Shown piece after piece: positions 1 through 64,000 of a stretch of 64,000 bases of DNA (within the stretch, counting starts at the first letter, position 1; each line of letters opens with the position of its first letter). A program made the position numbers and the translations under genes. This DNA comes from Chryseobacterium indoltheticum (GTDB lineage Bacteria > Bacteroidota > Bacteroidia > Flavobacteriales > Weeksellaceae). The notes below the pieces were generated by a model. It did not search any database. It saw nothing but the letters and a program-made list of their open reading frames with translations, and was not told where the DNA came from. Location of the stretch: positions 2,666,001-2,730,000 of the forward strand of contig NZ_CP033929.1 in the NCBI RefSeq assembly GCF_003815915.1, written 5' to 3'.

Positions 1-179
1 CAGATAATCAAAATGTAAGTTTTTATTTTCTGGATCTTTTGGCATTCAGACCTATTTCAAACAAAATTGCTGAAGATTTTGCGATTCGTCACGAAAGCCC
101 GCAGCTGATTGTTCTAGAAAATGGCAAAGCGATCAATAACGCATCCCATCAGGATATTTCTTTAAGCCAGATTGTATGA
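1..179 (+). CDS. Monothiol bacilliredoxin BrxC/YtxJ-like, C-terminal part
   Basis: The reading frame is open from the window edge to a TGA at 177-179, so only the last ~58 residues are present. The visible part contains RHESPQLIVLENGK and a following ASHQDIS, which match the end of the thioredoxin-like fold of YtxJ/BrxC proteins (RHxSPQ followed by a lysine-containing strand and an ASH motif). In that family the protein acts in low-molecular-weight-thiol redox control; the active-site cysteine would lie upstream of the window. The stop overlaps the ATG of the next gene (ATGA at 176-179), so the two are probably translationally coupled. Confidence 0.7.
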   Translation, partial: DNQNVSFYFLDLLAFRPISNKIAEDFAIRHESPQLIVLENGKAINNASHQDISLSQIV

Positions 180-769
180 GTAATATAAATAATTATCTGG
201 CAAAGGTTTTTGAAGTTCCTGCCGAAAAAGTAAATTTATGCAGTATTCAGTATGAATTGAAAAAAGTAGGAAAGCACGAAATGCTTTTACAGGAAGGCGA
301 AGTTTGCAGAAATACTTTTTTTGTCGAAAAAGGGCTTCTCAGAATGTATTCTATTGATAAAAACGGGAAAGAGCATGTGATACAATTTGCTCCTGAAAAT
401 TGGCTGATTGGCGATCGCAGCAGTCTTTATTTTAATGAAAAATCCCGATACTACATTGAAGCTGTTGAGGATTCTGAAGTGTTATTTTTGCAACCGGATT
501 TTTTTAGTAAACTTATTGAAGAATTTCCCAATACGATCGAAAAAAATGATCTGATTATCCAGAAACATGTAAAAAGTCTGCAGGATAGAATTAACTCTTT
601 ATTGGGAGAAACGGCAGAAGAGCGTTATCTAAAGTTTATTAAAATGTATCCTGATCTTTTACTTAGAGTTCCGCAATGGATGATCGCTTCATATCTCGGA
701 ATAACTCCTGAAAGTTTAAGCCGCGTAAGAAAAGAGCTGGCAAAAAAGAATTTTGTTACCGATAAATAA
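176..769 (+). CDS. Crp/Fnr family transcriptional regulator
   Basis: 197 residues. The N-terminal two thirds form a cyclic-nucleotide-binding-type beta roll (LLQEGEVCRNTFFVEKGLLR, then an aromatic-rich GDRSSLYF segment). The C-terminal winged helix contains IASYLGITPESLSRVRKEL, where the E-x-x-x-R of the recognition helix is conserved. This is the flavobacterial Crp type without FNR iron-sulfur cysteines, so it is unlikely to sense oxygen through a cluster. It overlaps the redox protein upstream by 4 nt and may respond to the same stress. The ligand is unknown. Confidence 0.9.
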   Translation: MSNINNYLAKVFEVPAEKVNLCSIQYELKKVGKHEMLLQEGEVCRNTFFVEKGLLRMYSIDKNGKEHVIQFAPENWLIGDRSSLYFNEKSRYYIEAVEDSEVLFLQPDFFSKLIEEFPNTIEKNDLIIQKHVKSLQDRINSLLGETAEERYLKFIKMYPDLLLRVPQWMIASYLGITPESLSRVRKELAKKNFVTDK

Positions 770-791
770 TCGTCGTTTTAAAATAAATTAA

Positions 792-834
792 AATCACCGC
801 ACCAAACAATTAATCATTGTTTAGTGTGGTGATT
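792..834. terminator. Bidirectional terminator hairpin
   Basis: A 19-nt arm at 792-810 pairs with 816-834 with a 5-nt loop; the two mismatches are G:U compatible. It lies between the plus-strand Crp gene and the convergent minus-strand gene, and overlaps the last codons of the latter. Confidence 0.6.
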
Positions 835-1160
835 ATTCTGTTAAGATATTCCTGTTCTCTCAAAACTTTTTCATAAGACTGTTTCGCATAAGAAGGTGAC
901 AACTGATAACCGTCGGTCTGAAGCTGATAGATGTCGTTTTCCACATATCCCGTAAAGTTTAAAGTATATTCATGAATAAACTTTTCTATCACTTTCCTTT
1001 TTATTTCGCAAATAGTGCTGTTCTTGATTTTCTGAAGAGAATTCAATATAAAAGATTTATCTCCACTGAATTGAATTACCTGAGTAATCATTGCAAAATT
1101 GCTCAATGGTTTGTTATTCGTTTCGTGAACAACAGCGTGCGGGTCATCTTCAAATATCAT
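810..1160 (-). CDS. Hypothetical protein, 116 residues
   Basis: I do not recognise a family. It is acidic at the start, predicted mostly helical at the end (KQSYEKVLREQEYLNRI), and has no signal peptide or membrane segment. The ATG is preceded by an AT-rich spacer of about 35 nt before the PNPOx-like gene's stop, on the same strand, so the two may be cotranscribed with the PNPOx gene first. A plus-strand frame at 972-1181 overlaps it but lacks any family features. Confidence 0.6.
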   Translation of the reverse strand: MIFEDDPHAVVHETNNKPLSNFAMITQVIQFSGDKSFILNSLQKIKNSTICEIKRKVIEKFIHEYTLNFTGYVENDIYQLQTDGYQLSPSYAKQSYEKVLREQEYLNRIITTLNND

Positions 1161-1196
1161 GGTCTTATAGTTTTAAAGTAAGAAAATGGTCTAAAT

Positions 1197-1703
1197 TTAA
1201 ACTGAAGCTTTACCTTCTACACCGTCAGAATTGTCGGTTTTATTTCCTGTAACCGCAGCAGCTACAAAGGTAATAAGACTTACCAATTTGCCAGCTTTGG
1301 TATCCCAATAGTATGTATCTGTAGGCGTTACACGGATGATCGAAACATTCGGGTCATCTTTTCCGTCAAACCATGCATTTGCCATTGCAGACCATTTGTC
1401 TTCAATGGTTGATCTGTCTTTGTAGATCGCAGCTTCGCCAAATACAGAAAGATATTCTGAATCTGAATTGTTCATAAATAAAAGCTGCACTCTTTTGTCG
1501 TCTTTTATTTCAAAATTTTTGTTGCTGGTGTCACTGCTGATAAACCAAAGATTTCCGCTTTCGTCTGTTTCCTGAAGGCTCATCGGGCGAGTATTGATTG
1601 GTAAACTTTCCAGATTTGTGCAAAACATACAGATTTTAGCTTTTTCTGAAAGTTCTTTAATTTTTTTTGCCGCTTCTGCTTGGCTTAAATTTTCTGTTGA
1701 CAT
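1197..1703 (-). CDS. Pyridoxamine 5'-phosphate oxidase-like general stress protein
   Basis: 168 residues, resembling the general-stress-protein-26 group of the PNPOx-like split-barrel flavin fold. Recognisable elements are an early ICMFCTNLESLPINTRPMS strand, LWFISSDTSNKN, VQLLFMNNSDSEYLSVFGEA and the late DTYYWDTKAGKL. Family members bind FMN or F420 and are usually cytosolic dimers; the substrate is unknown. The long leader to the right (1704-2164) contains a divergent promoter. It may belong with the Crp regulators as part of a stress response; that is inference from position only. Confidence 0.85.
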   Translation of the reverse strand: MSTENLSQAEAAKKIKELSEKAKICMFCTNLESLPINTRPMSLQETDESGNLWFISSDTSNKNFEIKDDKRVQLLFMNNSDSEYLSVFGEAAIYKDRSTIEDKWSAMANAWFDGKDDPNVSIIRVTPTDTYYWDTKAGKLVSLITFVAAAVTGNKTDNSDGVEGKASV

Positions 1704-1878
1704 AATAAAATAATTTATGGTTGTGGTGTTATCTTTAGAATAAGAAATTCTATGATTATTGGTCGCTTCAAAAATCTAACCAAAAATCTAAAATCATTTA
1801 AAAATAATTAATTTTTCGTAAAAAGAGGTTAAAAACATACATTATAAATATAAATCTGACAACCGTGAAAGAAATTTG

Positions 1879-1921
1879 TGATCGAAATCATAAAAACACA
1901 ATTACTTTTGTTGTACATTTG
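1879..1921 (+). promoter_or_regulatory. Promoter with FNR-type site (site A)
   Basis: TGATCGAAATCA at 1879-1890 is a perfect TGAT-N4-ATCA Crp/Fnr operator. A Bacteroidota -7 box, TACATTTG, lies at 1914-1921, 35 nt from the start of the operator. The same arrangement occurs at 3304-3347 and 5035-5078. Transcription would run rightward toward the Crp pseudogene. The rest of the 461-nt gap (1704-2164) shows no gene. Confidence 0.55.
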
Positions 1922-2164
1922 ATTTTAGTTAAATGATAGATTATGCTTTTTAAAAATTGCCTTAAACTATCATCATTCACATCGTACAATTGTGAAAGAT
2001 TTTGCTATTTACAATACTAAATACTTAATTCAGTAAAATATTTAATTATTGATATTATTTTAGACGTAAACTACTTATTCGTTTAAACTTTGTCACCTTC
2101 TAATATTTACTCATATCTTTTGTGAAGATTACCATCACAAGTCATCATCACACAGTAAGAAGCT

Positions 2165-2640
2165 ATGGTAATACATCAACAAATCCTGAAATCTGCAGGA
2201 GCAATCATTAAAAAGTATCAACCCAAGGAAAAGATTTTCACAAAAGGAGATTCTGCTCAATATTACTTTCAGATTGTTTCGGGAAGTGTAAAAATGAATA
2301 ATTATGACGAGTCGGGCAGAGAATATATTCAGATTTTTTGAAAGACGGAGAATGCTTTGGTGAATCACTGCTTTTTATAGATCACAAATATTCTATGAAT
2401 GCAATTGCGATTACTATGTGTGAAGTTTTAATCCTGAAAAAGACTTTATTTTTTAATTTGATACAGCAAAATCCAAAATTATGTTTTGAAATGAATAAGT
2501 GGCTCTCAAAAACAGCGTTTTAAACAAATAATGGCATAAAATGTGTTCACCAAATGTGACAGTAAAAACTTGCAATTCTTAAAGATTATCTGAAGAATTT
2601 TTAGACGCCAAAAAACATTCGTTATTCAGCCTATGCAATG
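2165..2640 (+). pseudogene. Decayed Crp/Fnr regulator
   Basis: An ATG at 2165 opens a frame that reads like the neighbouring Crp (KIFTKGDSAQYYFQIVSGSV) but stops at 2339-2341. In the next frame homology resumes at once (KDGECFGESLLFIDHKYSMN) and runs to 2523, pointing to a frameshift in the T-run at about 2333-2338. Beyond 2523 scattered residues still align, but stops interrupt them and the DNA-binding helix-turn-helix is missing. It is probably a dead paralogue of the intact gene that follows it. Confidence 0.75.
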
Positions 2641-2684
2641 AGAAATAAATGGTAATTACTGTATTAAAGAAAATTTTTTATACC

Positions 2685-3299
2685 ATGAAAACAATAAGTT
2701 GCATGAAGATCGATGAGCAATTGCTAAAATCGTACAGTGCGGAAATTAAAACTTACAAAAAAAGAGAACTTATTTTTAGAGAAGGAGAGTCTCCGGCTTT
2801 TTATTACCAGATTATAGAAGGTGCTGTGAAAGTGAATAATTTTAATGAAGAAGGGAAGGAGTTTATACATAATATTTTAGAAAAAGGACAAAGCTTCGGA
2901 GATGCTCATCTTTTTATTGAAAAAAAATATTCTGTAAACGCATATGCTCTTGTTCCTACGACAGTAATAATGTTGCCCAGAAAAAATTTCATCAATCTTG
3001 TCAAAGAAAATCCTCATGTTTCTCTGGAAATAAATGCCTGCTTATCACATCGTCTTTATTTCAAAATGAAAATGATACATGATATGGTCTCACAGCATCC
3101 ATCTGCAAGAATTCTTGGTCTCTTCAATTATCTTAGAAGTTATACCGATTGTGAAGATCAACATTCTTTTAATGTAAAGCTTACAAGGCAACAAATTGCT
3201 GATCTTACAGGTTTACGTGTAGAAACAATCATCAGAACCATTAAGAAAATGGAAAATGAAAATCTGGTAAAAATTAAAGATCGTAAGATATACTACTAA
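2685..3299 (+). CDS. Crp/Fnr family transcriptional regulator
   Basis: 204 residues from the ATG at 2685; in-frame ATGs at 2649 and 2703 are alternatives, and alignment with the paralogue at 4205-4798 favours a short N-terminus. It has a cNMP-binding-like beta roll (IFREGESPAFYYQIIEGAVK, GQSFGDAHLFI) and a C-terminal winged helix with LTRQQIADLTGLRVETIIR. The E-T-I-I-R recognition helix resembles the FNR E-T-x-S-R motif, which reads TGA half-sites, fitting the operators nearby. No cysteine set for an iron-sulfur cluster is present. The signal is unknown. Confidence 0.9.
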   Translation: MKTISCMKIDEQLLKSYSAEIKTYKKRELIFREGESPAFYYQIIEGAVKVNNFNEEGKEFIHNILEKGQSFGDAHLFIEKKYSVNAYALVPTTVIMLPRKNFINLVKENPHVSLEINACLSHRLYFKMKMIHDMVSQHPSARILGLFNYLRSYTDCEDQHSFNVKLTRQQIADLTGLRVETIIRTIKKMENENLVKIKDRKIYY

Positions 3300-3303
3300 A
3301 ATA

Positions 3304-3347
3304 TGACTGAAATCATAAATTAAAAAATCTGTTACAGAGTATATTTG
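3304..3347 (+). promoter_or_regulatory. Promoter with FNR-type site (site B)
   Basis: TGACTGAAATCA at 3304-3315 lies 36 nt before a -7 box, TATATTTG, at 3340-3347. It starts 4 nt after the Crp stop codon and faces the CinA gene at 3668. The rest of the 368-nt gap (3300-3667) holds short broken frames but no supportable gene. Confidence 0.55.
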
Positions 3348-3667
3348 ACCTCTTTTACTTTTAATAATTAGTATAAAAGAAAACACCACCAATCACCTAA
3401 ATAAATATATCGATATGAAAACACAATCATTCTATTTTACCCAATAAGATTTTGAAATTTGCAGTTGTATATCTCAGATTTAAACTGTAAAGTATGTCTT
3501 TATCAGTAATCTCTTCTCCATTATATTCTTTGTAAAAGTTGGAGGAGTGATGCAAAATTCGACGGTCAGGATATTATCAACGCATATAAAATAGCTGATG
3601 CTTTTTATTAGATCAAAAATGATGTATCGAGAAAATACAAATCACAACCTCATTAAAAACAAATCTT

Positions 3668-4168
3668 ATGGAATTTCAACAAAACTTACTCAATTATATC
3701 AGCGAAGCATTAATTACAACTAATGAAACCATTTCTATCGCTGAAAGTGTAACTTCAGGCCTTTTTCAGCTTGCTTTTTCACAAATGCCAAATGCTGCAA
3801 TGTTCTACAAAGGGGGAATTACCGCATATGCATTAGAACAAAAAGTAAAAATTTTAAACGTAGATTATGATGAAGGTAATGCATGTGACTGCGTTTCTGA
3901 GCAAATTGCTGAAACAATGGCACTCAGCGTAGCCAAATTATTCGACACCGACTGGTCTATTGCTGTTACGGGCTATGCCAACCCGATCAGGAGCTCTACG
4001 TACAAAATATTTTCATATTATTCTTTTGCCTACAAAGGTGAAGTAATTTTATCCAGAAAACTTGAACTTCATCCTAAAACACAGGCATTGGGAGCACAGC
4101 AATATTATACAGAATTTATTTTGGGATGTTTCAAAAGTGAGATCAATAAGCTTTTGATACTAAAATAA
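3668..4168 (+). CDS. CinA C-terminal-domain family protein (nicotinamide-nucleotide amidohydrolase-like)
   Basis: 166 residues, the length of stand-alone CinA C-terminal (PncC) proteins, which deamidate NMN in pyridine nucleotide salvage. The signature ISIAESVTSGLFQLAFS corresponds to the family AESxTgG segment (here T-S-G), followed by FYKGGITAYALEQK and AVTGYANP (family VTGxAGP). The A-N-P in place of A-G-P and other changes suggest divergence, so activity is uncertain. It lies downstream of promoter B and between two Crp/Fnr genes. Confidence 0.8.
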   Translation: MEFQQNLLNYISEALITTNETISIAESVTSGLFQLAFSQMPNAAMFYKGGITAYALEQKVKILNVDYDEGNACDCVSEQIAETMALSVAKLFDTDWSIAVTGYANPIRSSTYKIFSYYSFAYKGEVILSRKLELHPKTQALGAQQYYTEFILGCFKSEINKLLILK

Positions 4169-4204
4169 AAATTATTTCATCTGATTTAATATATCAACTA
4201 GAAG

Positions 4205-4798
4205 TTAATAAAAAATCTTTCTGTTTTTGATTTTTAAAATTCCTTCTTTCTCCATATTTTTTATAACCCGGATGACAGTTTCTACACTCAATCCGGTAAG
4301 AGAAGCGAGTTGCTGTCTGGTTAAAAGAATTTGCAACGCGTATTTTGACTGATCATGGTGATGATCTTTAAGATAATTCATCAACGTTAAAAGTTTTTGA
4401 GCAGGATTTTGAAATGCAATGCTTTCTGCCATCAAAAACTTGTAATGCATATGCTCAGAAAGACTCTGTATCGTTGTGAAATAATTGTCAGGGTTTTCCT
4501 GCAAAAGCTGTAAATATTGTGCTTTTGGTAATCTTATAATTTCAGATTCTTCTACTGCAACGGCATTTACAGGATACGATTTTTCTGTAAAAAGTGACGA
4601 TATACCGACACCATTGCCGCTTGAGAATATTCCTTGAATAAATTCTTTACCTCCTTCATTATAATTATTTAATTTTACTTTTCCACTTGAGATCAGGAAA
4701 AAAAAGCTGGGAACTTCACCTTCAGAAAATATAAAATCATCAGGGTCATAAGTTCTTAAATCTGCTCCAAAAGAAAATAAAATATCTTCATTTATCAT
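4205..4798 (-). CDS. Crp/Fnr family transcriptional regulator
   Basis: 197 residues from the ATG at 4796-4798 (MINEDILFSFGADLR). The frame extends upstream to 4933, but that stretch has no family similarity. It is a clear paralogue of the regulator at 2685-3299: FSEGEVPSFFFLISSGKVK, SYPVNAVAV, and LTRQQLASLTGLSVETVIR with the same E-T-[IV]-I-R recognition helix. No FNR-type cysteine cluster. It is transcribed away from site C. The two paralogues may compete for the same TGAnnnnnATCA operators; that is inference. Confidence 0.88.
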   Translation of the reverse strand: MINEDILFSFGADLRTYDPDDFIFSEGEVPSFFFLISSGKVKLNNYNEGGKEFIQGIFSSGNGVGISSLFTEKSYPVNAVAVEESEIIRLPKAQYLQLLQENPDNYFTTIQSLSEHMHYKFLMAESIAFQNPAQKLLTLMNYLKDHHHDQSKYALQILLTRQQLASLTGLSVETVIRVIKNMEKEGILKIKNRKIFY

Positions 4799-5034
4799 AT
4801 TATAGGGATTAATTGAAACTAAAAACCACCTGTTTATGCTACCAAACATAACAATGCTCGGATTTTTAGACCTGTAAAGAAAGAATAATTTTATGCAAAA
4901 GTGAATTAATTCGCTACCACACAGATACCACATTACTGATTAAATACCAAAATTTTTGCAGAAAATAAATTTTTAATAAAATATTATTGCTCAGTTTGAA
5001 TTAATAAATCAAAAAAAATATAATCTTTATTTGT

Positions 5035-5078
5035 TGATTAGAATCATAAAAAGAAATATGAAAATTCCGATACATTTG
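5035..5078 (+). promoter_or_regulatory. Promoter with FNR-type site (site C)
   Basis: TGATTAGAATCA at 5035-5046 followed 36 nt later by TACATTTG at 5071-5078. If transcription starts about 5 nt after the box, the operator centre is near -42, the classical class II activator position. Downstream is the small HTH gene at 5260. The rest of 4799-5259 shows no gene. Confidence 0.55.
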
Positions 5079-5259
5079 AATCAAGAACTTAACGAGAGAA
5101 AGGTTTGGCGAAATTTAATGTGTCATTTGATAATAAATAAAATATTATTGAGGCTAAATTTTGCGCTTTAAACCGCATTAATAAAAAAACTGATAATAAG
5201 AACGTTAATCATATTGAGGATTACATCTTTGATTATGATAGAGAAAAATTCTGCCCATA

Positions 5260-5607
5260 ATGAATAATAATAGAGACAACACGCAAGACTTTAACGCAGA
5301 ACACACCGCAAAAATTTTGGCTGACGAAGAAATAATCAGGCTTGCTAAACAAAATTCACCGCGTCTTTTAAGTAAATTTAAATCTGCATATCCCGAATTT
5401 TTTGAGCACCTTGCCTTAATTAATGGAAATTTGCAAAATTCTGAAATTATTTTTTGTATCTATCTCAAGTTGAGATTGAGTACAAAAGAAATTGCAACTT
5501 ACACATTTGTAACACCAAAGGCAATTCAGAATAGAAAAAACCGATTACGAAAAAAACTTAAAATTTCTTCAGACACCGATATTTATAAATGGTTTGATCA
5601 GCTTTAA
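5260..5607 (+). CDS. Small LuxR-type helix-turn-helix protein
   Basis: 115 residues. The C-terminal half carries LSTKEIATYTFVTPKAIQNRKNRLRKKL, which has the layout of the DNA-binding helix-turn-helix seen at the end of flavobacterial TPR-LuxR regulators, here without sensor or TPR domain. The N-terminal 60 residues are predicted helical and may dimerise. It lies downstream of an FNR-type promoter (site C), so it could be a target of the Crp paralogues. It converges with pdeM, leaving 3 nt between the stops. Confidence 0.7.
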   Translation: MNNNRDNTQDFNAEHTAKILADEEIIRLAKQNSPRLLSKFKSAYPEFFEHLALINGNLQNSEIIFCIYLKLRLSTKEIATYTFVTPKAIQNRKNRLRKKLKISSDTDIYKWFDQL

Positions 5608-5610
5608 AAA

Positions 5611-6255
5611 TCAGATCTCATAGATTTCGGCATCTGTAAAAACATAGAATCTTCCTTTTTGAGGGAGATTTTTTGTATCCAAACCGGTAAATTCGCTGAA
5701 GGCCGGAAGCAATAGTTGGTTTTCAGTGAGCACAAAACACGGAAGCTTTATTTTTTTAACCAAAGAATTAATCACAAAACCTGGGTGAATGTGTCCAGTA
5801 ATCTGAAACTTTTCTATATTTTTATCGAAATCATGCACAAAAGAAATACCATCAATTTCCAGAGAATCAGATCGTGAATCTAAACATAATTTCTTCTCTA
5901 AAGTTTTTGAAATCTTATCATGATTACCTTCTACCAAACAGAATTTAATGTCTGAATATTGATTTTTCCAAATGCAAAATTCGTCTACATCAGAATTGTT
6001 TCCGGCATGAAGCAAGTCGCCGACGATAATAAATTTTTCAGGCTGGAAATATTCTATTAAAACCGAAAGCCTTTCAAGATCATTTTTCATAATATGACTC
6101 GCCAGAGCAATTCCGTTTTTACGAAAATGTGCCGTTTTACCGATGTGTAAATCCGAAAAAATCAATGCTTTTTCTTTTTTCCAGAATAGTGCACGCTGAT
6201 TGGTTAAAGTAAGAGTTTCGTTGTTAATATTGATATTCTTAGTTACTATTTTCAT
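5611..6255 (-). CDS. pdeM: Ligase-associated DNA damage response phosphoesterase PdeM
   Basis: 214 residues with the ordered calcineurin-like metallophosphoesterase motifs: FSDLHIGK (about residue 35), GDLLHA (about 80), EGNHD (about 110) and TGHIHPG (about 155). These bind the two metal ions. The family (TIGR04123 type) is found only beside the ATP-dependent ligase, Lhr-like helicase and exonuclease, and all three lie directly upstream here. The DNA substrate is not fixed by sequence. The gene ends the four-gene minus-strand set; a 124-nt spacer separates it from the helicase. Confidence 0.9.
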   Translation of the reverse strand: MKIVTKNININNETLTLTNQRALFWKKEKALIFSDLHIGKTAHFRKNGIALASHIMKNDLERLSVLIEYFQPEKFIIVGDLLHAGNNSDVDEFCIWKNQYSDIKFCLVEGNHDKISKTLEKKLCLDSRSDSLEIDGISFVHDFDKNIEKFQITGHIHPGFVINSLVKKIKLPCFVLTENQLLLPAFSEFTGLDTKNLPQKGRFYVFTDAEIYEI

Positions 6256-6379
6256 TTTAATATTTTGCTTGTCAATATCAGACTAAGATGTTTTTATAAA
6301 GAATAGATTCTCCACTGCACTTTAGTTCCGTTCAGAATGACAAAAAGTTTTAATAATTTTCAATTGACTTATTGACGAT

Positions 6380-8830
6380 TCATTTTATATTTCTTCCCGA
6401 TTGTTTAATCAATTTCTGAATCCTCGCATCCAGATTTTCACTCGTTAATGTTTGTCGTAAGCTGTCAACTTTTATCGGGAAACTCAAAGGCGTAAATTTA
6501 TTTGAATATTTTAAAATAAGCTTTGATTTTTCAATTCGTTTAAAAGCTTCTACCAAGCGCTGCTCCTGCAATTGCATATTGAAAACTTCTGTATATGCCT
6601 GTCTCACTAGAAAATGATTGGGATCGTAATCTTCCAATACTTTAAAAATCAAACCTGCAGAACTTTGCAATGCTTTATTTGACCGTTGTTGTCCGGGGAA
6701 ATTCTGTACAACCATTCCTGAAATTACGGCAATATCCCTGAATTTCCGTCTTGCCATTTCAGCAGAATTAATACTGGAAATCACATCAATCATCAGATTT
6801 TCTCTCGTCAATATTTTCTCTAAATTATCTTCATTCAACGGTATTTCTTTATCGCTGAATAATTCAAAACCATAATCGTTCATCGCCATCGAAAAAGAAA
6901 TAGGCGCCAATTTTGAAATTCGATAAGCAATCAAAGCAGCCATTACTTCGTGTACCAATCGGCCCTCAAAAGGATACATAAAAAGATGATAGCCTTCACG
7001 GTTTTTAATTAATTCAACCAAAAATTCATCCTCCTTCGGAATGTGTGAGCGCTCTTCCTGGTTGATTAATAAGGGATGTAAGAATTTCAGTTCCTTTTCA
7101 GATGCTTTCGGGTTTAATGCTCCTGATAATTTTTCTCGTAAAAAATGCCCCAAATTTGAACTTAAAGGTAACCTTCCGCCCAGATAACTTGGCGCCATCG
7201 CTTTTCCTTTAGATGCACGTACAAAAACCGTCATATCCTTTATCATTGCCACTTCCAAAACACGACCGGCAAGAATAAATTTCTCTTCTTTTTTCAGTCT
7301 CGAAATAAAATATTCCCCAACCATTCCTATATATCCGCCGGAAATAAATTTCACCTTCAACATTGCATCGCTTACAATCGCTCCCATATTCATTCGGTGA
7401 AGCATTGCGATTTTTCTTGAAGTGACTTTGTGTAAACCGTCTTCCATTATGACAACTTTGTGATATTCTTCGTAGTTTTTCAACGCACTTCCACCGATTG
7501 TCAGAAAGTCAACGATCTCCTTCCATTCTTCATCTCTGATTTCCTGAAACGTATATATTTTTTTAATTCTTTCGTAAATTTCATTAGGAAAAAAACCGTC
7601 ACCGACCGCTAAAGTCATCAGAAATTGCACCAATACATCAAAGCATAAAACCTGCGGCTCGCGTGGTTCTATTACTTTTTGTTTTACGGCTTCTTTTAAA
7701 GCTGCTACTTCAATCAGCTCTAAAGAATGCGTAGGAACACAGAAAATTTTGGAAGTCTCAAAAGGGGAGTGGCCACTTCGTCCCGCCCGTTGTAGAAACC
7801 TTGCAACACCTTTTGCAGAACCAATTTGTATAACCGTATCAACAGGTTTAAAATCGATTCCTAAATCTAAAGATGAGGTCGAGACAACAGCTTTTAATTT
7901 TCCTGAACTTAAGTTTTCTTCAATCCAGATTCTTAAATGTGCATCGATTGAGCTGTGATGAATAGCGATTTGTCCCGCAAAATCAGGATAAGCATTGAGT
8001 AACAATTGATACCACATTTCACTTTGGCTTCGGGTATTGGTAAAGACAATGGTCGATTTAGATTCCAAAATAATAGGAACCACTTTATCCGCTAATTTTT
8101 GACCGAGATGTCCTGCCCAAGGCAAAAGCTCAACTTCATCTGGAAAAACTGAAATAATATCAATTTTCTTAAGCTCTTTAGCCGTGATTTTTGTTTTTTT
8201 GATATCGTAAGGAATCAAAACATCCTGCGCTTCATCAAGATTCCCAATGGTTGCTGTAATTCCCCAAATTTTAAGTTTCGGAACATAGTGAAAGAGCTGG
8301 GAAATCGCCAACTCCACCATTACGCCACGTTTTGAGCCTAGCAATTCGTGCCATTCATCTACGACCACACAATGCATATTATTGAAGAATCGCTGATGAT
8401 TTTTTTGACCTAAAAGCAAGTGCAAACTTTCGGGAGTTACCACTAAAATTTCAGGCATATTTTTGACCTGCTGTTGACGCACTTTAGGATCGGTGTCGCC
8501 ATTTCTCACCCCAACTGCCCAATCCAGACCAATCTCATCAATCGCTTCCTGCATTGCTTTTGCGATGTCTTTTGAAAGCGAACGAAGTGGTGTAATCCAA
8601 ATCATTTTCAGACCTTTCTTATACTTGTTTGGATAAGTGAGAAAGTCTGAAATTAATGCTAAAAAAACCGAAAATGTTTTCCCGAAACCCGTCGGAGCTA
8701 CAACCATTCCGCTGTAGCCACTGCCAAATTTTTTCCAGGTATCAATCTGAAATTTAAATGGAGAATTGCCTTTTTCCATCATCCAGTTTTGGATGATTTT
8801 GAATCCTTCCTTATTTTCGTAGTTGCTCAA
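6380..8830 (-). CDS. Ligase-associated DEXH box helicase (Lhr-like)
   Basis: 816 residues. Walker A APTGFGKT near residue 45, a DEWHE box (DExH type) near 158, ITATIGN (motif III), and motif VI GRSGHSP near 360 after a TSSLDLGIDF motif V. The C-terminal half holds the winged-helix and Lhr-core region. Members are DNA-dependent 3'-5' translocases/helicases; the ligase-associated type (TIGR04121) occurs with a ligase, an exonuclease and PdeM in bacterial DNA repair. Full length for the family, no frameshift seen. Confidence 0.93.
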   Translation of the reverse strand: MSNYENKEGFKIIQNWMMEKGNSPFKFQIDTWKKFGSGYSGMVVAPTGFGKTFSVFLALISDFLTYPNKYKKGLKMIWITPLRSLSKDIAKAMQEAIDEIGLDWAVGVRNGDTDPKVRQQQVKNMPEILVVTPESLHLLLGQKNHQRFFNNMHCVVVDEWHELLGSKRGVMVELAISQLFHYVPKLKIWGITATIGNLDEAQDVLIPYDIKKTKITAKELKKIDIISVFPDEVELLPWAGHLGQKLADKVVPIILESKSTIVFTNTRSQSEMWYQLLLNAYPDFAGQIAIHHSSIDAHLRIWIEENLSSGKLKAVVSTSSLDLGIDFKPVDTVIQIGSAKGVARFLQRAGRSGHSPFETSKIFCVPTHSLELIEVAALKEAVKQKVIEPREPQVLCFDVLVQFLMTLAVGDGFFPNEIYERIKKIYTFQEIRDEEWKEIVDFLTIGGSALKNYEEYHKVVIMEDGLHKVTSRKIAMLHRMNMGAIVSDAMLKVKFISGGYIGMVGEYFISRLKKEEKFILAGRVLEVAMIKDMTVFVRASKGKAMAPSYLGGRLPLSSNLGHFLREKLSGALNPKASEKELKFLHPLLINQEERSHIPKEDEFLVELIKNREGYHLFMYPFEGRLVHEVMAALIAYRISKLAPISFSMAMNDYGFELFSDKEIPLNEDNLEKILTRENLMIDVISSINSAEMARRKFRDIAVISGMVVQNFPGQQRSNKALQSSAGLIFKVLEDYDPNHFLVRQAYTEVFNMQLQEQRLVEAFKRIEKSKLILKYSNKFTPLSFPIKVDSLRQTLTSENLDARIQKLIKQSGRNIK

Positions 8831-9049
8831 ATTGTTTTTATAAATTAAATAATATTAAATCTACTGATTTAGAAAAAAAACTGCAGAGCAGTTTTATCTG
8901 TGTAGTAATTTAATCAATGTTATTAGCGGCGCTCCGCAAGAGCGTTATTTCTTTTAAATTTAGTTATAAGATAGAACTCCTACAGCGTTCTCCAATGTTT
9001 ATGTTTTTTCTTCTACACGGATAAAGCTTCTCGGGAGTTTTGAAGAAAT

Positions 9050-10630
9050 TTATTGTATCAGTTTTTTAATCTCTTCAATATCATCAATTTCGTCAACGGT
9101 TTTATCTTTCCGCCATCTTAAGATTCTGGGAAATCGCAATGCAACGCCGCTTTTATGTCGATTGCTGAAGCCAATTCCTTCAAAAGCAATCTCAAAAACC
9201 AATTCAGCTTTTACCGTACGCACGGGGCCGAATTTTTCAATAGCATTTTTGTTGACAAACTTGCTGACTTCCATTATTTCTTTATCAGTCAATCCCGAAT
9301 AGGCTTTTGCAATCGTAACTAACTTGTCACCACTTTTCACGGCAAAACTGTAATCGGTATAATAAGCGCTTCGTCTTCCGCTTCCTTTTTGGGCATAAAT
9401 GAGAACAGCATCAATCGTCATCGGATTGATTTTCCATTTCCACCAATCTCCTTTTTTTCGTCCTGAATGATAATGTGAATTTTTCTGTTTCAGCATCAAT
9501 CCTTCACTGTTAATTTCTCTTGAATTTTCTCTTATTAAATCTAATTGTGACCACTTTTCAAAATCAATGGCCTGAGAAATTTTTATATTTTCCGGAGCTT
9601 CATTTAGTAGTAATTCTGCCAGCATTGCTCGTCTTGCAAAGATGGGTTTTTCCCTCAGATCAGTTCCTTCCAGCTCTAAAATATCGTATGCAAAAACTTC
9701 AATAGGAATTTCAACGAGCATTTTTTTTGTTAATGTTTTACGGTTTAGTCGTTTTTGTAATTCATTAAAATTTAGTACGTTGCCTTCCTTTACCGCAAGT
9801 ATTTCTCCATCAATTACAAAATTACCTTTCATCGCTTTTACGGTTTCAGCAATCTCCGGAAATTGCTCAGTCACCAACTCTTCCCCACGTGACCAGATAA
9901 AAACTTCATCATTTCGTCTGATGATTTGCCCGCGAATTCCGTCCCATTTATATTCGATGAGCCATTCATCGGGTTTTCCCAAATCTTCCAAATCTTTTTC
10001 CAAAGGATACGCGAGGCAAAAAGGGTAGGGTTTTGAGTTGTCCGGATTGATATTTTCAGCAGAAATCAATTCTTTAAATGAAACTTCATCAGGCTGCCAT
10101 TTTCCCATCAAACTGTGCATCAAAGTGCTTGCTTCCTGTCCGGAAAATTTTGTCAGAGAATTAATTAATGTTTTTGACGAAACGCCGATTCTAAAGCTTC
10201 CACCTAATAATTTATTGAAAATCAATCGTTCCGTATAATCTAAACCATTCCAGGAATTAAGAACGAATTCTTTTTTTTCGGCTTCGGTTTTTGTTTTCAA
10301 TCCGATAATTTCATTCATCCATTCAGAAAGTAATTTTTCAATATTTTCGGTTGGTGGCGGAAGAATTAACGATAAAGTTTCACCTAAATCTCCTACCGAA
10401 GAATAACTTTCCTGAAACAGCCAAAATGGTAATTGCGTAATTTCCAACGCCCATTCTTTCATAAAATTGGTGTTGACATTTCGCTTCGGTCTTTTGCCAG
10501 TAAATAAAGCGATGAACCACAATTTATCATCATCCGGCGCACGTTCAAGATAATCGACAATGGCATCGATTTTAGCATTGGTTTTATTGGTGCTTTCGAG
10601 AGAGTTGATGAGTTCTGCGAAATTTTTCAT
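9050..10630 (-). CDS. ATP-dependent DNA ligase, ligase-associated cluster type
   Basis: 526 residues. The nucleotidyltransferase motif I is EYKWDGIRGQII, with the AMP-accepting lysine about residue 228; other motifs are WSRGEELVTEQFPE, FVIDGEIL and SEGLMLKQ, and WKWKI near motif V. An N-terminal helical DNA-binding domain precedes, and a C-terminal OB fold ends in GVALRFPRILRWRKDK. This is the bacterial ATP-dependent ligase group of TIGR04120. It seals nicks using ATP and does not replace the NAD-dependent LigA. Cotranscription with the helicase is likely (219-nt gap). Confidence 0.93.
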   Translation of the reverse strand: MKNFAELINSLESTNKTNAKIDAIVDYLERAPDDDKLWFIALFTGKRPKRNVNTNFMKEWALEITQLPFWLFQESYSSVGDLGETLSLILPPPTENIEKLLSEWMNEIIGLKTKTEAEKKEFVLNSWNGLDYTERLIFNKLLGGSFRIGVSSKTLINSLTKFSGQEASTLMHSLMGKWQPDEVSFKELISAENINPDNSKPYPFCLAYPLEKDLEDLGKPDEWLIEYKWDGIRGQIIRRNDEVFIWSRGEELVTEQFPEIAETVKAMKGNFVIDGEILAVKEGNVLNFNELQKRLNRKTLTKKMLVEIPIEVFAYDILELEGTDLREKPIFARRAMLAELLLNEAPENIKISQAIDFEKWSQLDLIRENSREINSEGLMLKQKNSHYHSGRKKGDWWKWKINPMTIDAVLIYAQKGSGRRSAYYTDYSFAVKSGDKLVTIAKAYSGLTDKEIMEVSKFVNKNAIEKFGPVRTVKAELVFEIAFEGIGFSNRHKSGVALRFPRILRWRKDKTVDEIDDIEEIKKLIQ

Positions 10631-10779
10631 TCTAATCTTTTGTTTTATTTGGGCAGCTTAATCCTTCTTCCGTTCCCAATCTTTTTTTGCAAGACGTTCT
10701 ATCTTTAATCGAAGTTTCAGTTTATGCAAAAAAAGGATTTCCACTCAAGTCGGGCTGCGAGCAATTCGACGTTTAAAAA

Positions 10780-10856
10780 TTAACAGGTCTCTCCTACGGA
10801 GCTTTAGCTATTTTTATTCTGATTTGCTATTAACAGGTCGCTCCTACGGAGCTTTC
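10780..10856. repeat. Two copies of a 26-bp flavobacterial intergenic repeat
   Basis: Two copies of TAACAGGTCKCTCCTACGGA followed by GCTTT occur at 10781-10805 and 10831-10855, with one base difference. The arms CTCC-TACGGAG form a small hairpin. A related, more degraded sequence is at about 8931-8990 on the other side of the ligase. Function unknown; they look like dispersed REP-like elements. The surrounding gap 10631-10902 holds nothing else. Confidence 0.6.
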
Positions 10857-10902
10857 AAAACCTTCAATGTTTCAAAAAACCGCGAAGGTTTAATTTTAAT
10901 AA

Positions 10903-11931
10903 TTAATTTTCTTTTTTATCGGATACAACTTCCTTTTCAATGACTTCATCATCATCGTCTCCATATAAGGTTTCTACAACATCAGATTTAATTCCGATTT
11001 CGTTTAAATATTTAGAAAAAACTTCTGTTTGTCCGTGCGTTACGTGAACAATTTCAGCCTCTGTAGCTTTTATTGCCTGTAAAAGACCTTTCCAGTCTGC
11101 GTGGTCACTCATTGGAAAACCTGCGTCCATACTTCGCCATCTTCTTGCGCCACGAACCTGCATCCAACCTGAACAAATCGCTGTTGCCGCATCCGGAATT
11201 TTCTTAATCACATTGCTGTCTAACAAAGCAGGAGGCACGATCACAATATCGCCCGCAACGTGTTTAATACTTTCCCTAAAATCAGGAACTTCATAATCAG
11301 GAAGAACGATACCAACTTCTTCAAAGGCTTTATTGAGTTTTCCGATCGAATAATGAACGTGAATTTTTCCCATTCCTTCAACCGCTTTCATAATCCTTTG
11401 CGCTTTACCCAAAGAATATCCGATGAAAACAGAAGTTTTTTGATTTTCCTGATTTCTGAGAACCCAATTTTGAAGTCTTTTATTGAGATCAGGAACTTCC
11501 AACCAGTTGTAAATCGGAAGCCCGAAAGTACTTTCACTAACAAATTCATTACATTTTACCACTTCAAAAGGAGTGCTCAAACCATCATCCTGTACTTTAT
11601 AATCTCCCGAAATAACACTTACATAACCTTTATATTCGAGACGAATCTGCGCCGAACCAATAATATGACCGGCCGGATGAAGCGAAAGTTTAACGCCATT
11701 GATATCTAAAACTTCACCATACTGCAAAGTCTGGCATTCAATATCCGGAGAAATTCTTTGATGTAAAATAGGTTTTGTAAAGTGATGACAAAGATATTTT
11801 TTCATTCCCCACCGAGCGTGATCAGCGTGACCATGAGTGATGACTGCAAAATCAACAGGCCGCCAAGGATCAATATAAAATTTTCCCTGCGGACAGTAAA
11901 TACCTTTGTTTGTAAATATAATGAGTTTCAA
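10903..11931 (-). CDS. Ligase-associated DNA damage response exonuclease (metallo-beta-lactamase fold)
   Basis: 342 residues. The metal-binding signature is ITHGHADHARWG (HxHxDH, about residue 32), followed by HPAGHIIGSAQIRLE, then VISGDYK, and late SGWMQVRGARR and SDHADW of the beta-CASP-type region. This matches the TIGR04122 exonuclease that occurs only with the ligase/helicase/PdeM set, and is related to SNM1/CPSF nucleases. As first gene of the minus-strand cluster it begins transcription of exo-lig-lhr-pdeM. Start ATG at 11931 is the only reasonable one. Confidence 0.9.
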   Translation of the reverse strand: MKLIIFTNKGIYCPQGKFYIDPWRPVDFAVITHGHADHARWGMKKYLCHHFTKPILHQRISPDIECQTLQYGEVLDINGVKLSLHPAGHIIGSAQIRLEYKGYVSVISGDYKVQDDGLSTPFEVVKCNEFVSESTFGLPIYNWLEVPDLNKRLQNWVLRNQENQKTSVFIGYSLGKAQRIMKAVEGMGKIHVHYSIGKLNKAFEEVGIVLPDYEVPDFRESIKHVAGDIVIVPPALLDSNVIKKIPDAATAICSGWMQVRGARRWRSMDAGFPMSDHADWKGLLQAIKATEAEIVHVTHGQTEVFSKYLNEIGIKSDVVETLYGDDDDEVIEKEVVSDKKEN

Positions 11932-12011
11932 AAGTGTGATGATTAGTGTATTTTTGAATATTCAAAAACCTAACCATTTTAATTATAAAATCGAAAAACA
12001 AATACAGAAGT

Positions 12012-13151
12012 TTAATCCACCTGAAGCTTCAATGAATTTTTCAACGAAGTTTTATAATATTCTGAAGGAGTTTTGCCAATTATTTCTTTAAAATAACGGT
12101 TAAAAGAAGATTTTGATTTGAAACCTGCTTCATAAGCCAATGATAAAAAATTGATATTTTCGTTTTTCTGAATAGTATTTTCTACCCTGTTTTTGAAATA
12201 TTCTATTCGATATTCGTTGATGTATCGGTAGAAAGGTTTGTTTTTGTAGCCGTTCAGCATTTCGCTGATCTGGTATTTATTGATTTTAGTTTTTGAGGCC
12301 AATTCATCGAGATTCAAATCACAATTTCTGAACAATTGTTGCTGCTTTACGATTTCGTCCATTTTTTGCCACAATTCACCAAATTTCAATTCATAATCCA
12401 TTGTATTCAAAAAACGAGTTTCGGTGTCAATATCAATATACCCGCTTTCTAGCGTTTTTTTAGTGGTATTTTCCGGTACTTTTCTTAATTCTGTACTAAT
12501 ATTTTTTTTAATGATCAAAAGACAGATAACAAGCAGGAGAAAATAGGAAACACTTCTTATCAATACATTGATTTCCTGTATTTTTTCAGGATAAAAAAAC
12601 AGGGCTATTTTTGTGAAAACAAGAATACATTCCATCATAAGAATACAGACAGAAATTCTTTTAATGATATTAAACTCAATTCTTTCAAGGCTTTTGCTTT
12701 TATTAATTATTAAAATACTTTTTAAAGGATAATATAAATTGATGGCAAAAAGTAAAACTAGACTTGAGGTATTGTACAGATATAGAAGCTTTTCATCAAC
12801 ACGGTTTAGAATTATAAACACGCATGAAACTGTAAAATACGCAATCATTAAAATAAATAACGGAATAAAAAGATACCATTTTCTGCCTACTGAAAAACTC
12901 TTTTTGGTTTTACTCAAGGTATATAAGTAAATCAGCGGGCCATAACAGACCGAGATAAACGTATTCATTTGCAATCTGATACTTTGGTCTGGAACGAATG
13001 TGAAAATAACAAACTTGATCGTCAGATGCACCGCAATGGCAGAAATAAGAAATATAAAAAGATAATTGGAAGAGGTTTTTCTCTCTCTGAACTGTAATAA
13101 CCAGAGTGCGACAACCGCCTGAAAAGCCCCGATAATAATGATATATTGCAT
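12012..13151 (-). CDS. Membrane-anchored AraC family regulator
   Basis: 379 residues from the ATG at 13149-13151; the frame could start 48 nt earlier (13199). The N-terminal half has six or seven hydrophobic segments, beginning with YIIIIGAFQAVVALWLL. The C-terminal ~100 residues are two HTH motifs of AraC type (CDLNLDELASKTKINKYQIS; INFLSLAYEAGFKSKSSFNRYFK). Such 7TM-AraC proteins are common in Bacteroidota and probably sense something in the inner membrane. It could regulate the divergent TonB-dependent receptor gene; that is inference. Confidence 0.88.
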   Translation of the reverse strand: MQYIIIIGAFQAVVALWLLQFRERKTSSNYLFIFLISAIAVHLTIKFVIFTFVPDQSIRLQMNTFISVCYGPLIYLYTLSKTKKSFSVGRKWYLFIPLFILMIAYFTVSCVFIILNRVDEKLLYLYNTSSLVLLFAINLYYPLKSILIINKSKSLERIEFNIIKRISVCILMMECILVFTKIALFFYPEKIQEINVLIRSVSYFLLLVICLLIIKKNISTELRKVPENTTKKTLESGYIDIDTETRFLNTMDYELKFGELWQKMDEIVKQQQLFRNCDLNLDELASKTKINKYQISEMLNGYKNKPFYRYINEYRIEYFKNRVENTIQKNENINFLSLAYEAGFKSKSSFNRYFKEIIGKTPSEYYKTSLKNSLKLQVD

Positions 13152-13410
13152 TCTAGCTTTAGGTTTGTACAAAGTAAATTCAAAATTGGTATTCTGCAAT
13201 CTTCAATTCGATTATATATCTGTTAAAAATTTATTTTTCCTATTAATATTCTGTTCATAAATAAATAATAAATAGTTTATTCAATGTAAAATACTATTAA
13301 TCAATCCTTTAAAAATGTCAAGACAACGAGTGATACGTTTTTTATTTTGATTTTTTTGTAAGGACGAATCGGTACATCATTCTGTGCAGTTTTGCAGAAA
13401 AAATAAATCA

Positions 13411-16326
13411 ATGAAAAATTCTACTGGTTTTTTAAAGCATAAATCGAGAATTATACAGGTATCTGCTTTTTTCTTGTTCGCTTCTTTTGGAACCATCCAT
13501 GCACAAACTGTAAAGGGAACTATTGTAGGAAAAACAAACGGCGCACTTCCCGGAGCCAATATCTCTATTGTAGATGCCGATGCAAAAGCCGTTTCATCTT
13601 TAGACGGAGATTTTCATCTGCTTTCACCAAAATTAGGAGAAGTAACTCTTAAAATTGAATATATAGGGTACGAAACCCAGGTTTTTCCGTATACCATAAA
13701 AGAAGGGACAAACGATATAGGATATATCACCATTGTACCTGAAGAAAAACTGATTTCAAATAAATTAACCGACATTCAGGAAGTAATGGTTTCAAGACCC
13801 AATGCTTTAACCCAGGCGAAAGCCTACGAAATTAAAAAGAACAGCAACGCCATCATGGAAGTCATTGCAGCCGATGCAATCGGAAAGCTGCCGGACAGAA
13901 ATGCTGCTGAAGCGGTGCAAAGAGTTCAAGGTGTTGCTGTTGCAAGATATCACGGTGAAGCCGACCAGGCAACGGTAAGAGGAACTCCTTTTGCATGGAC
14001 CTCGGCTTTGTTCAATGGAAATCGTTTACCAAGCGCAAATGTTTTAGGAAACAGGTGTTTCGTTTTGGATGTTGTTCCTTCAGAATTGATTCAGTTTGTG
14101 CAGGTTTCTAAAGCAATAACTCCCGATATGGACGGTGATGCGATTGGTGGAAGTATCAATTTTATTACAAGAACTGCTCCCGCAAAGAAAACATTGAGCG
14201 TAAGCGGGGCAGGAGGTTACAATACATTTTCTCAGGACGGAACGTATAATGCATCAATTGTGTATGGCGACCGTTTTTTCAAAAAGAAATTGGGCGTGCT
14301 TTTGTCGGGCGCAATTTGGGACAGACAATGGGGTGCAGATTCTTTTGATGTGACTTACAATACAAGCGCAGCAAATGATATCCAAAGAAAATCTATCAAT
14401 TCGGTAATGATGAAAAGGTACATGGGAACGAGAAGAACCATTGGTCTGAATGGCGGATTGGAATACAAATTCAATGCAGACAACAAAATCTACTTCAGAG
14501 GAATGTTTAATAAATTTGATGACATTCGCCCTGTTTATGAAACGTATGTAGATTATACAAACAAGCGTTATCAATACAATTTCAGATATTCACATTATCA
14601 AACCGAGCTTTACGGGATGGAATTGGGTGGTGAGCACAGCCTTTCTTCAAAATTAAATTTAGATTGGATGCTAAGCGATTATCAGGCAAAATATTTTCTT
14701 GATACTCCGCCTACCAATTCTACCAAAGGTCTTCCTATCGCAACTTTCAGACAGAAAATAACCGGCGGATTCAATAATCTTTCCAGTGACGGAAACCGAT
14801 ATTGGGGATTTGATTCGCCAGACGGAATTGGTGGCGAATATATGGATTACAGCTCAGATATAAGCAGCCAGAACGACAGGCTAAGTGCCGACAAACTGCT
14901 TCTTTCACAATTGGTCATCGCCAAATTAGATAATAACGAAAGAGATAAAATTGCACGGGTAAATTTAAAATATGATGTGAATCCTAATATTTCAATAAAA
15001 GTAGGAGCTAAATATCGTGATAAAGACCGTACCAGTACTTACGGATACAATACAGTTTACCTTCCGGGAGCTTCTTTGGGGATCCCAAATTCGCCTGCAC
15101 TGCTTACCTTGTCACAATTGGCAACTACAGATGCGCCAAGCGGAACTGCCTTTCTGGGAGGGATGAACGGAAATTATGATTCTTATATTATGAATCCGCC
15201 AACTAAAGACCAACTTTTTCAGATGTTTTCTCCAGAATTTTTGCAACAGAATGGTTTCAGAGATTTTTCGAGTGCCGAAACCAATGCAACAAGCGTTTAT
15301 ACAGGTGAAGAATCTGTTTTTGCAGCCTATGCGATGGCAGAGATAAAAGCAAGCGATAAATTCAAGATTGTTGGAGGTTTCAGAAACGAATCCACAAGAA
15401 TGACTCTGAACGGTTCAAAAGCTACCAAAGAAGGAACTCCTGCAACCACCGTTATCAGTGAATCTATTGTAGAAAGTAATTACAACGCCTTTCTTCCGAT
15501 GCTTCATTTGCGATATAATATTTCGCCAAAAGCAAACATAAGATTTGCCTATACAAAATCTTTCATCAGACCCAATTTTGGTGACTTGTCACCGGGCTCG
15601 AGTATCGACAACACTTCAACTCCTTTCACAATTACAAGAGGAAATCCGGATTTGAAACCTACTTTCAGTCACAACTTTGATGTAATGGGTGAATATTATT
15701 TCAATAATATCGGGATACTTTCAGGTGGAGTTTTTTATAAAAAAATATCGGATATCGTATTTTCAGATACATCTATACTCAATATTGGCGGAACAAACTA
15801 CAATATAACGCAGGCAAAAAACCTGCAGGATTCAAACTTAATAGGTTTTGAAGCAGGCATCAACAAACGTCTCGATTTTTTACCGGGTTTTTGGAATGGT
15901 TTCGGGGTTGAGTTTAATTATACCTTCATCGATTCTAAAGTTGAGGTTCCGCGTACCGACTCAAACGGAATACAGTATTTTGACAAAACATCACTTCCCA
16001 ACCAATCTAAAAATCTTTTCAACGTCATTTTATATTACGAAGGCAACAAAATAATGGTTCGTCTTGCAGGAAATTACAGAGGGAAATCAGTTGAAACCAT
16101 CAACCAAAAACTCGGTCCGCAATATTACATCTGGTCCGACAAAAATTTTACAGTTGACTTTTCTGCAAGTTATGACATTACTAAAAAGCTTAAAATCTTT
16201 GTTGAGCTAAATAATTTAAGCAACGAAAGTTTACGACTTTATATGGGAGACAATAAAAAGAGAGTTACCTCAAATGAATGGTACGGAAGCAGAGGGCAAC
16301 TGGGAGTTCGCTGGCAAATATTTTAA
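13411..16326 (+). CDS. TonB-dependent outer membrane receptor
   Basis: 971 residues from ATG 13411. A signal peptide (VSAFFLFASFGTIHAQ) is followed by a carboxypeptidase-regulatory-like beta domain (GTIVGKTNGALPGANISIVDADAKAV), then a plug with LPDRNAAEAVQRVQGVAV and a large 22-stranded barrel ending in aromatic phenylalanine (VRWQIF). The plug type resembles large TonB receptors for carbohydrates or other bulky nutrients. No SusD partner follows; instead a secreted phosphatase gene comes 10 nt later. The ligand is not known, but the phosphatase suggests a phosphoester. Confidence 0.92.
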   Translation: MKNSTGFLKHKSRIIQVSAFFLFASFGTIHAQTVKGTIVGKTNGALPGANISIVDADAKAVSSLDGDFHLLSPKLGEVTLKIEYIGYETQVFPYTIKEGTNDIGYITIVPEEKLISNKLTDIQEVMVSRPNALTQAKAYEIKKNSNAIMEVIAADAIGKLPDRNAAEAVQRVQGVAVARYHGEADQATVRGTPFAWTSALFNGNRLPSANVLGNRCFVLDVVPSELIQFVQVSKAITPDMDGDAIGGSINFITRTAPAKKTLSVSGAGGYNTFSQDGTYNASIVYGDRFFKKKLGVLLSGAIWDRQWGADSFDVTYNTSAANDIQRKSINSVMMKRYMGTRRTIGLNGGLEYKFNADNKIYFRGMFNKFDDIRPVYETYVDYTNKRYQYNFRYSHYQTELYGMELGGEHSLSSKLNLDWMLSDYQAKYFLDTPPTNSTKGLPIATFRQKITGGFNNLSSDGNRYWGFDSPDGIGGEYMDYSSDISSQNDRLSADKLLLSQLVIAKLDNNERDKIARVNLKYDVNPNISIKVGAKYRDKDRTSTYGYNTVYLPGASLGIPNSPALLTLSQLATTDAPSGTAFLGGMNGNYDSYIMNPPTKDQLFQMFSPEFLQQNGFRDFSSAETNATSVYTGEESVFAAYAMAEIKASDKFKIVGGFRNESTRMTLNGSKATKEGTPATTVISESIVESNYNAFLPMLHLRYNISPKANIRFAYTKSFIRPNFGDLSPGSSIDNTSTPFTITRGNPDLKPTFSHNFDVMGEYYFNNIGILSGGVFYKKISDIVFSDTSILNIGGTNYNITQAKNLQDSNLIGFEAGINKRLDFLPGFWNGFGVEFNYTFIDSKVEVPRTDSNGIQYFDKTSLPNQSKNLFNVILYYEGNKIMVRLAGNYRGKSVETINQKLGPQYYIWSDKNFTVDFSASYDITKKLKIFVELNNLSNESLRLYMGDNKKRVTSNEWYGSRGQLGVRWQIF

Positions 16327-16336
16327 TTTAATTTAT

Positions 16337-17161
16337 ATGAAAAAAATAGTATTTACATTGGCAGTAATTGCCTTTGGAACAACTGCAAATGCGCAGATTA
16401 AAGACAGTTTGAAACGTGTCGTAAAAATGGAAAATGCCTATAACTTCAGAGATACTGGTGGCTATAAAACTACTGACGGAAAAGAAGTGGTTCTCGGAAA
16501 AGTTTTCAGAAGTGATGCCATCGATAAGCTTTCTGATAAAGATCTGAAAACTTTCAAAGACAGAAAAATTACAACTGTTGTCGATTTCAGAGGGGTGGAA
16601 GAAGCTAAAAAAGCTCAGGATCGTTTACCCCAAAATACCAATTATCTTTTGTGTCCTGCAGGAAGCAACAACCTTCCGACTGCTCAGGATATGGTGAAAT
16701 TTTTGAAGGATAAAAACTTCTTGTTTGATATGTACGGAGAAGGTGGACTTCCTTATTTCGGAGAAAGGTACAGATCGTTATTCGTTCAGTTATTGACTTT
16801 AAAGCCCGATGAAGCCTTACTTTTTCATTGTACAGGTGGTCGTGACAGAACGGGAATGGCATCGGCTTTATTCCTGAAAATATTAGGAGTTCCGCAAGAG
16901 GTAATTGAAGATGATTATGTTGCTTCCAATTTTTATCTGGCAAAAAATCCTACCATGAAAAATATGTATTCCGGACTTTCAAAAATGGCAGGAATGAGCG
17001 AAGCTGAGATCAAAACCCAAATGGAACTGAGACCTGAACTCATCAGAAATTTCTTCGGAGCCATCAACAAAAAATATGGAAGCGTAGAAAATTTCTTTCA
17101 GGTTGAAATTGGAATCGGACCACGTGAAATTGCTGTTTTAAAGCAGAAATATACAAAATAG
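16337..17161 (+). CDS. Secreted tyrosine-phosphatase-family protein
   Basis: 274 residues from the ATG at 16337 (a signal peptide VFTLAVIAFGTTANAQ supports this start; an upstream in-frame start at 16274 would lie within the receptor). Catalytic P-loop HCTGGRDRTG fits the Cx5R signature, at about residue 172, preceded by a VVDFRG strand. This is the Y_phosphatase3 type related to MptpB/LipA phosphoinositide phosphatases. It is probably periplasmic or outer-membrane associated and cotranscribed with the receptor, perhaps to dephosphorylate the ligand or its relatives. Confidence 0.88.
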   Translation: MKKIVFTLAVIAFGTTANAQIKDSLKRVVKMENAYNFRDTGGYKTTDGKEVVLGKVFRSDAIDKLSDKDLKTFKDRKITTVVDFRGVEEAKKAQDRLPQNTNYLLCPAGSNNLPTAQDMVKFLKDKNFLFDMYGEGGLPYFGERYRSLFVQLLTLKPDEALLFHCTGGRDRTGMASALFLKILGVPQEVIEDDYVASNFYLAKNPTMKNMYSGLSKMAGMSEAEIKTQMELRPELIRNFFGAINKKYGSVENFFQVEIGIGPREIAVLKQKYTK

Positions 17162-17174
17162 TCAATTGTGAATG

Positions 17175-17247
17175 GTCAATTTGCTTTGCTTGTCAATTTT
17201 TAAAATTACTTTCAAAATTCATTGCTGACTTACAAAGCAAAATTGAC
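17175..17247. repeat. Interrupted inverted repeat, possible REP-like element
   Basis: The arm GTCAATTTGCTTTG at 17175-17188 is nearly the reverse complement of 17233-17247 (one extra base). It follows the phosphatase stop. Loop of 44 nt. Confidence 0.5.
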
Positions 17248-17286
17248 GATTTATTTATAAGAAATCAGTTAGAATTAAATTTAGAA

Positions 17287-17322
17287 TAAGCTGTCTCAAA
17301 TTTGAGATGGCTTATTTTTGCT
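17287..17322. terminator. Rho-independent terminator for the receptor-phosphatase operon
   Basis: AAGCTGTCTCA pairs with TGAGATGGCTT across a short loop and is followed by ATTTTTG. It lies 126 nt after the phosphatase stop, on the plus strand. Confidence 0.65.
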
Positions 17323-17440
17323 AAAAATAAATGAGAGTGTACAAAATTCATCATTAACGAAAAGTCGGGACAACATTCTAAAAAACCTTTATTAATAAAA
17401 AAAAAGAGATGCTTTACAACAACTCTTTTATATTAACGAT

Positions 17441-18517
17441 CTAAGGAATCAGATTTTCTTGCTTTAATTTTTTAAACAAATCAATAAAAGATTCTTCCGT
17501 GTTTTGATATTCCAGAAAACCGGATTTTCTACTGTTGCTCATGTCAGTCATTACTTCCAGAGGTCTTCCTAAATCTAAATCGGTATGCCACGCTGAAGAT
17601 AAACGGTCTAAATTGTTTTCTATTAAACCATATTTTTCAGCAATTGTTTTCCAGATCTCATGATTGTTCTGCATTTCTTTTTCAAGAGGTTTAATTTCGT
17701 TTTCAAAACCGACAGCCTCTATTTCAAACCAATCTGCAAGTCTTTTCCAAAGCCATTTCCAGCGAAATACATCACCGTTTGAGATATTAAATGCTTTATT
17801 TTTAGCTTCCTCTGAAGTTGATGCCCAAACCAATTGTTTTGCCAAAATTCTTGCGTCTGTCACATCAGAAATTCCGTTCCATTGTGCAGCAGATCCCGGC
17901 CAGATAAATTTATTACCTGTTTCTTTGCAAATACTTGCATTAACCGCCAAAGTAGTTCCCATATTCATCGCATTTCCTACTGCATAGCCAATTACAGTAT
18001 GCGGTCTGTGAATGCTCCAGGTAAAACCATCTCTCTCAGAAGCCGAGTAAACCTCATCTTCCTGAGCGTAATAAAAATTGGGAAGCGGAAGTCTGGGTTG
18101 CTCTTCTCTCACAGGAGTTTCAGGTAATTTTCCTTCCTTTGCATAGGCTTCGAATGGTCCTAAATAATGCTTTAATCCTGTAACCAAAGCAACATGTTTT
18201 ACAGATTTTTTGGGAGACAAAACATTTAACAGATTTCTAATCAAGGCGCTGTTTACACGAATGTTTTCCTCTTCTGTATCATTTCGCATCCAGGTTGTGA
18301 AAAAAATGTGAGTAGGAGAAATATTTTCCAATGCTGTTTCTAAACTTTGTACGTCTAGTAAATCAGCTTTTACCGGGATTAATCTTTCGATATTAGTGTT
18401 TGTATTTCTGGATATTCCGTAAGTTGTCCAGCCTTGAGATATAAGTTCCTGAGCGAGATTGCTTCCCGTAATTCCAGTTGCACCGACAACTAAGGCAATA
18501 TTTTTATTGTTTTCCAT
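17441..18517 (-). CDS. SDR family oxidoreductase (progesterone 5-beta-reductase-like)
   Basis: 358 residues. An extended Rossmann fold with VVGATGITGSNLAQEL at the N-terminus, FFTTWMR and NFYYAQEDEV (the family NFYYxxED signature with the conserved tyrosine). The closest group I recognise is the PRISE/iridoid-synthase-like enone reductases, which reduce enones with NADPH. Bacterial members have broad specificity. Its start lies about 100 nt from the Crp gene on the same strand, and the two could be under the same control. Confidence 0.85.
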   Translation of the reverse strand: MENNKNIALVVGATGITGSNLAQELISQGWTTYGISRNTNTNIERLIPVKADLLDVQSLETALENISPTHIFFTTWMRNDTEEENIRVNSALIRNLLNVLSPKKSVKHVALVTGLKHYLGPFEAYAKEGKLPETPVREEQPRLPLPNFYYAQEDEVYSASERDGFTWSIHRPHTVIGYAVGNAMNMGTTLAVNASICKETGNKFIWPGSAAQWNGISDVTDARILAKQLVWASTSEEAKNKAFNISNGDVFRWKWLWKRLADWFEIEAVGFENEIKPLEKEMQNNHEIWKTIAEKYGLIENNLDRLSSAWHTDLDLGRPLEVMTDMSNSRKSGFLEYQNTEESFIDLFKKLKQENLIP

Positions 18518-18620
18518 AATGTAAAATTTCTTCTACAAAATTATGGTGGTGACCAGCGAAAACACTTGATCTACATCATGAGTTTCGGTTGACCTCAGTC
18601 AAGTTTACATTCAGTAAGCA

Positions 18621-19202
18621 TTAACCTTTCAACAAAATTTTCTTACGAATTCGGCTGATCGTTTCCGGAGCCAAACCAAGATAGGATGCAATCAGATTAT
18701 GTGGGACTCTTTTGATCATTCCGGGATTTTTTTGAACTAACTGAAGATATTTTTCCTCAGCTGTATAACTGTTTGAAGCTATTAAACGATAATCTTTCGT
18801 CACCAAACTATTTTGGTATAAAATCCTAAAGTAACGATCCATCACTGGAATCTTCAGCATTAGTTTATCATAATCTTCAAGAGTGATCATGAGCAATTCT
18901 GTTTCTTCAACTGCATCGATATTCAAAACCGCTTTTTCCTGATTGATAAAACTCTTAAAATCTGAAATCCACCAACCTTCAAATGCAAACATATTGATGT
19001 TTTCACCACCTTTTTCATCAGTAAAATAAGATTTTAGCAAACCTTTATTAACAAAAGAAAGGCATTTACAAACATCGCCTTCCTGCAACAAATATTGTTT
19101 TTTCTTCAATTTTTTAACCGAAAAAAAAGACTGCAGTTCACTTTTTTCTTCTTCAGTTAAACTGACTTTGTTTTGAATATGAGAAATAAGGATGTCAAAC
19201 AT
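18621..19202 (-). CDS. Crp/Fnr family transcriptional regulator
   Basis: 193 residues, the same type as the one at 176-769. LLQEGDVCKCLSFVNKGLLK and an aromatic GWWISDFKSF stretch form the cyclic-nucleotide-binding-like domain. The HTH is VPHNLIASYLGLAPETISRIRKK, with E-T-I-S-R recognition helix. It lies between the SDR and the oxidoreductase operon, all on the minus strand, and is probably their regulator; a ligand is not evident. Confidence 0.9.
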   Translation of the reverse strand: MFDILISHIQNKVSLTEEEKSELQSFFSVKKLKKKQYLLQEGDVCKCLSFVNKGLLKSYFTDEKGGENINMFAFEGWWISDFKSFINQEKAVLNIDAVEETELLMITLEDYDKLMLKIPVMDRYFRILYQNSLVTKDYRLIASNSYTAEEKYLQLVQKNPGMIKRVPHNLIASYLGLAPETISRIRKKILLKG

Positions 19203-19223
19203 TTGAAAAAATATAAAACAAAA

Positions 19224-19694
19224 TTAAGGTTTCTCGTTAGACTTTTCAAAATTGTACAAATTGATTCCTACTTCTTCATTTTTAGTTTTATATATCGCTG
19301 TTTCCAAAGGATAGAAAAAGAATTCTCCTGCGCCCCGAATTTTTGCATCTTGCAAATGTCCGGCAATTGCAGAATAATCCTGTCGTCCTAAAGTAATGTG
19401 AAGATGAAGCAACGGTTTTTCGTCAAGTACAGAAACATTTCCTGAAATATTGGTAACTTCCATTTGTTCATCAAACTTCTTATCGACATAATCTTTCGTC
19501 GAGAAGTCAAAAAACCTCAACGTTGCTTCACTTACCGCACCAATTCCTGTTATCTGACCAGATTTGATATTCTGATTTAGTACAAAATCATTCAAAGCTT
19601 GTAAAATGCTAGATTTGTCTTTAATACTAACAATATAATTGTTTTCAACTTTTTTGGCGGTCCAAAATTCGCCTTCTAAAATTCGTTCGTTCAT
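19224..19694 (-). CDS. PPC/DUF296 domain protein
   Basis: 156 residues. The PPC domain is recognised by LHLHITLGRQDYSAIAGHL, which carries the conserved HxH and a glycine-rich turn, and by GQITGIGAVSEATLRFFD at the beginning. Bacterial PPC proteins form trimers and are annotated as DNA-binding by analogy with plant AT-hook proteins, but no AT-hook is visible here. Last gene of the oxidoreductase operon; 6 nt from the DoxX gene. Confidence 0.85.
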   Translation of the reverse strand: MNERILEGEFWTAKKVENNYIVSIKDKSSILQALNDFVLNQNIKSGQITGIGAVSEATLRFFDFSTKDYVDKKFDEQMEVTNISGNVSVLDEKPLLHLHITLGRQDYSAIAGHLQDAKIRGAGEFFFYPLETAIYKTKNEEVGINLYNFEKSNEKP

Positions 19695-19700
19695 AGCTTA

Positions 19701-20096
19701 TTAAATTAATGGTTGATTTTCTTCAGAACTGTATTTTAAATAAAACCACAAAAGCGCAAACAGATACAAACAATGGAGTAGTTGCGCTTCAATAGCTGAC
19801 CAATTTTCAATAGAACTGCTTCCCAAAATCAAAATACTCATCAAGGCAATTGCAGAATATATCGTTAGTTTAGGTTTAAAACCAATTAAAAGAGAAATTC
19901 CTATAATCGCTTCTAAGAATGGCAAAACATATCCGAAAGGGGTAATCAACGCTTCAGGAATTGCCGATTTCTCCATAGACTTTACCATTCCTTCGGTGAA
20001 GGTCTGTAATTTTGGTAATCTTACCAATCCGTGTCCTGCTAACGAAATGGCAATTGGAAGTCTTAAAAAGAAAAATATGGTTTTAAAATCTTTCAT
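19701..20096 (-). CDS. DoxX family membrane protein
   Basis: 131 residues with four hydrophobic helices and an early AGHGLVRLPKLQTF loop, as in small DoxX-type proteins. Segments include YVLPFLEAIIGISLLIG and IALMSILILG. Function in the family is not settled (quinone-linked redox roles have been proposed). Lies 3 nt after the DUF3861 gene. Confidence 0.85.
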   Translation of the reverse strand: MKDFKTIFFFLRLPIAISLAGHGLVRLPKLQTFTEGMVKSMEKSAIPEALITPFGYVLPFLEAIIGISLLIGFKPKLTIYSAIALMSILILGSSSIENWSAIEAQLLHCLYLFALLWFYLKYSSEENQPLI

Positions 20097-20099
20097 TGT

Positions 20100-20390
20100 T
20101 TACTGACTTTTCAGTTTTTTCATAAATTCTGTGATGGCAGGTCGCAAGTCTTCAAATAAAGGATGTTGCTTGTTTTTTAGCATCACTTCTGTGAAAAGCT
20201 TTAGCCCTAAACTAAATTCGTTTGCGGTATTTTCATCCTCAAAAATATTTTTAGATTTTATCACCTCAAAAATTTTAAAAAGGTCATCATGATTTTCAAA
20301 TTCAAAACTTAGTTTTTTTTCAGCTGAAGAACCATCTTTAAGAGACAGTTCATTCAGTTGAAGTTGGTATTTATTATTTCTTTTTTCCAT
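20100..20390 (-). CDS. DUF3861 family protein
   Basis: 96 residues; KRNNKYQLQLNELSLKDG and the hydrophilic FENHDDLFKIFEVIKSK stretch match DUF3861. Ends with a helix (LRPAITEFMKKLKSQ). No known function. Three nucleotides separate it from the aldo/keto reductase gene upstream, so it is in the operon. Confidence 0.8.
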   Translation of the reverse strand: MEKRNNKYQLQLNELSLKDGSSAEKKLSFEFENHDDLFKIFEVIKSKNIFEDENTANEFSLGLKLFTEVMLKNKQHPLFEDLRPAITEFMKKLKSQ

Positions 20391-20393
20391 AAT

Positions 20394-21515
20394 TTATCCT
20401 TTTGGAACGGGTGCATTTTCTTCTATTAACTTTTCTTTCTTTAATTCTGCCCAGAAACCTGCAGGAATTTTCACTTTAAATGAAGCTGCATTTTCCTGAG
20501 CCTGTTTAACGGTGTGAGCTCCCGGAATCACTCCTGAAACCACGTCCGGAGCAGCTGCAAACTGAAGAGCAGCCGTTCTTATATCTACTTTATGATTATT
20601 GGCAACACGCTGTAAAGACGCTAGTTTTTCTTTAACTCCGGCTGGAAAGTCTCCATTATATAAATAACGGTCTTTACCGGACAAAAAGCCTGCACACAAA
20701 GGTGCACCGACAACAATTGAAATATCTTTTTCAGCAGCTTTCGGGAAAACTTTATTCAAATCATCTTTGTGATGAATCAATGAATACTGACAAGCAGATA
20801 AGAAAACATCGGGATCTGAAACTTCGATGGCTTTTAAAATAGGTTCAATCGTGTTTACGCCAAATCCCCAGCCTTTAATCAAACCTTCTTCACGCATTTT
20901 GATCAATTCGGGCATCGCTCCTTTTGCGGCAATATCGAAATATTTTTCCCAATCGCCTTTCATATCTTTGTTATCAGGAGACAGATCATGAATGAAAACA
21001 ATGTCTAATGAAGCAACGCCCAATCTTTGCAAGCTATCTTCTACACTTTTTCTGGCTCCTGCAGCAGAATAATCGTAGTCATAAGAAAAATTGAGTTTTC
21101 CTTTCCATAAGCCGTCTAATTTGAAATCATCGTGAGGCTTCAGAATTCTTCCGATTTTTGAGGAGAGTGTAAATTCGTCACGTTTTTTATCTTTCAAAAA
21201 TAATCCCATTCTGTGTTCGCTAAGACCTAAACCATACCAAGGCGAAGTGTCAAAATAACGAACTCCGGCGTTCCATGCTGCTTCAATGGATTGCAGACAT
21301 TCAATATCCGGATTGGCATTAAATCCGTTTCCTAAAGCAACCCCGCCAAAGCCTGATTTATTTTTTGGTCTGAATCTTTTTCCAAGCCCTGAATTATCAA
21401 ATTGTTCCATACTATTTTCTTTTAATAATTGGGATGCAAAAGCAGGAACGGCAGATGATGCCATTAATCCTGCAGCTGCGAGTCCGCTGTTTTTTAAGAA
21501 AGTTCTTCTTTCCAT
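20394..21515 (-). CDS. Aldo/keto reductase with Tat-type signal
   Basis: 373 residues. The N-terminus MERRTFLKNSGLAAAG has a twin-arginine-like motif followed by an alanine-rich stretch, so export to the periplasm by Tat is likely. The barrel begins at about residue 50 (GVALGNGFN). Catalytic aldo/keto reductase residues are visible as FDTSPWYGLGLSEHRMG (D and Y) and LSSKIGR (K), with the distal histidine in DIVFIHDLSP. Substrate unknown. Second gene of the oxidoreductase operon. Confidence 0.88.
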   Translation of the reverse strand: MERRTFLKNSGLAAAGLMASSAVPAFASQLLKENSMEQFDNSGLGKRFRPKNKSGFGGVALGNGFNANPDIECLQSIEAAWNAGVRYFDTSPWYGLGLSEHRMGLFLKDKKRDEFTLSSKIGRILKPHDDFKLDGLWKGKLNFSYDYDYSAAGARKSVEDSLQRLGVASLDIVFIHDLSPDNKDMKGDWEKYFDIAAKGAMPELIKMREEGLIKGWGFGVNTIEPILKAIEVSDPDVFLSACQYSLIHHKDDLNKVFPKAAEKDISIVVGAPLCAGFLSGKDRYLYNGDFPAGVKEKLASLQRVANNHKVDIRTAALQFAAAPDVVSGVIPGAHTVKQAQENAASFKVKIPAGFWAELKKEKLIEENAPVPKG

Positions 21516-21544
21516 TTTATTATTGTGAGTGGTGATTTTAAAAT

Positions 21545-22528
21545 TTAAAAAGCATTGACCAGATCGTCAATAGTTTTCAATTCTTCTTTGCTTAAGCTAA
21601 TATCAATTGCTTTTGCATTTTGTACAGCCTGTTCCGCATTTCTGGCTCCTGCCAAAGCGATAGTAATTCCAGGTCTTTCTATCGTCCATCTTAAAACAAG
21701 TTGCCCTAAACTTGCATTATGATTTTCTGCAATTGGTTTTATTTTATCTAAAAGCTGATTTGTTTTTTCAATAAACTCTGGCTGGAAGTGTGGTAGTTTT
21801 GCTCGATGATCTCCTTCCTGAAATTTGTAATCTGTAGTTATTTTTCCTGTCAGCAAACCTCTTTCTAAAGGACTGTATGCCAAAATAGATTTATTGTGAT
21901 CTATACAGTAAGGAACTGTCTCTTCCTCAATTCCACGATTAACCATACTAAACGGAATCTGGTTGGAAACTAAATTCAACGTTTTTTCTGCCTCTGCCAT
22001 TTGCTGAGCATTATAATTACAAACTCCGGCAAAACGAACCTTTCCCTGATCGATCAATCTTGAAACGGCTTCAAAAGTCTCATCAATCGGCGTGGTAGAA
22101 TTGGGCCAGTGAATTTGATATAGATCTATGTAGTCTGTGCCTAATCTTTTTAAACTTTGTTCGCATTCATAGATGATGCTCTCTTTCCCTGCATATTTAT
22201 AGACATCAATATCTTGTCCGTCATTATTTTTGCTGTGCATTGCAAAATCTCCTTTCGCCAAATCCCAACGCATTCCGAATTTAGTAAGAATCTGTACTTT
22301 ATCACGTGAAATACCTTTGATGGCTTCACCCACTATTTCTTCACTTGTTCCCTGTCCGTAAATAGGAGCCGTATCAATAGAACTCACACCAACATCGTAA
22401 GAAGCTTTTATCGCTTCAATAGCGTCATTTCTATCTGTACTTCCCCACATCCAACCTCCTGCAGCCCAAGCTCCAAAGGTGATTGCTGAAATTTCTAAAT
22501 CGCTGTTTCCTAATTTTCTGTATTGCAT
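21545..22528 (-). CDS. Aldo/keto reductase (cytosolic)
   Basis: 327 residues, full length for the family. IDTAPIYGQGTSEEIVG supplies the catalytic Asp and Tyr, ILTKFGMRW the Lys, and DLYQIHWPNSTTP the His. NADPH-binding region AGARNAEQAVQNA near the end. It starts the minus-strand operon that runs through DUF3861, DoxX and the PPC protein. Confidence 0.9.
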   Translation of the reverse strand: MQYRKLGNSDLEISAITFGAWAAGGWMWGSTDRNDAIEAIKASYDVGVSSIDTAPIYGQGTSEEIVGEAIKGISRDKVQILTKFGMRWDLAKGDFAMHSKNNDGQDIDVYKYAGKESIIYECEQSLKRLGTDYIDLYQIHWPNSTTPIDETFEAVSRLIDQGKVRFAGVCNYNAQQMAEAEKTLNLVSNQIPFSMVNRGIEEETVPYCIDHNKSILAYSPLERGLLTGKITTDYKFQEGDHRAKLPHFQPEFIEKTNQLLDKIKPIAENHNASLGQLVLRWTIERPGITIALAGARNAEQAVQNAKAIDISLSKEELKTIDDLVNAF

Positions 22529-22923
22529 TGCTGTATATTATTTTTTATGATGAATTCTGAATAATGAAAGATGCAGAATAAGCTTTACAAATTTTTAAAA
22601 AAGCTTTAAAACACTCTTAATCCCATAAATCTCAATCCTATTCTTAATCTTTGGGTATTACGAACATTTTTTGACATCAAAAAATCAACCAAATTATATT
22701 TCATAAAATATGACGACAACTATTTAATTTTTTAGAAGAACCTTTCTCCGGATACATGTATTCACCTGTGTTAACAGCGAAACCCTTTCTTTAAAGAAGA
22801 CAAGCCAAGATTTGACGAAAGATAAAATATCTTTATGAAGGCAATTCTCACAAAATATAAAATTTCTGTTTTTAGTCACTTTAGAATTGATAAATCTTAC
22901 GGAAATTTGCAAAAAATAAATCA
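22529..22923. other. Intergenic gap without recognised gene
   Basis: 395 nt between two divergent genes. AT-rich; presumably carries the promoters of the aldo/keto reductase operon and the acetyltransferase. No coding region, repeat or structure seen. Confidence 0.5.
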
Positions 22924-23550
22924 ATGAAGATTATAGATATTGAAAGCTGGAACAGAAAAGAGCATTATGAGTTTTTTTCAAAAATGGCGAGCCCGTATTT
23001 TGGGTTTACAACAGAAGTTGAATGTACCAAAGCTTACAACACAGCCAAAGAAAATGGCATTTCTTTTTTTGCCTATTATCTTCATAAATCGATGGTTGCT
23101 GTAAATTCTGTAGACGAATTGAAATTGAGAATTGTTGACAATCAAATTATTTTATTCGATGAGGTACATGGGGGAAGCACAATTGGCAGAGCGGACGGAA
23201 CTTTTGGATTTTCATTTTTTCATTATTCTGATGATTTTGAGACTTTTAACGAAGGACTTCAAAAAGAAATTAAATCGGTGCAAAATTCTACTGGTTTAGG
23301 AATAAGCAATGATGTGCTACCAATTAATCACATCAGACACACCACAATCCCATGGAGATCTTTCTCAGCTTTGCTTCATCCTACCAATTTCGATCCTAAA
23401 GAATGTATTCCGAAGATTACATTTGGGAAATTCAGTATTCGTGATGGCAAAAAGTATCTTCCTGTCTCTATTGAAGCTCACCACGGATTAGCAGACGGAA
23501 TTCATTTAGCAAAATATATAGAAGAATTTGAAAGACAATTAAGCTTATAG
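22924..23550 (+). CDS. Chloramphenicol acetyltransferase-like (CAT family)
   Basis: 208 residues, the usual CAT subunit length. Catalytic signature EAHHGLADGIHL matches HHxxxDG, with the base histidine about residue 189. SRKY-type features: ISFFAYYLHKS, FGFSFFHYSDDF and SFSALLHPTNFDP. CAT enzymes acetylate chloramphenicol in trimers; the true substrate of chromosomal flavobacterial members is often unknown, so resistance is not assured. It is an isolated gene with its own promoter. Confidence 0.82.
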   Translation: MKIIDIESWNRKEHYEFFSKMASPYFGFTTEVECTKAYNTAKENGISFFAYYLHKSMVAVNSVDELKLRIVDNQIILFDEVHGGSTIGRADGTFGFSFFHYSDDFETFNEGLQKEIKSVQNSTGLGISNDVLPINHIRHTTIPWRSFSALLHPTNFDPKECIPKITFGKFSIRDGKKYLPVSIEAHHGLADGIHLAKYIEEFERQLSL

Positions 23551-23792
23551 CGGTTGATGATTTTTTAGTTGATTGTTTATGGATTAGAGTTCAAAATACT
23601 TTAAACTAAAAATATATTCTTTTTTCAACCGGAAAAGAATCAAAAGATTGTCCTAGGATTGAGTTATTCAAAAGCTTGCAAAACGATTGGCTATTCAGTC
23701 TTTTTTAGATTTTGTAAACTTTTGAATTTCTATTTTTCAATCATTTCTTTTGAACCTTTTGCGGTAATATATTTTCAAAAAAGTACAAAGAA

Positions 23793-23814
23793 AAATCCTG
23801 ATTTCTCAGGATTT
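23793..23814. terminator. Bidirectional terminator
   Basis: Perfect 9-bp stem AAATCCTGA/TCAGGATTT with loop TTTC at 23802-23805. It lies 2 nt beyond the NUDIX gene's stop (minus strand) and also ends the CAT transcript. Confidence 0.7.
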
Positions 23815-23816
23815 TA

Positions 23817-24566
23817 TTACCAATTATTCAGTCCGTTTTCTAATGCTTTTTTATAGTTTTCTTCATCAAAAGAGTAGAGGTCAGGAGATTTGTGGGCACC
23901 GCCACGACGTTGCTCGTCTAATTTTCTAAGAATACCGAGATTCTTTATTTTTCTGTAGAAATTTCCACGGTTAAGCTCTTTTCCTAAAATAGTTTCATAA
24001 AGTTTCTGTAGTTCTGAAAGTGTAAATTTTTCCGGTAACAAATTGTAGCCAATCGGTTTATACGAAATTCTTTCTCTAAGCGTTAATAAAGCTTTTTCTA
24101 TAATTTCACGATGATCCATTGCCAAGTCTATGTCTTTGAGCTGGCTGAGATAAACCCATTCACATTTGTCACTAAGCTCATCCACAACAAGATTTGCATT
24201 ATCGGGATTGTATAACGCATAATAACCTATAGAAACAAAACGTTGTTTCTGCCACAGAGATTCATCGAAATCTTCAAAATAAACTTCGCTTCTTTTATTT
24301 TTACCAAAAACGGCAAACTCTTCCAAATATACATCTGAAATTCCTGCTCTTTCTTTTAAAACGCGCTTAGCGGCATCGTCTAAATCTTCTTCTTTTTTTA
24401 CGTAACCGCCTGGTAAAAGCCATTGCTTTCTATAGGTCATCTGAAGGAGAAGAACCTTTAATTCACTTTGATCAAAGCCAAAAACGACAGGGTCTGCAGA
24501 AAGGTGTGGAAGAAAAAGATCTTTTGCCTCCTCAGATTTCTTTAAAAATTGTTGTTGTGAATCCAT
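23817..24566 (-). CDS. NUDIX-like regulator with C-terminal winged helix (NrtR/AraR-like)
   Basis: 249 residues. N-terminal half is a NUDIX domain (WLLPGGYVKKEEDLDDAAKRVLKERAG), but the NUDIX box GX5EX7REUXEEXGU is altered: the usual R-E-x-x-E-E is K-E-R-A, so hydrolysis is probably lost. The C-terminal half (FTLSELQKLYETILGKEL, NFYRKIKNLGIL) is a winged helix. This is the architecture of Bacteroidota NrtR-type sugar regulators. It is divergent from the sugar transporter, so it likely represses or activates it. Confidence 0.85.
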   Translation of the reverse strand: MDSQQQFLKKSEEAKDLFLPHLSADPVVFGFDQSELKVLLLQMTYRKQWLLPGGYVKKEEDLDDAAKRVLKERAGISDVYLEEFAVFGKNKRSEVYFEDFDESLWQKQRFVSIGYYALYNPDNANLVVDELSDKCEWVYLSQLKDIDLAMDHREIIEKALLTLRERISYKPIGYNLLPEKFTLSELQKLYETILGKELNRGNFYRKIKNLGILRKLDEQRRGGAHKSPDLYSFDEENYKKALENGLNNW

Positions 24567-24773
24567 AAAACTATTTGTGAATACTTATTGCGACAAATTT
24601 AAGATTAAAATTTAATATTAACTTAATAATGCCATTTACAAGCTGTTTTTTTGGTTTTATCTTTAAATAAAGTTCATAATGAAGCAATGATGTTTTTGTT
24701 CTCAAAATAAGTGTAAGTCAATTAAAATCAATTATTTAATTAAGTGATTTTATTTAATGCTATCCTTAAAAGC

Positions 24774-24832
24774 GATAATCTCAGATAAAATTATTGTCTC
24801 AAATTAAGAGATTATCAGTAAAAGAGATTATC
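24774..24832. promoter_or_regulatory. Operator cluster in the NUDIX/transporter spacer
   Basis: GATAATCTC at 24774-24782 is the reverse complement of GAGATTATC at 24808-24816, which is repeated directly at 24824-24832. A nearly palindromic TCTCAAATTAAGAGA at 24797-24811 overlaps the middle. The three 9-mers lie within 80 nt of the transporter start. They are strong candidates for binding sites of the divergent NUDIX-wHTH protein. Confidence 0.6.
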
Positions 24833-24849
24833 TTAGCCTCTTAATTTTA

Positions 24850-26277
24850 ATGTATATGATAAATAATGAAGTAAAATCTAAAAGGAATTATACCATTCCT
24901 CTGATTACCATTACGCTTTTATTTTTTATGTGGGGATTCATCACCTGTATGAATGACATCCTTATTCCATACCTGAAACAGCTTTTCAAACTGACCTTTT
25001 TCGAATCGATGTTAGTTCAGTTCTGTTTCTTTGGAGCTTATTTTATAGGTTCGCTAATTTACTTTTTGGTTTCCACATCAAGCGGAGATCCCATCAACAA
25101 AGTAGGTTACAAAAAAGGAATTCTTTTTGGGATTTTTCTTGCAGCTTTCGGATGTATTTTATTTTATCCGGCGGCAACATTCTCTTCTTACGGATTGTTT
25201 TTAGGCGCTTTATTTGTTCTTGGATTAGGCTTTACCGTTCTTCAGATTACTGCAAACGCTTATGTTTCGCTTTTAGGTTCGGAAGATTCTGCATCAAGCC
25301 GATTGAATATGACGCAGGCTTTCAATGCATTCGGAACAACGATCGCTCCGGTTTTGGGCGGACATTTAATTTTTGAATTCTTCTCTGCAGCAGACGGTTC
25401 ATTCTCTGCTGTCGCAACAAGAATTCCTTATTTAATTTTTGCCGGAATTTTATTATTGGTGGCTTTATTGATTTCAAGAGTAAAGTTGCCATCTTTCCAA
25501 ACTGCGGAAGAAGAAATCGAAAAAGGCTTTGGAGCTTTTAAGTTTAATCACTTAAAGTTCGGAGTTTTTGCGATGTTCTGTTATGTAGGTGGGGAAGTAG
25601 CGGTAGGAAGTTTTATCATCAGCTTTCTGGAGCAGCCTCAGATCATGAATCTTTCTGAAGTAGTAAGTAAAAACTATCTTTCTCTATATTGGGGTGGTGC
25701 AATGATCGGGCGCTTCTTAGGTGCTATTTCGTTAAATCATTCGATCAGTCAGGGGAAGAAAGCATTATATATGTTGGGAGCGGCAGCTGCGGTTTTCCTT
25801 GTGATCTTCAGCATTGTTGATCTTACGTTTTCACAAATAAGTTTCTTCCTGGTATTTATTGCTTTAAATTTTGTGGCATTCTTTGTAGGGAAGTCTGCTC
25901 CGGCAAGAACGTTATCGATCTTTGCAGGAATCAACGTTTTATTATTGATCTCAGCGATGTTAAATCACGGCGAACTGGCAATGTACAGCATTTTAGGAAT
26001 CGGAATTTTCAACTCGATTATGTTCTCTAATATTTATACACTCGCTATTTCAGGATTAGGAAAATATACAAGTCAAGGATCTTCATTGGTCGTAATGGCT
26101 ATTTTAGGAGGTGCGATTGTTCCTATTTTCCAGGGTTATTTAGCAGATGTTTTCGGAGTACAGCAATCATTTATTATTCCTGTGTTCTGTTATATTGCCA
26201 TCTTAATTTTTGGTGCGTATTGTACTAAATATTTAAGCCATGTGAAACAAGATGCTGATGCAAAATCTGGACATTAA
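24850..26277 (+). CDS. Sugar:H+ symporter, FucP/GluP-type MFS (FHS family)
   Basis: 475 residues with 12 hydrophobic segments. The signature MWGFITCMNDILIPYLKQLF in TM1 and LGFTVLQITANAYVSLLG in TM4 are typical for FHS sugar permeases (L-fucose, glucose/galactose). Start: ATG 24850; an ATG at 24856 is an alternative. The sugar is not determined, although the adjacent NUDIX-type regulator is often sugar responsive. No catabolic gene follows; a strong terminator comes 25 nt after the stop. Confidence 0.88.
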   Translation: MYMINNEVKSKRNYTIPLITITLLFFMWGFITCMNDILIPYLKQLFKLTFFESMLVQFCFFGAYFIGSLIYFLVSTSSGDPINKVGYKKGILFGIFLAAFGCILFYPAATFSSYGLFLGALFVLGLGFTVLQITANAYVSLLGSEDSASSRLNMTQAFNAFGTTIAPVLGGHLIFEFFSAADGSFSAVATRIPYLIFAGILLLVALLISRVKLPSFQTAEEEIEKGFGAFKFNHLKFGVFAMFCYVGGEVAVGSFIISFLEQPQIMNLSEVVSKNYLSLYWGGAMIGRFLGAISLNHSISQGKKALYMLGAAAAVFLVIFSIVDLTFSQISFFLVFIALNFVAFFVGKSAPARTLSIFAGINVLLLISAMLNHGELAMYSILGIGIFNSIMFSNIYTLAISGLGKYTSQGSSLVVMAILGGAIVPIFQGYLADVFGVQQSFIIPVFCYIAILIFGAYCTKYLSHVKQDADAKSGH

Positions 26278-26299
26278 TATTTTTAATTTTATATATAGA

Positions 26300-26328
26300 A
26301 AAACCTGCTTTGAAGCAGGTTTTTTTTA
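26300..26328 (+). terminator. Terminator of the sugar transporter gene
   Basis: AACCTGCTT/AAGCAGGTT inverted repeat at 26302-26321 followed by a run of T. Confidence 0.75.
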
Positions 26329-26361
26329 TTTGTTATCAAATTTATAATCAAAAAATTACTT

Positions 26362-27789
26362 TTACAATTTCGAGGCTGAAGGTTTCTCTGGTGTTGCATC
26401 GATAACATAAGAATGAATATTTGTTCCTAATTTCTTATTTAATAAATCAACATTTTTTTGAATATTTGATACATTATTTAATTCTTTTTCACTGTAACAG
26501 ACAGCAATAAATATTCCATTTTTATTTTTTTCAACTTCCAAATATTTTACAAGTTGAACTTCAAGGCCATTCCAGAATTTAGAATTATTTGCTTGCTTTA
26601 TTTCTATTAAAAATTTATTATTATATCCGCTGCTGAATTTGAAATCTACTGGACCTCTTCCTAAATTTACCTCTCTGTTCAGATCAATATTATTAGCTTC
26701 GCAGTAATGAACAACAATTCCATAAAAAATTAATTGAACAGCTTCCTCTTTTTTATGTTTTTTATTATCATTCCAAAGCAATTTATATCCCGAATTATTT
26801 TCTAAAAAATGAACAAAATTATTTACAACAGTATGAACAAAATTTTCAAAATCTTTATCTGAAATAACATCTAAATTTTTTATTTGATGCTCTTTAGTAA
26901 ATTCTTCTGTAGTATTTATCCATTGATATAATCCACTAGCATCTTTTACTATATCGTATGGATTCGAACCTGTTCTTTTTAAAAAATCTTCAAAATTATT
27001 AACCCATTGTCTATTTTGTCTGGCAATCTGAATTAAATCTGATTTTTTTAAATTTCCTTTTATTTCTAAACTATACTGTTCTCTAATTTCTTCATTCAAA
27101 TTATCCCAACAGTAATCCCAAAAATCACTAGCATTTATAGTTGGAAGTTCTCTTAAAAACTTTTGTGGTACTAATATTATAGCTTCTTTATTATATGGAT
27201 TTATTGGTAAGCTGACTTCTCTAGACTCCCATCTATTAAATCTATTATTAAATTCATATTGCTTAATTTTTATAATATCTGTTTTTACACCATGTTTTTT
27301 GCAAATACGTTGAGTGTATTCTATTAATTCCTTTTTTACCAAAGTAGCAGTCATATCACTTATTCTATCGCACCCAAAACCTAAATTAAACAATCCTATT
27401 TCTTCAAAAAAATTGTAATTCGTAACTCCCATTTCAATAGAATCAAAAATAGAATCAACAATTATTTTAGAAAAACTACCACCAGATCCTGATCCTCCTG
27501 TATCACTTTCTGCATAGCCTAAACAGATTTCAGAAACCTCAGGAAAACTCATCATTCTCAGAAGCTGTTTGTATCTCATGTCAGAATTATTTTTTTTAGA
27601 AACAGCTGCTATTTCAAATGCTTTATTAAAAAAAGATATTGTATTATCATATGACTTTCCAAATAATTCATCTTCAGCCTTAAACAACAGAAATGGATCT
27701 ATAAATAATTTTGTATCACGCTTTAAAATTGGATCAAACCATTTATCATCCAAATCACGAGTTATGTTAAAAATAGTTGAGAATTTCAT
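26362..27789 (-). CDS. PD-(D/E)XK-like protein of unknown function, 475 residues
   Basis: Start at the ATG 27787-27789 (MKFSTIFNITRDLDDKWFDP), because the 32 codons upstream are low in similarity to anything and the D-x-x-W-F-D-P stretch looks like a domain start. No signal peptide or membrane helix. Near the end, GRGPVDFKFSSGYNNK followed by FLIEIKQA reads as a PD-(D/E)XK nuclease core (D of VDFKF and E-I-K), with a hydrophobic strand on both sides. A central glycine run SGGSGSGG precedes helical segments. It stands alone, with very high AT content and an isolated position, so it may be an accessory or defence gene. The function is inference. Confidence 0.5.
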   Translation of the reverse strand: MKFSTIFNITRDLDDKWFDPILKRDTKLFIDPFLLFKAEDELFGKSYDNTISFFNKAFEIAAVSKKNNSDMRYKQLLRMMSFPEVSEICLGYAESDTGGSGSGGSFSKIIVDSIFDSIEMGVTNYNFFEEIGLFNLGFGCDRISDMTATLVKKELIEYTQRICKKHGVKTDIIKIKQYEFNNRFNRWESREVSLPINPYNKEAIILVPQKFLRELPTINASDFWDYCWDNLNEEIREQYSLEIKGNLKKSDLIQIARQNRQWVNNFEDFLKRTGSNPYDIVKDASGLYQWINTTEEFTKEHQIKNLDVISDKDFENFVHTVVNNFVHFLENNSGYKLLWNDNKKHKKEEAVQLIFYGIVVHYCEANNIDLNREVNLGRGPVDFKFSSGYNNKFLIEIKQANNSKFWNGLEVQLVKYLEVEKNKNGIFIAVCYSEKELNNVSNIQKNVDLLNKKLGTNIHSYVIDATPEKPSASKL

Positions 27790-28194
27790 AAATATGCTTT
27801 TTATTATTTTTTTCTTGCTAAGAAGAATATTATTCGAATATAAAGAATCATTTATTTCAAATAATACGGATTTCCGTAATTCCAAAAATAAATCCTAATA
27901 AATTCAAAATCTTCCGTATTTCTACTGAAATAAAATATTATATGCATATTAAAGATTAAAATAAAACACAACCTACAATAAGTATAAACCAACAAATCAA
28001 GCATTCCGTACACCCACAAAACCTTTAAACCGATAGTTTAAAACCTCTGCACACCTACAGAATATCTAATTCACCAGAATAAACTCTTCTTCACACTGCA
28101 AAAAGTTTAAACCAACTGTTTTACTCAAATGAAAAAATGAGTATCTTCATACTTGAAATATTTAAGATAATTTCTAACAAAAACACACTTGATT
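27790..28194. other. Intergenic gap without recognised gene
   Basis: 405 nt, very AT-rich. A TTG-initiated frame overlaps its right end but the true start of the DUF6261 gene is ATG 28195. No repeat or RNA structure seen. Confidence 0.4.
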
Positions 28195-28893
28195 ATGAAA
28201 ATTTCATTGACAAGGCTGAGTACGAAAGACTTGGCTACACTTACACAACGTATTATCAATACATCGGATTCCGGTACTTATGGAGTTATTACCAACCATC
28301 CGCTTCTTACAGAGCTCAAAACAAACTATGCAGGTTACGATGCTGTTTACGCCAAAGAAACATTCAGTGGTAGAGGCGGAGATGTTGCGGGCGCAGACAG
28401 AAATAGGGACATTGCTTTCAGAAGCTTAAAAAACTTCCTGAACGGATACCGGAAAATGGCTAACATGCCCAATTATCATCTTGGTGAAGATTTATTTGAG
28501 ATTTTTAAAACCTACAGTCTCAATCTTGACAAAATGAGCTATTCATCCCAAACCGCACAGATGAAAAAGCTCATTGAAGAGCTTGAAACTTCGGAAAATG
28601 TTCAAAAGCTCAATGCACTGTTATTACTTCCATCTTTTAATGAAATGAAAGCTAAACATGAGGCTTTCGAATTGTTATTTGCAGAACAGGCAGGAGCAAA
28701 TGCCAATCTCAGACAAATGAAAAATGCATCGGCAATACGCAGAGATCTCGAGAGAATCTTAAAATCTTTTCTGTACATGATTGCCGCCATGAAAGACATT
28801 CACGATTGGAGACTGTTGTATGCAGATATGAATGAACTGGTAAAAGCTGCAAAAAATTCCACGCTAAATAAACCCAACGATAACATACAATAA
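28195..28893 (+). CDS. DUF6261 family protein
   Basis: 232 residues from the ATG at 28195. The opening ISLTRLSTKDLATLTQRI, the RNRDIAFRSLKNFLNGY segment and the helical C-terminus (RRDLERILKSFLYMIAAMK) match the helical DUF6261 proteins that are multicopy in Bacteroidota. No signal peptide. No known function. It lies alone between the PD-(D/E)XK-like gene and repeat-rich sequence. Confidence 0.7.
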   Translation: MKISLTRLSTKDLATLTQRIINTSDSGTYGVITNHPLLTELKTNYAGYDAVYAKETFSGRGGDVAGADRNRDIAFRSLKNFLNGYRKMANMPNYHLGEDLFEIFKTYSLNLDKMSYSSQTAQMKKLIEELETSENVQKLNALLLLPSFNEMKAKHEAFELLFAEQAGANANLRQMKNASAIRRDLERILKSFLYMIAAMKDIHDWRLLYADMNELVKAAKNSTLNKPNDNIQ

Positions 28894-29049
28894 GCATAAA
28901 AAATTTCCGTCCTTTGGAGGGATGGCGAAAATTCAAAGAATTTTTGACGGGGTGGTTACATAAAGGTAGACCAACGTCAATTCGAGTGTGCCGATGCAAT
29001 AGGGATGTATCAAGAATCAATGAACGGAAGCACAAAACCTGTTTCCATA

Positions 29050-29214
29050 AAACTTCTCGATACGCTTTTTTGCAAAAGCTACTCGAAGTGACGGCTTTTC
29101 GGAGACGTATACTTGATAATAAAAAACAAGAACCTGTAACAGGTTCTCGTTTTGGGTTGTAAGTAATGTTCTCGATACAAATTCTTTCAGAATTTTACTC
29201 GAACTGACGGGGAT
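29050..29214. repeat. Two copies of a 40-bp palindromic repeat
   Basis: TCTCGATACGCTTTTTTGCA... at about 29050-29092 and TCTCGATACAAATTCTTTCA... at about 29170-29214 share ends TCTCGATAC and ACTCGAA-TGACGG. Each can form a hairpin through complementary ends. They are dispersed REP-like elements; the sequence 28894-29219 contains nothing else apart from the terminator. Confidence 0.5.
29129..29147. terminator. Terminator-like hairpin between the repeats
   Basis: AGAACCTG/CAGGTTCT with loop TAA, followed by CGTTTTG. It sits between the two repeats and could end the DUF6261 transcript. Confidence 0.5.
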
Positions 29215-29219
29215 GATCA

Positions 29220-30233
29220 TTAATCCTCAAGATAAATTTCTTTATCTGCTTTTCTTGATTTTAGTAGCATAAAAGCTAGTCCTAATCCAAGTCCGGCAAC
29301 CAAAGCAATTTTGGTTTTCTTTCCGGGAACAGGAAGAATGGTTTCTCCATAAATTTGATGAGGTTCTGATGAAGGTTCAAGTACATTTCCGGAGTCGGAT
29401 GGAGCATTTTTAAGTTTCATCATTAATCGCATTCCTGCTGAAGCGGTATTGATAATGATTTTTGGAAACATCTCGTAAAGATTTACTAAAGCCCGTGATC
29501 TAAAATCTGGGAAGAGATCTTTCTGTGGCTCTTTTGCCAACTGTACAATTTTTTCAGCGGTATCTCTTGGGTCTGATGCAAACGGTGGGATTTTAAAATC
29601 AAGTCCTGAAAACTTTGCAGAATGCATATTTCCAGTAGATCTTTGGATTTGCGGATAAAGATTGGCTATATGAATGTCGGGATAATCTGAAATTTCGCCA
29701 TGAAGACATTCCATCATTCCACGGATTCCGAATTTTGTTGCCGAATAAACAGCACTGTAAGGAGCGGGCATAAATCCGCCAATTGAAACATTATTGATAA
29801 GAATTCCCTCATTCTGTTCCTTGAAAAGCGGTAAAACCGAATATGCTCCGTGCATATATCCGAAAAGATTGGTTTTAATGACCTGCTCGTGAAGATCCAT
29901 CGGTATTTCTTCAAATTTTCCACTTGCCATTACTCCGGCATTGTTAACCCAGATGTCGATTCTTCCAAATTCCTGTACGGCAGCTTTTACAAGATTTTCT
30001 ACCTCTTCAGCTTTTGAAACATCCGTGGAAACGGCAATGGCATTTACGCCTAAATCTTTGCAAATATTTAATGTTTCATCTAAAGCTTCCTGACCTCTTG
30101 CTGCGATAACGATATTGCAGCCTTCAAAGGCAAAGGCTTCAACGGCAGCTCTTCCGACTCCGCTGGTTCCTCCTGTGACTACGACAGTTTTACCTCGAAG
30201 GCTTCTTTTTTCTAAACTGTTTTGTGATTTCAT
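29220..30233 (-). CDS. SDR family oxidoreductase with C-terminal hydrophobic segment
   Basis: 337 residues from the ATG at 30231-30233; an upstream in-frame start would add 33 residues without SDR similarity. The NAD(P)-binding motif is TVVVTGGTSGVGRAAV; the catalytic Y-x-x-x-K is YSATKFG and NNAGVMASG is the stabilising motif. The C-terminal IALVAGLGLGLAFMLL is a membrane anchor, unusual in this family. Substrate unknown. Confidence 0.85.
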   Translation of the reverse strand: MKSQNSLEKRSLRGKTVVVTGGTSGVGRAAVEAFAFEGCNIVIAARGQEALDETLNICKDLGVNAIAVSTDVSKAEEVENLVKAAVQEFGRIDIWVNNAGVMASGKFEEIPMDLHEQVIKTNLFGYMHGAYSVLPLFKEQNEGILINNVSIGGFMPAPYSAVYSATKFGIRGMMECLHGEISDYPDIHIANLYPQIQRSTGNMHSAKFSGLDFKIPPFASDPRDTAEKIVQLAKEPQKDLFPDFRSRALVNLYEMFPKIIINTASAGMRLMMKLKNAPSDSGNVLEPSSEPHQIYGETILPVPGKKTKIALVAGLGLGLAFMLLKSRKADKEIYLED

Positions 30234-30346
30234 ATTGTGATATATTTTATATTGAGACAAAGTGTTATCTGTTACGTATCTATTTTTACACCAAATAAGG
30301 ATTTTGGAGACATTAATTTTAAACCTACTCATTATAAAACAAAAAA

Positions 30347-30365
30347 CACGGACTTATTGTCCGTG
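30347..30365 (-). terminator. Terminator of the GLPGLI gene
   Basis: CACGGAC/GTCCGTG with loop TTATT, preceded on the plus strand by a run of A, so it ends minus-strand transcription from 31268. Confidence 0.65.
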
Positions 30366-30398
30366 CTATTTTTGAAATAATATTTAAATCGAATGTTT

Positions 30399-31268
30399 TT
30401 ATCTGTATAAATCGAGTTCTAGGAAATTGTTGTTTTTTTGAAGTTCTTCTTTTCTTTCTTTTTCAATTAATTTTAGCATCTCATCCTGAGAATATGTTTT
30501 ACCATCGAAAGTAATTGATGCTGAAACGGATACAGGGGCTGAAATACTTGTGGAACCTGAAGTTTGTCGCAGATTTTTTGCAGGATCTTTTTTGTAATCA
30601 CTCCAAAGTTTTCTGAATTTTTCTTCGTTGATGACTATTTCCCTTGCTTTTTTATTTAAAATTTCATCCGGACTCACTTCTATTTTTCTTGTTCCAATAA
30701 GTGTAAAACTATGGTCACCTTTAGCATCTTCGGCTTTTACAATTAAACCCGGAAGACCACAAAATTCGTGCGGACCGTCCTGAATTGGGATTTCGGGAGC
30801 AAACCAAACATTCCATTTTCTTCCATACAAAGTTGTTGTCGCTTTTTGAACATCATATCCTAAAACCTTAGATTTTTCGTTGCTTATTTTCCAATCAAGT
30901 TTTTTATCATTATTAATCAATAAGTCGTTTGAACTAATTTCTTTTTTCAAAGTACGCTTATAATCAGGATATGTTTTTATAACTTCTGTATTTACTTTAG
31001 CTTGCTTCAAACTCGTAAAATCAAAATGCACCTTCTGCGTTGTCCGTGCATCTTTAAATGCTGCAGTCATGGTAGAATCATAAACAGCTTTTACCTGACT
31101 GTAAAATTTCGATCCTTTAGGTGTAGTCTGCAAAACCATGTTTTCAGTATCTGATTTATCGCGGTTCAGTGAATCTATTTTGAAAGTGTATTCGTAAATG
31201 AACTGGTTAGATTGTGCGAAATATAAGGCTGTCATCATTAATAACAGAAGAGATAATTTTATTTTCAT
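30399..31268 (-). CDS. GLPGLI family protein, secreted
   Basis: 289 residues. Signal peptide LSLLLLMMTALYFAQSN, and the family-defining motif CGLPGLIVKAED around residue 190. Another conserved block is RKWNVWFAPEIPIQDGPHEF. GLPGLI proteins (TIGR01200) are multi-copy in Bacteroidota; the function is unknown. It is probably periplasmic or attached to the outer membrane. Preceded by an OstA-like gene 23 nt upstream. Confidence 0.9.
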   Translation of the reverse strand: MKIKLSLLLLMMTALYFAQSNQFIYEYTFKIDSLNRDKSDTENMVLQTTPKGSKFYSQVKAVYDSTMTAAFKDARTTQKVHFDFTSLKQAKVNTEVIKTYPDYKRTLKKEISSNDLLINNDKKLDWKISNEKSKVLGYDVQKATTTLYGRKWNVWFAPEIPIQDGPHEFCGLPGLIVKAEDAKGDHSFTLIGTRKIEVSPDEILNKKAREIVINEEKFRKLWSDYKKDPAKNLRQTSGSTSISAPVSVSASITFDGKTYSQDEMLKLIEKERKEELQKNNNFLELDLYR

Positions 31269-31291
31269 ACTGTGAATTTTGTTAAAATTAA

Positions 31292-31642
31292 TTATTGAAA
31301 GGTGATACTTTCTTCTTTGGTATTATATACGATTATATTTTTGTTGCTTTCTCCTTTTTTTGATATCGTTTTCGCATAAAGTAGTTTAAAATCTTTTGGA
31401 TTGTAAATGGTAACCGTATTGTTTTTCTCGTCTATCGTTACTTTTTCAGCATTTACCAAAGAAATGTTTTTTGTTTTTAACATTACATTTCCGTTTAGAA
31501 TAATTGTGCGTTCTTGAGTATTTTTTTTGATGTTATCTCCTTTATAGGTCATTGTAAGTTCAGATTGTACTTCCTGCGCAAAAGTATTTTGAGAAAACAA
31601 AAGGAGTGTGAAAATTCCTGAGATTGTAAAAAGTCTTTTCAT
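31292..31642 (-). CDS. Small secreted OstA/LptA-like protein
   Basis: 116 residues with a signal peptide (FTISGIFTLLLFSQNTFAQ). The mature part is strongly beta (ERTIILNGNVMLKTKNISLV, EKVTIDEKNNTVTIYNP), reminiscent of the OstA/LptA beta-jellyroll repeat that binds LPS, but shorter. I would not assign LPS transport. Probably a unit with the GLPGLI gene downstream. Confidence 0.5.
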   Translation of the reverse strand: MKRLFTISGIFTLLLFSQNTFAQEVQSELTMTYKGDNIKKNTQERTIILNGNVMLKTKNISLVNAEKVTIDEKNNTVTIYNPKDFKLLYAKTISKKGESNKNIIVYNTKEESITFQ

Positions 31643-31728
31643 ATATATTCAATTTTATAAAAACGAAAATACACTTAATTCTCAATGCTGTGGAAAATTT
31701 AATATTATTTATGATTTCTAAGAATTTT

Positions 31729-32055
31729 TTAACTAAAACATTGACAGTAAAAAGCTTCACGCGAAAAAAGACAAGAGATATACAAAACCGGAATTAAAAA
31801 TAAAAGCAGAAAAGGAACATTAATCAAAGCAATAGAATATTGTTTCTTATAAATCCTGACAATAGAATCTGTAATAAAACCCACCATTAGAATAATCAAA
31901 ACAAATACAAGCAGAAATGCAATACCCAAACCGGCATCAGTACGATGCTCACGTTGACGATTGGCTTCGAAAGCCATTTCAGAATAGAAATATAATAAGA
32001 GCAAAGGGATTGCTATAGCCAAAATTCTTATGATAATGTGTTTGGTAATTTTCAT
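31729..32055 (-). CDS. Hypothetical membrane protein
   Basis: 108 residues with three hydrophobic segments (IIIRILAIAIPLLLLYFY; IAFLLVFVLIILMVGFI; FLLLFLIPVLYISCLF) and two cysteines near the C-terminus. No recognised family. It lies 13 nt after the M23 peptidase gene on the same strand and may be cotranscribed with it. Confidence 0.6.
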   Translation of the reverse strand: MKITKHIIIRILAIAIPLLLLYFYSEMAFEANRQREHRTDAGLGIAFLLVFVLIILMVGFITDSIVRIYKKQYSIALINVPFLLLFLIPVLYISCLFSREAFYCQCFS

Positions 32056-32068
32056 AGATTTAAATTAA

Positions 32069-32905
32069 TTATTTGTTTGTCACTTTCATATTCTTTTTTA
32101 AACTTTGTGAAGAAAGATCATTTTCAAAAGTGAACGGAACTGACTTTAAAGTCTTTCCTTTCTCCGGAATTAAGACATTAAAATGCAAATGCTCACCGGA
32201 AGCAAAACCAGTCATTCCACTCAAACCAATCGGTTGATTTCTTTCAACTGCATCACCTACTTTCACCAGGCTTCCGTCTTTTTTTAAATGTACATATTGC
32301 GTAAATAACCCGCTGTGAGGATGATAAATAGTGATGTAATTGGCATAAGGAATCCATTTTCTATCGTTTCCGCCATATTCATAATCTTTAATAACACCAA
32401 CTACAAAACCATCATCGGCACTTGTGATGGTATCACCGGTTTTCATATCAAAATCTACGGCATACCTGCTATAATCATTATCGTGACTAAAGCTTCCTTT
32501 ATTGGATTGCATAATATGGTATGTTTTACCTTTCGGAAAGGGGAGTGCAAGATTATTTTGTTTAATAATTTTATCGTTATCACCAAATGCCTGATTTATA
32601 TTGAGTTCTAATTTTTCAACATCGATATTTTTAGCGAATATCTTTATTTCAGCAAAAGAATTTTCATAGGCCATCACTTTCAAAGTATCATCAATTAAAT
32701 TTTTACTTTTTAAATAGTCCGAAAAAATTTTAATTCTCAAAGGGCAAGCCAATGGATTATCAATTTTAAGAAAAAGTGTATCGTTGCGATAATCTTGTTT
32801 ATAACTATTTCTAAACTGATTCAATTTCACCTTTGGAAGTTCCTGCGCATTGCAAAAGAAAAAGCAAAAAAATAAAAGAAGAGAAATAACTTTGGAGAAT
32901 TTCAT
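32069..32905 (-). CDS. M23 family (LytM-like) metallopeptidase
   Basis: 278 residues from the ATG at 32903-32905, where a signal peptide begins (VISLLLFFCFFFCNAQ). Zinc ligands are visible as H-D-N-D-Y-S-R-Y-A-V-D and the late GEHLHFNVL (HxH). A beta-sandwich region of ~130 residues precedes the catalytic domain. It probably cuts peptidoglycan crosslinks in the periplasm or anchors in the outer membrane. The divergent SDR gene lies 165 nt away. Confidence 0.85.
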   Translation of the reverse strand: MKFSKVISLLLFFCFFFCNAQELPKVKLNQFRNSYKQDYRNDTLFLKIDNPLACPLRIKIFSDYLKSKNLIDDTLKVMAYENSFAEIKIFAKNIDVEKLELNINQAFGDNDKIIKQNNLALPFPKGKTYHIMQSNKGSFSHDNDYSRYAVDFDMKTGDTITSADDGFVVGVIKDYEYGGNDRKWIPYANYITIYHPHSGLFTQYVHLKKDGSLVKVGDAVERNQPIGLSGMTGFASGEHLHFNVLIPEKGKTLKSVPFTFENDLSSQSLKKNMKVTNK

Positions 32906-32980
32906 GCGGCTGAATTTTATCAAAAATAAACATTTTATCACAAATATTTGAAAATTAAACTTTTCTCATCTTAGTTTTGA

Positions 32981-32992
32981 CTACAACAATCT
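32981..32992 (+). promoter_or_regulatory. Shared motif upstream of SDR 1
   Basis: CTACAACAATCT, differing by one base from CTACAACAAACT at 34895-34906, lies about 78 nt before the SDR start. A candidate binding site for the AraC regulators encoded by the next genes. Confidence 0.4.
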
Positions 32993-33069
32993 TTGATTCG
33001 GTCACATCGGTCTTTTCATCATTTTCCAACTTTGCAGTATAGAAATTAATCAATTAAAACAATCAAAAA

Positions 33070-33909
33070 ATGGACACACAAAAAGTATGGTTTGTAACCG
33101 GAGCGTCAAAAGGTTTAGGATTAACCTTAGTAAAAAGATTACTGAATGAAGGATATTCTGTAGCCGCAACTTCAAGAAATCTTGCTGAACTAAAAACGGC
33201 AGTCAATTCTGAAAGTGAATCTTTTCTTCCCTTAGAAATGGATTTAATTAATGAAAACAATGTTGCTGAAGCCATCCAGAAAACCGTTGAAAATTTTGGC
33301 AAAATCGATGTAATTGTCAACAACGCAGGATACGGTCAGTTGGGAACTTTAGAAGAATTAACAGATGAGGAAAGCCGTAAAAATTTTGACACCAATGTTT
33401 TCGGCTCACTCAATGTCATCAGAAAAGCAATGCCTTATTTAAGAGCTCAGAAAAGCGGACGTATCATTAATATCGCTTCGATTGCCGGACTAACGGGAGA
33501 TTTTGCAGGTTGGGGAATTTACTGTTCTACCAAATTTGCGGTTGTGGGTTTCACAGAAGCCTTAGCGGCAGAAATAAAAGAGTTTGGTCTTCATGCAACC
33601 GTTGTTTATCCCGGATACTTCCGAACTAATTTCCTTACAGGCGGTTCATTAGGAACTCCTGAAAATGAAATTGAAGAATACACCGCAGCAAGACAGCTAC
33701 AAACCGTTCACGAAAAAGAAATCAACGGAAATCAGCCTGGAGATCCTGAAAAAGCAGCAACTGTTTTGATAGAGCTTGCTTCAGTGAAAAATCCGCCAGT
33801 GCATTTAATGTTGGGTTCAGATGCGTTTCAGTTTGCAGGAAATAAATTGGATGCACTTCAAAAGGAAATTTCAGAATTTAAAAACCTGAGTATATCAACA
33901 GATTACTAA
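33070..33909 (+). CDS. SDR family oxidoreductase (classical)
   Basis: 279 residues. Cofactor motif VWFVTGASKGLGLTLVK, NNAGYGQ, and YCSTKFA for the catalytic Y-x-x-x-K; the serine lies in NIASIAGLTG. The length and C-terminal tail resemble YusZ-like oxidoreductases, probably NADP-linked. Substrate unknown. Followed by an AraC gene 42 nt later; the pattern repeats with the next pair. Confidence 0.88.
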   Translation: MDTQKVWFVTGASKGLGLTLVKRLLNEGYSVAATSRNLAELKTAVNSESESFLPLEMDLINENNVAEAIQKTVENFGKIDVIVNNAGYGQLGTLEELTDEESRKNFDTNVFGSLNVIRKAMPYLRAQKSGRIINIASIAGLTGDFAGWGIYCSTKFAVVGFTEALAAEIKEFGLHATVVYPGYFRTNFLTGGSLGTPENEIEEYTAARQLQTVHEKEINGNQPGDPEKAATVLIELASVKNPPVHLMLGSDAFQFAGNKLDALQKEISEFKNLSISTDY

Positions 33910-33951
33910 ATTTGTAGAGGCAGTAGTTTTCTGCTGCCTCATTTTTCAATT

Positions 33952-34869
33952 ATGAATAAAAGAAAATTATACACCATCGATACGATATCTGAACTGCATA
34001 AAATTTCAGGATTATCGCAACCGGAACATCCTCTAATCAGCCTTGTTGATTACAGTCTGGTGAATTATCAGATCGACGAACCGGAAATTAACTGGATTCA
34101 GGATTTATATTTTATCGGTTTGAAACGTGACCTTCACGGAAAAATGACCTACGGACAAGGAAAATATGATTACGATGGCGGATTGGTGTCTTTTATTGCT
34201 CCGAGACAACTCGTCGGTTTAGACATCAGTCGTCAAGAGAAGAAACCTTCCGGTTATATTCTAGCTTTTCATCCCGATTTTTTGTGGAATACTGATTTGG
34301 CAAAAAAGATTCACAATTATGATTTTTTCGGATATAAAGTAAATGAAGCCTTATTTCTTTCAGAAAAAGAAGAACAAATCCTGATTGGGATTTTTCAAAG
34401 TATAAAACAAGAATATCAGTCTGGCATTGATCAGTTTACACAGAATATCATCATTTCCCAGATTGAAGTTTTGCTCAATTATTGTGAACGTTTTTATCAG
34501 CGGCAGTTTATTACCAGAAAGAAAACCAATCATCAGATTTTAGATAAACTTGAAATCTTTCTTGAAGAGTATTTTACAAGTGAAAATATCATCAATAACG
34601 GACTTCCAAGTGCGCAATTGATCGCTGAACAGTTAAATATTTCGACCAATTATTTAAGCAGTTTACTCAAATCTCTTACCGGACAGACAACACAGCAGCA
34701 CATCCACGGAAAACTGATCGAAAAAGCCAAAGAAAAACTGTCTACAACCGAACTTTCTGTAAGTGAAATTGCTTATGAATTAGGATTTGAGCATTCACAG
34801 TCTTTCAGTAAATTATTTAAAGCTAAAACTGATCTTTCACCTTTAGAATTCAGAAAATCATTTAATTAA
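33952..34869 (+). CDS. AraC family transcriptional regulator (copy 1)
   Basis: 305 residues. The N-terminal 190 residues are a cupin-like sensory domain containing GYILAFHPDFLWNTDLAKKI. The C-terminal HTH pair contains LIAEQLNISTNYLSSLLKSL and VSEIAYELGFEHSQSFSKLFK. The sequence is clearly paralogous to the gene at 35926-36843 (the HPDFLWNT and ELGFEHSQSF blocks are shared). It likely controls the SDR genes next to it. Confidence 0.9.
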   Translation: MNKRKLYTIDTISELHKISGLSQPEHPLISLVDYSLVNYQIDEPEINWIQDLYFIGLKRDLHGKMTYGQGKYDYDGGLVSFIAPRQLVGLDISRQEKKPSGYILAFHPDFLWNTDLAKKIHNYDFFGYKVNEALFLSEKEEQILIGIFQSIKQEYQSGIDQFTQNIIISQIEVLLNYCERFYQRQFITRKKTNHQILDKLEIFLEEYFTSENIINNGLPSAQLIAEQLNISTNYLSSLLKSLTGQTTQQHIHGKLIEKAKEKLSTTELSVSEIAYELGFEHSQSFSKLFKAKTDLSPLEFRKSFN

Positions 34870-34894
34870 AATTTTAAGTTTAAAATTTATTCGG

Positions 34895-34906
34895 CTACAA
34901 CAAACT
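34895..34906 (+). promoter_or_regulatory. Shared motif upstream of SDR 2
   Basis: CTACAACAAACT, the second copy of the motif at 32981-32992 (11 of 12 identical), in the spacer between AraC 1 and SDR 2. Confidence 0.4.
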
Positions 34907-34970
34907 ACTTTTTGGATACATCGATCATCAGATGAAAACTGAACTTTGCATCATAAATAATAGTCAAAAA

Positions 34971-35873
34971 ATGAAAGTATTTGTTACAGGCGCTACAGGT
35001 TTCGTAGGAACTGCTGTAGTACAGGAATTATTAGCAGCTGGTCATCAGGTTTTAGGATTAGCGAGATCTGAAGAATCAGCAAAAAAATTAACTGAAGCGG
35101 GCGCAGAAGTGCACCGTGGAGACTTAACTGATTTTGAAAGTCTGAAATCAGGAGCTTCCGTTTCAGATGCGGTGATCCATTTAGGATTTGTCCACGATTT
35201 TACCCGTTTTGAAGAAATGTGCGCTTTCGATAAAAAAGTGATTGAAACTATTGGTGATACTTTAGTGGGAACCGATCGTCCTTTTATCATTACTTCCGGT
35301 ACAGCTCTTTTTTCAAAAGATGGGATTACCACAGAAAATGATCTTTCAGCAAACAACCCGCATCCAAGAATTGCAACAGAAATTGCAGCAGATGCTGTAG
35401 CTGCAAAAGGTGTAAAAGTTGCCGTTGTAAGATTATCTCCGTCTGTTCACGGAAAAGGAGATGTAATCGGATTTGTTCCGTTATTGATTAAAATTGCGAA
35501 AGAAAAAGGAGTTTCGGCTGTTATTAATGATGGAAATAATCTTTGGCCGGCTGTTCACAGATTAGACGCTGCAAAATTATACCGTTTTGCTTTAGAAAAA
35601 CCATTTGAAAAAGGAACAAGATATCACGCTGTCGCAGAACAGGGAATTCCTTTTAAAACAATTGCCACACAAATTGCAGATCGATTGAATATTCCAATTG
35701 TTTCTCTTAATTCTGAAGAAGCAGCAGAACATTTTTCATGGTTTACGCATTTTGCTAAGTTAGATAATAAAACATCAAGCGAAGAAACAAAAAGATCGTT
35801 AGGCTGGAATCCTGAACATCCAACGTTACTGGAAGATTTGCAGGGTTCAGTTTATTTTAATGAACATCAATAA
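34971..35873 (+). CDS. SDR family oxidoreductase (extended, NAD-dependent epimerase-like)
   Basis: 300 residues from the ATG at 34971. MKVFVTGATGFVGTAVVQEL is the N-terminal Rossmann motif of the extended type (TGxxGxxG). This differs from the classical fold of the SDR at 33070, although both precede an AraC gene. Further blocks are ITSGTALF and AVHRLDAAKLYRFA. The substrate is unknown. Gene starts 102 nt after AraC copy 1. Confidence 0.85.
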   Translation: MKVFVTGATGFVGTAVVQELLAAGHQVLGLARSEESAKKLTEAGAEVHRGDLTDFESLKSGASVSDAVIHLGFVHDFTRFEEMCAFDKKVIETIGDTLVGTDRPFIITSGTALFSKDGITTENDLSANNPHPRIATEIAADAVAAKGVKVAVVRLSPSVHGKGDVIGFVPLLIKIAKEKGVSAVINDGNNLWPAVHRLDAAKLYRFALEKPFEKGTRYHAVAEQGIPFKTIATQIADRLNIPIVSLNSEEAAEHFSWFTHFAKLDNKTSSEETKRSLGWNPEHPTLLEDLQGSVYFNEHQ

Positions 35874-35925
35874 TTTGTATCTTTATTATTCTTAAAATTT
35901 GATTTAATCTAAAAAACTTACAATC

Positions 35926-36843
35926 ATGTCTGATAATCAACCGATAAGATTAAAAACCATTTCCGAATTTCATACTTTGCGAGGTTTACCAAAACCAAAG
36001 CATCCATTAATCAGCGTGATCAATTTTGAAGATATGGCAGAAACTTCAGTGATTGGCAGACAAAATTTAATGTTTGATTTTTATATGGTTTCTGTAAAAA
36101 GAGATATGACTCACAAATACAGATATGGGCAACAGGATTATGATTTCGATGAAGGTGTAATGTTTTGTATGGCGCCACATCAAATTTTAAGTGTAATAAG
36201 AGAAGAACAAGGTAAAAACCCTTCCGGATGGATGCTGATGATTCATCCGGATTTTCTTTGGAATACACCCATGGCTTCTGCGATCAAAAAATATGAGTTC
36301 TTTGATTATTCTGTAAATGAAGCTTTGTTTTTATCAGAAGATGAAGAAGTGAAAATTCAGCAGATTATCGAGAATATCAAGCAGGAATATCAGACAAATA
36401 TTGATAAATTCAGTCAGAATATTATAATTTCCCAACTCGAAACACTTCTCAACTATTCTGAACGTTTTTATCAGCGTCAGTTTATTACACGCCAAAAAGC
36501 GCATCATCAGTTTTTAGAAAAACTGGAAAATCTTCTTAATGATTATTTTGAAAGTGATGATATAAAAGAGCAAGTGTTGCCAAGTGTTCAGTTTCTCTCA
36601 GAAAAGCTGAATATGTCGCCTCAATATATGCGTAGTCTTCTGAAATCATTAACCGGACAAACTACACAACAGATTATTCACGAAAAACTGATAGAAAAAG
36701 CAAAAGAAAAATTGTCAACAACCGATCTTACTGTAAGCGAAATTGCTTACGAATTGGGCTTTGAACATTCACAATCTTTTAATAAATTATTTAAATCCAA
36801 AACTGATATTTCGCCTTTAGAATTTAGGAAATCTTTCAATTAA
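35926..36843 (+). CDS. AraC family transcriptional regulator (copy 2)
   Basis: 305 residues, same length as copy 1. Shared blocks: GWMLMIHPDFLWNTPMASAI, QTNIDKFSQNIIISQLETLL, ERFYQRQFITR, LSTTDLTVSEIAYELGF. HTH motifs are intact. The two copies probably arose by duplication and each controls a nearby SDR. The gene ends 4 nt before the convergent serine hydrolase. Confidence 0.9.
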   Translation: MSDNQPIRLKTISEFHTLRGLPKPKHPLISVINFEDMAETSVIGRQNLMFDFYMVSVKRDMTHKYRYGQQDYDFDEGVMFCMAPHQILSVIREEQGKNPSGWMLMIHPDFLWNTPMASAIKKYEFFDYSVNEALFLSEDEEVKIQQIIENIKQEYQTNIDKFSQNIIISQLETLLNYSERFYQRQFITRQKAHHQFLEKLENLLNDYFESDDIKEQVLPSVQFLSEKLNMSPQYMRSLLKSLTGQTTQQIIHEKLIEKAKEKLSTTDLTVSEIAYELGFEHSQSFNKLFKSKTDISPLEFRKSFN

Positions 36844-36846
36844 ATT

Positions 36847-37890
36847 TTAGCGGGAAGACTTTACAAGTTCAGTCTCAAAAATAATATCTTTAATTAATTT
36901 TTCAGTATAATAAAACAAATCGCTGTTATCATTCATCTGATTTTCAAGAACAATAATATGTAAATCTGCTTTGGGAATATAAATATTCAGCGAAGAAAAA
37001 CCGTCGCCTAATCCTGTGTGACCAAGATATTGTATTCCATTGGTTTCAGCAATTCTGATATTGTAACCATAACCCATTTTCTCTTTTCCAAAAACATCGT
37101 GCTGTGATTTTGCAGATTCTGAGACCATCAATCGATAAGATGCAGCACTTAAAATTTTACCTTTATGAAGTTGGTTATTCCAAATTACTAAATCATGTGC
37201 AGTAGAAATAACTCCGTCTGCGGGTAAATTTTCGTCATTGATCATCGAGTTTTCTACTTTCGAAAATTTATTTTCTTTATTGATGTAGCCAAAAACCAGA
37301 TTCCGTTTATCCGATGCAGAATAACAGAACGTATCATTCATTTTAAGTTGTTTAAACAATTTCGCAGCTAATTCTCGGTATGTTTTTTTGGATACATTTT
37401 CAACGATTTTTCCCAAAAGTATATTCGAAAGATTTCCATATTTAAAATCAGTTCCAGGCTTGAAAACCAATGGTTTTTCAACATCCACGATTCCGTGAGT
37501 ATGATTCAGAAGCTGATGAACCGTTACAGAATCTGCCCAGGTTTGCTTCAAAAAAGGTAAATATTTTTTGATAGGAGCGTGAAGGTTAATTTTTCCTTTT
37601 TCCACTTCTTTTAAAACTAAAACAGATGTTATTTGTTTTGTATTTGACATGATTTCAAACTGGTCATTCATTTTGATCGGAGTTTTATTTTCAATTTCTG
37701 AAAATCCGAAAGCTTTAGAATAAACCGTTTTCCCCTTTTTATTAATCAGAATGACTCCGTTAAAATGTACAGGTGTCTCAATCTGTATAATACTGTCAAT
37801 TTTATTTTGCCAGTTTTTATGAGTTTGTGAAAAAATATTGGTGGTAAAAGAAAAAATAAGAAATGCAGAAATTATCTTTTTTGAAATCAT
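36847..37890 (-). CDS. Serine hydrolase, class C beta-lactamase-like
   Basis: 347 residues with a signal peptide (IISAFLIFSFTTNIFSQ). The nucleophile motif is SNTK (S-x-x-K) at about residue 82; YGN (Y-x-N) occurs at about 150, and HTGLGDG (H-x-G) near 290. Homologues include beta-lactamases, penicillin-binding and esterase-like proteins; the YGN for YAN/YSN difference does not define which. Probably periplasmic. Confidence 0.85.
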   Translation of the reverse strand: MISKKIISAFLIFSFTTNIFSQTHKNWQNKIDSIIQIETPVHFNGVILINKKGKTVYSKAFGFSEIENKTPIKMNDQFEIMSNTKQITSVLVLKEVEKGKINLHAPIKKYLPFLKQTWADSVTVHQLLNHTHGIVDVEKPLVFKPGTDFKYGNLSNILLGKIVENVSKKTYRELAAKLFKQLKMNDTFCYSASDKRNLVFGYINKENKFSKVENSMINDENLPADGVISTAHDLVIWNNQLHKGKILSAASYRLMVSESAKSQHDVFGKEKMGYGYNIRIAETNGIQYLGHTGLGDGFSSLNIYIPKADLHIIVLENQMNDNSDLFYYTEKLIKDIIFETELVKSSR

Positions 37891-38061
37891 TATTCTGTGA
37901 ATTTTTTAGAATTTCAAATATACATTTTTGAATGTTTTTTATTGCTATTAAAATCTTTTACATTTAATATTTTTTTAATACGCACCTATTAGAAATAATC
38001 TGTTAATCACTATCTTTACTTAAGTTTTCTCATTAAAGGAGATTTTCAAACTTAAATTTTC

Positions 38062-39258
38062 ATGCTCAATTCTACTCAATCAGGCATTTCCAAAACTGTA
38101 ATTTGGTCAATGTCAATTATTTCAGGCCTTGTCGTTGCCAATAATTATTATAACCAACCGTTGTTGGGACTTATTGCAAAAGATTTTTCAGTGAGTGAAA
38201 GTGCGGCAGGAAAAATCTCTGTGCTTACACAGCTCGGTTACGCTTTTGGTTTACTGCTAATTGTTCCTTTAGGAGACAAATTTCTAAGGAAAAAATTAAT
38301 TTTAATTGATCTGGTTTTAGTTTTCGCTGCACTTTTGTGGATGACATTTGCCACAGAATTGTGGATGCTGTACGCTGCAAGTTTATTGATCGGAACGACT
38401 TCGGTAATTCCTCAATTATTTGTTCCCATCGCTGCCGAATTATCTTCAGAAAAAGACAAAGCAGCCAATATCGGATTGGTTGTTTCGGGATTGTTATTAG
38501 GAATTTTACTTTCCCGTTTTGTAGGTGGAATCGTAGGTGAACTTTGGGGCTGGAGATCTATGTTTGGAATTGCTGCAGGTTTAATGCTTTTGGTCTGGGT
38601 TTTTGTGTATAAAATGCTTCCGGAATTACAACCAAATTTCAAAGGAACTTATCTTGAACTGATGAATTCTGTACTGCAATTGGCAAAAACACAACCTGTT
38701 TTGCAATTGGCATCTTTTCGTGGCGCGATGGCATTCGGATCGATGTGCGCATTGTTCACAACCTTGGTTTTTCATATGGAAAGACCGCCTTTTGAGGTCG
38801 GAGCTTCTGTTGTAGGAAGTTTTGGATTGGCAGGAGCTGTAGGAGCTTTGGCAGCCGCAAAAGTGGGAAGCTTACAAAATAAAATGAGTATCAACCGTAT
38901 TATTTTATATGCTCTTTTAATCCTGATCGGAAGTTGGGGATTCACTTATTTTGCAGGAAATACATATTGGGGATTAATTATCGGCGTAATTTTGATTGAT
39001 CTTGGCGTACAATCTAGTCACATTATGAATCAAACCAATTATTTCTTATTGAAAACGAATGCCGTAAATCGTTTGAATACTGTTTATATGGTTTCTTATT
39101 TTATTGGTGGTTCGCTTGGGACTTTTTTCGCTTCTCTGGCGTGGCAATATGCACAATGGGAAGGTGTTTGTCTTGTAGGGATTACAATGGGATTGCTGGC
39201 ATTAATTGCACATATAATTTTCAGTAGAAAAGTAAGTTTAAAATCTAAAATTATTTAA
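38062..39258 (+). CDS. MFS transporter
   Basis: 398 residues with 12 hydrophobic helices and the usual MFS loop motif PLGDKFLRKKLIL between TM2 and TM3. It resembles YfmO/YceI-type drug or metabolite exporters. The stop overlaps the convergent HxlR gene's stop by 4 nt. It is a neighbour of a second, different MFS gene under HxlR control. Confidence 0.88.
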   Translation: MLNSTQSGISKTVIWSMSIISGLVVANNYYNQPLLGLIAKDFSVSESAAGKISVLTQLGYAFGLLLIVPLGDKFLRKKLILIDLVLVFAALLWMTFATELWMLYAASLLIGTTSVIPQLFVPIAAELSSEKDKAANIGLVVSGLLLGILLSRFVGGIVGELWGWRSMFGIAAGLMLLVWVFVYKMLPELQPNFKGTYLELMNSVLQLAKTQPVLQLASFRGAMAFGSMCALFTTLVFHMERPPFEVGASVVGSFGLAGAVGALAAAKVGSLQNKMSINRIILYALLILIGSWGFTYFAGNTYWGLIIGVILIDLGVQSSHIMNQTNYFLLKTNAVNRLNTVYMVSYFIGGSLGTFFASLAWQYAQWEGVCLVGITMGLLALIAHIIFSRKVSLKSKII

Positions 39259-39650
39259 TTTTCATGATTACATTCAACTGGTACTATTTGGCTCTGAATA
39301 AGTTCTCTGTGCTTTTTCCCCCATTGATCTAGTTGTTTCCAAATGGGAACCAGCTCTTCTGCGATTTCTGTTAATTCATAATCAACTCTTGGAGGAACTT
39401 CAGCATAGACGGTTCTTTTGACCAATCCATCTTTTTCCATTTCTCTCAACTGAAGGGTAAGCATTCTTTCGGTTATTCCTGGGATTCTTCTACGAATTTC
39501 ACTGAAACGCAGTTTTCCATTTTCAAGTTTACATAAAATCAAAAGCTTCCATCTGCCACCGATTTTACATACTGCATACGTCAAATCACATTCTTGCGTA
39601 AGATATTGAGCATTAATACTATTCGTTGAGTTTTCTTTTTTTGTTCCCAT
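39255..39650 (-). CDS. HxlR family transcriptional regulator
   Basis: 131 residues. The early CDLTYAVCKIGGRWKLLIL with cysteine near the start, the RFSEIRRRIPGITERMLTLQLREME recognition region and a basic wing (DGLVKRTVYAEVPPRVDYELT) are all HxlR signatures. The conserved cysteine suggests thiol/electrophile sensing, as in other HxlR/MarR proteins (inference). It is divergent from the MFS at 39805, and a near-perfect palindrome sits next to its start. Confidence 0.92.
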   Translation of the reverse strand: MGTKKENSTNSINAQYLTQECDLTYAVCKIGGRWKLLILCKLENGKLRFSEIRRRIPGITERMLTLQLREMEKDGLVKRTVYAEVPPRVDYELTEIAEELVPIWKQLDQWGKKHRELIQSQIVPVECNHEN

Positions 39651-39670
39651 TACTTACAAATTTGTTAGTA
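39651..39670. promoter_or_regulatory. Palindromic operator, probable HxlR site
   Basis: A 20-bp inverted repeat TACTTACAAATTTGTTAGTA with one mismatched pair lies immediately before the hxlR-like start. Candidate -7 boxes are CAAAGTTA on the minus strand (39695-39702, reading TAACTTTG) and TAATTTTG at 39714-39721 on the plus strand for the MFS gene. Confidence 0.65.
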
Positions 39671-39804
39671 CCAAACAATTAGCTGTGTAAAGTGCAAAGT
39701 TAGGGTTTCAGATTAATTTTGTGTCATTAATTTTACCTGAAACACTTGGCGCCAATAGAAATCGCTGAATTTATAACTAAAGATTTACAAAAATAAAAAC
39801 CTAT

Positions 39805-40971
39805 ATGAAGAAGTTTGCATACATAGGATGTTTAGGATTTATAGCAGTCATTACAACCGAGTTTGGCGTAATAGGAATTTTACCTCAAATTGCCGAACAT
39901 TACAAAATCAGTATCGACAAAGCCGGATATTTATTAAGTGCTTTTGCCTTGATTATTGCCCTTACCGGACCTTTCATGACATTACTTACCTCCGGATTCG
40001 ATCGCAGAAAAGTAATGCTCACAGCAATTTCCATTTTTTTGATTACAGGAATTGTCTCTTCATTATCACCACCTTTTTGGCTTTTAATGATTGTGAGAAT
40101 ACTTCCTGCATTTTTGCAGCCGGTTTATATTGCTACCGCTTTGTCTGTTGCCATATCTAAAGTTGATAAAAAATATGAAAATCAAATGATGAGTATTGTT
40201 TTTAGCGGTGTTGCAATTGCGATGGTTACCACAGTTCCTTTTGCCACCTGGCTTTCAAGCTTATATTCGTGGGAATCTTCATTCATCGTTCAGACAATTG
40301 TAAGCCTAATTGCTTTATTTGTTATTTACTTTTCATTACCACCCATTCCGGTAAAAGAAAAGAAATCATACGGAAGTCAGTTAACAATATTAGTACAGCC
40401 AACATTTATTATCAGTACGGCAATGAATTTTTTCATGATCACAGCATGGTTTTCCACATACAGTTATTTTGCAGATTACCTTAATAAAGCCAAAGGAATG
40501 GATATGACCATGATAAGTTATATGCTCTTTTTATTTGGAATTATCGGAGTATTTGCCAATTGGGTTGCCGGGAAAATGCTAGGGAAAAGCATCGTGAAAA
40601 CAACAGCTTTTTTTCTTTCAGGAACTATTTTAATACCTGTTTTGTTGTATTTTTCAGAAGAAAACTTCGTTGCCAATATTCTTGTGATCGGAATATGGGG
40701 CTTTCTCTATTCTCCGAGTTTTCTCAACGCTTCAACCTACATGATTTCGTCTGTTCCTCAATCTATGGAATTTGCCAACAGTCTCGCTACATCATTCGGA
40801 AATTTAGGTGTTACATTAGGAACGACTTTAGGTGGATTTATGATTGTAAATAAAGGCGTTGAATATAATCCCTGGATAAGTCTTGTTTTTGGAGTTCTTG
40901 CTTTCTTAATGATAATTTTAAGAAAAATAGTAGAGAAAAAACACAAAACATTACAATTATGCAAAGAATAA
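39805..40971 (+). CDS. MFS transporter (arabinose-efflux-like)
   Basis: 388 residues, 12 hydrophobic helices; TTEFGVIGILPQIAEHY is the typical first helix and loop of the YdhP/NepI group that exports nucleosides, sugars or drugs. The promoter at 39714-39721 and the palindrome suggest control by the divergent HxlR protein. The true substrate is not visible. Confidence 0.88.
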   Translation: MKKFAYIGCLGFIAVITTEFGVIGILPQIAEHYKISIDKAGYLLSAFALIIALTGPFMTLLTSGFDRRKVMLTAISIFLITGIVSSLSPPFWLLMIVRILPAFLQPVYIATALSVAISKVDKKYENQMMSIVFSGVAIAMVTTVPFATWLSSLYSWESSFIVQTIVSLIALFVIYFSLPPIPVKEKKSYGSQLTILVQPTFIISTAMNFFMITAWFSTYSYFADYLNKAKGMDMTMISYMLFLFGIIGVFANWVAGKMLGKSIVKTTAFFLSGTILIPVLLYFSEENFVANILVIGIWGFLYSPSFLNASTYMISSVPQSMEFANSLATSFGNLGVTLGTTLGGFMIVNKGVEYNPWISLVFGVLAFLMIILRKIVEKKHKTLQLCKE

Positions 40972-41005
40972 ATCGGCTTAATTTTTTACAATCCGGCAGA
41001 TAGGC

Positions 41006-41013
41006 TAACTTTG
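41006..41013 (+). promoter_or_regulatory. Promoter -7 box of the DsbA operon
   Basis: TAACTTTG matches TAnnTTTG, 95 nt before the DsbA-like gene; a plausible single promoter for the three closely spaced genes that follow. Confidence 0.45.
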
Positions 41014-41107
41014 ACAAGCTAATGATTTTGATAATTCAATTTTTTAACTCATGTTTTTCTTGGTAAAAAAAAGAATCATTATTATTAATTTATTAAAATT
41101 TAAAAAT

Positions 41108-41806
41108 ATGAAAATAGAAATCTGGTCAGATGTGATGTGTCCGTTTTGCTATATTGGAAAGAAAAATTTTGAACAGGCTTTAGAAAATTTGCCCTTCAAA
41201 GATGAAGTAAAAGTAGAGTGGAAGAGCTTTCAGCTTGACCCAACTTTAGAGCATTCTGAAACAAAAACAACGGCAGAATATTTCAGAGAGAAAAAAGGTT
41301 TCCCGGAAGAGCAGGCAAAACAAATGACTAATCAGGTAATACAGATGGGAAAAGCTTCAGGAATTGATTTTAATTTCGAAAAAGCTTTGATTACCAATAC
41401 GTTTACTGCTCATAAACTTCTTCATTTAGCTAAAAAATATAACAAATCTTCAGAAATGGAGGAGGAGTTGTTTAAAGCTCATTTTCTGGATGGGAAAAAT
41501 GTGGGCGACATTGATACGCTTGTTTCTTTGGCCGTTTCTTTGGGCATTGACGCTGAAGAATCAAAAAGATCTTTACAGTCTGAAGAATTTGATTACGAAA
41601 TCAATCAGGATATTTTGGAAGCCAGAAACAATGGGATTTCTGGAGTTCCATTTTTTATTTTGAATGGTAAATATGGCGTGTCGGGCGCACAACCTGCAGA
41701 AGTTTTAAAAAATGCCCTGACACAAACTTACGAAGAAACGGTTGTTCCTTTTAAAGATAATACGCAAAACAATCTTTCTTGTGATGCAGATGGTTGTTCA
41801 ATTTAA
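41108..41806 (+). CDS. DsbA family oxidoreductase (FrnE-like)
   Basis: 232 residues from the ATG at 41108. IWSDVMCPFCYIGKKNFE has the CPFC active site, and GVPFFILNGKYGVSGAQPAEV the cis-proline loop of the thioredoxin fold with an inserted helical domain. Without a signal peptide it is cytosolic, as in FrnE proteins (disulfide-type oxidoreductases in oxidative stress). The C-terminus holds two more cysteines (SCDADGC), perhaps for resolving. The next two genes are 12 and 26 nt away. Confidence 0.88.
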   Translation: MKIEIWSDVMCPFCYIGKKNFEQALENLPFKDEVKVEWKSFQLDPTLEHSETKTTAEYFREKKGFPEEQAKQMTNQVIQMGKASGIDFNFEKALITNTFTAHKLLHLAKKYNKSSEMEEELFKAHFLDGKNVGDIDTLVSLAVSLGIDAEESKRSLQSEEFDYEINQDILEARNNGISGVPFFILNGKYGVSGAQPAEVLKNALTQTYEETVVPFKDNTQNNLSCDADGCSI

Positions 41807-41818
41807 CATAATATAGTC

Positions 41819-42406
41819 ATGATTACATTAAATAAAGAATTGAGCTATCCAATTTCCGAAACTCTTTTTGTTTTTGCATTAGATTCAGAAGCAGGAAAAG
41901 TATTTGATCACACCCGAAAATCAATTACCGGAATAGGAAAAGTAAATGCAGCCATTGCATTAACAAAAGCAATTCACGAAAAAAAACCAAAACTGATTGT
42001 CAATCTTGGTTCAGCAGGCGGTTACGGCTTTAAAAAAGGAGACGTAATTTGCTGTACCAAATTTATCCAGAGAGACATGGATGCCCAAGGTTTAGGTTTC
42101 AAGAAATTTGAGACTCCACTTTCAGGTATTCCTATAATTTTGGAAAACGGACTGAAAATGGATCATCTGAAAGAAGGAATTTGTGGAAGTGGTGACAGTT
42201 TTGAGATGAATCACATCAATACAGAATACAATGTTATCGATATGGAAGCTTATCCTTTATCGTTGATTGCGATGCAGGAAAACATACCTTTTCTATGTTT
42301 AAAATATATTTCGGATGATGCAGGAAGCGATGCAGCAGATGATTGGTCGGTTCAGGTACATCTTGCTTCAGAAGCATTTAAGCACATATTATTTACAGAA
42401 GTATAA
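41819..42406 (+). CDS. Nucleosidase (MTA/SAH nucleosidase-like)
   Basis: 195 residues, shorter than the usual 230. The phosphorylase/nucleosidase fold is visible in TGIGKVNAAIAL, LIVNLGSAGGYG and VIDMEAYPLSLIAMQ (the catalytic DMEA segment), with SGDSFEM before it. These enzymes cleave 5'-methylthioadenosine or S-adenosylhomocysteine; the substrate here is not proven. Its stop is 26 nt from the next gene. Confidence 0.85.
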   Translation: MITLNKELSYPISETLFVFALDSEAGKVFDHTRKSITGIGKVNAAIALTKAIHEKKPKLIVNLGSAGGYGFKKGDVICCTKFIQRDMDAQGLGFKKFETPLSGIPIILENGLKMDHLKEGICGSGDSFEMNHINTEYNVIDMEAYPLSLIAMQENIPFLCLKYISDDAGSDAADDWSVQVHLASEAFKHILFTEV

Positions 42407-42432
42407 AATTTAAACCAATCTAAAATTAAAAT

Positions 42433-43365
42433 ATGAAAGCAATTATTTTAGAAAATGCAGGCGGAACAGAAAATTTAAAACTTACGGGAATAGAAAAACC
42501 AACTATTAAACAAGGTGAAGTTTTAGTTGAAGTAAAATCAATAAGTATCAATCCAATAGACGTAAAAACCCGTTCAGGCAAAGGAGCTTTTCAAAAATTG
42601 AAAGACGAAAATCCTTTGATTTTAGGTTGGGATATATCTGGAATTGTAGTTGAAACCAATTCTTCGAAGTTTAAAATGAATGACGAAGTTTTTGGAATGA
42701 TTAATTTTCCCGGACATGGAAAAGCCTATTCTCAGTTTGCCACTGCTTCTGAAAATCATATTTTTTTTAAACCAAAAAACATCAATTTTGAAGAAGCTGC
42801 AGCAACAAGTTTAGCAGCGTTAACCGCTTTTCAGGCAATTGAAAAAGCTGAACTGAAAGAAGGTCAAAACGTTTTGATTCATGCAGGATCGGGTGGAGTC
42901 GGGCATTTTGCAGTTCAGATCGCAAAATATTTGGGAGCTTCTGTAACTGGAACTTCATCTGCCAAAAACAAAGAATTTGTTTTGAGTTTAGGAGCAGATC
43001 AACATATTGATTATAAAAATTATGATTGGGAAAATTCCGAAGAAAAGTTTGATTTTATTTTAGATACTATCGGTGGTGAAAATATTGATTATTCTGTGAA
43101 AGTTCTGAAAGAAGGAGGGATTCTGATTAGTATTCCAAGTGGCTTGAATGAAGATGTTGAAGAAAAAGCAGCTTCTGTAAAAGGAAAAGGATTTAAAATG
43201 ATAGTTCAATCTGATGGAAATGATATGCAAAAACTCGCTGAACTGTTAGAAAAAGGATTTTTAAAGCCTCATATTTATAAAACATATCACTTCAAAGAAA
43301 TGTCTGATGCTCATGAAGAATTGGAAAAGGGGAGAACGGTAGGGAAAATTGTGGTAAATTTTTAG
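42433..43365 (+). CDS. NADP-dependent oxidoreductase (MDR superfamily, quinone reductase-like)
   Basis: 310 residues. IHAGSGGVGHFAVQIAKYLGA is the NADP-binding fingerprint; no zinc-binding cysteine cluster is seen, so this is the quinone-reductase rather than alcohol dehydrogenase type. GTSSAKNKEFVLSLGADQHIDY follows. Last gene of the presumed operon with the DsbA-like protein; together they suggest redox or electrophile detoxification. Confidence 0.88.
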   Translation: MKAIILENAGGTENLKLTGIEKPTIKQGEVLVEVKSISINPIDVKTRSGKGAFQKLKDENPLILGWDISGIVVETNSSKFKMNDEVFGMINFPGHGKAYSQFATASENHIFFKPKNINFEEAAATSLAALTAFQAIEKAELKEGQNVLIHAGSGGVGHFAVQIAKYLGASVTGTSSAKNKEFVLSLGADQHIDYKNYDWENSEEKFDFILDTIGGENIDYSVKVLKEGGILISIPSGLNEDVEEKAASVKGKGFKMIVQSDGNDMQKLAELLEKGFLKPHIYKTYHFKEMSDAHEELEKGRTVGKIVVNF

Positions 43366-43400
43366 AAATAAAAGATTAAATCGATCAACACAAATGAATT

Positions 43401-44639
43401 ATGGAAAATATTTCTGAGATAATATCGCATTTTAATTTTACCCAAACCAGAAAATCTAAACAGTATTTAGCATCATTTTTCAATCAAAAAAGCTTTAACA
43501 AAAATCAAACTTTATACACTCAGCAAAAGCTGAAGATGTTTTTAGAAAACTTCCAGCTTATCAATGATTATAAGAGTAGTGAAAATATCGTTTCATCGAT
43601 TCAAAAGTTTTTAGGTGAGGTTAACACCGACAATTATAATCTGTTGACAAAAATTATGTACAGAGAGTTTTTCAACCAAACCAATAATAATATTGCTTTG
43701 TTTATTGAGTTTTTTTATCGTTTTGGGGTTATGTTAAAAAACTTTCAGAAATCAGACTGTTGTAAAGATTATTCTGACGAGATTGATAAGTATACTCAAT
43801 TTATCGATTCTTTATCTGTAAATGAATATCACCATAAAGTCTTGGATTTCAAACAAAGAAAAAATATCTTAACCACAATAGAAGCTGAAGTTAAAAACGG
43901 AAATTTTATTTCATTCTGGAATTTTTTCTACATGTTTGATGTTTATTCAAGCATCGCAAAAGGAATAAAACAAAACAATTTAAAATTTCCTCAATTTAAT
44001 TCTGATGCCAGTTTTACGATTGAGCATTTTTATCATTTAGACTTAAAAAATGCGGTTCAAAATACTATTGAAGTAAAGGAGAACAATACAATTATATTTA
44101 CAGGAGCCAACATGTCCGGAAAATCAACCGCCATGAAATCGATAAGCATTATTGTTTTGCTTGCTCATTTAGGAGTTGCTGTTCCGGCTGAGAATTGTAA
44201 TATTCCGTTTTATGAAAGTATATTTTTGCATTTTTCTGTAAACGATAATCTGAAAGAAGGTTACAGCCATTTTATGCAGGAAATCGTAAATCTGAAAAAT
44301 GTACTTCAAGAGTTGAAAACAAAAAACTGTTTTGTCGTCTTCGACGAAATATTTAATGGAACCAATATTAATGATGCTGCCAAAATAACGGTCGATACTA
44401 TTGAAGGATTATCTAAATACGAAAATTCAATGTTTATTTTTTCAACACATTTAAATCTGATAGAAAATTATTTAGTGAACAATAAAAATATTATGTTGCT
44501 ACATTTGGAATCTTTTCTTACAGAGAATAATTTAACATTTACTTATAAGCTAAAAGAAGGCTGGTCTAAAATGGAAATCGGAAAAATACTTTTTGATAAG
44601 CACGGATTAAATGATCTATTAAAACAAAATTATCAATAA
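43401..44639 (+). CDS. MutS-family ATPase without mismatch-recognition domain
   Basis: 412 residues. Walker A is TGANMSGKSTAMK at about residue 234; FVVFDEIFNGTN is the Walker B/signature region, and FSTHLNL a switch histidine. The upstream half is helical like the MutS lever and clamp domains, but the N-terminal mismatch-binding domain with Phe-x-Glu is missing. Such short MutS-like proteins are frequent in Bacteroidota; DNA target unknown. The SMR gene follows after 9 nt. Confidence 0.85.
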   Translation: MENISEIISHFNFTQTRKSKQYLASFFNQKSFNKNQTLYTQQKLKMFLENFQLINDYKSSENIVSSIQKFLGEVNTDNYNLLTKIMYREFFNQTNNNIALFIEFFYRFGVMLKNFQKSDCCKDYSDEIDKYTQFIDSLSVNEYHHKVLDFKQRKNILTTIEAEVKNGNFISFWNFFYMFDVYSSIAKGIKQNNLKFPQFNSDASFTIEHFYHLDLKNAVQNTIEVKENNTIIFTGANMSGKSTAMKSISIIVLLAHLGVAVPAENCNIPFYESIFLHFSVNDNLKEGYSHFMQEIVNLKNVLQELKTKNCFVVFDEIFNGTNINDAAKITVDTIEGLSKYENSMFIFSTHLNLIENYLVNNKNIMLLHLESFLTENNLTFTYKLKEGWSKMEIGKILFDKHGLNDLLKQNYQ

Positions 44640-44648
44640 AACCTACAC

Positions 44649-44981
44649 ATGAAGAACTATATATTTCTGGCATTTGCGATACTTTTCGAATCTGTCGCAA
44701 CATCTTTTTTAAAAGCATCTGAAGGATTTACAAAACCTTTGCAAAGTGTAATTTTTGTCGTAGCAATGTCAGCTTCATTTTATTTGCTCACACACGCCAT
44801 AAAAGTTATTCCAATCGGAATTGCGTATGCAATTTGGTCGGCCGTGGGAATCGTTTTAATTTCTTTGGTTGGGTATTTTGTTTATAAACAAACTCTTGAT
44901 CTTCCTGCAATACTTGGAATTCTTTTGATTATAATCGGAGTAGTGATTATCAATATATTTTCAAAATCGGCATCTCATTAA
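44649..44981 (+). CDS. Small multidrug resistance (SMR) exporter
   Basis: 110 residues with four hydrophobic helices. FAILFESVATSFLKASEGFTK holds the essential glutamate of TM1 (E14 equivalent), and IPIGIAYAIWSAVG the conserved tryptophan/proline of TM3. SMR proteins export cationic compounds as dimers. It is the last host gene before the dif-type site. Confidence 0.92.
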   Translation: MKNYIFLAFAILFESVATSFLKASEGFTKPLQSVIFVVAMSASFYLLTHAIKVIPIGIAYAIWSAVGIVLISLVGYFVYKQTLDLPAILGILLIIIGVVIINIFSKSASH

Positions 44982-45026
44982 TTTGAAGATGAAAGTTGAA
45001 TGTATCTAAACTTGAAAAAATATCCA

Positions 45027-45054
45027 ATTTAACATAATGTAAATTATAGGACTT
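45027..45054. other. dif-type recombination site (chromosome dimer resolution site) at the left end of the prophage
   Basis: ATTTAACATAA (45027-45037) equals the reverse complement of the XerD arm of E. coli dif. It is followed by a 6-nt centre, TGTAAA (45038-45043), and an 11-nt arm TTATAGGACTT (45044-45054), giving the 11-6-11 dif architecture. The centre and second arm recur at 49900-49916. A host dif site used as attachment site is the simplest reading. Confidence 0.7.
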
Positions 45055-45109
45055 TTGGAAAAATGAAGATACAGATGTATATTAATGTTTAATAAAAACA
45101 CAAATTACA

Positions 45110-45634
45110 ATGTATCAAATTGCACCTTACGACTTATCAAAGTCATTTAAATTTATTCCTGAAAAGAAAAAGTATTGTTTACTTTTCGAACTTGGCAACA
45201 CCGTAGAATTTACCAGCAAGCGAAAAGCTTTTGATTTTATCGCTAAACTTTCACATTTATTTGTTGAAACGTTGGCAATCTCTGAAATGGTCAACAATAC
45301 AATAAGTTCGTTTAGTTTTCACATTAAACCATTACGCAAGTCAAATAATGATTTATACAACATTTACCATAATAATTCTGCGGATATTTTTGAGTTAATA
45401 AGAGATTTAAAATTCTATCAGAATGTAAAAATCGAATTGTATCAGATTGTAATGAGATTTAATAGATTGATTAATTTGATTGTTCAGAACTGTAAAATTC
45501 TTAATAAAAAAAATTATAATTGTGTAGTCCCATATCAATTGATTATAGAAAAGTCCGCTAAATGTTTGTGGAAAATAATTGAGAATGCCGCTTATCATTA
45601 TGAGAACAAAAAATTAACATTGTTTCTACTTTAA
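45110..45634 (+). CDS. Hypothetical phage protein, 174 residues
   Basis: No recognised family. The N-terminus is beta-rich (YCLLFELGNTVEFTSK), the rest mostly helical and rich in Asn, Lys and Ile. No signal peptide. First gene of the element, 10 nt before the replication initiator, with which it is probably translated. A role in replication or early functions is inference. Confidence 0.55.
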   Translation: MYQIAPYDLSKSFKFIPEKKKYCLLFELGNTVEFTSKRKAFDFIAKLSHLFVETLAISEMVNNTISSFSFHIKPLRKSNNDLYNIYHNNSADIFELIRDLKFYQNVKIELYQIVMRFNRLINLIVQNCKILNKKNYNCVVPYQLIIEKSAKCLWKIIENAAYHYENKKLTLFLL

Positions 45635-45644
45635 AAATCTGCTT

Positions 45645-46559
45645 ATGTTTTACCAATTATCACGGTTAGGCTTTGCAGAGATAAAGCAAAACGGTTACAG
45701 GTCACAGTTCTCGGGAAGTTCAAAATATAAATGTTGGAATAATACTCTATTTGATAAAGTGAAAAATTCTGACACAGATGTTATTGAAAAGATGGAAAAT
45801 GAGGCGAAAAACGCTACTGATAAAGAAAAAGAGATAAGATATTATGGATTGAGAAAAAATAAAATAAGAAATAAAATATTAAATTTCTTTTCGCTGAATA
45901 AATCTAAAAAATTCTGTGCGTTCTATACAATTACTTTTCCGCTTAATATCAATGATGATTTAGCTTATCAATTGTTAAATACTTGGTTAACTCGCTGTAG
46001 AAAATCCGAAGGTCTAAAGTCTTATCTTTGGGTTGCTGAACGTCAGAAAAACAATACTTTGCACTTTCATTTAATAACTAATAATTACATGAAAATTGGT
46101 GTGGTAAATGATTTTATGAAGGAATGTTTACGAACTCAAAAAAACAAAGGAAAATTAGTATGTCGGAACAATATTATAAATAAATATAATGGCGTAGACG
46201 TAGATAATTTGTATCAAAGTAAAAGAAGAAATAACAAAAATGAAAGATTGGATAAAGTAGAAAGCATGCGTAAATTGTCTATGTACTTAACAAAATATAT
46301 TACAAAAAACGAAACAAAATCAGTTCGTTTGCCGTGGCATTGTTCCCGAGATATTTCCGCATTATTTATATCTATAAATTATCAAGATGTTTCAAGTTTA
46401 GAAATAGCAAATTTAATTTCTGATAATCCAGATGCTGTAGTTTCTTATCATGAGGATTTTTTTTCTATGCATTATTTTAGGTTTATTCCAGATGATTTCT
46501 ATTTTGCTGATTTAATTAATATTAATAATTCGGTGTACGAAAACTTTCATCCGAATTAA
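45645..46559 (+). CDS. Rolling-circle replication initiator (HUH endonuclease)
   Basis: 304 residues. The HUH metal-binding motif is LHFHLI, about residue 140, preceded by the motif 1 strand FCAFYTITFPL and followed by the tyrosine motif YLTKYITK near residue 215, similar to microvirus (gokushovirus VP4) and plasmid Rep proteins. It would nick the double-strand origin and covalently bind the 5' end. Supports an ssDNA replication intermediate. Gene order (first 174-aa gene, then Rep) is typical for a phage early region. Confidence 0.8.
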   Translation: MFYQLSRLGFAEIKQNGYRSQFSGSSKYKCWNNTLFDKVKNSDTDVIEKMENEAKNATDKEKEIRYYGLRKNKIRNKILNFFSLNKSKKFCAFYTITFPLNINDDLAYQLLNTWLTRCRKSEGLKSYLWVAERQKNNTLHFHLITNNYMKIGVVNDFMKECLRTQKNKGKLVCRNNIINKYNGVDVDNLYQSKRRNNKNERLDKVESMRKLSMYLTKYITKNETKSVRLPWHCSRDISALFISINYQDVSSLEIANLISDNPDAVVSYHEDFFSMHYFRFIPDDFYFADLININNSVYENFHPN

Positions 46560-46585
46560 TTTATATATTTGAAAAAACCTTTAAG

Positions 46586-46774
46586 ATGAAAAATAAAACC
46601 ACTCTCCTATTAATTCTGCTTGTGTTTTCAGTGTTTGGAAATATTTATTTATTTACGGAAAACAAAAAAATGAAAGTTGCAGATCAAAAAAAGTTAAAAA
46701 TTTTTACAGAAGTTTCGGACAGTTTGTCATACTTTCGAATGCAAAGAGATTCTACATTATTATCTCAGCATTAG
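46586..46774 (+). CDS. Small membrane-anchored protein
   Basis: 62 residues. A single N-terminal helix TLLLILLVFSVFGNIYLF is followed by a charged helical tail. Could be a virion minor protein, or a host-membrane protein. No homologue recognised. It lies 26 nt after the Rep gene and directly before the structured non-coding block. Confidence 0.55.
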   Translation: MKNKTTLLLILLVFSVFGNIYLFTENKKMKVADQKKLKIFTEVSDSLSYFRMQRDSTLLSQH

Positions 46775-46789
46775 TACGTTTTGTCATGA

Positions 46790-47268
46790 TTGCACGTTGC
46801 CGTGCATATTGCCATCACGTAGCCAAAACTCGCCGCCCAGCCTTGTACCCTTTCGGCTCAAACAATTGTCTACAGCCGCCTCGTGCGCTGGTTGTATTGC
46901 GCATAGGCCAACGCTTCCAACGCTAATGCCCCGCAAAGTTACATAATAGACATTATACGCAAAGTGCCAGCGCTAGCCGTTGCCTTCCACTTCGTTACTG
47001 GCAAACCCTCACCATTTTTGCCTATAATGTGATATTATGCAAAATTGCTCTCTTGCAACGTGCAAAGCCCTTTTGCCCCTCTCCTTTTTCCTTTCTTTCC
47101 CTTCCTGAATGGCACACCGTGCGCCTACACATGGCATTTTGACAACATACAGCATTTTCCGCACACAGCAATAGTTCATTTCATCTGTACATCTTCACTT
47201 TGTTGCAGAAGTACAGCTATTGCCTTAGTGCGGAAAAATGCTGTGCCACAGCTAAAAAAATGCCATGT
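46790..47268. other. Palindrome-rich non-coding block (candidate origin/packaging region)
   Basis: Higher GC than its surroundings and no plausible ORF. TTGCACGTTGC at 46790-46800 is the perfect reverse complement of 47055-47065, enclosing a second pairing GCGCTGG (46885-46891)/CCAGCGC (46967-46973). A 140-nt hairpin at 47129-47268 uses ACATGGCATTTT/AAAATGCCATGT, ACAGCATTTTCCGCAC (47149-47164) with GTGCGGAAAAATGCTGT (47228-47244), GCAATAG/CTATTGC, and CTGTAC/GTACAG. This resembles the intergenic origin/packaging regions of ssDNA phages. Confidence 0.65.
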
Positions 47269-47387
47269 TCCGGTAGGTATTCCCTTTGGTCATGGTTTTA
47301 TATTTTTTAAAAAAAGAAAAATAAAAAAAAAAATATTTGGAATTGTGACAATTTGTCATATATTTGAAATGACAAAATGGCAGTATT

Positions 47388-47510
47388 ATGAAAGATTTAA
47401 TTTTCAAATGGTTTTTAGGATTCTTAGAAAGAATTTTATCCGATTTAGTGGATGACGGAAAAATTAACGGTTCTGTGAAAGCGGAAATTTTGAAAAAAAT
47501 AACCGAATAA
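47388..47510 (+). CDS. Small hypothetical protein, 40 residues
   Basis: ATG 47388 to TAA 47510. One amphipathic N-terminal helix (DLIFKWFLGFLERILSDL) followed by a charged KAEILKKITE end. Position between the structured block and the DUF6266-like gene and a good frame suggest a real gene. Function unknown. Confidence 0.5.
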   Translation: MKDLIFKWFLGFLERILSDLVDDGKINGSVKAEILKKITE

Positions 47511-47585
47511 CTCCGAATCAACTCCGTTTGTCGCATTCGATTTTTATACGTCAGGTAGTGAAAGGTTTAATTTAAAAAATATATT

Positions 47586-48242
47586 ATGGCAATAATTAGT
47601 GGTGCATTGTTTAGTCAAGCAAAAGGTAGTGTAGGTAATTTAACATTAAGTACACAAAAAGGTAGAGTAATAATGAAGTCTAAAGCTAGTGTAGTATCGA
47701 ATCCGAATACATCAGCTCAGCAAAGACAAAGAGCATTTATTTCGAAGGCTGTTATAGCTTGGAAATTATTAGGTAACGTTTTAAAAAGTGGCATAACTTC
47801 TTTAGTTCAATACGGTAGTCAATATAATACATATGTATCTAAGAATGCACAGCATTTTACGACCGCAATGTTTGATATTAATTCAATGGCTGGTGGTGAC
47901 TTGATTGGTTCTTTTGCTACTATAGGCGCAAGAGGTGAGTTATCCTATTCGCTTGTAAGCAAAGACACAGATTCTGTTACATTATCTATCAATAATTCTA
48001 CATTGAAGAATACGGCAAATATTGGTGATGTACTTAAACTTGTAATTGGTGATACAGCTGCAGCAGAGTTTTCATATTCCGAATTAGAAATTACGCAATC
48101 AATGTTAGAAAATGCTGTTACAACTGTAACATTTAACGATTTATCTCTTCCTTTTGATAGCATGTTAGTTTCCACTTTATGGTCTGAAAGTTCAGATATG
48201 ACCCAGTCAAATACTTCGAAGTTTAAACTTCTATTATCTTAG
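47586..48242 (+). CDS. DUF6266-like protein, possible structural protein
   Basis: 218 residues. The N-terminus ISGALFSQAKGSVGNLTLST with GRVIMKSKASVVSNPNTSAQQ resembles DUF6266 proteins of Bacteroidota, followed by a helical QQRQRAFISKAVIAWKLL and a beta-rich C-terminal domain. DUF6266 has no proven role. In this small element it is the best candidate for a virion component. A terminator hairpin follows directly (48266-48296). Confidence 0.6.
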   Translation: MAIISGALFSQAKGSVGNLTLSTQKGRVIMKSKASVVSNPNTSAQQRQRAFISKAVIAWKLLGNVLKSGITSLVQYGSQYNTYVSKNAQHFTTAMFDINSMAGGDLIGSFATIGARGELSYSLVSKDTDSVTLSINNSTLKNTANIGDVLKLVIGDTAAAEFSYSELEITQSMLENAVTTVTFNDLSLPFDSMLVSTLWSESSDMTQSNTSKFKLLLS

Positions 48243-48265
48243 TTTTTCTTGGTTTTATGGTTTTG

Positions 48266-48296
48266 GCGGTTACGGTTATTTTCTGTGACCGCTTTT
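48266..48296 (+). terminator. Terminator after the DUF6266-like gene
   Basis: GCGGTTAC (48266-48273) pairs with GTGACCGC (48285-48292, one G:U) and TTTTG follows. Confidence 0.6.
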
Positions 48297-48331
48297 GTTT
48301 ATACATATTTAGATTTTATAGTTTATTTATT

Positions 48332-48826
48332 ATGAATAGTTTAGATAGGCACGATATCGATAATGTTTGTCTACGGATTTTAGAAAATGTCCGTAGAGAT
48401 TATAATTATTACTATCCTCATGTTTACTTTATGTATCATTACGGTGTCAGAATTGGTGAAGTGTTTTATAACAGAATAGTTTATGATGCCAAGCAAGAAA
48501 GGTTAATAGTTGATCCACAGAAGAATAATAATAACAGAATCGAAAAGATTAAAGATGCGAATACTTTAAAACTTTTAGAAAGTTTGCACATGTCTAGCGA
48601 TCTTAATTGGATGAATATCAGGAATTTACAAAGAATTATTGATAAAGTCAATCCCGTTGGAAAATTAATGTGTGGTAATAAAAAGATAGGCGCACACTTA
48701 TTCCGTCATAATTGGATAAGAAAGCAGTTAATATTCGGGCATCAGTTCGATACAATTAATGCAATGTTGGGCTACACAAAACAGACGGTTGCAGATACAT
48801 ATTTAGTAGCAAAGATTTATTATTAA
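48332..48826 (+). CDS. Tyrosine recombinase reduced to the catalytic domain
   Basis: 164 residues from ATG 48332, chosen because an earlier start (48257) would run through the terminator hairpin. Catalytic elements: YGVRIGE (Arg I), HLFRHNWIR (H-x-x-R box), LGYTKQ and VADTYLVAK with the nucleophile Tyr near residue 158. There is no N-terminal SAM-like core-binding domain. It could therefore act with host XerC/XerD at the dif-type site instead of alone; that is inference. Confidence 0.75.
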   Translation: MNSLDRHDIDNVCLRILENVRRDYNYYYPHVYFMYHYGVRIGEVFYNRIVYDAKQERLIVDPQKNNNNRIEKIKDANTLKLLESLHMSSDLNWMNIRNLQRIIDKVNPVGKLMCGNKKIGAHLFRHNWIRKQLIFGHQFDTINAMLGYTKQTVADTYLVAKIYY

Positions 48827-48843
48827 TTCACAAAAAAAATACA

Positions 48844-48966
48844 ATGATGTTATTACAAATTATAGAAAACCAGCAGCAGGATGTTAATACATTATTATTA
48901 ATCGTATTGACTATTTTAATGATCGGTAGAGCAATAGATAAATATTTCGATAACACTAAAAAGTAA
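48844..48966 (+). CDS. Small single-span membrane protein, holin candidate
   Basis: 40 residues, too short for most gene finders. One transmembrane helix TLLLIVLTILMIGRAI with Asn/Gln-rich N-terminal side and a lysine-rich C-terminus (DKYFDNTKK). The stop (48964-48966) is 6 nt before the endolysin start, the usual holin-endolysin order. Pinholins/holins are this small only rarely, so holin is a guess. Confidence 0.55.
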   Translation: MMLLQIIENQQQDVNTLLLIVLTILMIGRAIDKYFDNTKK

Positions 48967-48972
48967 AATACT

Positions 48973-49443
48973 ATGGATAAAAATTTATGTAAAAAAGCTG
49001 TGGATTTTGTATGTGATTTAGAAGGTTTTAAGGAATATGCGTACAAAGATAGCGGAGGTGTATGGACTGTAGGTTATGGTCAGACATATTTTAGCGGTGG
49101 TAAAAAAGTGATGCAATATGATAAAATTGGAAAAACTGAAAGTATATTATTTGTACAAAAAAAAGTAGAAAAAATTTATTATAATATCGTTAAGAGAATT
49201 AATAGAACATTGCCAGAGAATCAATATGTAGCTTTAATTTCGTTTGTGTATAATGTTGGAGAAACAGCTTTTAATAGGTCTACTCTATTAAAGTTTATAA
49301 ATATGAATAGAGAAAAAATTGAGATAATTAGCGAGTTTAAAAATTGGGTTTATGTGAAAGGTGTATTTGTGCAAGGTCTTTTGAATAGGAGGTTAAAAGA
49401 ATCTTCTTTATATTTTCAGGAAAAAATAGGAGAATTATTTTAA
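48973..49443 (+). CDS. GH24 (T4 lysozyme-type) endolysin
   Basis: 156 residues. Catalytic glutamate in DLEGFKEYAYKDSGG, followed by WTVGYGQT with the Asp/Thr-Gly-Tyr-Gly motif of the family, then ALISFVYNVGETAF. No signal peptide, so a holin or other release is needed. The presence of a lysis gene argues against a chronic, non-lytic filamentous phage. Confidence 0.88.
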   Translation: MDKNLCKKAVDFVCDLEGFKEYAYKDSGGVWTVGYGQTYFSGGKKVMQYDKIGKTESILFVQKKVEKIYYNIVKRINRTLPENQYVALISFVYNVGETAFNRSTLLKFINMNREKIEIISEFKNWVYVKGVFVQGLLNRRLKESSLYFQEKIGELF

Positions 49444-49462
49444 ATATTGTATAGGAAATTTG

Positions 49463-49580
49463 TATATTTGATATGTTCAGATGAAAGGCTAAACGCTCTG
49501 TAGAGGTACAACGTGAATCGATAATCTGAATGCAATACGATACAGAAGTATAAAAGTGTTTACAATTGTAGACGCTTTTT
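49463..49580 (+). ncRNA. Putative small RNA with its own promoter and terminator
   Basis: A perfect -7 box TATATTTG at 49463-49470, then a predicted start at about 49476 in TTCAGAT, which pairs with ATCTGAA at 49524-49530. The transcript ends at a terminator hairpin, AAAGTGTTTACAA with TTGTAGACGCTTT (49553-49578), followed by a run of T. No start codon leads to an ORF beyond a few codons. About 105 nt. No known family recognised. Confidence 0.6.
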
Positions 49581-49888
49581 TTTGTGTAAAAATGTACAAG
49601 GTTGGTCCAGGTTAATAGTTATATGAAAATTCTGTAGCGGATGCCTATGGAAAAAAAACCTATATACATTGCCTCTAATAATGGATTTATCTAATACTTC
49701 ATTTTTCAAACTTTTATTTTTAACGGTCACATTGTCAGATTAATAATTTGTTTTTGTCATTTTGCTGTTAGATATTTGTATTTATAAAATTATGTATCTT
49801 CATAATTATTTCTTTAAAGTTTACAATGCAACACAGTTTTAAAAACTAAGTAACATTAGTATAACTTTCTGATAAATAAGGCTTTCCG

Positions 49889-49918
49889 ACCCGTCATAGT
49901 GTAAATTATAGGACTTTT
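49889..49918. other. Right attachment site of the prophage (attR)
   Basis: Contains TGTAAA centre (49900-49905) and the arm TTATAGGACTT (49906-49916) identical to the left site, but the left arm is ACCCGTCATAG rather than the XerD-type arm. Fits a recombined dif with the phage's own arm. Confidence 0.65.
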
Positions 49919-50261
49919 TATAATTACGGAATAGAGTACTTAAGATGCATTATTCCTAAACTCAAAATTAAATTAAAGCCTATTCAGGTTTTCACAGATT
50001 AATGGTAAATTCTTCAAGTTCTCTTTAATTTTAAATGATATACTGAAATATATAATTGTAGATAAATTTTAAGTTTATTAATTGTAGAATTTGCTTAAAT
50101 AAACTGTTGATTATAATTTTGATTATACGATAAAATATCAGTGAAAAAATTTTTAAGCGATTCTCAGCGATTAGAATTTGAAGGAAAAATTTCAATTTGT
50201 CTCAGATTAAAAATACAATGTTTAAATTAGCAGTTATAATGTTTAACATAATATTGAAATC
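49919..50261. other. Host gap between prophage and lipoprotein gene
   Basis: 343 nt, AT-rich, no gene found. Contains the presumed promoter of the lipoprotein gene. Confidence 0.4.
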
Positions 50262-50771
50262 ATGAAAAAGTATATTGTATTCGGATCATTGTCTGTTTTG
50301 ATGATAAGCTGTAATAAAAAAAATGAAACTGTAAAACCTGTAGCTACTACAGATTCTCTTGAAGCTCCGGCTGAGCCGGTAATTGATACTTTAGGAGCAA
50401 AAACTTTTTGTTATTTGGGGGTTACCGGCAAAGACAGTGTTTTTGTAAGCATTGATGATAATTTAGGCACACTTTCTGGAAAAATGGCTTATAAAAACAG
50501 CGAAAAAGACAGTTCAAAAGGTGAATTATTTGGATTTAAATCCGGTGATACTTTAAAACTGACTTATCAATTTGCGTCTGAAGGTACAACCAGCAAAAGA
50601 GATATTTTCTTCATTCAGAAAGACAATACTTTAATGGAAGGAATCGGAAGCCAGAAAGATGAAAACGGATTGATGCGTTATGCTGACGAAAAGAAAATAA
50701 CCTATAAAGACGGGCAAAAACTTGAAACAGCTGATTGTAAAATGGTCACAAAAGCTTTAGTTATTAAATAA
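50262..50771 (+). CDS. Small lipoprotein of unknown function
   Basis: 169 residues with a lipobox signal, GSLSVLMISCNKK. The mature part is beta-rich and contains KTFCYLGVTGKDSVFVSIDD. Anchored in the periplasm or outer membrane. No known domain identified. It ends at a strong bidirectional terminator shared with the next gene. Confidence 0.7.
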   Translation: MKKYIVFGSLSVLMISCNKKNETVKPVATTDSLEAPAEPVIDTLGAKTFCYLGVTGKDSVFVSIDDNLGTLSGKMAYKNSEKDSSKGELFGFKSGDTLKLTYQFASEGTTSKRDIFFIQKDNTLMEGIGSQKDENGLMRYADEKKITYKDGQKLETADCKMVTKALVIK

Positions 50772-50773
50772 AA

Positions 50774-50799
50774 AAATGCAACTCTTGTGAGTTGCATTT
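50774..50799. terminator. Bidirectional terminator
   Basis: Perfect 11-bp stem AAATGCAACTC/GAGTTGCATTT with loop TTGT, T run on both strands; between convergent genes. Confidence 0.85.
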
Positions 50800-50803
50800 T
50801 CAT

Positions 50804-51835
50804 TTATAATTCACCATTAAAAGTTTTAATAAACTCTTCAACAGCAGTATTATTAGTATTCCATGAAGTTATCAGACGGATTGCTGATAAATTTTCGTCT
50901 ACTTTCTTCCAAACATAAAATTCAAATTTTTCAGATAAAACTTCAATGATTTGATTGTCCAGAATAGGGAAAATCTGATTGGTATAAGTATCAGAGAGAA
51001 ACTGCACTCCCCTTTCAGACAAAGCATTTTTAATCTTCATTGCCTGCTGATTGGCATTCTTGGCCAGCTCAAAATATAAATCGTTCTGCATCAGCTCCAA
51101 AAACTGAATTCCCAGGAGCCTTCCTTTTGCCAATAACGCTCCTTTTTGTTTGATGTTAAAAGCAAAATCTTCCTGTAAAATTTTATTATTAACGATAATT
51201 GCTTCTCCTAATAAAGCTCCGTTTTTAGTTCCGCCGAGATAGAAAACATCGGTCAGTTGAGCAATATCTTTTAATTCTAAATCACTGATTTCTGAGGTTA
51301 AAGCATGACCCAACCGCGCACCGTCCATGAAGAGATATAGATTATTTGCTTTACAAAATGCTGAAAGATCTTCCAGTTCTTTTTTTGTATAAATCGTTCC
51401 GAGCTCTGTAGAATTTGATACATAAACCAACTTCGGCATCACCTGGTGCGGAATATTCTGATGGCTCTCCAAAACAGGAATAATATCTGATGGAAATAGT
51501 TTTCCGTCTTCCTTTTCGATACTCAAAATTTTATGTCCCGTTGCTTCAATCGCTCCGGTTTCATTATTCAAAATATGACCGGTTGCAGCAGAAATTACGC
51601 ATTGATAAGGCCTTAAAATAGATGATATAACAATCAGATTTGCCTGCGTTCCCCCGGATACAAAATAGACATCGGCATCCTGTACTTCAATATTATTTTT
51701 AATTAAATCTTTAGCTTTTTTAGAATAATCATCTTCACCATAGCCTGCCTGTTGATCGAGATTATCGCGAAGGAGAGATTCTAAAATCTGAGGATGACAA
51801 CCTTCGGAATAATCGTTTTTAAAAGAAAATTTCAT
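50804..51835 (-). CDS. Low-specificity L-threonine aldolase-like PLP enzyme
   Basis: 343 residues. LYLFMDGARLGHAL (the PLP-binding aspartate region) and VFYLGGTKNGALLGEA (the Schiff-base lysine) fit the threonine aldolase/aromatic amino acid lyase group of fold type I. The N-terminal SEGCHPQILESL and GGTQANLIVISSIL complete the pattern. It cleaves threonine to glycine and acetaldehyde. Its start is divergent from the DtxR gene, with 85 nt between. Confidence 0.88.
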   Translation of the reverse strand: MKFSFKNDYSEGCHPQILESLLRDNLDQQAGYGEDDYSKKAKDLIKNNIEVQDADVYFVSGGTQANLIVISSILRPYQCVISAATGHILNNETGAIEATGHKILSIEKEDGKLFPSDIIPVLESHQNIPHQVMPKLVYVSNSTELGTIYTKKELEDLSAFCKANNLYLFMDGARLGHALTSEISDLELKDIAQLTDVFYLGGTKNGALLGEAIIVNNKILQEDFAFNIKQKGALLAKGRLLGIQFLELMQNDLYFELAKNANQQAMKIKNALSERGVQFLSDTYTNQIFPILDNQIIEVLSEKFEFYVWKKVDENLSAIRLITSWNTNNTAVEEFIKTFNGEL

Positions 51836-51888
51836 AGTGTAAAATTAAAAAATCTTAAAATAACAAGACCAACATTTAAAAAATATTT

Positions 51889-51918
51889 TGTTAGATTTGT
51901 AATGAAAATCATCTAACA
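51889..51918. promoter_or_regulatory. Inverted repeat and promoter of the DtxR/MntR gene
   Basis: TGTTAGAT (51889-51896) and ATCTAACA (51911-51918) flank 14 nt. A TAGATTTG -7 box at 51892-51899 overlaps the left half. Suggests autoregulation by the metal-dependent regulator. Confidence 0.55.
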
Positions 51919-51920
51919 TT

Positions 51921-52574
51921 TTGAAAACAACATTAACAGAAGAAAATTATCTGAAAGCTTTGTTTCATGTAGTTGACCATGAAGGAAAAGTCACGATTAA
52001 TGAATTGAGCAAATTTCTTAACGTAAAAATGCCGAGCGTTAATAATATGATGAAGAAATTTGCTGATAAAAACTGGGTGATTTATGAAACCTATAAACCG
52101 CTTAGAGTTACCGAAAAAGGCAGACGTGAAGCCGCTTTGGTGGTAAGAAAACATCGTCTTACCGAAATGTTTCTGGTGAAAAAGATGAATTTTGGCTGGG
52201 AAAACGTGCACGAGATTGCAGAACAGTTGGAGCATGTACATTCGCAGATTTTCTTCGATAAAATGGATGAGATTTTAGACTATCCGAAATTTGATCCTCA
52301 CGGCGAGCCCATTCCCGATAAAGACGGAAATATTATTGCACAGGATCTGCAGCAGTTAAGTAACTGTAAAGCGGGTGAAACTGTAGTTTTTGCCTCTGTT
52401 ACGTTATCTGATGATGCCTTTCTTAATTACCTTACGGAAAGAAAACTTCTTCTGAATACTAAGATTAAAATTCTTAAAATTGAAGATTTCGATAAATCAA
52501 TTACCATAGAAATTTCAGGAAAAACAGAAGTTCTCAGCAAGAAAGCGACAGAAAAGATTCTGGTAAAACATTAA
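51921..52574 (+). CDS. Metal-dependent transcriptional regulator, DtxR/MntR family
   Basis: 217 residues, with a TTG start at 51921 because the only ATG in front (51902) is followed by a stop three codons later. HTH: ITINELSKFLNVKMPSVNNMMKKF-type region. Metal-binding helices follow with histidines and glutamates (VRKHRLTEMFLVKK, VHEIAEQLEHVHS), then a C-terminal SH3/FeoA-like domain. Probably senses manganese or iron and represses transporters. Its own promoter carries an inverted repeat. Confidence 0.9.
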   Translation: MKTTLTEENYLKALFHVVDHEGKVTINELSKFLNVKMPSVNNMMKKFADKNWVIYETYKPLRVTEKGRREAALVVRKHRLTEMFLVKKMNFGWENVHEIAEQLEHVHSQIFFDKMDEILDYPKFDPHGEPIPDKDGNIIAQDLQQLSNCKAGETVVFASVTLSDDAFLNYLTERKLLLNTKIKILKIEDFDKSITIEISGKTEVLSKKATEKILVKH

Positions 52575-52577
52575 AAA

Positions 52578-52598
52578 AAGCGGATTAAAAATCCGCTT
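52578..52598. terminator. Terminator after the DtxR/MntR gene
   Basis: AAGCGGATT/AATCCGCTT with loop AAA, preceded and followed by A/T runs; also ends the convergent glutathione peroxidase transcript. Confidence 0.75.
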
Positions 52599-52620
52599 CA
52601 AAAATATAATTAATTATTAA

Positions 52621-53199
52621 TTATTTCAAATATTTGGTAATTTCTTCGTCTGTAGGCTTTACTTTGCTTACAAAACTATCAATTAGCTTTCCGTTTTCAT
52701 CAATTAAAAATTTGGTAAAGTTCCATTTCACTTCAGTGTCTTTTACTCCGTTTAATTGTTTTTCAGTAAGATATTTGAAAACTGGAGCGGTGTCATCTCC
52801 TTTTACAGAAACTTTAGCTGCTAGAGGAAAAGTAACCCCATAATTTTTCTGACAAAAAGCACCAATCTCAACATTTGTTCCCGGTTCTTGTCCGCCAAAA
52901 TTATTTGCAGGGAAACCAACAACGACCAGTTTATCACCATATTCTTTAGAAAGCTTTTCCAAATCTGCGTATTGAGGGGTAAAACCACATTCTGAAGCAG
53001 TATTTACAACAAGAATTTTCTTTCCTTTAAAATCTGCAAAGTTGATTGTTTTGCCTTCTTCAAGAGCGTCTACTTTGTAATCGTATATTGTTTGTGACAT
53101 AGCCTGTTTTGTTTTTACTTTAGAAACTTCGCTTTTTTTCTGAGCGCAACTGTTAGAAAACGCCATAAAAGAAATAAGCACTATAAAAAAATTCTTCAT
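52621..53199 (-). CDS. Glutathione peroxidase-like lipoprotein
   Basis: 192 residues with a lipobox (FMAFSNSCAQ). Active-site cysteine is in NTASECGFTPQYADLEKL; FPANNFGGQEPG contains the conserved Gln and the WNFTKFLID near the end the Trp of the GPx triad. A thioredoxin-fold peroxidase, probably thioredoxin-dependent, at the periplasmic face. A LolA-like gene lies upstream on the same strand. Confidence 0.9.
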   Translation of the reverse strand: MKNFFIVLISFMAFSNSCAQKKSEVSKVKTKQAMSQTIYDYKVDALEEGKTINFADFKGKKILVVNTASECGFTPQYADLEKLSKEYGDKLVVVGFPANNFGGQEPGTNVEIGAFCQKNYGVTFPLAAKVSVKGDDTAPVFKYLTEKQLNGVKDTEVKWNFTKFLIDENGKLIDSFVSKVKPTDEEITKYLK

Positions 53200-53213
53200 T
53201 TCGAGATATTTAT

Positions 53214-53876
53214 TTAAAATTTAAAATTGTTAGCAGGAAATACTTTATTGATTTCCACTTTGTAGAGAAGCATCACGTAATCGCCGTCTTTTTTGGTGCT
53301 CGATGATTCTAATCTGAATGGCATCATCAAATTCCCGACCTTTTTGTAATCTGAATACGTTAAAGTTTCATCTTTTTTTATTTCTTTTAAAAGCATGAAT
53401 GACTTAGTATCAAAATAATAGTAGTTTTTATTAACGTTTTTAGTCAATTCCACCTTATGGCAATAGATCTCTCCTACTTTTTCTTTCCCTAAATATTTTG
53501 CTTCAAAACCTTTATTTTCCCAGTCAATAAAATCATTATCAAAGCTTTCGGGAACATATTCTTTATACTCCTGAAGTTTATTGGCTGCATAATTCATGGC
53601 GTACCCTTTATTGCCGTCATACCCTTCAATGGCGGTATCTTTTCCTCCTATTGTAATGACAGTCTTGGTTAAATTGGGTCTTTGCTGATATATTTTGATA
53701 GGATATTCGTCTTTAATTCCTAAAATTACTTTTCCTTGAAGTAATACTGAATTTAAAAGTTTCCAATTGGTTAATCCTCCCGATAATTCTATGTTTTTTT
53801 CAATAATTTCTTTAGCAGTCTGAGCAAAAGACAGTTGAGAAAAAATCAGGACGAAAACGATGAGTAATTTCTTCAT
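53214..53876 (-). CDS. LolA-like outer-membrane lipoprotein carrier
   Basis: 220 residues, signal peptide (VFVLIFSQLSFAQ). Beta-rich mature part with AKEIIEKNIELSGGLTNW and the final blocks typical of the LolA/outer-membrane lipoprotein-sorting family, including YYYFDTKSFMLLKEIKK. Not certain to be the main LolA; Bacteroidota have several. The glutathione peroxidase gene starts 14 nt downstream. Confidence 0.72.
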   Translation of the reverse strand: MKKLLIVFVLIFSQLSFAQTAKEIIEKNIELSGGLTNWKLLNSVLLQGKVILGIKDEYPIKIYQQRPNLTKTVITIGGKDTAIEGYDGNKGYAMNYAANKLQEYKEYVPESFDNDFIDWENKGFEAKYLGKEKVGEIYCHKVELTKNVNKNYYYFDTKSFMLLKEIKKDETLTYSDYKKVGNLMMPFRLESSSTKKDGDYVMLLYKVEINKVFPANNFKF

Positions 53877-53986
53877 TAAATCAATTTATAAAATCAAATA
53901 TAAGGCTTTTTTAATTTGAAAATGAGGCAATTTGAAAATGAAAGCCGATAACATAACATTTTCAAATTATCTAATTAAACAAATTT

Positions 53987-54709
53987 TCAAATTAATTTTC
54001 TGGCTTTTTCCAGATCTTCAGGCGTATCAATTCCTACTCCGATGAAATTGGTTTCAATCAACTTTATTTTCATACCATATTCCAGGTAACGAATGCATTC
54101 TATTTTTTCTGAAATTTCTAAAGGTTTCATTTCCAGTTTGGAAAATTGAAGCAAAGCATGTTTTCTAAAAGCATACACACCGATATGTTTGAAATAATCA
54201 ACCTGATAAGAAATTTCTCTGTGAAAGGGAATTACAGAACGGCTGAAATACAGTGCAAAACCGTTGTTATCGGTAATTACTTTTACATTATTTGGGTTTT
54301 CTATTTCTTCTTTTTCGTGAAGTTTTATTTTTAATGAAGCCAAAGAGATTTCCTGGTTTTCATCTTCTTTAAAAACTTCAATCAATTGTTGTAAAGGTTC
54401 TAATTTTAAGAACGGCTCATCTCCCTGAACGTTGATTACGATATCGCAATCGATATTCTGTACAGCTTCAGCAATTCTGTCACTTCCTGTTTCATGTTGC
54501 CCCGTCATTACAGCTTTTCCGCCATTATTTTCAATTTCGTTAAAAATAATTTCAGAATCTGTGGCTACAAATACTTCGTCAAAAAGTCCGGTTTCCACAA
54601 CATTTTGGTAGGTAGTTGTAATGACTGTTTTTTCACCCAATATCTGCATCAGTTTTGCGGGAAAACGGCTGGCTTCATAGCGCGCAGGAATTACAGCGAT
54701 AATTTTCAT
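53987..54709 (-). CDS. kdsB: 3-deoxy-manno-octulosonate cytidylyltransferase
   Basis: 240 residues. [15 protein letters not shown] is the CTP-binding motif; [20 protein letters not shown] and [10 protein letters not shown] complete the pattern of KdsB. It activates Kdo with CTP for lipopolysaccharide inner core synthesis. Minus strand, with a 110-nt gap to the LolA-like gene. Confidence 0.95.
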
Positions 54710-54742
54710 TTTATTTAAATATAAATTATTAAAAGTTGATTT

Positions 54743-55333
54743 TTAGCTTAAATAATTAACTAAAAAGATGATTCCGTAAATCCAAAAGATGTACAGAAAC
54801 GAGTAAAAAAATCCAAATGCGAAACTTTTCAGCAAGTCACCTTTACATTTTCTTGAATTTTTAAATACCAATCGTAAAGCTCGGAAAAAAATCCAATATA
54901 GCATTGCAGCAAAAAATAAAATTGCCGCCCAAAAGAAGAATCCTAGAAAATATAATAGAAAAGCAAACACGATTGAAATTAAAAACCATAAGATAATTGA
55001 AGCAATAGCTCCACCAATTCCGTCTCCTACAGCAGGCGGATCAAACCCGGAAACATCTGGTAAAGAAATATTATCAGAATATTTTTCAACTCTTTCTTTA
55101 TGCAAAATATGCCCGACATTATCTTTTAGTTTCAAACCAAAATATAATCCTGAACTGATAAAAATAAAAAATGCTCCGGCTAAAATAGATGTTGAAACAA
55201 TAGAATTTTGAAATAAAGATCGGTGAGAATTTGTTCCTGAAAGCCAGACACTCAAAATGACCAAAATGATAATCGCTAAAGTGAAATAACTTAGCCATTT
55301 TGTTTCAAGAAAAGTTTTCCTTTGGAATTTCAT
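54743..55333 (-). CDS. Hypothetical membrane protein, 196 residues
   Basis: Four or five hydrophobic segments (YFTLAIIILVILSVWLSG; VSTSILAGAFFIFISSGL; ASIILWFLISIVFAFLLYFL; WAAILFFAAMLYWIFF; FYSFLYIFWIYGIIFL). No signal peptide, no recognised family. Convergent neighbours none; it lies in the minus-strand run with kdsB 33 nt downstream. Confidence 0.65.
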   Translation of the reverse strand: MKFQRKTFLETKWLSYFTLAIIILVILSVWLSGTNSHRSLFQNSIVSTSILAGAFFIFISSGLYFGLKLKDNVGHILHKERVEKYSDNISLPDVSGFDPPAVGDGIGGAIASIILWFLISIVFAFLLYFLGFFFWAAILFFAAMLYWIFFRALRLVFKNSRKCKGDLLKSFAFGFFYSFLYIFWIYGIIFLVNYLS

Positions 55334-55374
55334 TAATAAATCTGAATATTTTAATTAAATATTTCGGCCTAAAA

Positions 55375-55403
55375 AAATTGCCGAAGTAAACCTTCGGCAA
55401 TTT
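55375..55403 (-). terminator. Terminator of the aminotransferase gene
   Basis: AAATTGCCGAAG/CTTCGGCAATTT with loop TAAAC, about 45 nt after the stop on the minus strand. Confidence 0.7.
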
Positions 55404-55447
55404 ATGTGATTTTTCTTAAAGTTCAAATTCTACAATAAATTAAAAAA

Positions 55448-56701
55448 TTATTTTAAATTATTTAAAGCATTTTCCAATTTAGGCAGCATCAATTCAATTT
55501 CTTTAATATCTAAACCTCCTACAGAAGCTCTGAACCACGGCTCAGATTTAGCTTCGCCAAATGCAGAGAAAGGTACTAAAGCAACTCCAGCTTCATTGAT
55601 TAAATAAAATACCAAATCAGAAGAATTTTCAATCACTGTTCCGTCAGGTTTTGTCTTTCCGATATAATCTAACTTGATTGTCAAGTAAAGTGCACCCATC
55701 GGTTCAATACTTTCAACAGTTAAACCTTTCGTTTTCAGATCCTGAATTCCGTTGTGAAGAACCTTTAAGCTTGCTTCCAGTTTTCCTTTAAAATCATTGA
55801 TAAATGCATTTACATTATCAGCATTCTGGAAATATTTTGCAGTTGCTTCCTGCTCCGGTTTTGGTGCCCAAGCTCCAACGTGAGTCAATAAAGCTTTCAT
55901 TTTATCAATAATATGAGCGGGACCAAATCCCCATCCTACACGAACTCCTGTTGCGGCAAGACATTTTGAAATACCTTCAATATAAATTGTAAATTCTCTC
56001 ATTTCAGGGAAAAGAGATACCGGATCAACGTGTTTTGCACCAAAAGTAAGATTAGAATAAATCTGATCGTACATTAAATATAACGGCTTTTCGTCTGCTC
56101 CTCTTTTGCTGTTTTCCTCTAAAATCATTTCACAGATTTCTCTCAACTGAGCTTCTGTAAACATGGTTCCTGTAGGATTTAATGGCGAACAAAGCGCCAA
56201 AAGAACAGCTCCGCTTAAGTGAGGTCTCAAATCATCAGCAGTGGGTAAGAAATTGTTTTCCGGAGTTGTCTTCACTTCAACAGCATCTGCAGAAGTAAGA
56301 TAAGCATAATGATTATTATTCCAAGATGGTGTAGGATAAATTACTTTATCGCCTTCATCAACGATTGTTTTATATACGGCATAAATCAACGGTCTTGAAC
56401 CTGCTGTAATCAGAATATCGTTTGCTGAATAATCAAGATTCCATCTTGTTTTAAGGTCTTTAGAAACTTCACTTCTTAAAGATAACAATCCGTTTGCCGG
56501 TGGATAATTGGTTAAATTATTCTGATACGCTTTCTGAATTTCTTCTTTTAATTCTGCAGGAATCGGATAAAGATTAGAATTCAAATCTCCAATCGTAAGA
56601 TTGGCAATCTCTGCTCCTTTCGCCTTTAAATCATTTACTTCATTACCAATTTTTACAATTTCAGAACCAATAAGGTTCGCTGCTAATTTTGAAACTTTCA
56701 C
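55448..56701 (-). CDS. PLP-dependent aminotransferase (class I/II)
   Basis: 417 residues. GISKCLAATGVRVGW carries the Schiff-base lysine with the S-K-x5-G-x-R-x-G-W motif of aspartate-type aminotransferases; LYLMYDQIYSNLTF gives the PLP aspartate and tyrosine. N-terminal TIGDLNSNLYPIP and LTNYPPANGLLSLR. The substrate may be aspartate or another acidic/hydrophobic amino acid; not resolved. Well expressed gene with terminator at 55375. Confidence 0.9.
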   Translation of the reverse strand: MKVSKLAANLIGSEIVKIGNEVNDLKAKGAEIANLTIGDLNSNLYPIPAELKEEIQKAYQNNLTNYPPANGLLSLRSEVSKDLKTRWNLDYSANDILITAGSRPLIYAVYKTIVDEGDKVIYPTPSWNNNHYAYLTSADAVEVKTTPENNFLPTADDLRPHLSGAVLLALCSPLNPTGTMFTEAQLREICEMILEENSKRGADEKPLYLMYDQIYSNLTFGAKHVDPVSLFPEMREFTIYIEGISKCLAATGVRVGWGFGPAHIIDKMKALLTHVGAWAPKPEQEATAKYFQNADNVNAFINDFKGKLEASLKVLHNGIQDLKTKGLTVESIEPMGALYLTIKLDYIGKTKPDGTVIENSSDLVFYLINEAGVALVPFSAFGEAKSEPWFRASVGGLDIKEIELMLPKLENALNNLK

Positions 56702-56768
56702 TTTTTATATATTAGATGTTAAATGTTATAAATTATGAGTTATGAATTATGAGTCTCTTAGTAGTGAA

Positions 56769-56813
56769 AATAATGCTTTCACTCATAATTCATAACTTAA
56801 AACTTATAACTCA
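56769..56813. repeat. 45-bp direct repeat, left copy, with a fragment of a four-helix-bundle gene start
   Basis: Matches 57163-57207 with 3 differences. On the minus strand the left copy reads ATGAGTGAAAGCATTATT from 56786, which equals the first codons (MSESII) of the intact gene at 57180. A vestige of a second gene copy. Confidence 0.6.
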
Positions 56814-56823
56814 ATTTTTTTAA

Positions 56824-57180
56824 TTATGAGTTTTTACTTTTTGTGGTTATAATAATGCTTCTTATTATTTTTAAAACTTCCATTGCTGGATTTTTTAATT
56901 TTTCAAATTCTTCTTTTGAAATATATTGAGTTTCATATAAAAGTTCTAGCCAATAAATTGTTTCGTCACATTCTTTTTGAGAGATAGATAATTTATGTAT
57001 AAAATCTAATCTACTTTGTGCATTTAAAGCTTCACGAACATTTGCTCCTACTGAAGTTCCTGAGCGTAAGAGCTGTTTAGATAAAACATATTCTTTTTTA
57101 TCAACGGTGAACTTTCTATAAAAATTGACAATAATTACAGCGAACTCAAAACTTTTCTTTCCAATAATGCTTTCACTCAT
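56824..57180 (-). CDS. Four-helix bundle protein (S23/IVP family)
   Basis: 118 residues. SFEFAVIIVNFYRKF, then YVLSKQLLRSGTSVGANVREALNAQS, and SQKECDETIYWLELL are classic for the bacterial 23S rRNA intervening-sequence (IVP) / four-helix bundle family. No rRNA gene is near, so the usual association is absent here. It sits between two copies of a 45-bp repeat, an arrangement suggestive of a mobile or modular cassette. Confidence 0.85.
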   Translation of the reverse strand: MSESIIGKKSFEFAVIIVNFYRKFTVDKKEYVLSKQLLRSGTSVGANVREALNAQSRLDFIHKLSISQKECDETIYWLELLYETQYISKEEFEKLKNPAMEVLKIIRSIIITTKSKNS

Positions 57181-57207
57181 AATTTATAACTCAAAACTTA
57201 TAACTTA
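57163..57207. repeat. 45-bp direct repeat, right copy
   Basis: Second copy of the repeat at 56769-56813; it covers the 5' end and leader of the four-helix-bundle gene. Confidence 0.6.
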
Positions 57208-57212
57208 TTATT

Positions 57213-58937
57213 TTAATTCAACTGAAGGTCTTTTCTTACTTCTTCAATTTTTGCTTCCAAAACTTTTAACGTTTCTTCAAAGTCTTCTTTTGAAGTGATT
57301 GTTTCTTTTACAGAAACATAAAATTTAATTTTCGGTTCTGTTCCTGAAGGTCTTACGCAAACTTTTGTTCCGTCCTGAGTGTAATAAATTAAAACATTAG
57401 ACTTCGGAATATCATCCATTACATGTTTTTCATTTTCAGAAACCACGAAATTGGTCTGCTCTTTAAAATCTTTTACTTCTTCAACCAATGAACCAGCCAA
57501 TGATTTTGGAGGATTTTCTCGGAAATTCTTCATCATATTCTGAATTTCTTCCGCTCCGTCTCTTCCTTTTTTAACGATGTTAATTAAACCTTCGTAATAC
57601 ATTCCGGTTTCCTGATAAATCTCGATCAGATATTCGTACATCGTTTTTCCGTTGGCTTTACACCAAGCTGCAATTTCGCAGGCTAAAATGATACTTCCGC
57701 AAGAATCTTTGTCACGAACGAAATCTCCGGTCATGAAACCAAAACTTTCTTCACCACCGCAAACAAATTTTTCCTCGCCTTCAAAATCACGGATCATTTT
57801 TCCGATCCATTTGAAACCTGTTAATCCAACTTTGCAGTCTACACCGAATTTTTCAGCAATATCAAAGAAAATATCTGAAGTGACAATTGTAGAACCTATG
57901 AATTCTTTTCCTGTAATTTTTCCTTGTTTTTCCCACTGATCTAAAATATAATACGTCAAAATAGTATTACACTGATTTCCGTTTAATAATTGAATTTCAC
58001 CTTCCAGATTTCTAACGGCAATTCCTAATCGGTCTCCATCGGGATCAGTTCCGATTACGATATCTGCATTGGTGATTTTAGCTAAATCCATCGCCATTTC
58101 CAAAGCTGCAGGTTCTTCCGGATTTGGAGAATCTACGGTCGGAAAATTTCCACTTGGAATCATTTGTTCTTTAACTAAATCAATCTTTTTGAAACCAGCT
58201 TTTTCCAAAGCTTTCGGAACAGTTGTGTAAGTTGTTCCATGAATGGAAGTGAAAACAATATTCAAATTACCTTTTCCAACATCTTGATATGAAGAGTTTT
58301 CGATACAGGCATCGATATAAACATCATCTTGCTCCTCTCCGATCCACTCTATCAAATCATCATTTCCTTCAAATTTAATTTCTTCAAATTTTACAGAATA
58401 TACTTCATTGATAATCGCTTCATCATGTGGCGGAACGATTTGCGCACCGTCATTCCAATATACTTTGTAACCGTTATATTCAGGCGGATTGTGAGAGGCT
58501 GTCAATACAATTCCTCCATTACATTTTCTGTCACGAACAGTGAAAGATAATTCCGGAGTTGGTCTGTGATTTTTAAACAGAAGAACTTTTATTCCGTTTG
58601 CTGTTAAAACATCTGCCACTAATTTTCCGAATTCTTTTGAATTATTTCTTACGTCATAAGCAATTGCAACGCTAATTTCCTCGCCTTGAAACTGCTGCAA
58701 CATATAATTCGCAAGTCCCTGTGTAGCTTGACCTAACGTGTATTTATTTAAACGATTGGTTCCAACTCCCATAATTCCTCTCATCCCTCCTGTTCCGAAC
58801 TCTAATTCTCTGTAAAAAGAATCTTCCAAATCAGGAGAATTGCTGTCGATTAACAATTGAACAGCATCCTTCGTTTCCTGATCAAATGTATCTGAAAGCC
58901 ATAACTTAGCTTTATCAATAGTTGATATTTCTGACAT
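57213..58937 (-). CDS. Phospho-sugar mutase (phosphoglucomutase/phosphomannomutase)
   Basis: 574 residues. Catalytic phosphoserine loop TASHNPPEYNGYKVYW near residue 145; metal-binding DPDGDRLG about residue 300, and the C-terminal CVRPSGTEPKIKFYV phosphate-binding loop. RGIMGVGTNRLN opens the N-terminal domain. Interconverts hexose 1- and 6-phosphates for glycogen or polysaccharide synthesis. Length fits the PGM2-type family; no missing motif. Confidence 0.93.
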   Translation of the reverse strand: MSEISTIDKAKLWLSDTFDQETKDAVQLLIDSNSPDLEDSFYRELEFGTGGMRGIMGVGTNRLNKYTLGQATQGLANYMLQQFQGEEISVAIAYDVRNNSKEFGKLVADVLTANGIKVLLFKNHRPTPELSFTVRDRKCNGGIVLTASHNPPEYNGYKVYWNDGAQIVPPHDEAIINEVYSVKFEEIKFEGNDDLIEWIGEEQDDVYIDACIENSSYQDVGKGNLNIVFTSIHGTTYTTVPKALEKAGFKKIDLVKEQMIPSGNFPTVDSPNPEEPAALEMAMDLAKITNADIVIGTDPDGDRLGIAVRNLEGEIQLLNGNQCNTILTYYILDQWEKQGKITGKEFIGSTIVTSDIFFDIAEKFGVDCKVGLTGFKWIGKMIRDFEGEEKFVCGGEESFGFMTGDFVRDKDSCGSIILACEIAAWCKANGKTMYEYLIEIYQETGMYYEGLINIVKKGRDGAEEIQNMMKNFRENPPKSLAGSLVEEVKDFKEQTNFVVSENEKHVMDDIPKSNVLIYYTQDGTKVCVRPSGTEPKIKFYVSVKETITSKEDFEETLKVLEAKIEEVRKDLQLN

Positions 58938-58954
58938 TATTTATATTTTTTTTA

Positions 58955-59302
58955 TTATTGTCCAACAGGTTTATTACCAACATAAGCCGGTATTAAAACA
59001 GCAGCTCCAACTATTCCTACAACCAGAGGAATAGTTTTTCCTGTACTTGGCTTTAGAATTTTATCAATATTATTTTTCTCAATTTGAACTTCTGAATTTT
59101 CTTGTTTTCCGATAATTGCATTCTCGGTTTGATTTAGAAACTCAAACTGTCTTATTTTTTTACCGTCTTTTGTTTCAATAATATATTTTGAATTATTTTT
59201 TAAAACCGTATAATCATAATCATTTTTTGAACTTACTTTTGTGGATACACAGGAAATTAAAAAAATGTTTAAAATTGAAATTATCGCTATTTTTTTCATC
59301 AT
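58955..59302 (-). CDS. Hypothetical lipoprotein
   Basis: 115 residues with a lipobox (LNIFLISCVST). The mature part is short and polar, ending in a hydrophobic stretch with glycines (VVGIVGAAVLIPAYVG), which may insert into a membrane. No family assigned. The frame could start one codon later. Confidence 0.65.
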   Translation of the reverse strand: MMKKIAIISILNIFLISCVSTKVSSKNDYDYTVLKNNSKYIIETKDGKKIRQFEFLNQTENAIIGKQENSEVQIEKNNIDKILKPSTGKTIPLVVGIVGAAVLIPAYVGNKPVGQ

Positions 59303-59360
59303 TTATTAAAATTATTGACTTTCACCAAAAATTGTTTTTTCTTTTTTATATGTTTTTTTA

Positions 59361-60059
59361 TTACAGTTTTTTATTCTCTACTCTCGTTGTTTTGTCAACT
59401 TTAAAAGCTCTGATAGGATCGTTATAATACACAAATTTTGCTGTATTTTTCACAGTTCCTTTTAATGTATCTTTTACGTTGACTTCTGCGTAGTTTCCGT
59501 TTTGAGAATCTACATTCAAATTGACAATTTTCCAGTAAGGAGCAATTAAACTTGCAGTGTCAGAGATTTTTATTACCGCATCTTTAGTTGCACCTAAAAA
59601 ATTAGCGCGGCTTTTGTTCTGCATATCAATTTCTGCTCTTCTTGTGTTCAATGAACCCATAAAAGTAGCATAATTTTTTAAATTTAATTTTAAATTGTCG
59701 GTCTTAATTTCACTCGAAATATTCATTTCCACAGAATCTGAAATTGAAATTTTTTCCAGATTATATTTTGAATAAATCGTGATATTATAGAAATCAACGC
59801 CTTTTGTTTTTCGACTTTCTTTGATGGAAAGGGTTTTATCATCCACATCAATGTCCAGATTTCCGGCTATATTTGGGTAGGTCTCTACTTCTACAAAGTT
59901 TTTCGGTCCTCTTGCATAAAATACACGAAACTTTCCTTCAAGATCAAGGTTTACAAATTCTTCAACATCAATTTCTTTCTTCTCTAAATTTCCTTTTGGA
60001 GAAATTTTACCACAGGAAAATATAGCCAGTAAACTTATTCCTAAAACTATTTTTTTCAT
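59361..60059 (-). CDS. GIN (DUF2807) domain protein
   Basis: 232 residues with a lipobox-like signal (LLAIFSCGK). The mature part has the beta-helical repeat of the GIN/head DUF2807 family: FVEVETYPNIAGNLDI, NITIYSKYNLEKISI, LNLKNYATFMGSL. A putative auto-transporter adhesin type, anchored in the envelope. Its ATG touches the stop of the preceding gene, giving a shared base and suggesting translational coupling. Confidence 0.8.
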   Translation of the reverse strand: MKKIVLGISLLAIFSCGKISPKGNLEKKEIDVEEFVNLDLEGKFRVFYARGPKNFVEVETYPNIAGNLDIDVDDKTLSIKESRKTKGVDFYNITIYSKYNLEKISISDSVEMNISSEIKTDNLKLNLKNYATFMGSLNTRRAEIDMQNKSRANFLGATKDAVIKISDTASLIAPYWKIVNLNVDSQNGNYAEVNVKDTLKGTVKNTAKFVYYNDPIRAFKVDKTTRVENKKL

Positions 60060-60442
60060 TATTTACTTTTTTTATAAAGCCATGTTAATTTTTTACCATC
60101 AATATTTCTCAAAAGCAAGTATTTTTTGTCAACAACAGAATAATTAAACTTTATTGGCTCAGGCAGATTAGAATATTGCATAACCAAAGTGTTATTTTTT
60201 AAAGTATAAGTACCCGCACTTTTATTTTTGCCTCCCAACGATGAAAAAGACAAATTATCCTTAAATTCTAATGTACCAGTACCGTTTTCTTTGTTGATGT
60301 TATTCAACATTTTGGCATCAACTTCGTACTTTTCGCCTTCATTAATGCTGATAAATTCCCATTGCGAAGTTATCGGCTCTTTCTGTTTCACTTCTGAACA
60401 TGATAGAAACAAGGTACATAGAATTAATAGATAAAATTTCAT
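60059..60442 (-). CDS. Lipocalin-like small lipoprotein
   Basis: 127 residues with a lipobox (LLILCTLFLSCSE). Mature part is beta-rich (GTLEFKDNLSFSSLGGKNK, GTYTLKNNTLVMQYS), like lipocalin-type proteins of Bacteroidota. No ligand known. It precedes the GIN gene with an overlapping stop/start. Confidence 0.65.
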   Translation of the reverse strand: MKFYLLILCTLFLSCSEVKQKEPITSQWEFISINEGEKYEVDAKMLNNINKENGTGTLEFKDNLSFSSLGGKNKSAGTYTLKNNTLVMQYSNLPEPIKFNYSVVDKKYLLLRNIDGKKLTWLYKKSK

Positions 60443-60447
60443 ACAGC

Positions 60448-61398
60448 TTATATCACTTCGTCAATATTATAATTCTTATGTTCTCTGTTGGTTCTGATGA
60501 TCATTTCTCCCAAGAATCCTGCAATGAAAAGCAATGTTCCCATCAACATCATGGTTAATGCAATAAAAAACCAAGGATTATTGGTAATTAAATGTCCATA
60601 AATTCCTCTTGCTACATCAATCAGTTTCGAAATTCCCAACCAAAAAGCTGAAAGAAAACCTACGATAAACATAATGGTTCCTACTGCTCCGAAAAAATGC
60701 ATTGGCCTTCCTCCAAAACGACTTACAAACCAAAGAGTTACCAAATCTAAAAATCCTCGTACGAATCTTTCGGTTCCAAATTTTGATGTTCCATAAGGTC
60801 TTGCCTGATGCGGAACTTCTTTTTCTGTAATTCTTCTAAAACCTGCATTGGCAGCTAAAACGGGAATATAACGGTGCATATCTCCATAAACATCGATAGA
60901 TTTTACAACCTGTTTTTTATACGCTTTCAGACCACAGTTGAAGTCGTGCAAATAAACTCCTGAAACTTTTCTTGCTGCAGCGTTGAATAGTTTCGAAGGA
61001 ATATTTTTGGTCATTACATTGTCAAAACGCTTCTTTTTCCAGCCCGAAACAATGTCGTAATTATCTTCAATCACCATTCTGTAAAGCTCAGGAATTTCTT
61101 CCGGGAAGTCTTGTAAATCTGCATCCATCGTGATAATAACATCACCGTGTGCTCTTTCAAAAGCAGCGTGTAAAGCTTGAGATTTTCCGTAATTTCTGGA
61201 AAATTTTATTCCGTGGATTTGTGGATGCTGCACTTTTAAATTCTCAATAATGCTCCACGACAAATCTGTACTTCCGTCATCGATAAACCAAACTTCATAA
61301 GATAAGTTACTGGTTTTACAAACGTTGTCGATTCTTGTAAACAACTCTTCGAGAGATTCCTCTTCGTTAAGTAACGGAATTACTATAGATAAATTCAT
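60448..61398 (-). CDS. Family 2 glycosyltransferase with membrane anchor (DPM1/GtrB-like)
   Basis: 316 residues. N-terminal GT-A domain: SIVIPLLNEEESLEELF, VWFIDDGSTDLSW, ITMDADLQDFPEEI (D-x-D) and the late HQARPYGTSKFG. Two C-terminal hydrophobic segments (VGTIMFIVGFLSAFWLGI; FFIALTMMLMGTLLFIAGFLG). Such enzymes transfer sugars to polyprenyl phosphate. Acceptor unknown; DUF4199 follows upstream. Confidence 0.9.
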   Translation of the reverse strand: MNLSIVIPLLNEEESLEELFTRIDNVCKTSNLSYEVWFIDDGSTDLSWSIIENLKVQHPQIHGIKFSRNYGKSQALHAAFERAHGDVIITMDADLQDFPEEIPELYRMVIEDNYDIVSGWKKKRFDNVMTKNIPSKLFNAAARKVSGVYLHDFNCGLKAYKKQVVKSIDVYGDMHRYIPVLAANAGFRRITEKEVPHQARPYGTSKFGTERFVRGFLDLVTLWFVSRFGGRPMHFFGAVGTIMFIVGFLSAFWLGISKLIDVARGIYGHLITNNPWFFIALTMMLMGTLLFIAGFLGEMIIRTNREHKNYNIDEVI

Positions 61399-61414
61399 TT
61401 AATTTTAATAAAAA

Positions 61415-62011
61415 TTATTCTTGATTAATTACTTCCTGATGGTTTGTTTTCTTTCTAAAAAACGCTCCAAAAAAGACAGACAAAATTACGTAAAATATAA
61501 GAATTGCTGCAAAATATCCTGAAAAATGACTCGCCGTAAGCATATCTTTATCTTTTATCGTCGCAGGATCAAACCTTTGAAGACCTTCCTGATATTTTTG
61601 CTCCAGCTCATCAATGTCTTTTTGGTGCTTCAGAATCTTTTTTGCTGATTGATATTCTTTATCCAATTCAGATTTCTGGCGGTGTACATATTGATAATTT
61701 AATAGTTTTTTCGCATCCGTATCGATGAAATTTAAGAAAGAAAAGATACTTACGATAGATAAAATTCCGCCTACAAACATTGGCACAAATGCTCTTTTAA
61801 AAGCTTCCTTAAAATTCATTTGATGGTTATTCCAATGAGATTTTACAGACCAAAAAGCAAATAAAACATAGACAATTGGTAAAACAAAAGCATTGACTTT
61901 CAACGTTGTATCAAAATATTCGATACCTGAAAAAAACGTGTAGACTACAAAAAAGATTGCCATTGTAACGACATACAATAAAATTCCTAGGGTAAGTGGA
62001 CTTTTCGTCAT
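61415..62011 (-). CDS. DUF4199 family membrane protein
   Basis: 198 residues from the ATG at 62009-62011; an extension of the frame to 62197 crosses the SRP RNA gene and is not coding. Four hydrophobic helices: LGILLYVVTMAIFFVVYTF, LPIVYVLFAFWSV, FVGGILSIVSIFSFLNF, YFAAILIFYVILSVFFGAF; a helical soluble loop lies before the last. Function unknown. Sixteen nt before the glycosyltransferase gene. Confidence 0.85.
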   Translation of the reverse strand: MTKSPLTLGILLYVVTMAIFFVVYTFFSGIEYFDTTLKVNAFVLPIVYVLFAFWSVKSHWNNHQMNFKEAFKRAFVPMFVGGILSIVSIFSFLNFIDTDAKKLLNYQYVHRQKSELDKEYQSAKKILKHQKDIDELEQKYQEGLQRFDPATIKDKDMLTASHFSGYFAAILIFYVILSVFFGAFFRKKTNHQEVINQE

Positions 62012-62131
62012 AATTCTAATTTTTAGAAAATATCTTAAAAATATTGCCCTAAATTTCAGCGTTTTAGCTTTAGTAAAGGGATTTTTAAAGATTTTTTCTG
62101 TAATAATATTTTTAATTTTAAAATAAGTTCC

Positions 62132-62139
62132 TATCTTTG
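62132..62139 (+). promoter_or_regulatory. Promoter -7 box of the SRP RNA
   Basis: TATCTTTG matches TAnnTTTG exactly and lies just before the predicted RNA start. Confidence 0.65.
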
Positions 62140-62142
62140 CAA

Positions 62143-62237
62143 CGGCAAGTCCTAAACAACCAGCTCCTGAGAATCCTCCAGGGTGGGAACGCAGCAAAGG
62201 TAATTGGTCGTAGCGGTGTGATTTAGGTAGCTTGCCA
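62143..62237 (+). ncRNA. ffs: Signal recognition particle RNA (small bacterial type)
   Basis: About 95 nt. The ends pair (GGCAAG at 62144-62149 with CTTGCC at 62231-62236, then CCTAAA with TTTAGG). At the tip, CAGGGTGGGAACGCAGCAAAGG contains the GGAA tetraloop and the AGCA side of the asymmetric loop where Ffh binds. A consensus promoter precedes it and a T-rich stretch follows. It is antisense to the false extension of the DUF4199 gene. Confidence 0.82.
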
Positions 62238-62254
62238 TTTTTTATTTTTATAAG

Positions 62255-62306
62255 TTAAGAGATTAAGATGATTTTATTTAAATTACTTAATCTCTTAATT
62301 TTTTTT
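62255..62306. terminator. Terminator hairpin
   Basis: TTAAGAGATTAAG (62255-62267) pairs with CTTAATCTCTTAA (62286-62298), followed by T run. It separates the SRP RNA and the convergent metallo-hydrolase gene. Confidence 0.65.
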
Positions 62307-62307
62307 G

Positions 62308-62994
62308 TTATATCTCGAAACTTTCTCCGAGTTTAGGTAAAACCAATTCAACATTCTTATCAGCAAAATGCTTCGCTGCATTATCATGATTGATTTCAAT
62401 TGCCGGGAAAGTATCAAAATGACATCCGATTACTTTTGGAGTTTTCAATAATTCTGACGCTGCAAAAGCCGCTTTTCTCGCACACATTGTATAATGACCA
62501 CCAATCGGAAGAATTGAAAGATCTAGATCCCCGTACAACGCCGGAAACAACTGCATATCTGCCATTACTCCTGTATCGCCAGCCAAATACACGTTTTTAC
62601 CTTCAGGAAGTCTGAAAATATATCCTACAGGCACACCACCGTAGCTTCCATCAGGAAATGAACTTGTATGATGAGCCGGAACCATAGAAATTTTAAGGTC
62701 ATCAATCTTTGCAGAACCTCCTAAGTTTACATCGTCTGTATTTTTAGCATTTTTGAAATACGCACAGATTTCCGGTTGACCGATAATTGTAGCTTCAGGA
62801 TAATGCTGCAAAACCTCTTCTACGTCAGCAATGTGATCGCCGTGAGCGTGAGTGATTAAGATATAATCAATTTTCTGAGCCGAAATATCAAACCCTGATT
62901 CTGCTTTTTTATAGTTGTAAAATGGATCACAAAGAATTGTTTTGTCTTTGTACGTGAACAAAAAACAGTTTTGTCCTAAATATTGTATTTTCAT
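62308..62994 (-). CDS. Metal-dependent hydrolase (UPF0173, metallo-beta-lactamase fold)
   Basis: 228 residues. ILITHAHGDHIADVE is the HxHxDH metal-binding motif; VYLAGDTGV and VIGCHFDTFP supply the other ligands. Family members cleave varied esters or phosphodiesters; function not assigned. Length is normal. Confidence 0.88.
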   Translation of the reverse strand: MKIQYLGQNCFLFTYKDKTILCDPFYNYKKAESGFDISAQKIDYILITHAHGDHIADVEEVLQHYPEATIIGQPEICAYFKNAKNTDDVNLGGSAKIDDLKISMVPAHHTSSFPDGSYGGVPVGYIFRLPEGKNVYLAGDTGVMADMQLFPALYGDLDLSILPIGGHYTMCARKAAFAASELLKTPKVIGCHFDTFPAIEINHDNAAKHFADKNVELVLPKLGESFEI

Positions 62995-63029
62995 TTTTAA
63001 TTTATTTTTAAATTTTTACATTTAATAGA

Positions 63030-63108
63030 AATGCTTCGACAAGCTCAGCATGACATCGCTAATACTAACTGTTTTTAACAGTGTCACGCTGAGCGTAGTC
63101 GAAGCATT
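63030..63108. repeat. REP-like palindromic element
   Basis: AATGCTTCGAC, AGCTCAGC and TGACA form an imperfect inverted repeat with TGTCACGCTGAGC and AGTCGAAGCATT at the other end. Typical for flavobacterial dispersed palindromes; also a possible terminator for the gene at 63134-63580. Confidence 0.65.
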
Positions 63109-63133
63109 TTTGTTTTAATCCTAATTATGATTA

Positions 63134-63580
63134 TTATTTCGAAGGAAATTTATCTTCAATCAATCTCAAATTAATTCCGTGTTCTAAGTAAGCTTTACAG
63201 CCATCTAAAACGGTTGTAAAACCTCCTGTATTGTCATTAATTACAGATAAAAGTCCATCTCCAGTTTCAGAATATCCGTAGCTTTTAATAATAACTAAAG
63301 TTCCTTTTTCCATTTCCTTAAACTCGTAATCTACATTGTTAGAAAACAATCCCCACTCTGTTTTTATAAGCTGATTTGGAATAATCTGAAGAACTTTTAC
63401 TTCAGATTTTGCACCGTACATTTCCCATTCCCACGTAATTATTTTACCTTCTTCTAGCTTGCCAGTTGATTTTGTAAACCAAAAATTGGTGGTAATTTCA
63501 GGGTTTATAAATGCTTCAAAAACCTCTTGAATTGGTTTTCTGATCAACATCTGAGCCTGTACAAATATTTTAGATTCCAT
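63134..63580 (-). CDS. SRPBCC (AHSA1-like) domain protein
   Basis: 148 residues. KPIQEVFEAFINPEITTNFWF at the N-terminus, EWEMYGAKSEVKVL and a C-terminal amphipathic helix are typical for the START/SRPBCC fold, which binds hydrophobic ligands. Eleven nt separate it from menA on the same strand. Confidence 0.82.
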   Translation of the reverse strand: MESKIFVQAQMLIRKPIQEVFEAFINPEITTNFWFTKSTGKLEEGKIITWEWEMYGAKSEVKVLQIIPNQLIKTEWGLFSNNVDYEFKEMEKGTLVIIKSYGYSETGDGLLSVINDNTGGFTTVLDGCKAYLEHGINLRLIEDKFPSK

Positions 63581-63591
63581 AACAGAAAGTT

Positions 63592-64000
63592 TTAGCTAAA
63601 ATAATTAAGTCCCAAAACTGTTAAAACAGCCATCATCAAAGTAAGTATACCAACTTGCTTCAAAAATGGATCGAGCTTCTTCGGCTCTTTTACATCCATT
63701 ATATTTCTTCTCAGTTTCGCCACCGGAATCAATAAAATCATTACAATAAATACGTAATATTTCTGTAACTGAATAAAGTTGTTGATACCTAAAAATACCA
63801 GAATAAGAATCAATGGAAGCTGCAATAAAACCATTTCGTAAATCATCGCATTTCTAAAACCAATTCTTAGAGCAAAACTATTTTTTCCTGATAATCTGTC
63901 GCTTTCAATGTCACGCATATTATTCAGATTCAAAACTGCCATACTCATCATTCCGATGGCTGTTCCGGGCAAAAGAATATCCCAAGAAAAAGTTTTTGTA
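63592..64000 (-). CDS. menA: 1,4-dihydroxy-2-naphthoate prenyltransferase MenA, C-terminal part
   Basis: The frame runs off the right edge, so the N-terminus is missing. The visible part contains LLPGTAIGMMSMAVLNLNNM, DIESDRLSGKNSFALRIG with the second D-rich motif, and several membrane helices (VLLQLPLILILVFLGI, FIVMILLIPVA, ILTLMMAVLTVLGLNYF). UbiA superfamily; it prenylates DHNA in menaquinone synthesis. The only respiratory gene in the window. Confidence 0.88.
   Translation of the reverse strand, partial: TKTFSWDILLPGTAIGMMSMAVLNLNNMRDIESDRLSGKNSFALRIGFRNAMIYEMVLLQLPLILILVFLGINNFIQLQKYYVFIVMILLIPVAKLRRNIMDVKEPKKLDPFLKQVGILTLMMAVLTVLGLNYFS

Follow-up and report, generated by a model that had tools for sequence, protein, structure and literature searches.

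A probable prophage of an undescribed rolling-circle family, with its own minimal tyrosine recombinase, at the dif site of Chryseobacterium indoltheticum

The 4862-bp unit lying between attL and attR at the dif site of Chryseobacterium indoltheticum, within the 64,000-nucleotide stretch of chromosome analysed (the window), is probably a prophage belonging to a so far undescribed family of rolling-circle phages of about 5 kb, and one that recombined at dif, where the host parts its replicated chromosomes, by Xer-type exchange. What is apparently new is the family itself, which at about 5 kb encodes its own recombinase and has no recognised capsid gene.

According to the pathway proposed, phages of this family would use rolling-circle replication, and the DNA they package would probably be single-stranded; their attP would offer an XerC-binding arm and a centre matching dif together with a poor XerD arm, and an Xer-type strand exchange with the host dif would occur inside the 6-bp centre, so that dif stays whole at the left end while the right end receives a hybrid site, with release being presumably due to a small membrane protein and a GH24 endolysin.

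Insertion site and limits of the element

The sequence-only reading had described an 11-6-11 dif layout at the left junction, ATTTAACATAA-TGTAAA-TTATAGGACTT, whose centre and second arm recur at the right end (...CATAG-TGTAAA-TTATAGGACTT), and a 24-bp direct repeat bounding the block. All of this was borne out (Table 1), the two copies of the repeat (45033–45056 and 49895–49918) being 96% identical and spaced by 4862 bp. The length of the repeat is by itself modest evidence, since its longest exact stretch is 19 bp and dinucleotide shuffles of the region, in which an exact repeat of at least 19 bp arose in 0 of 200 cases, reached a maximum of 18 bp (mean 13.8); the strong evidence for the site of the element is its position.

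Table 1. Features of the element and of its chromosomal flanks (window coordinates)
Feature	Position	Strand	Remarks
SMR-family transporter gene, left chromosomal neighbour	44649..44981	+	in left flank aligning beside the G059 empty site
attL (complete dif)	45027..45054	+	XerD-type arm ATTTAACATAA, centre TGTAAA, XerC-type arm TTATAGGACTT
174-aa protein	45110..45634	+	homologue at same place in R. columbipharyngis element (phmmer E 9.6e-6, 17% identity)
Rep, rolling-circle initiator, 304 aa	45645..46559	+	PF23343 REP_ORF2-G2P
62-aa protein, N-terminal hydrophobic stretch (by eye)	46586..46774	+	R. columbipharyngis homologue, 19/59 aligned residues identical
GC-rich non-coding region	46775..47300	.	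long hairpin at about 47125-47285
40-aa protein	47388..47510	+	R. columbipharyngis homologue (21/37)
DUF6266-like protein, 218 aa	47586..48242	+	helical N-terminal part, FN3/Ig-like C-terminal sandwich in model
Tyrosine recombinase, 164 aa, catalytic domain only	48332..48826	+	alignment, profile, fold
40-aa protein with hydrophobic stretch (by eye)	48844..48966	+	just 5' of endolysin; R. columbipharyngis homologue (20/39)
GH24 lysozyme-type endolysin, 156 aa	48973..49443	+	PF00959
32-bp non-coding motif ATGGATTTATCTAATACTTCATTTTTCAAACT	49681..49712	+	kept in R. columbipharyngis and Dysgonamonadaceae elements
attR	49889..49916	+	degenerate XerD arm ACCCGTCATAG (5/11), centre TGTAAA, XerC arm TTATAGGACTT
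169-aa gene (lipoprotein-like by eye), right chromosomal neighbour	50262..50771	+	in right flank aligning beside the G059 empty site

Indeed, with up to 3 mismatches allowed, the 28-bp site is present in 82 of the 87 other genomes of the genus, in a single copy except in G008 (83 of 88 with the window genome included), and in 92 of the 147 genomes surveyed overall, the reversed control pattern giving 0 matches among the 147. In one relative, G059, the empty site is seen directly, with aligned flanks on both sides, so that the presence of the site in relatives devoid of the insertion, proposed as a check, was found both in the genus survey and in an individual case. The 17-bp word made up of the centre and the XerC arm was found in 136 of 320 genomes of the family and occurs twice only in the window genome and in G372, the two with strong matches to recombinase and Rep; in both (2/320) the element is at dif. 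A single chance match of this word is not rare, as its reversed control matched 6 of the 320 genomes (G015, G051, G075, G256, G334 and, nine times, G219).

The centre reads TGTAAA at both ends of the window element and TATAAA in all other same-genus matches listed. One of the two ends is expected to bear the host centre, which implies that the host lineage already had TGTAAA or that this centre was copied by repair; TGTAAA at both ends counts against the proposed integration.

The GC skew, also put forward as a check, changes sign at the site in G028 and around it in G086. In the window genome the shift is near the site (within roughly 50–130 kb), the skew maximum, computed on a 0.5-Mb stretch of which 34 kb are missing, being broad (about 2.58–2.66 Mb, 50–130 kb off the site). 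In this genome dnaA, at 3.006 Mb, is not opposite the dif site; both points weigh against the explanation. The dnaA gene did not fit the skew and was dropped as an origin marker, so that the skew was used alone.

Gene content and closest homologues

Rep, recombinase and endolysin, which the earlier reading had placed inside a block of about 4.9 kb, were all recovered there by profile searches, the recombinase by fold as well; the matches of Rep to PF23343 (E 9.6e-10) and of the endolysin to PF00959 (E 7.5e-32) are above the Pfam cut-offs. The genes of the element read as open frames. Pfam and PHROGs recognised neither a capsid gene nor a packaging gene of a known type, a missing match not excluding one, and the 174-aa protein belongs to no Pfam or PHROGs family apart from one Pfam row with E 0.61. 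The 40-aa protein preceding the endolysin would be holin-like, judging from its place.

An Rfam search found nothing. As to the non-coding features, the GC-rich region folds strongly (z −5.5, its R. columbipharyngis counterpart having z −11) and is a candidate complementary-strand origin or packaging signal. The 32-bp origin-like motif, present in 3/3 elements aligned, is a candidate Rep nick site or origin; the pattern searched in IMG/VR, which was 1 base off the window sequence and missed the window's own loci too, gave no match.

A homologue occurs in Riemerella columbipharyngis, where two tandem copies of 5224 bp, differing at 0/5224 positions (draft assembly), are inserted at dif and share with the window element the gene order, small proteins included. 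Here attL (TTATAGGATTT) joins a host XerD arm to a phage XerC arm, the internal site between the copies has phage/phage arms and attR (TTATAAGACTA) joins a phage XerD-side arm to a host XerC arm; judging from these chimeric arms, the crossover lay within the centre, which is also where Xer recombination has it. A circular form of the window element would be expected to have the attP junction GTCATAG-TGTAAA-TTATAGGACTTTTGG, its XerC arm matching dif at 11/11 positions and its XerD arm at 5/11. The R. columbipharyngis attP is less divergent (10/11 and 9/11, respectively), and its only mildly poor XerD arm is a point against the explanation.

The set Rep–DUF6266–recombinase–endolysin recurs in a Dysgonamonadaceae MAG (L034), with a peptidase M15 taking the place of GH24 as endolysin; this element is bounded by a 92-bp repeat, not by a canonical dif.

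Recombination at dif

The claim that the element has a minimal recombinase of its own was confirmed. The 164-aa protein, whose start was taken at 48332 (the ORF list gives an upstream ATG at 48257), is recognised weakly when Pfam is used alone (E 0.028) and clearly both in a profile search of PDB chains (XerA, E 6e-10) and by fold search. With R40, K64, H122, R125 and Y157 invariant in 23 aligned sequences and Y148 at the place usually taken by His/Trp, it has the fold and the Arg, Lys, His-x-x-Arg and Tyr of the tyrosine recombinase superfamily; on the other hand, its model consists of the catalytic domain only, without the N-terminal core-binding domain that would complete the two-domain architecture of Xer and through which Xer-type enzymes grip the arms.

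The interpretation of the element as an IMEX, which in the strict sense is an element using the host XerC/XerD, stands in part: a small phage-like element is inserted at the chromosomal dif with IMEX geometry and displays the TLCphi-type attP pattern (an XerD arm that departs from dif beside an XerC arm and a centre that resemble it), whereas a strict IMEX has no integrase of its own and this element encodes a recombinase.

As to which enzyme acts, the most likely arrangement, put forward tentatively, is that the phage recombinase works with the host XerC/XerD, standing in for XerD or boosting it at the poor arm. Nearly as likely is integration by the host XerC and XerD alone, as in a pure IMEX of the TLCphi or GGI type, with the phage enzyme doing something else, such as excision or the resolution of concatemers, rolling-circle multimers or tandem arrays. 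The latter scheme is favored by the three recombinase-type genes with a SAM-like domain in the host genome, by a stretch of 11.3 kb in G008 that lies with its own Rep between two dif-like sites of the same polarity and gave no recombinase match by profile, and by extracts of the literature, in which the attP arm pattern of TLCphi and GGI is the same (PMC5357621), Bacteroidetes microvirus prophages occupy dif-like sites without a recognisable recombinase (PMC3091885) and the authors inferred a role of host XerC/XerD for PhiCjT23-like prophages (PMC9719478). What speaks against it is that the catalytic residues have been kept and that a relative adjoins DUF6266 in another gene order, both indicating that the enzyme matters to the element. 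These residues, and the location of the element at dif in 2/2 family genomes having a strong recombinase match, would also suit a self-sufficient integrase that happens to target dif; yet this is unlikely, given the missing core-binding domain, the Xer-type crossover and arm pattern and the Dysgonamonadaceae relative, which has a 92-bp repeat at its ends in place of a canonical dif.

The known dif-integrating ssDNA prophages are explained by host Xer enzymes in the reports consulted. The use of dif by an element with its own stripped-down recombinase offers a natural test of the minimum needs of a tyrosine recombinase and of the ability of viral and host subunits to work within a single synapse.

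Candidate virion protein, known systems and distribution

The DUF6266-like protein is so called because its score of 19.9 bits is below the PF19781 cut-off (23.4), PF19781 being annotated in 7 of its 10 listed homologues (precomputed column). The rows shown for fold searches with its model are mostly FN3/Ig-like and cover residues 115–218, with no capsid fold among them and residues 1–114 barely covered; the best BFVD match (E 4.3e-5) comes from virus sp. ctQiC1 and is itself uncharacterised, and the literature search found no publication on DUF6266. In a gut phage scaffold, a DUF6266-like gene is followed by genes for a small protein of membrane type and for an endolysin of the M15 family. 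The DUF6266-like protein is the best candidate for a virion protein of the element; if it is one, this would provide a role for an uncharacterised family and, apparently, a new capsid or coat type.

That the element is instead a capsid-less satellite borrowing, like TLCphi, the virion of a helper phage, with DUF6266 as an accessory, seems rather doubtful in view of its own lysis genes, of the association of DUF6266 with Rep in two gene orders and of the gene succession in the gut phage scaffold. Less probable still is an integrated plasmid or decayed relic: rolling-circle Rep proteins are not confined to phages and no virion protein is proven, but the frames are open, the same genes are found again beside an endolysin from another family and the R. 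columbipharyngis copies are identical. Going beyond a prophage with a putative virion protein, one may imagine, as an improbable extension, a new family of temperate ssDNA phages of about 5 kb in which DUF6266 (a helical arm and an FN3/Ig-like sandwich, no jelly roll) is the sole large structural protein and which enters dif via a mixed synapse, the catalytic-domain-only phage recombinase replacing XerD on the poor arm beside the host XerC; if so, the stand-alone DUF6266 genes across Bacteroidota chromosomes would be kin of the virion protein.

Compared with CTXphi, which forms tandem arrays at dif, and with other Inoviridae IMEX, the element shares insertion at dif and a Rep of the G2P-containing family PF23343, its R. 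columbipharyngis homologue being likewise in tandem; it differs in having an endolysin and no profile match to the morphogenesis ATPase Zot/pI among its six larger proteins, the two of 40 aa being too short for it. Bacteroidetes microviruses (BMV, Alpavirinae) have a large capsid protein VP1 (about 500 aa in Microviridae), whereas the longest ORF of the element is Rep and no gene attains that size. TLCphi, too, has a rolling-circle Rep. In TLCphi of Vibrio cholerae and the GGI of Neisseria, inserted at dif, the attP XerC arm and centre match dif and the XerD arm diverges (extract of PMC5357621); the window element differs by phylum and by having its own recombinase and lysis cassette.

The view that IMEX are unusual in Bacteroidota is outdated, as dif-flanked PhiCjT23-like prophages of 6.0–8.4 kb are described in Flavobacterium (PMC9719478) and, for Bacteroidales, prophages of microviruses that occupy dif-like sites (PMC3091885). 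The latter resemble the window element as ssDNA prophages of Bacteroidota and differ from it by encoding no recognisable recombinase. The PhiCjT23-like and FLiP-like phages (Finnlakeviridae and relatives) are likewise small ssDNA phages of Bacteroidota with a Rep; they have about 6–9 kb, a double-jelly-roll capsid and a spike, and neither such a capsid nor a spike was recognised in the recombinase-encoding window element.

In the sixteen further loci of the Rep scan (L034–L049), ORFs of at least 60 aa gave clear matches to recombinase and DUF6266 in L034 only, L044 having a weak recombinase match (E 5.8e-4), and no locus has a site resembling dif closely, the best being that of L034 (20/28); these loci look like other elements. 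Neither Rep nor recombinase matched INPHARED phages or IMG/VR, nor did Rep match PLSDB plasmids, collections from which records close to the window genome may be left out. The record MT836516, whose origin from virus-like particles is only putative, the accession not being named in the extract of PMC8361208, is not terminally redundant: its exact 124-bp repeat recurs in a second copy that stops 517 bases short of the record end, and the likeness goes no further. Rep and recombinase matches share contig sizes below 8 kb in 5 cases, where 0.8 would be expected and 2000 draws gave at most 5; this is no more than suggestive of linkage. Though absent from the phage collections searched, the family does not appear to be rare, as suggested by contigs of about 5 kb that carry close homologues of Rep; in 23 of the 120 homologues listed, the longest contig is 4.4–5.8 kb, as expected of free genomes.

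The dif site and its occupied and empty forms

The genome containing the window is a single contig of 4,253,895 bases, in which the element is bounded by the 24-bp direct repeat of the sequence-only reading, found here to have one mismatch and a spacing of 4862; the 19-bp exact core of this repeat was reached by none of 200 shuffles (maximum 18). The left arm matches the XerD arm of E. coli dif. The identification of the site as dif, made from the sequence alone, is borne out both by the conservation of the 28-bp pattern across the genus and by shifts in GC skew. With ≤3 mismatches allowed, 92 of the 147 genomes contain the pattern; for the same genus the figure is 83 of 88 (the window genome being counted), and the reversed control gave 0 matches. 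The site is single in every matching same-genus genome except G008, which has two, and at the same threshold it is absent from the same-genus genomes G039, G048, G061, G070 and G076. The 17-bp half-site occurs in 136/320 family genomes (reversed control, 6/320), being doubled only in the window genome and in Riemerella columbipharyngis (G372) and single in the other 134. The centre TGTAAA is found at both ends of the element (45038-45043 and 49900-49905) and in three genomes from other genera (G283, G291 and G351), all other same-genus matches listed for the half-site having TATAAA.

Junctions of the window element and of the R. columbipharyngis element
Junction	Window position	Sequence (arm-centre-arm)	Basis
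Window attL	45027-45054	ATTTAACATAA-TGTAAA-TTATAGGACTT	read from sequence
Window attR	49889-49916	ACCCGTCATAG-TGTAAA-TTATAGGACTT	read from sequence
R. columbipharyngis attL		ATTTAACATAA-TATAAA-TTATAGGATTT	
R. columbipharyngis internal junction		ATTTTAGATAA-TATAAA-TTATAGGATTT	
R. columbipharyngis attR		ATTTTAGATAA-TATAAA-TTATAAGACTA	

Published dif predictions correlate strongly with the skew shift (PMC3025954). A shift is seen at the site in the compared genome G028 and around it in G086, and a broad peak precedes it in the window genome. In G028, whose site is at 1,050,008, a two-arm pattern accommodates 20/20 of the 20-kb stretches sampled, the sign changing once within 0.87-1.055 Mb and once within 2.97-3.17 Mb; in G086 the skew is positive at 0.22 Mb, approximately zero at 0.33-0.52 Mb around the site (422,083) and mostly negative afterwards. 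The cumulative skew of the window genome, computed across 0.5 Mb of which 34 kb are missing, displays a broad peak at 2.58-2.66 Mb and declines beyond 2.72 Mb, the dif site being at 2.711 Mb; dnaA, at 3.006 Mb, is not a marker of the skew origin.

The expectation that a relative devoid of the insertion would keep dif was confirmed in G059, where the flanks align on either side of one dif (...CAATTTAACATAATATAAATTATAGGACTTTTATAATTA...) with 89.9% identity over 1565 bp at the left and 84.5% over 627 bp at the right. Since these flanks meet at one dif, the window element is an insertion that has kept a complete dif at its left junction.

Exchange in the dif centre

R. columbipharyngis, found as DSM 24015 by Rep alignment and as G372, a member of the same family as the window genome, by recombinase profile, carries two tandem 5224-bp copies that are identical in every base (draft assembly). 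Over the stretch compared, G372 and the R. columbipharyngis contig NZ_FNAS01000002.1 do not differ. Across the centre the host arms, ATTTAACATAA at the left and TTATAAGACTA at the right, are swapped with the phage arms. Integration is thus shown to entail a Xer-type exchange in the dif centre, the left dif being retained and tandem copies being possible. Among the 320 family genomes, strong matches to the recombinase (E <1e-60) and to Rep (E <1e-140) are confined to the window genome and G372, the next best being 1.4e-11 and 3.4e-31 (G149), respectively.

The attP sites of TLCphi and GGI are described in PMC5357621 as having a good XerC arm and centre and a poor XerD arm; the same holds for the window attP, whose XerD arm agrees with dif at 5/11 positions, the divergence in R. 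columbipharyngis being milder (9/11). Rep would generate the circular form, single strands would be packed, and a holin-like protein together with the endolysin would lyse the cells.

Gene set and wider family

The window element comprises, in this order, a 174-aa unknown protein, Rep (PF23343), a 62-aa protein, a folded non-coding region rich in GC, a 40-aa protein, the DUF6266-like protein, the recombinase, a membrane-type protein of 40 aa and the GH24 lysozyme. The gene order is the same in R. columbipharyngis, with an extra 102-aa gene after Rep, and three small proteins align between the two elements. The folded region has a z of -5.5 in the window (100 shuffles) and of -11 in R. columbipharyngis (20 shuffles). 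Towards their right ends, these two elements and that of a Dysgonamonadaceae MAG share a 32-bp motif, a candidate Rep nick site.

The surprise originally expressed at finding dif-integrating elements in Bacteroidota does not survive, because dif-flanked ssDNA prophages of this phylum are already in print (PMC9719478, PMC3091885). Unlike the Bacteroidetes microvirus prophages, which have no recognisable recombinase (PMC3091885), and unlike an 11.3-kb stretch of G008, in which the recombinase profile search gave no match, the window family retains a recombinase with intact catalytic residues. The G008 stretch (G008:C2:1060001-1079000), from the same genus and different from the window element, lies between dif-like sites at locus positions 3736 and 15019, with a poor XerD arm at the right like that of the window; it encodes a 387-aa Rep (PF23343) and a lysozyme-like protein whose Pfam match (E 0.0019) falls under the cut-off and which matches a PHROGs endolysin at E 9.6e-6, no capsid was identified in it, and it is perhaps a FLiP/PhiCjT23-like relative. 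In the open-licence literature searched, there was no apparent description of the window family and DUF6266 found no mention; within the portions searched, neither a 164-aa recombinase in a ~5-kb dif-integrated phage nor a DUF6266 protein as the only large virion-protein candidate has a described parallel.

The Dysgonamonadaceae element (order Bacteroidales; ~4.85 kb, 1750-6600 of its locus) is bounded by a 92-bp direct repeat with copies 4850 bp apart, adjoins a gene start that, by eye, reads like radA, and encodes a peptidase M15 endolysin alongside Rep, DUF6266 (E 9e-29) and a recombinase of 165 aa (E 3.7e-10). The endolysin can thus vary while the combination of Rep, DUF6266 and recombinase is retained. 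Alongside an SSB and an M15 endolysin, the unannotated 10,455-base human-gut phage scaffold MT836516.1 encodes a small protein of membrane type and a DUF6266-like protein of 383 aa (E 9.2e-18); two identical copies of a 124-bp repeat lie in it at a distance of 9,814 bp, away from the very ends of the record. At E 1e-3 or better, the window's own included, there are 553 homologues of Rep, 55 of the recombinase and 10 of the DUF6266-like protein; for 23 of the best 120 of the 553 Rep homologues the longest contig measures 4.4-5.8 kb.

Chromosomal DUF6266 genes occur in 24/246 genomes of the order, and the 30 such loci checked (L100-L129) had no adjoining Rep or recombinase match. Two other genomes, G356 and G357, contain seven and six PF23343-like Rep genes, respectively, scattered in each genome as 387-aa open frames with near-equal scores, which looks like a multi-copy rolling-circle element.
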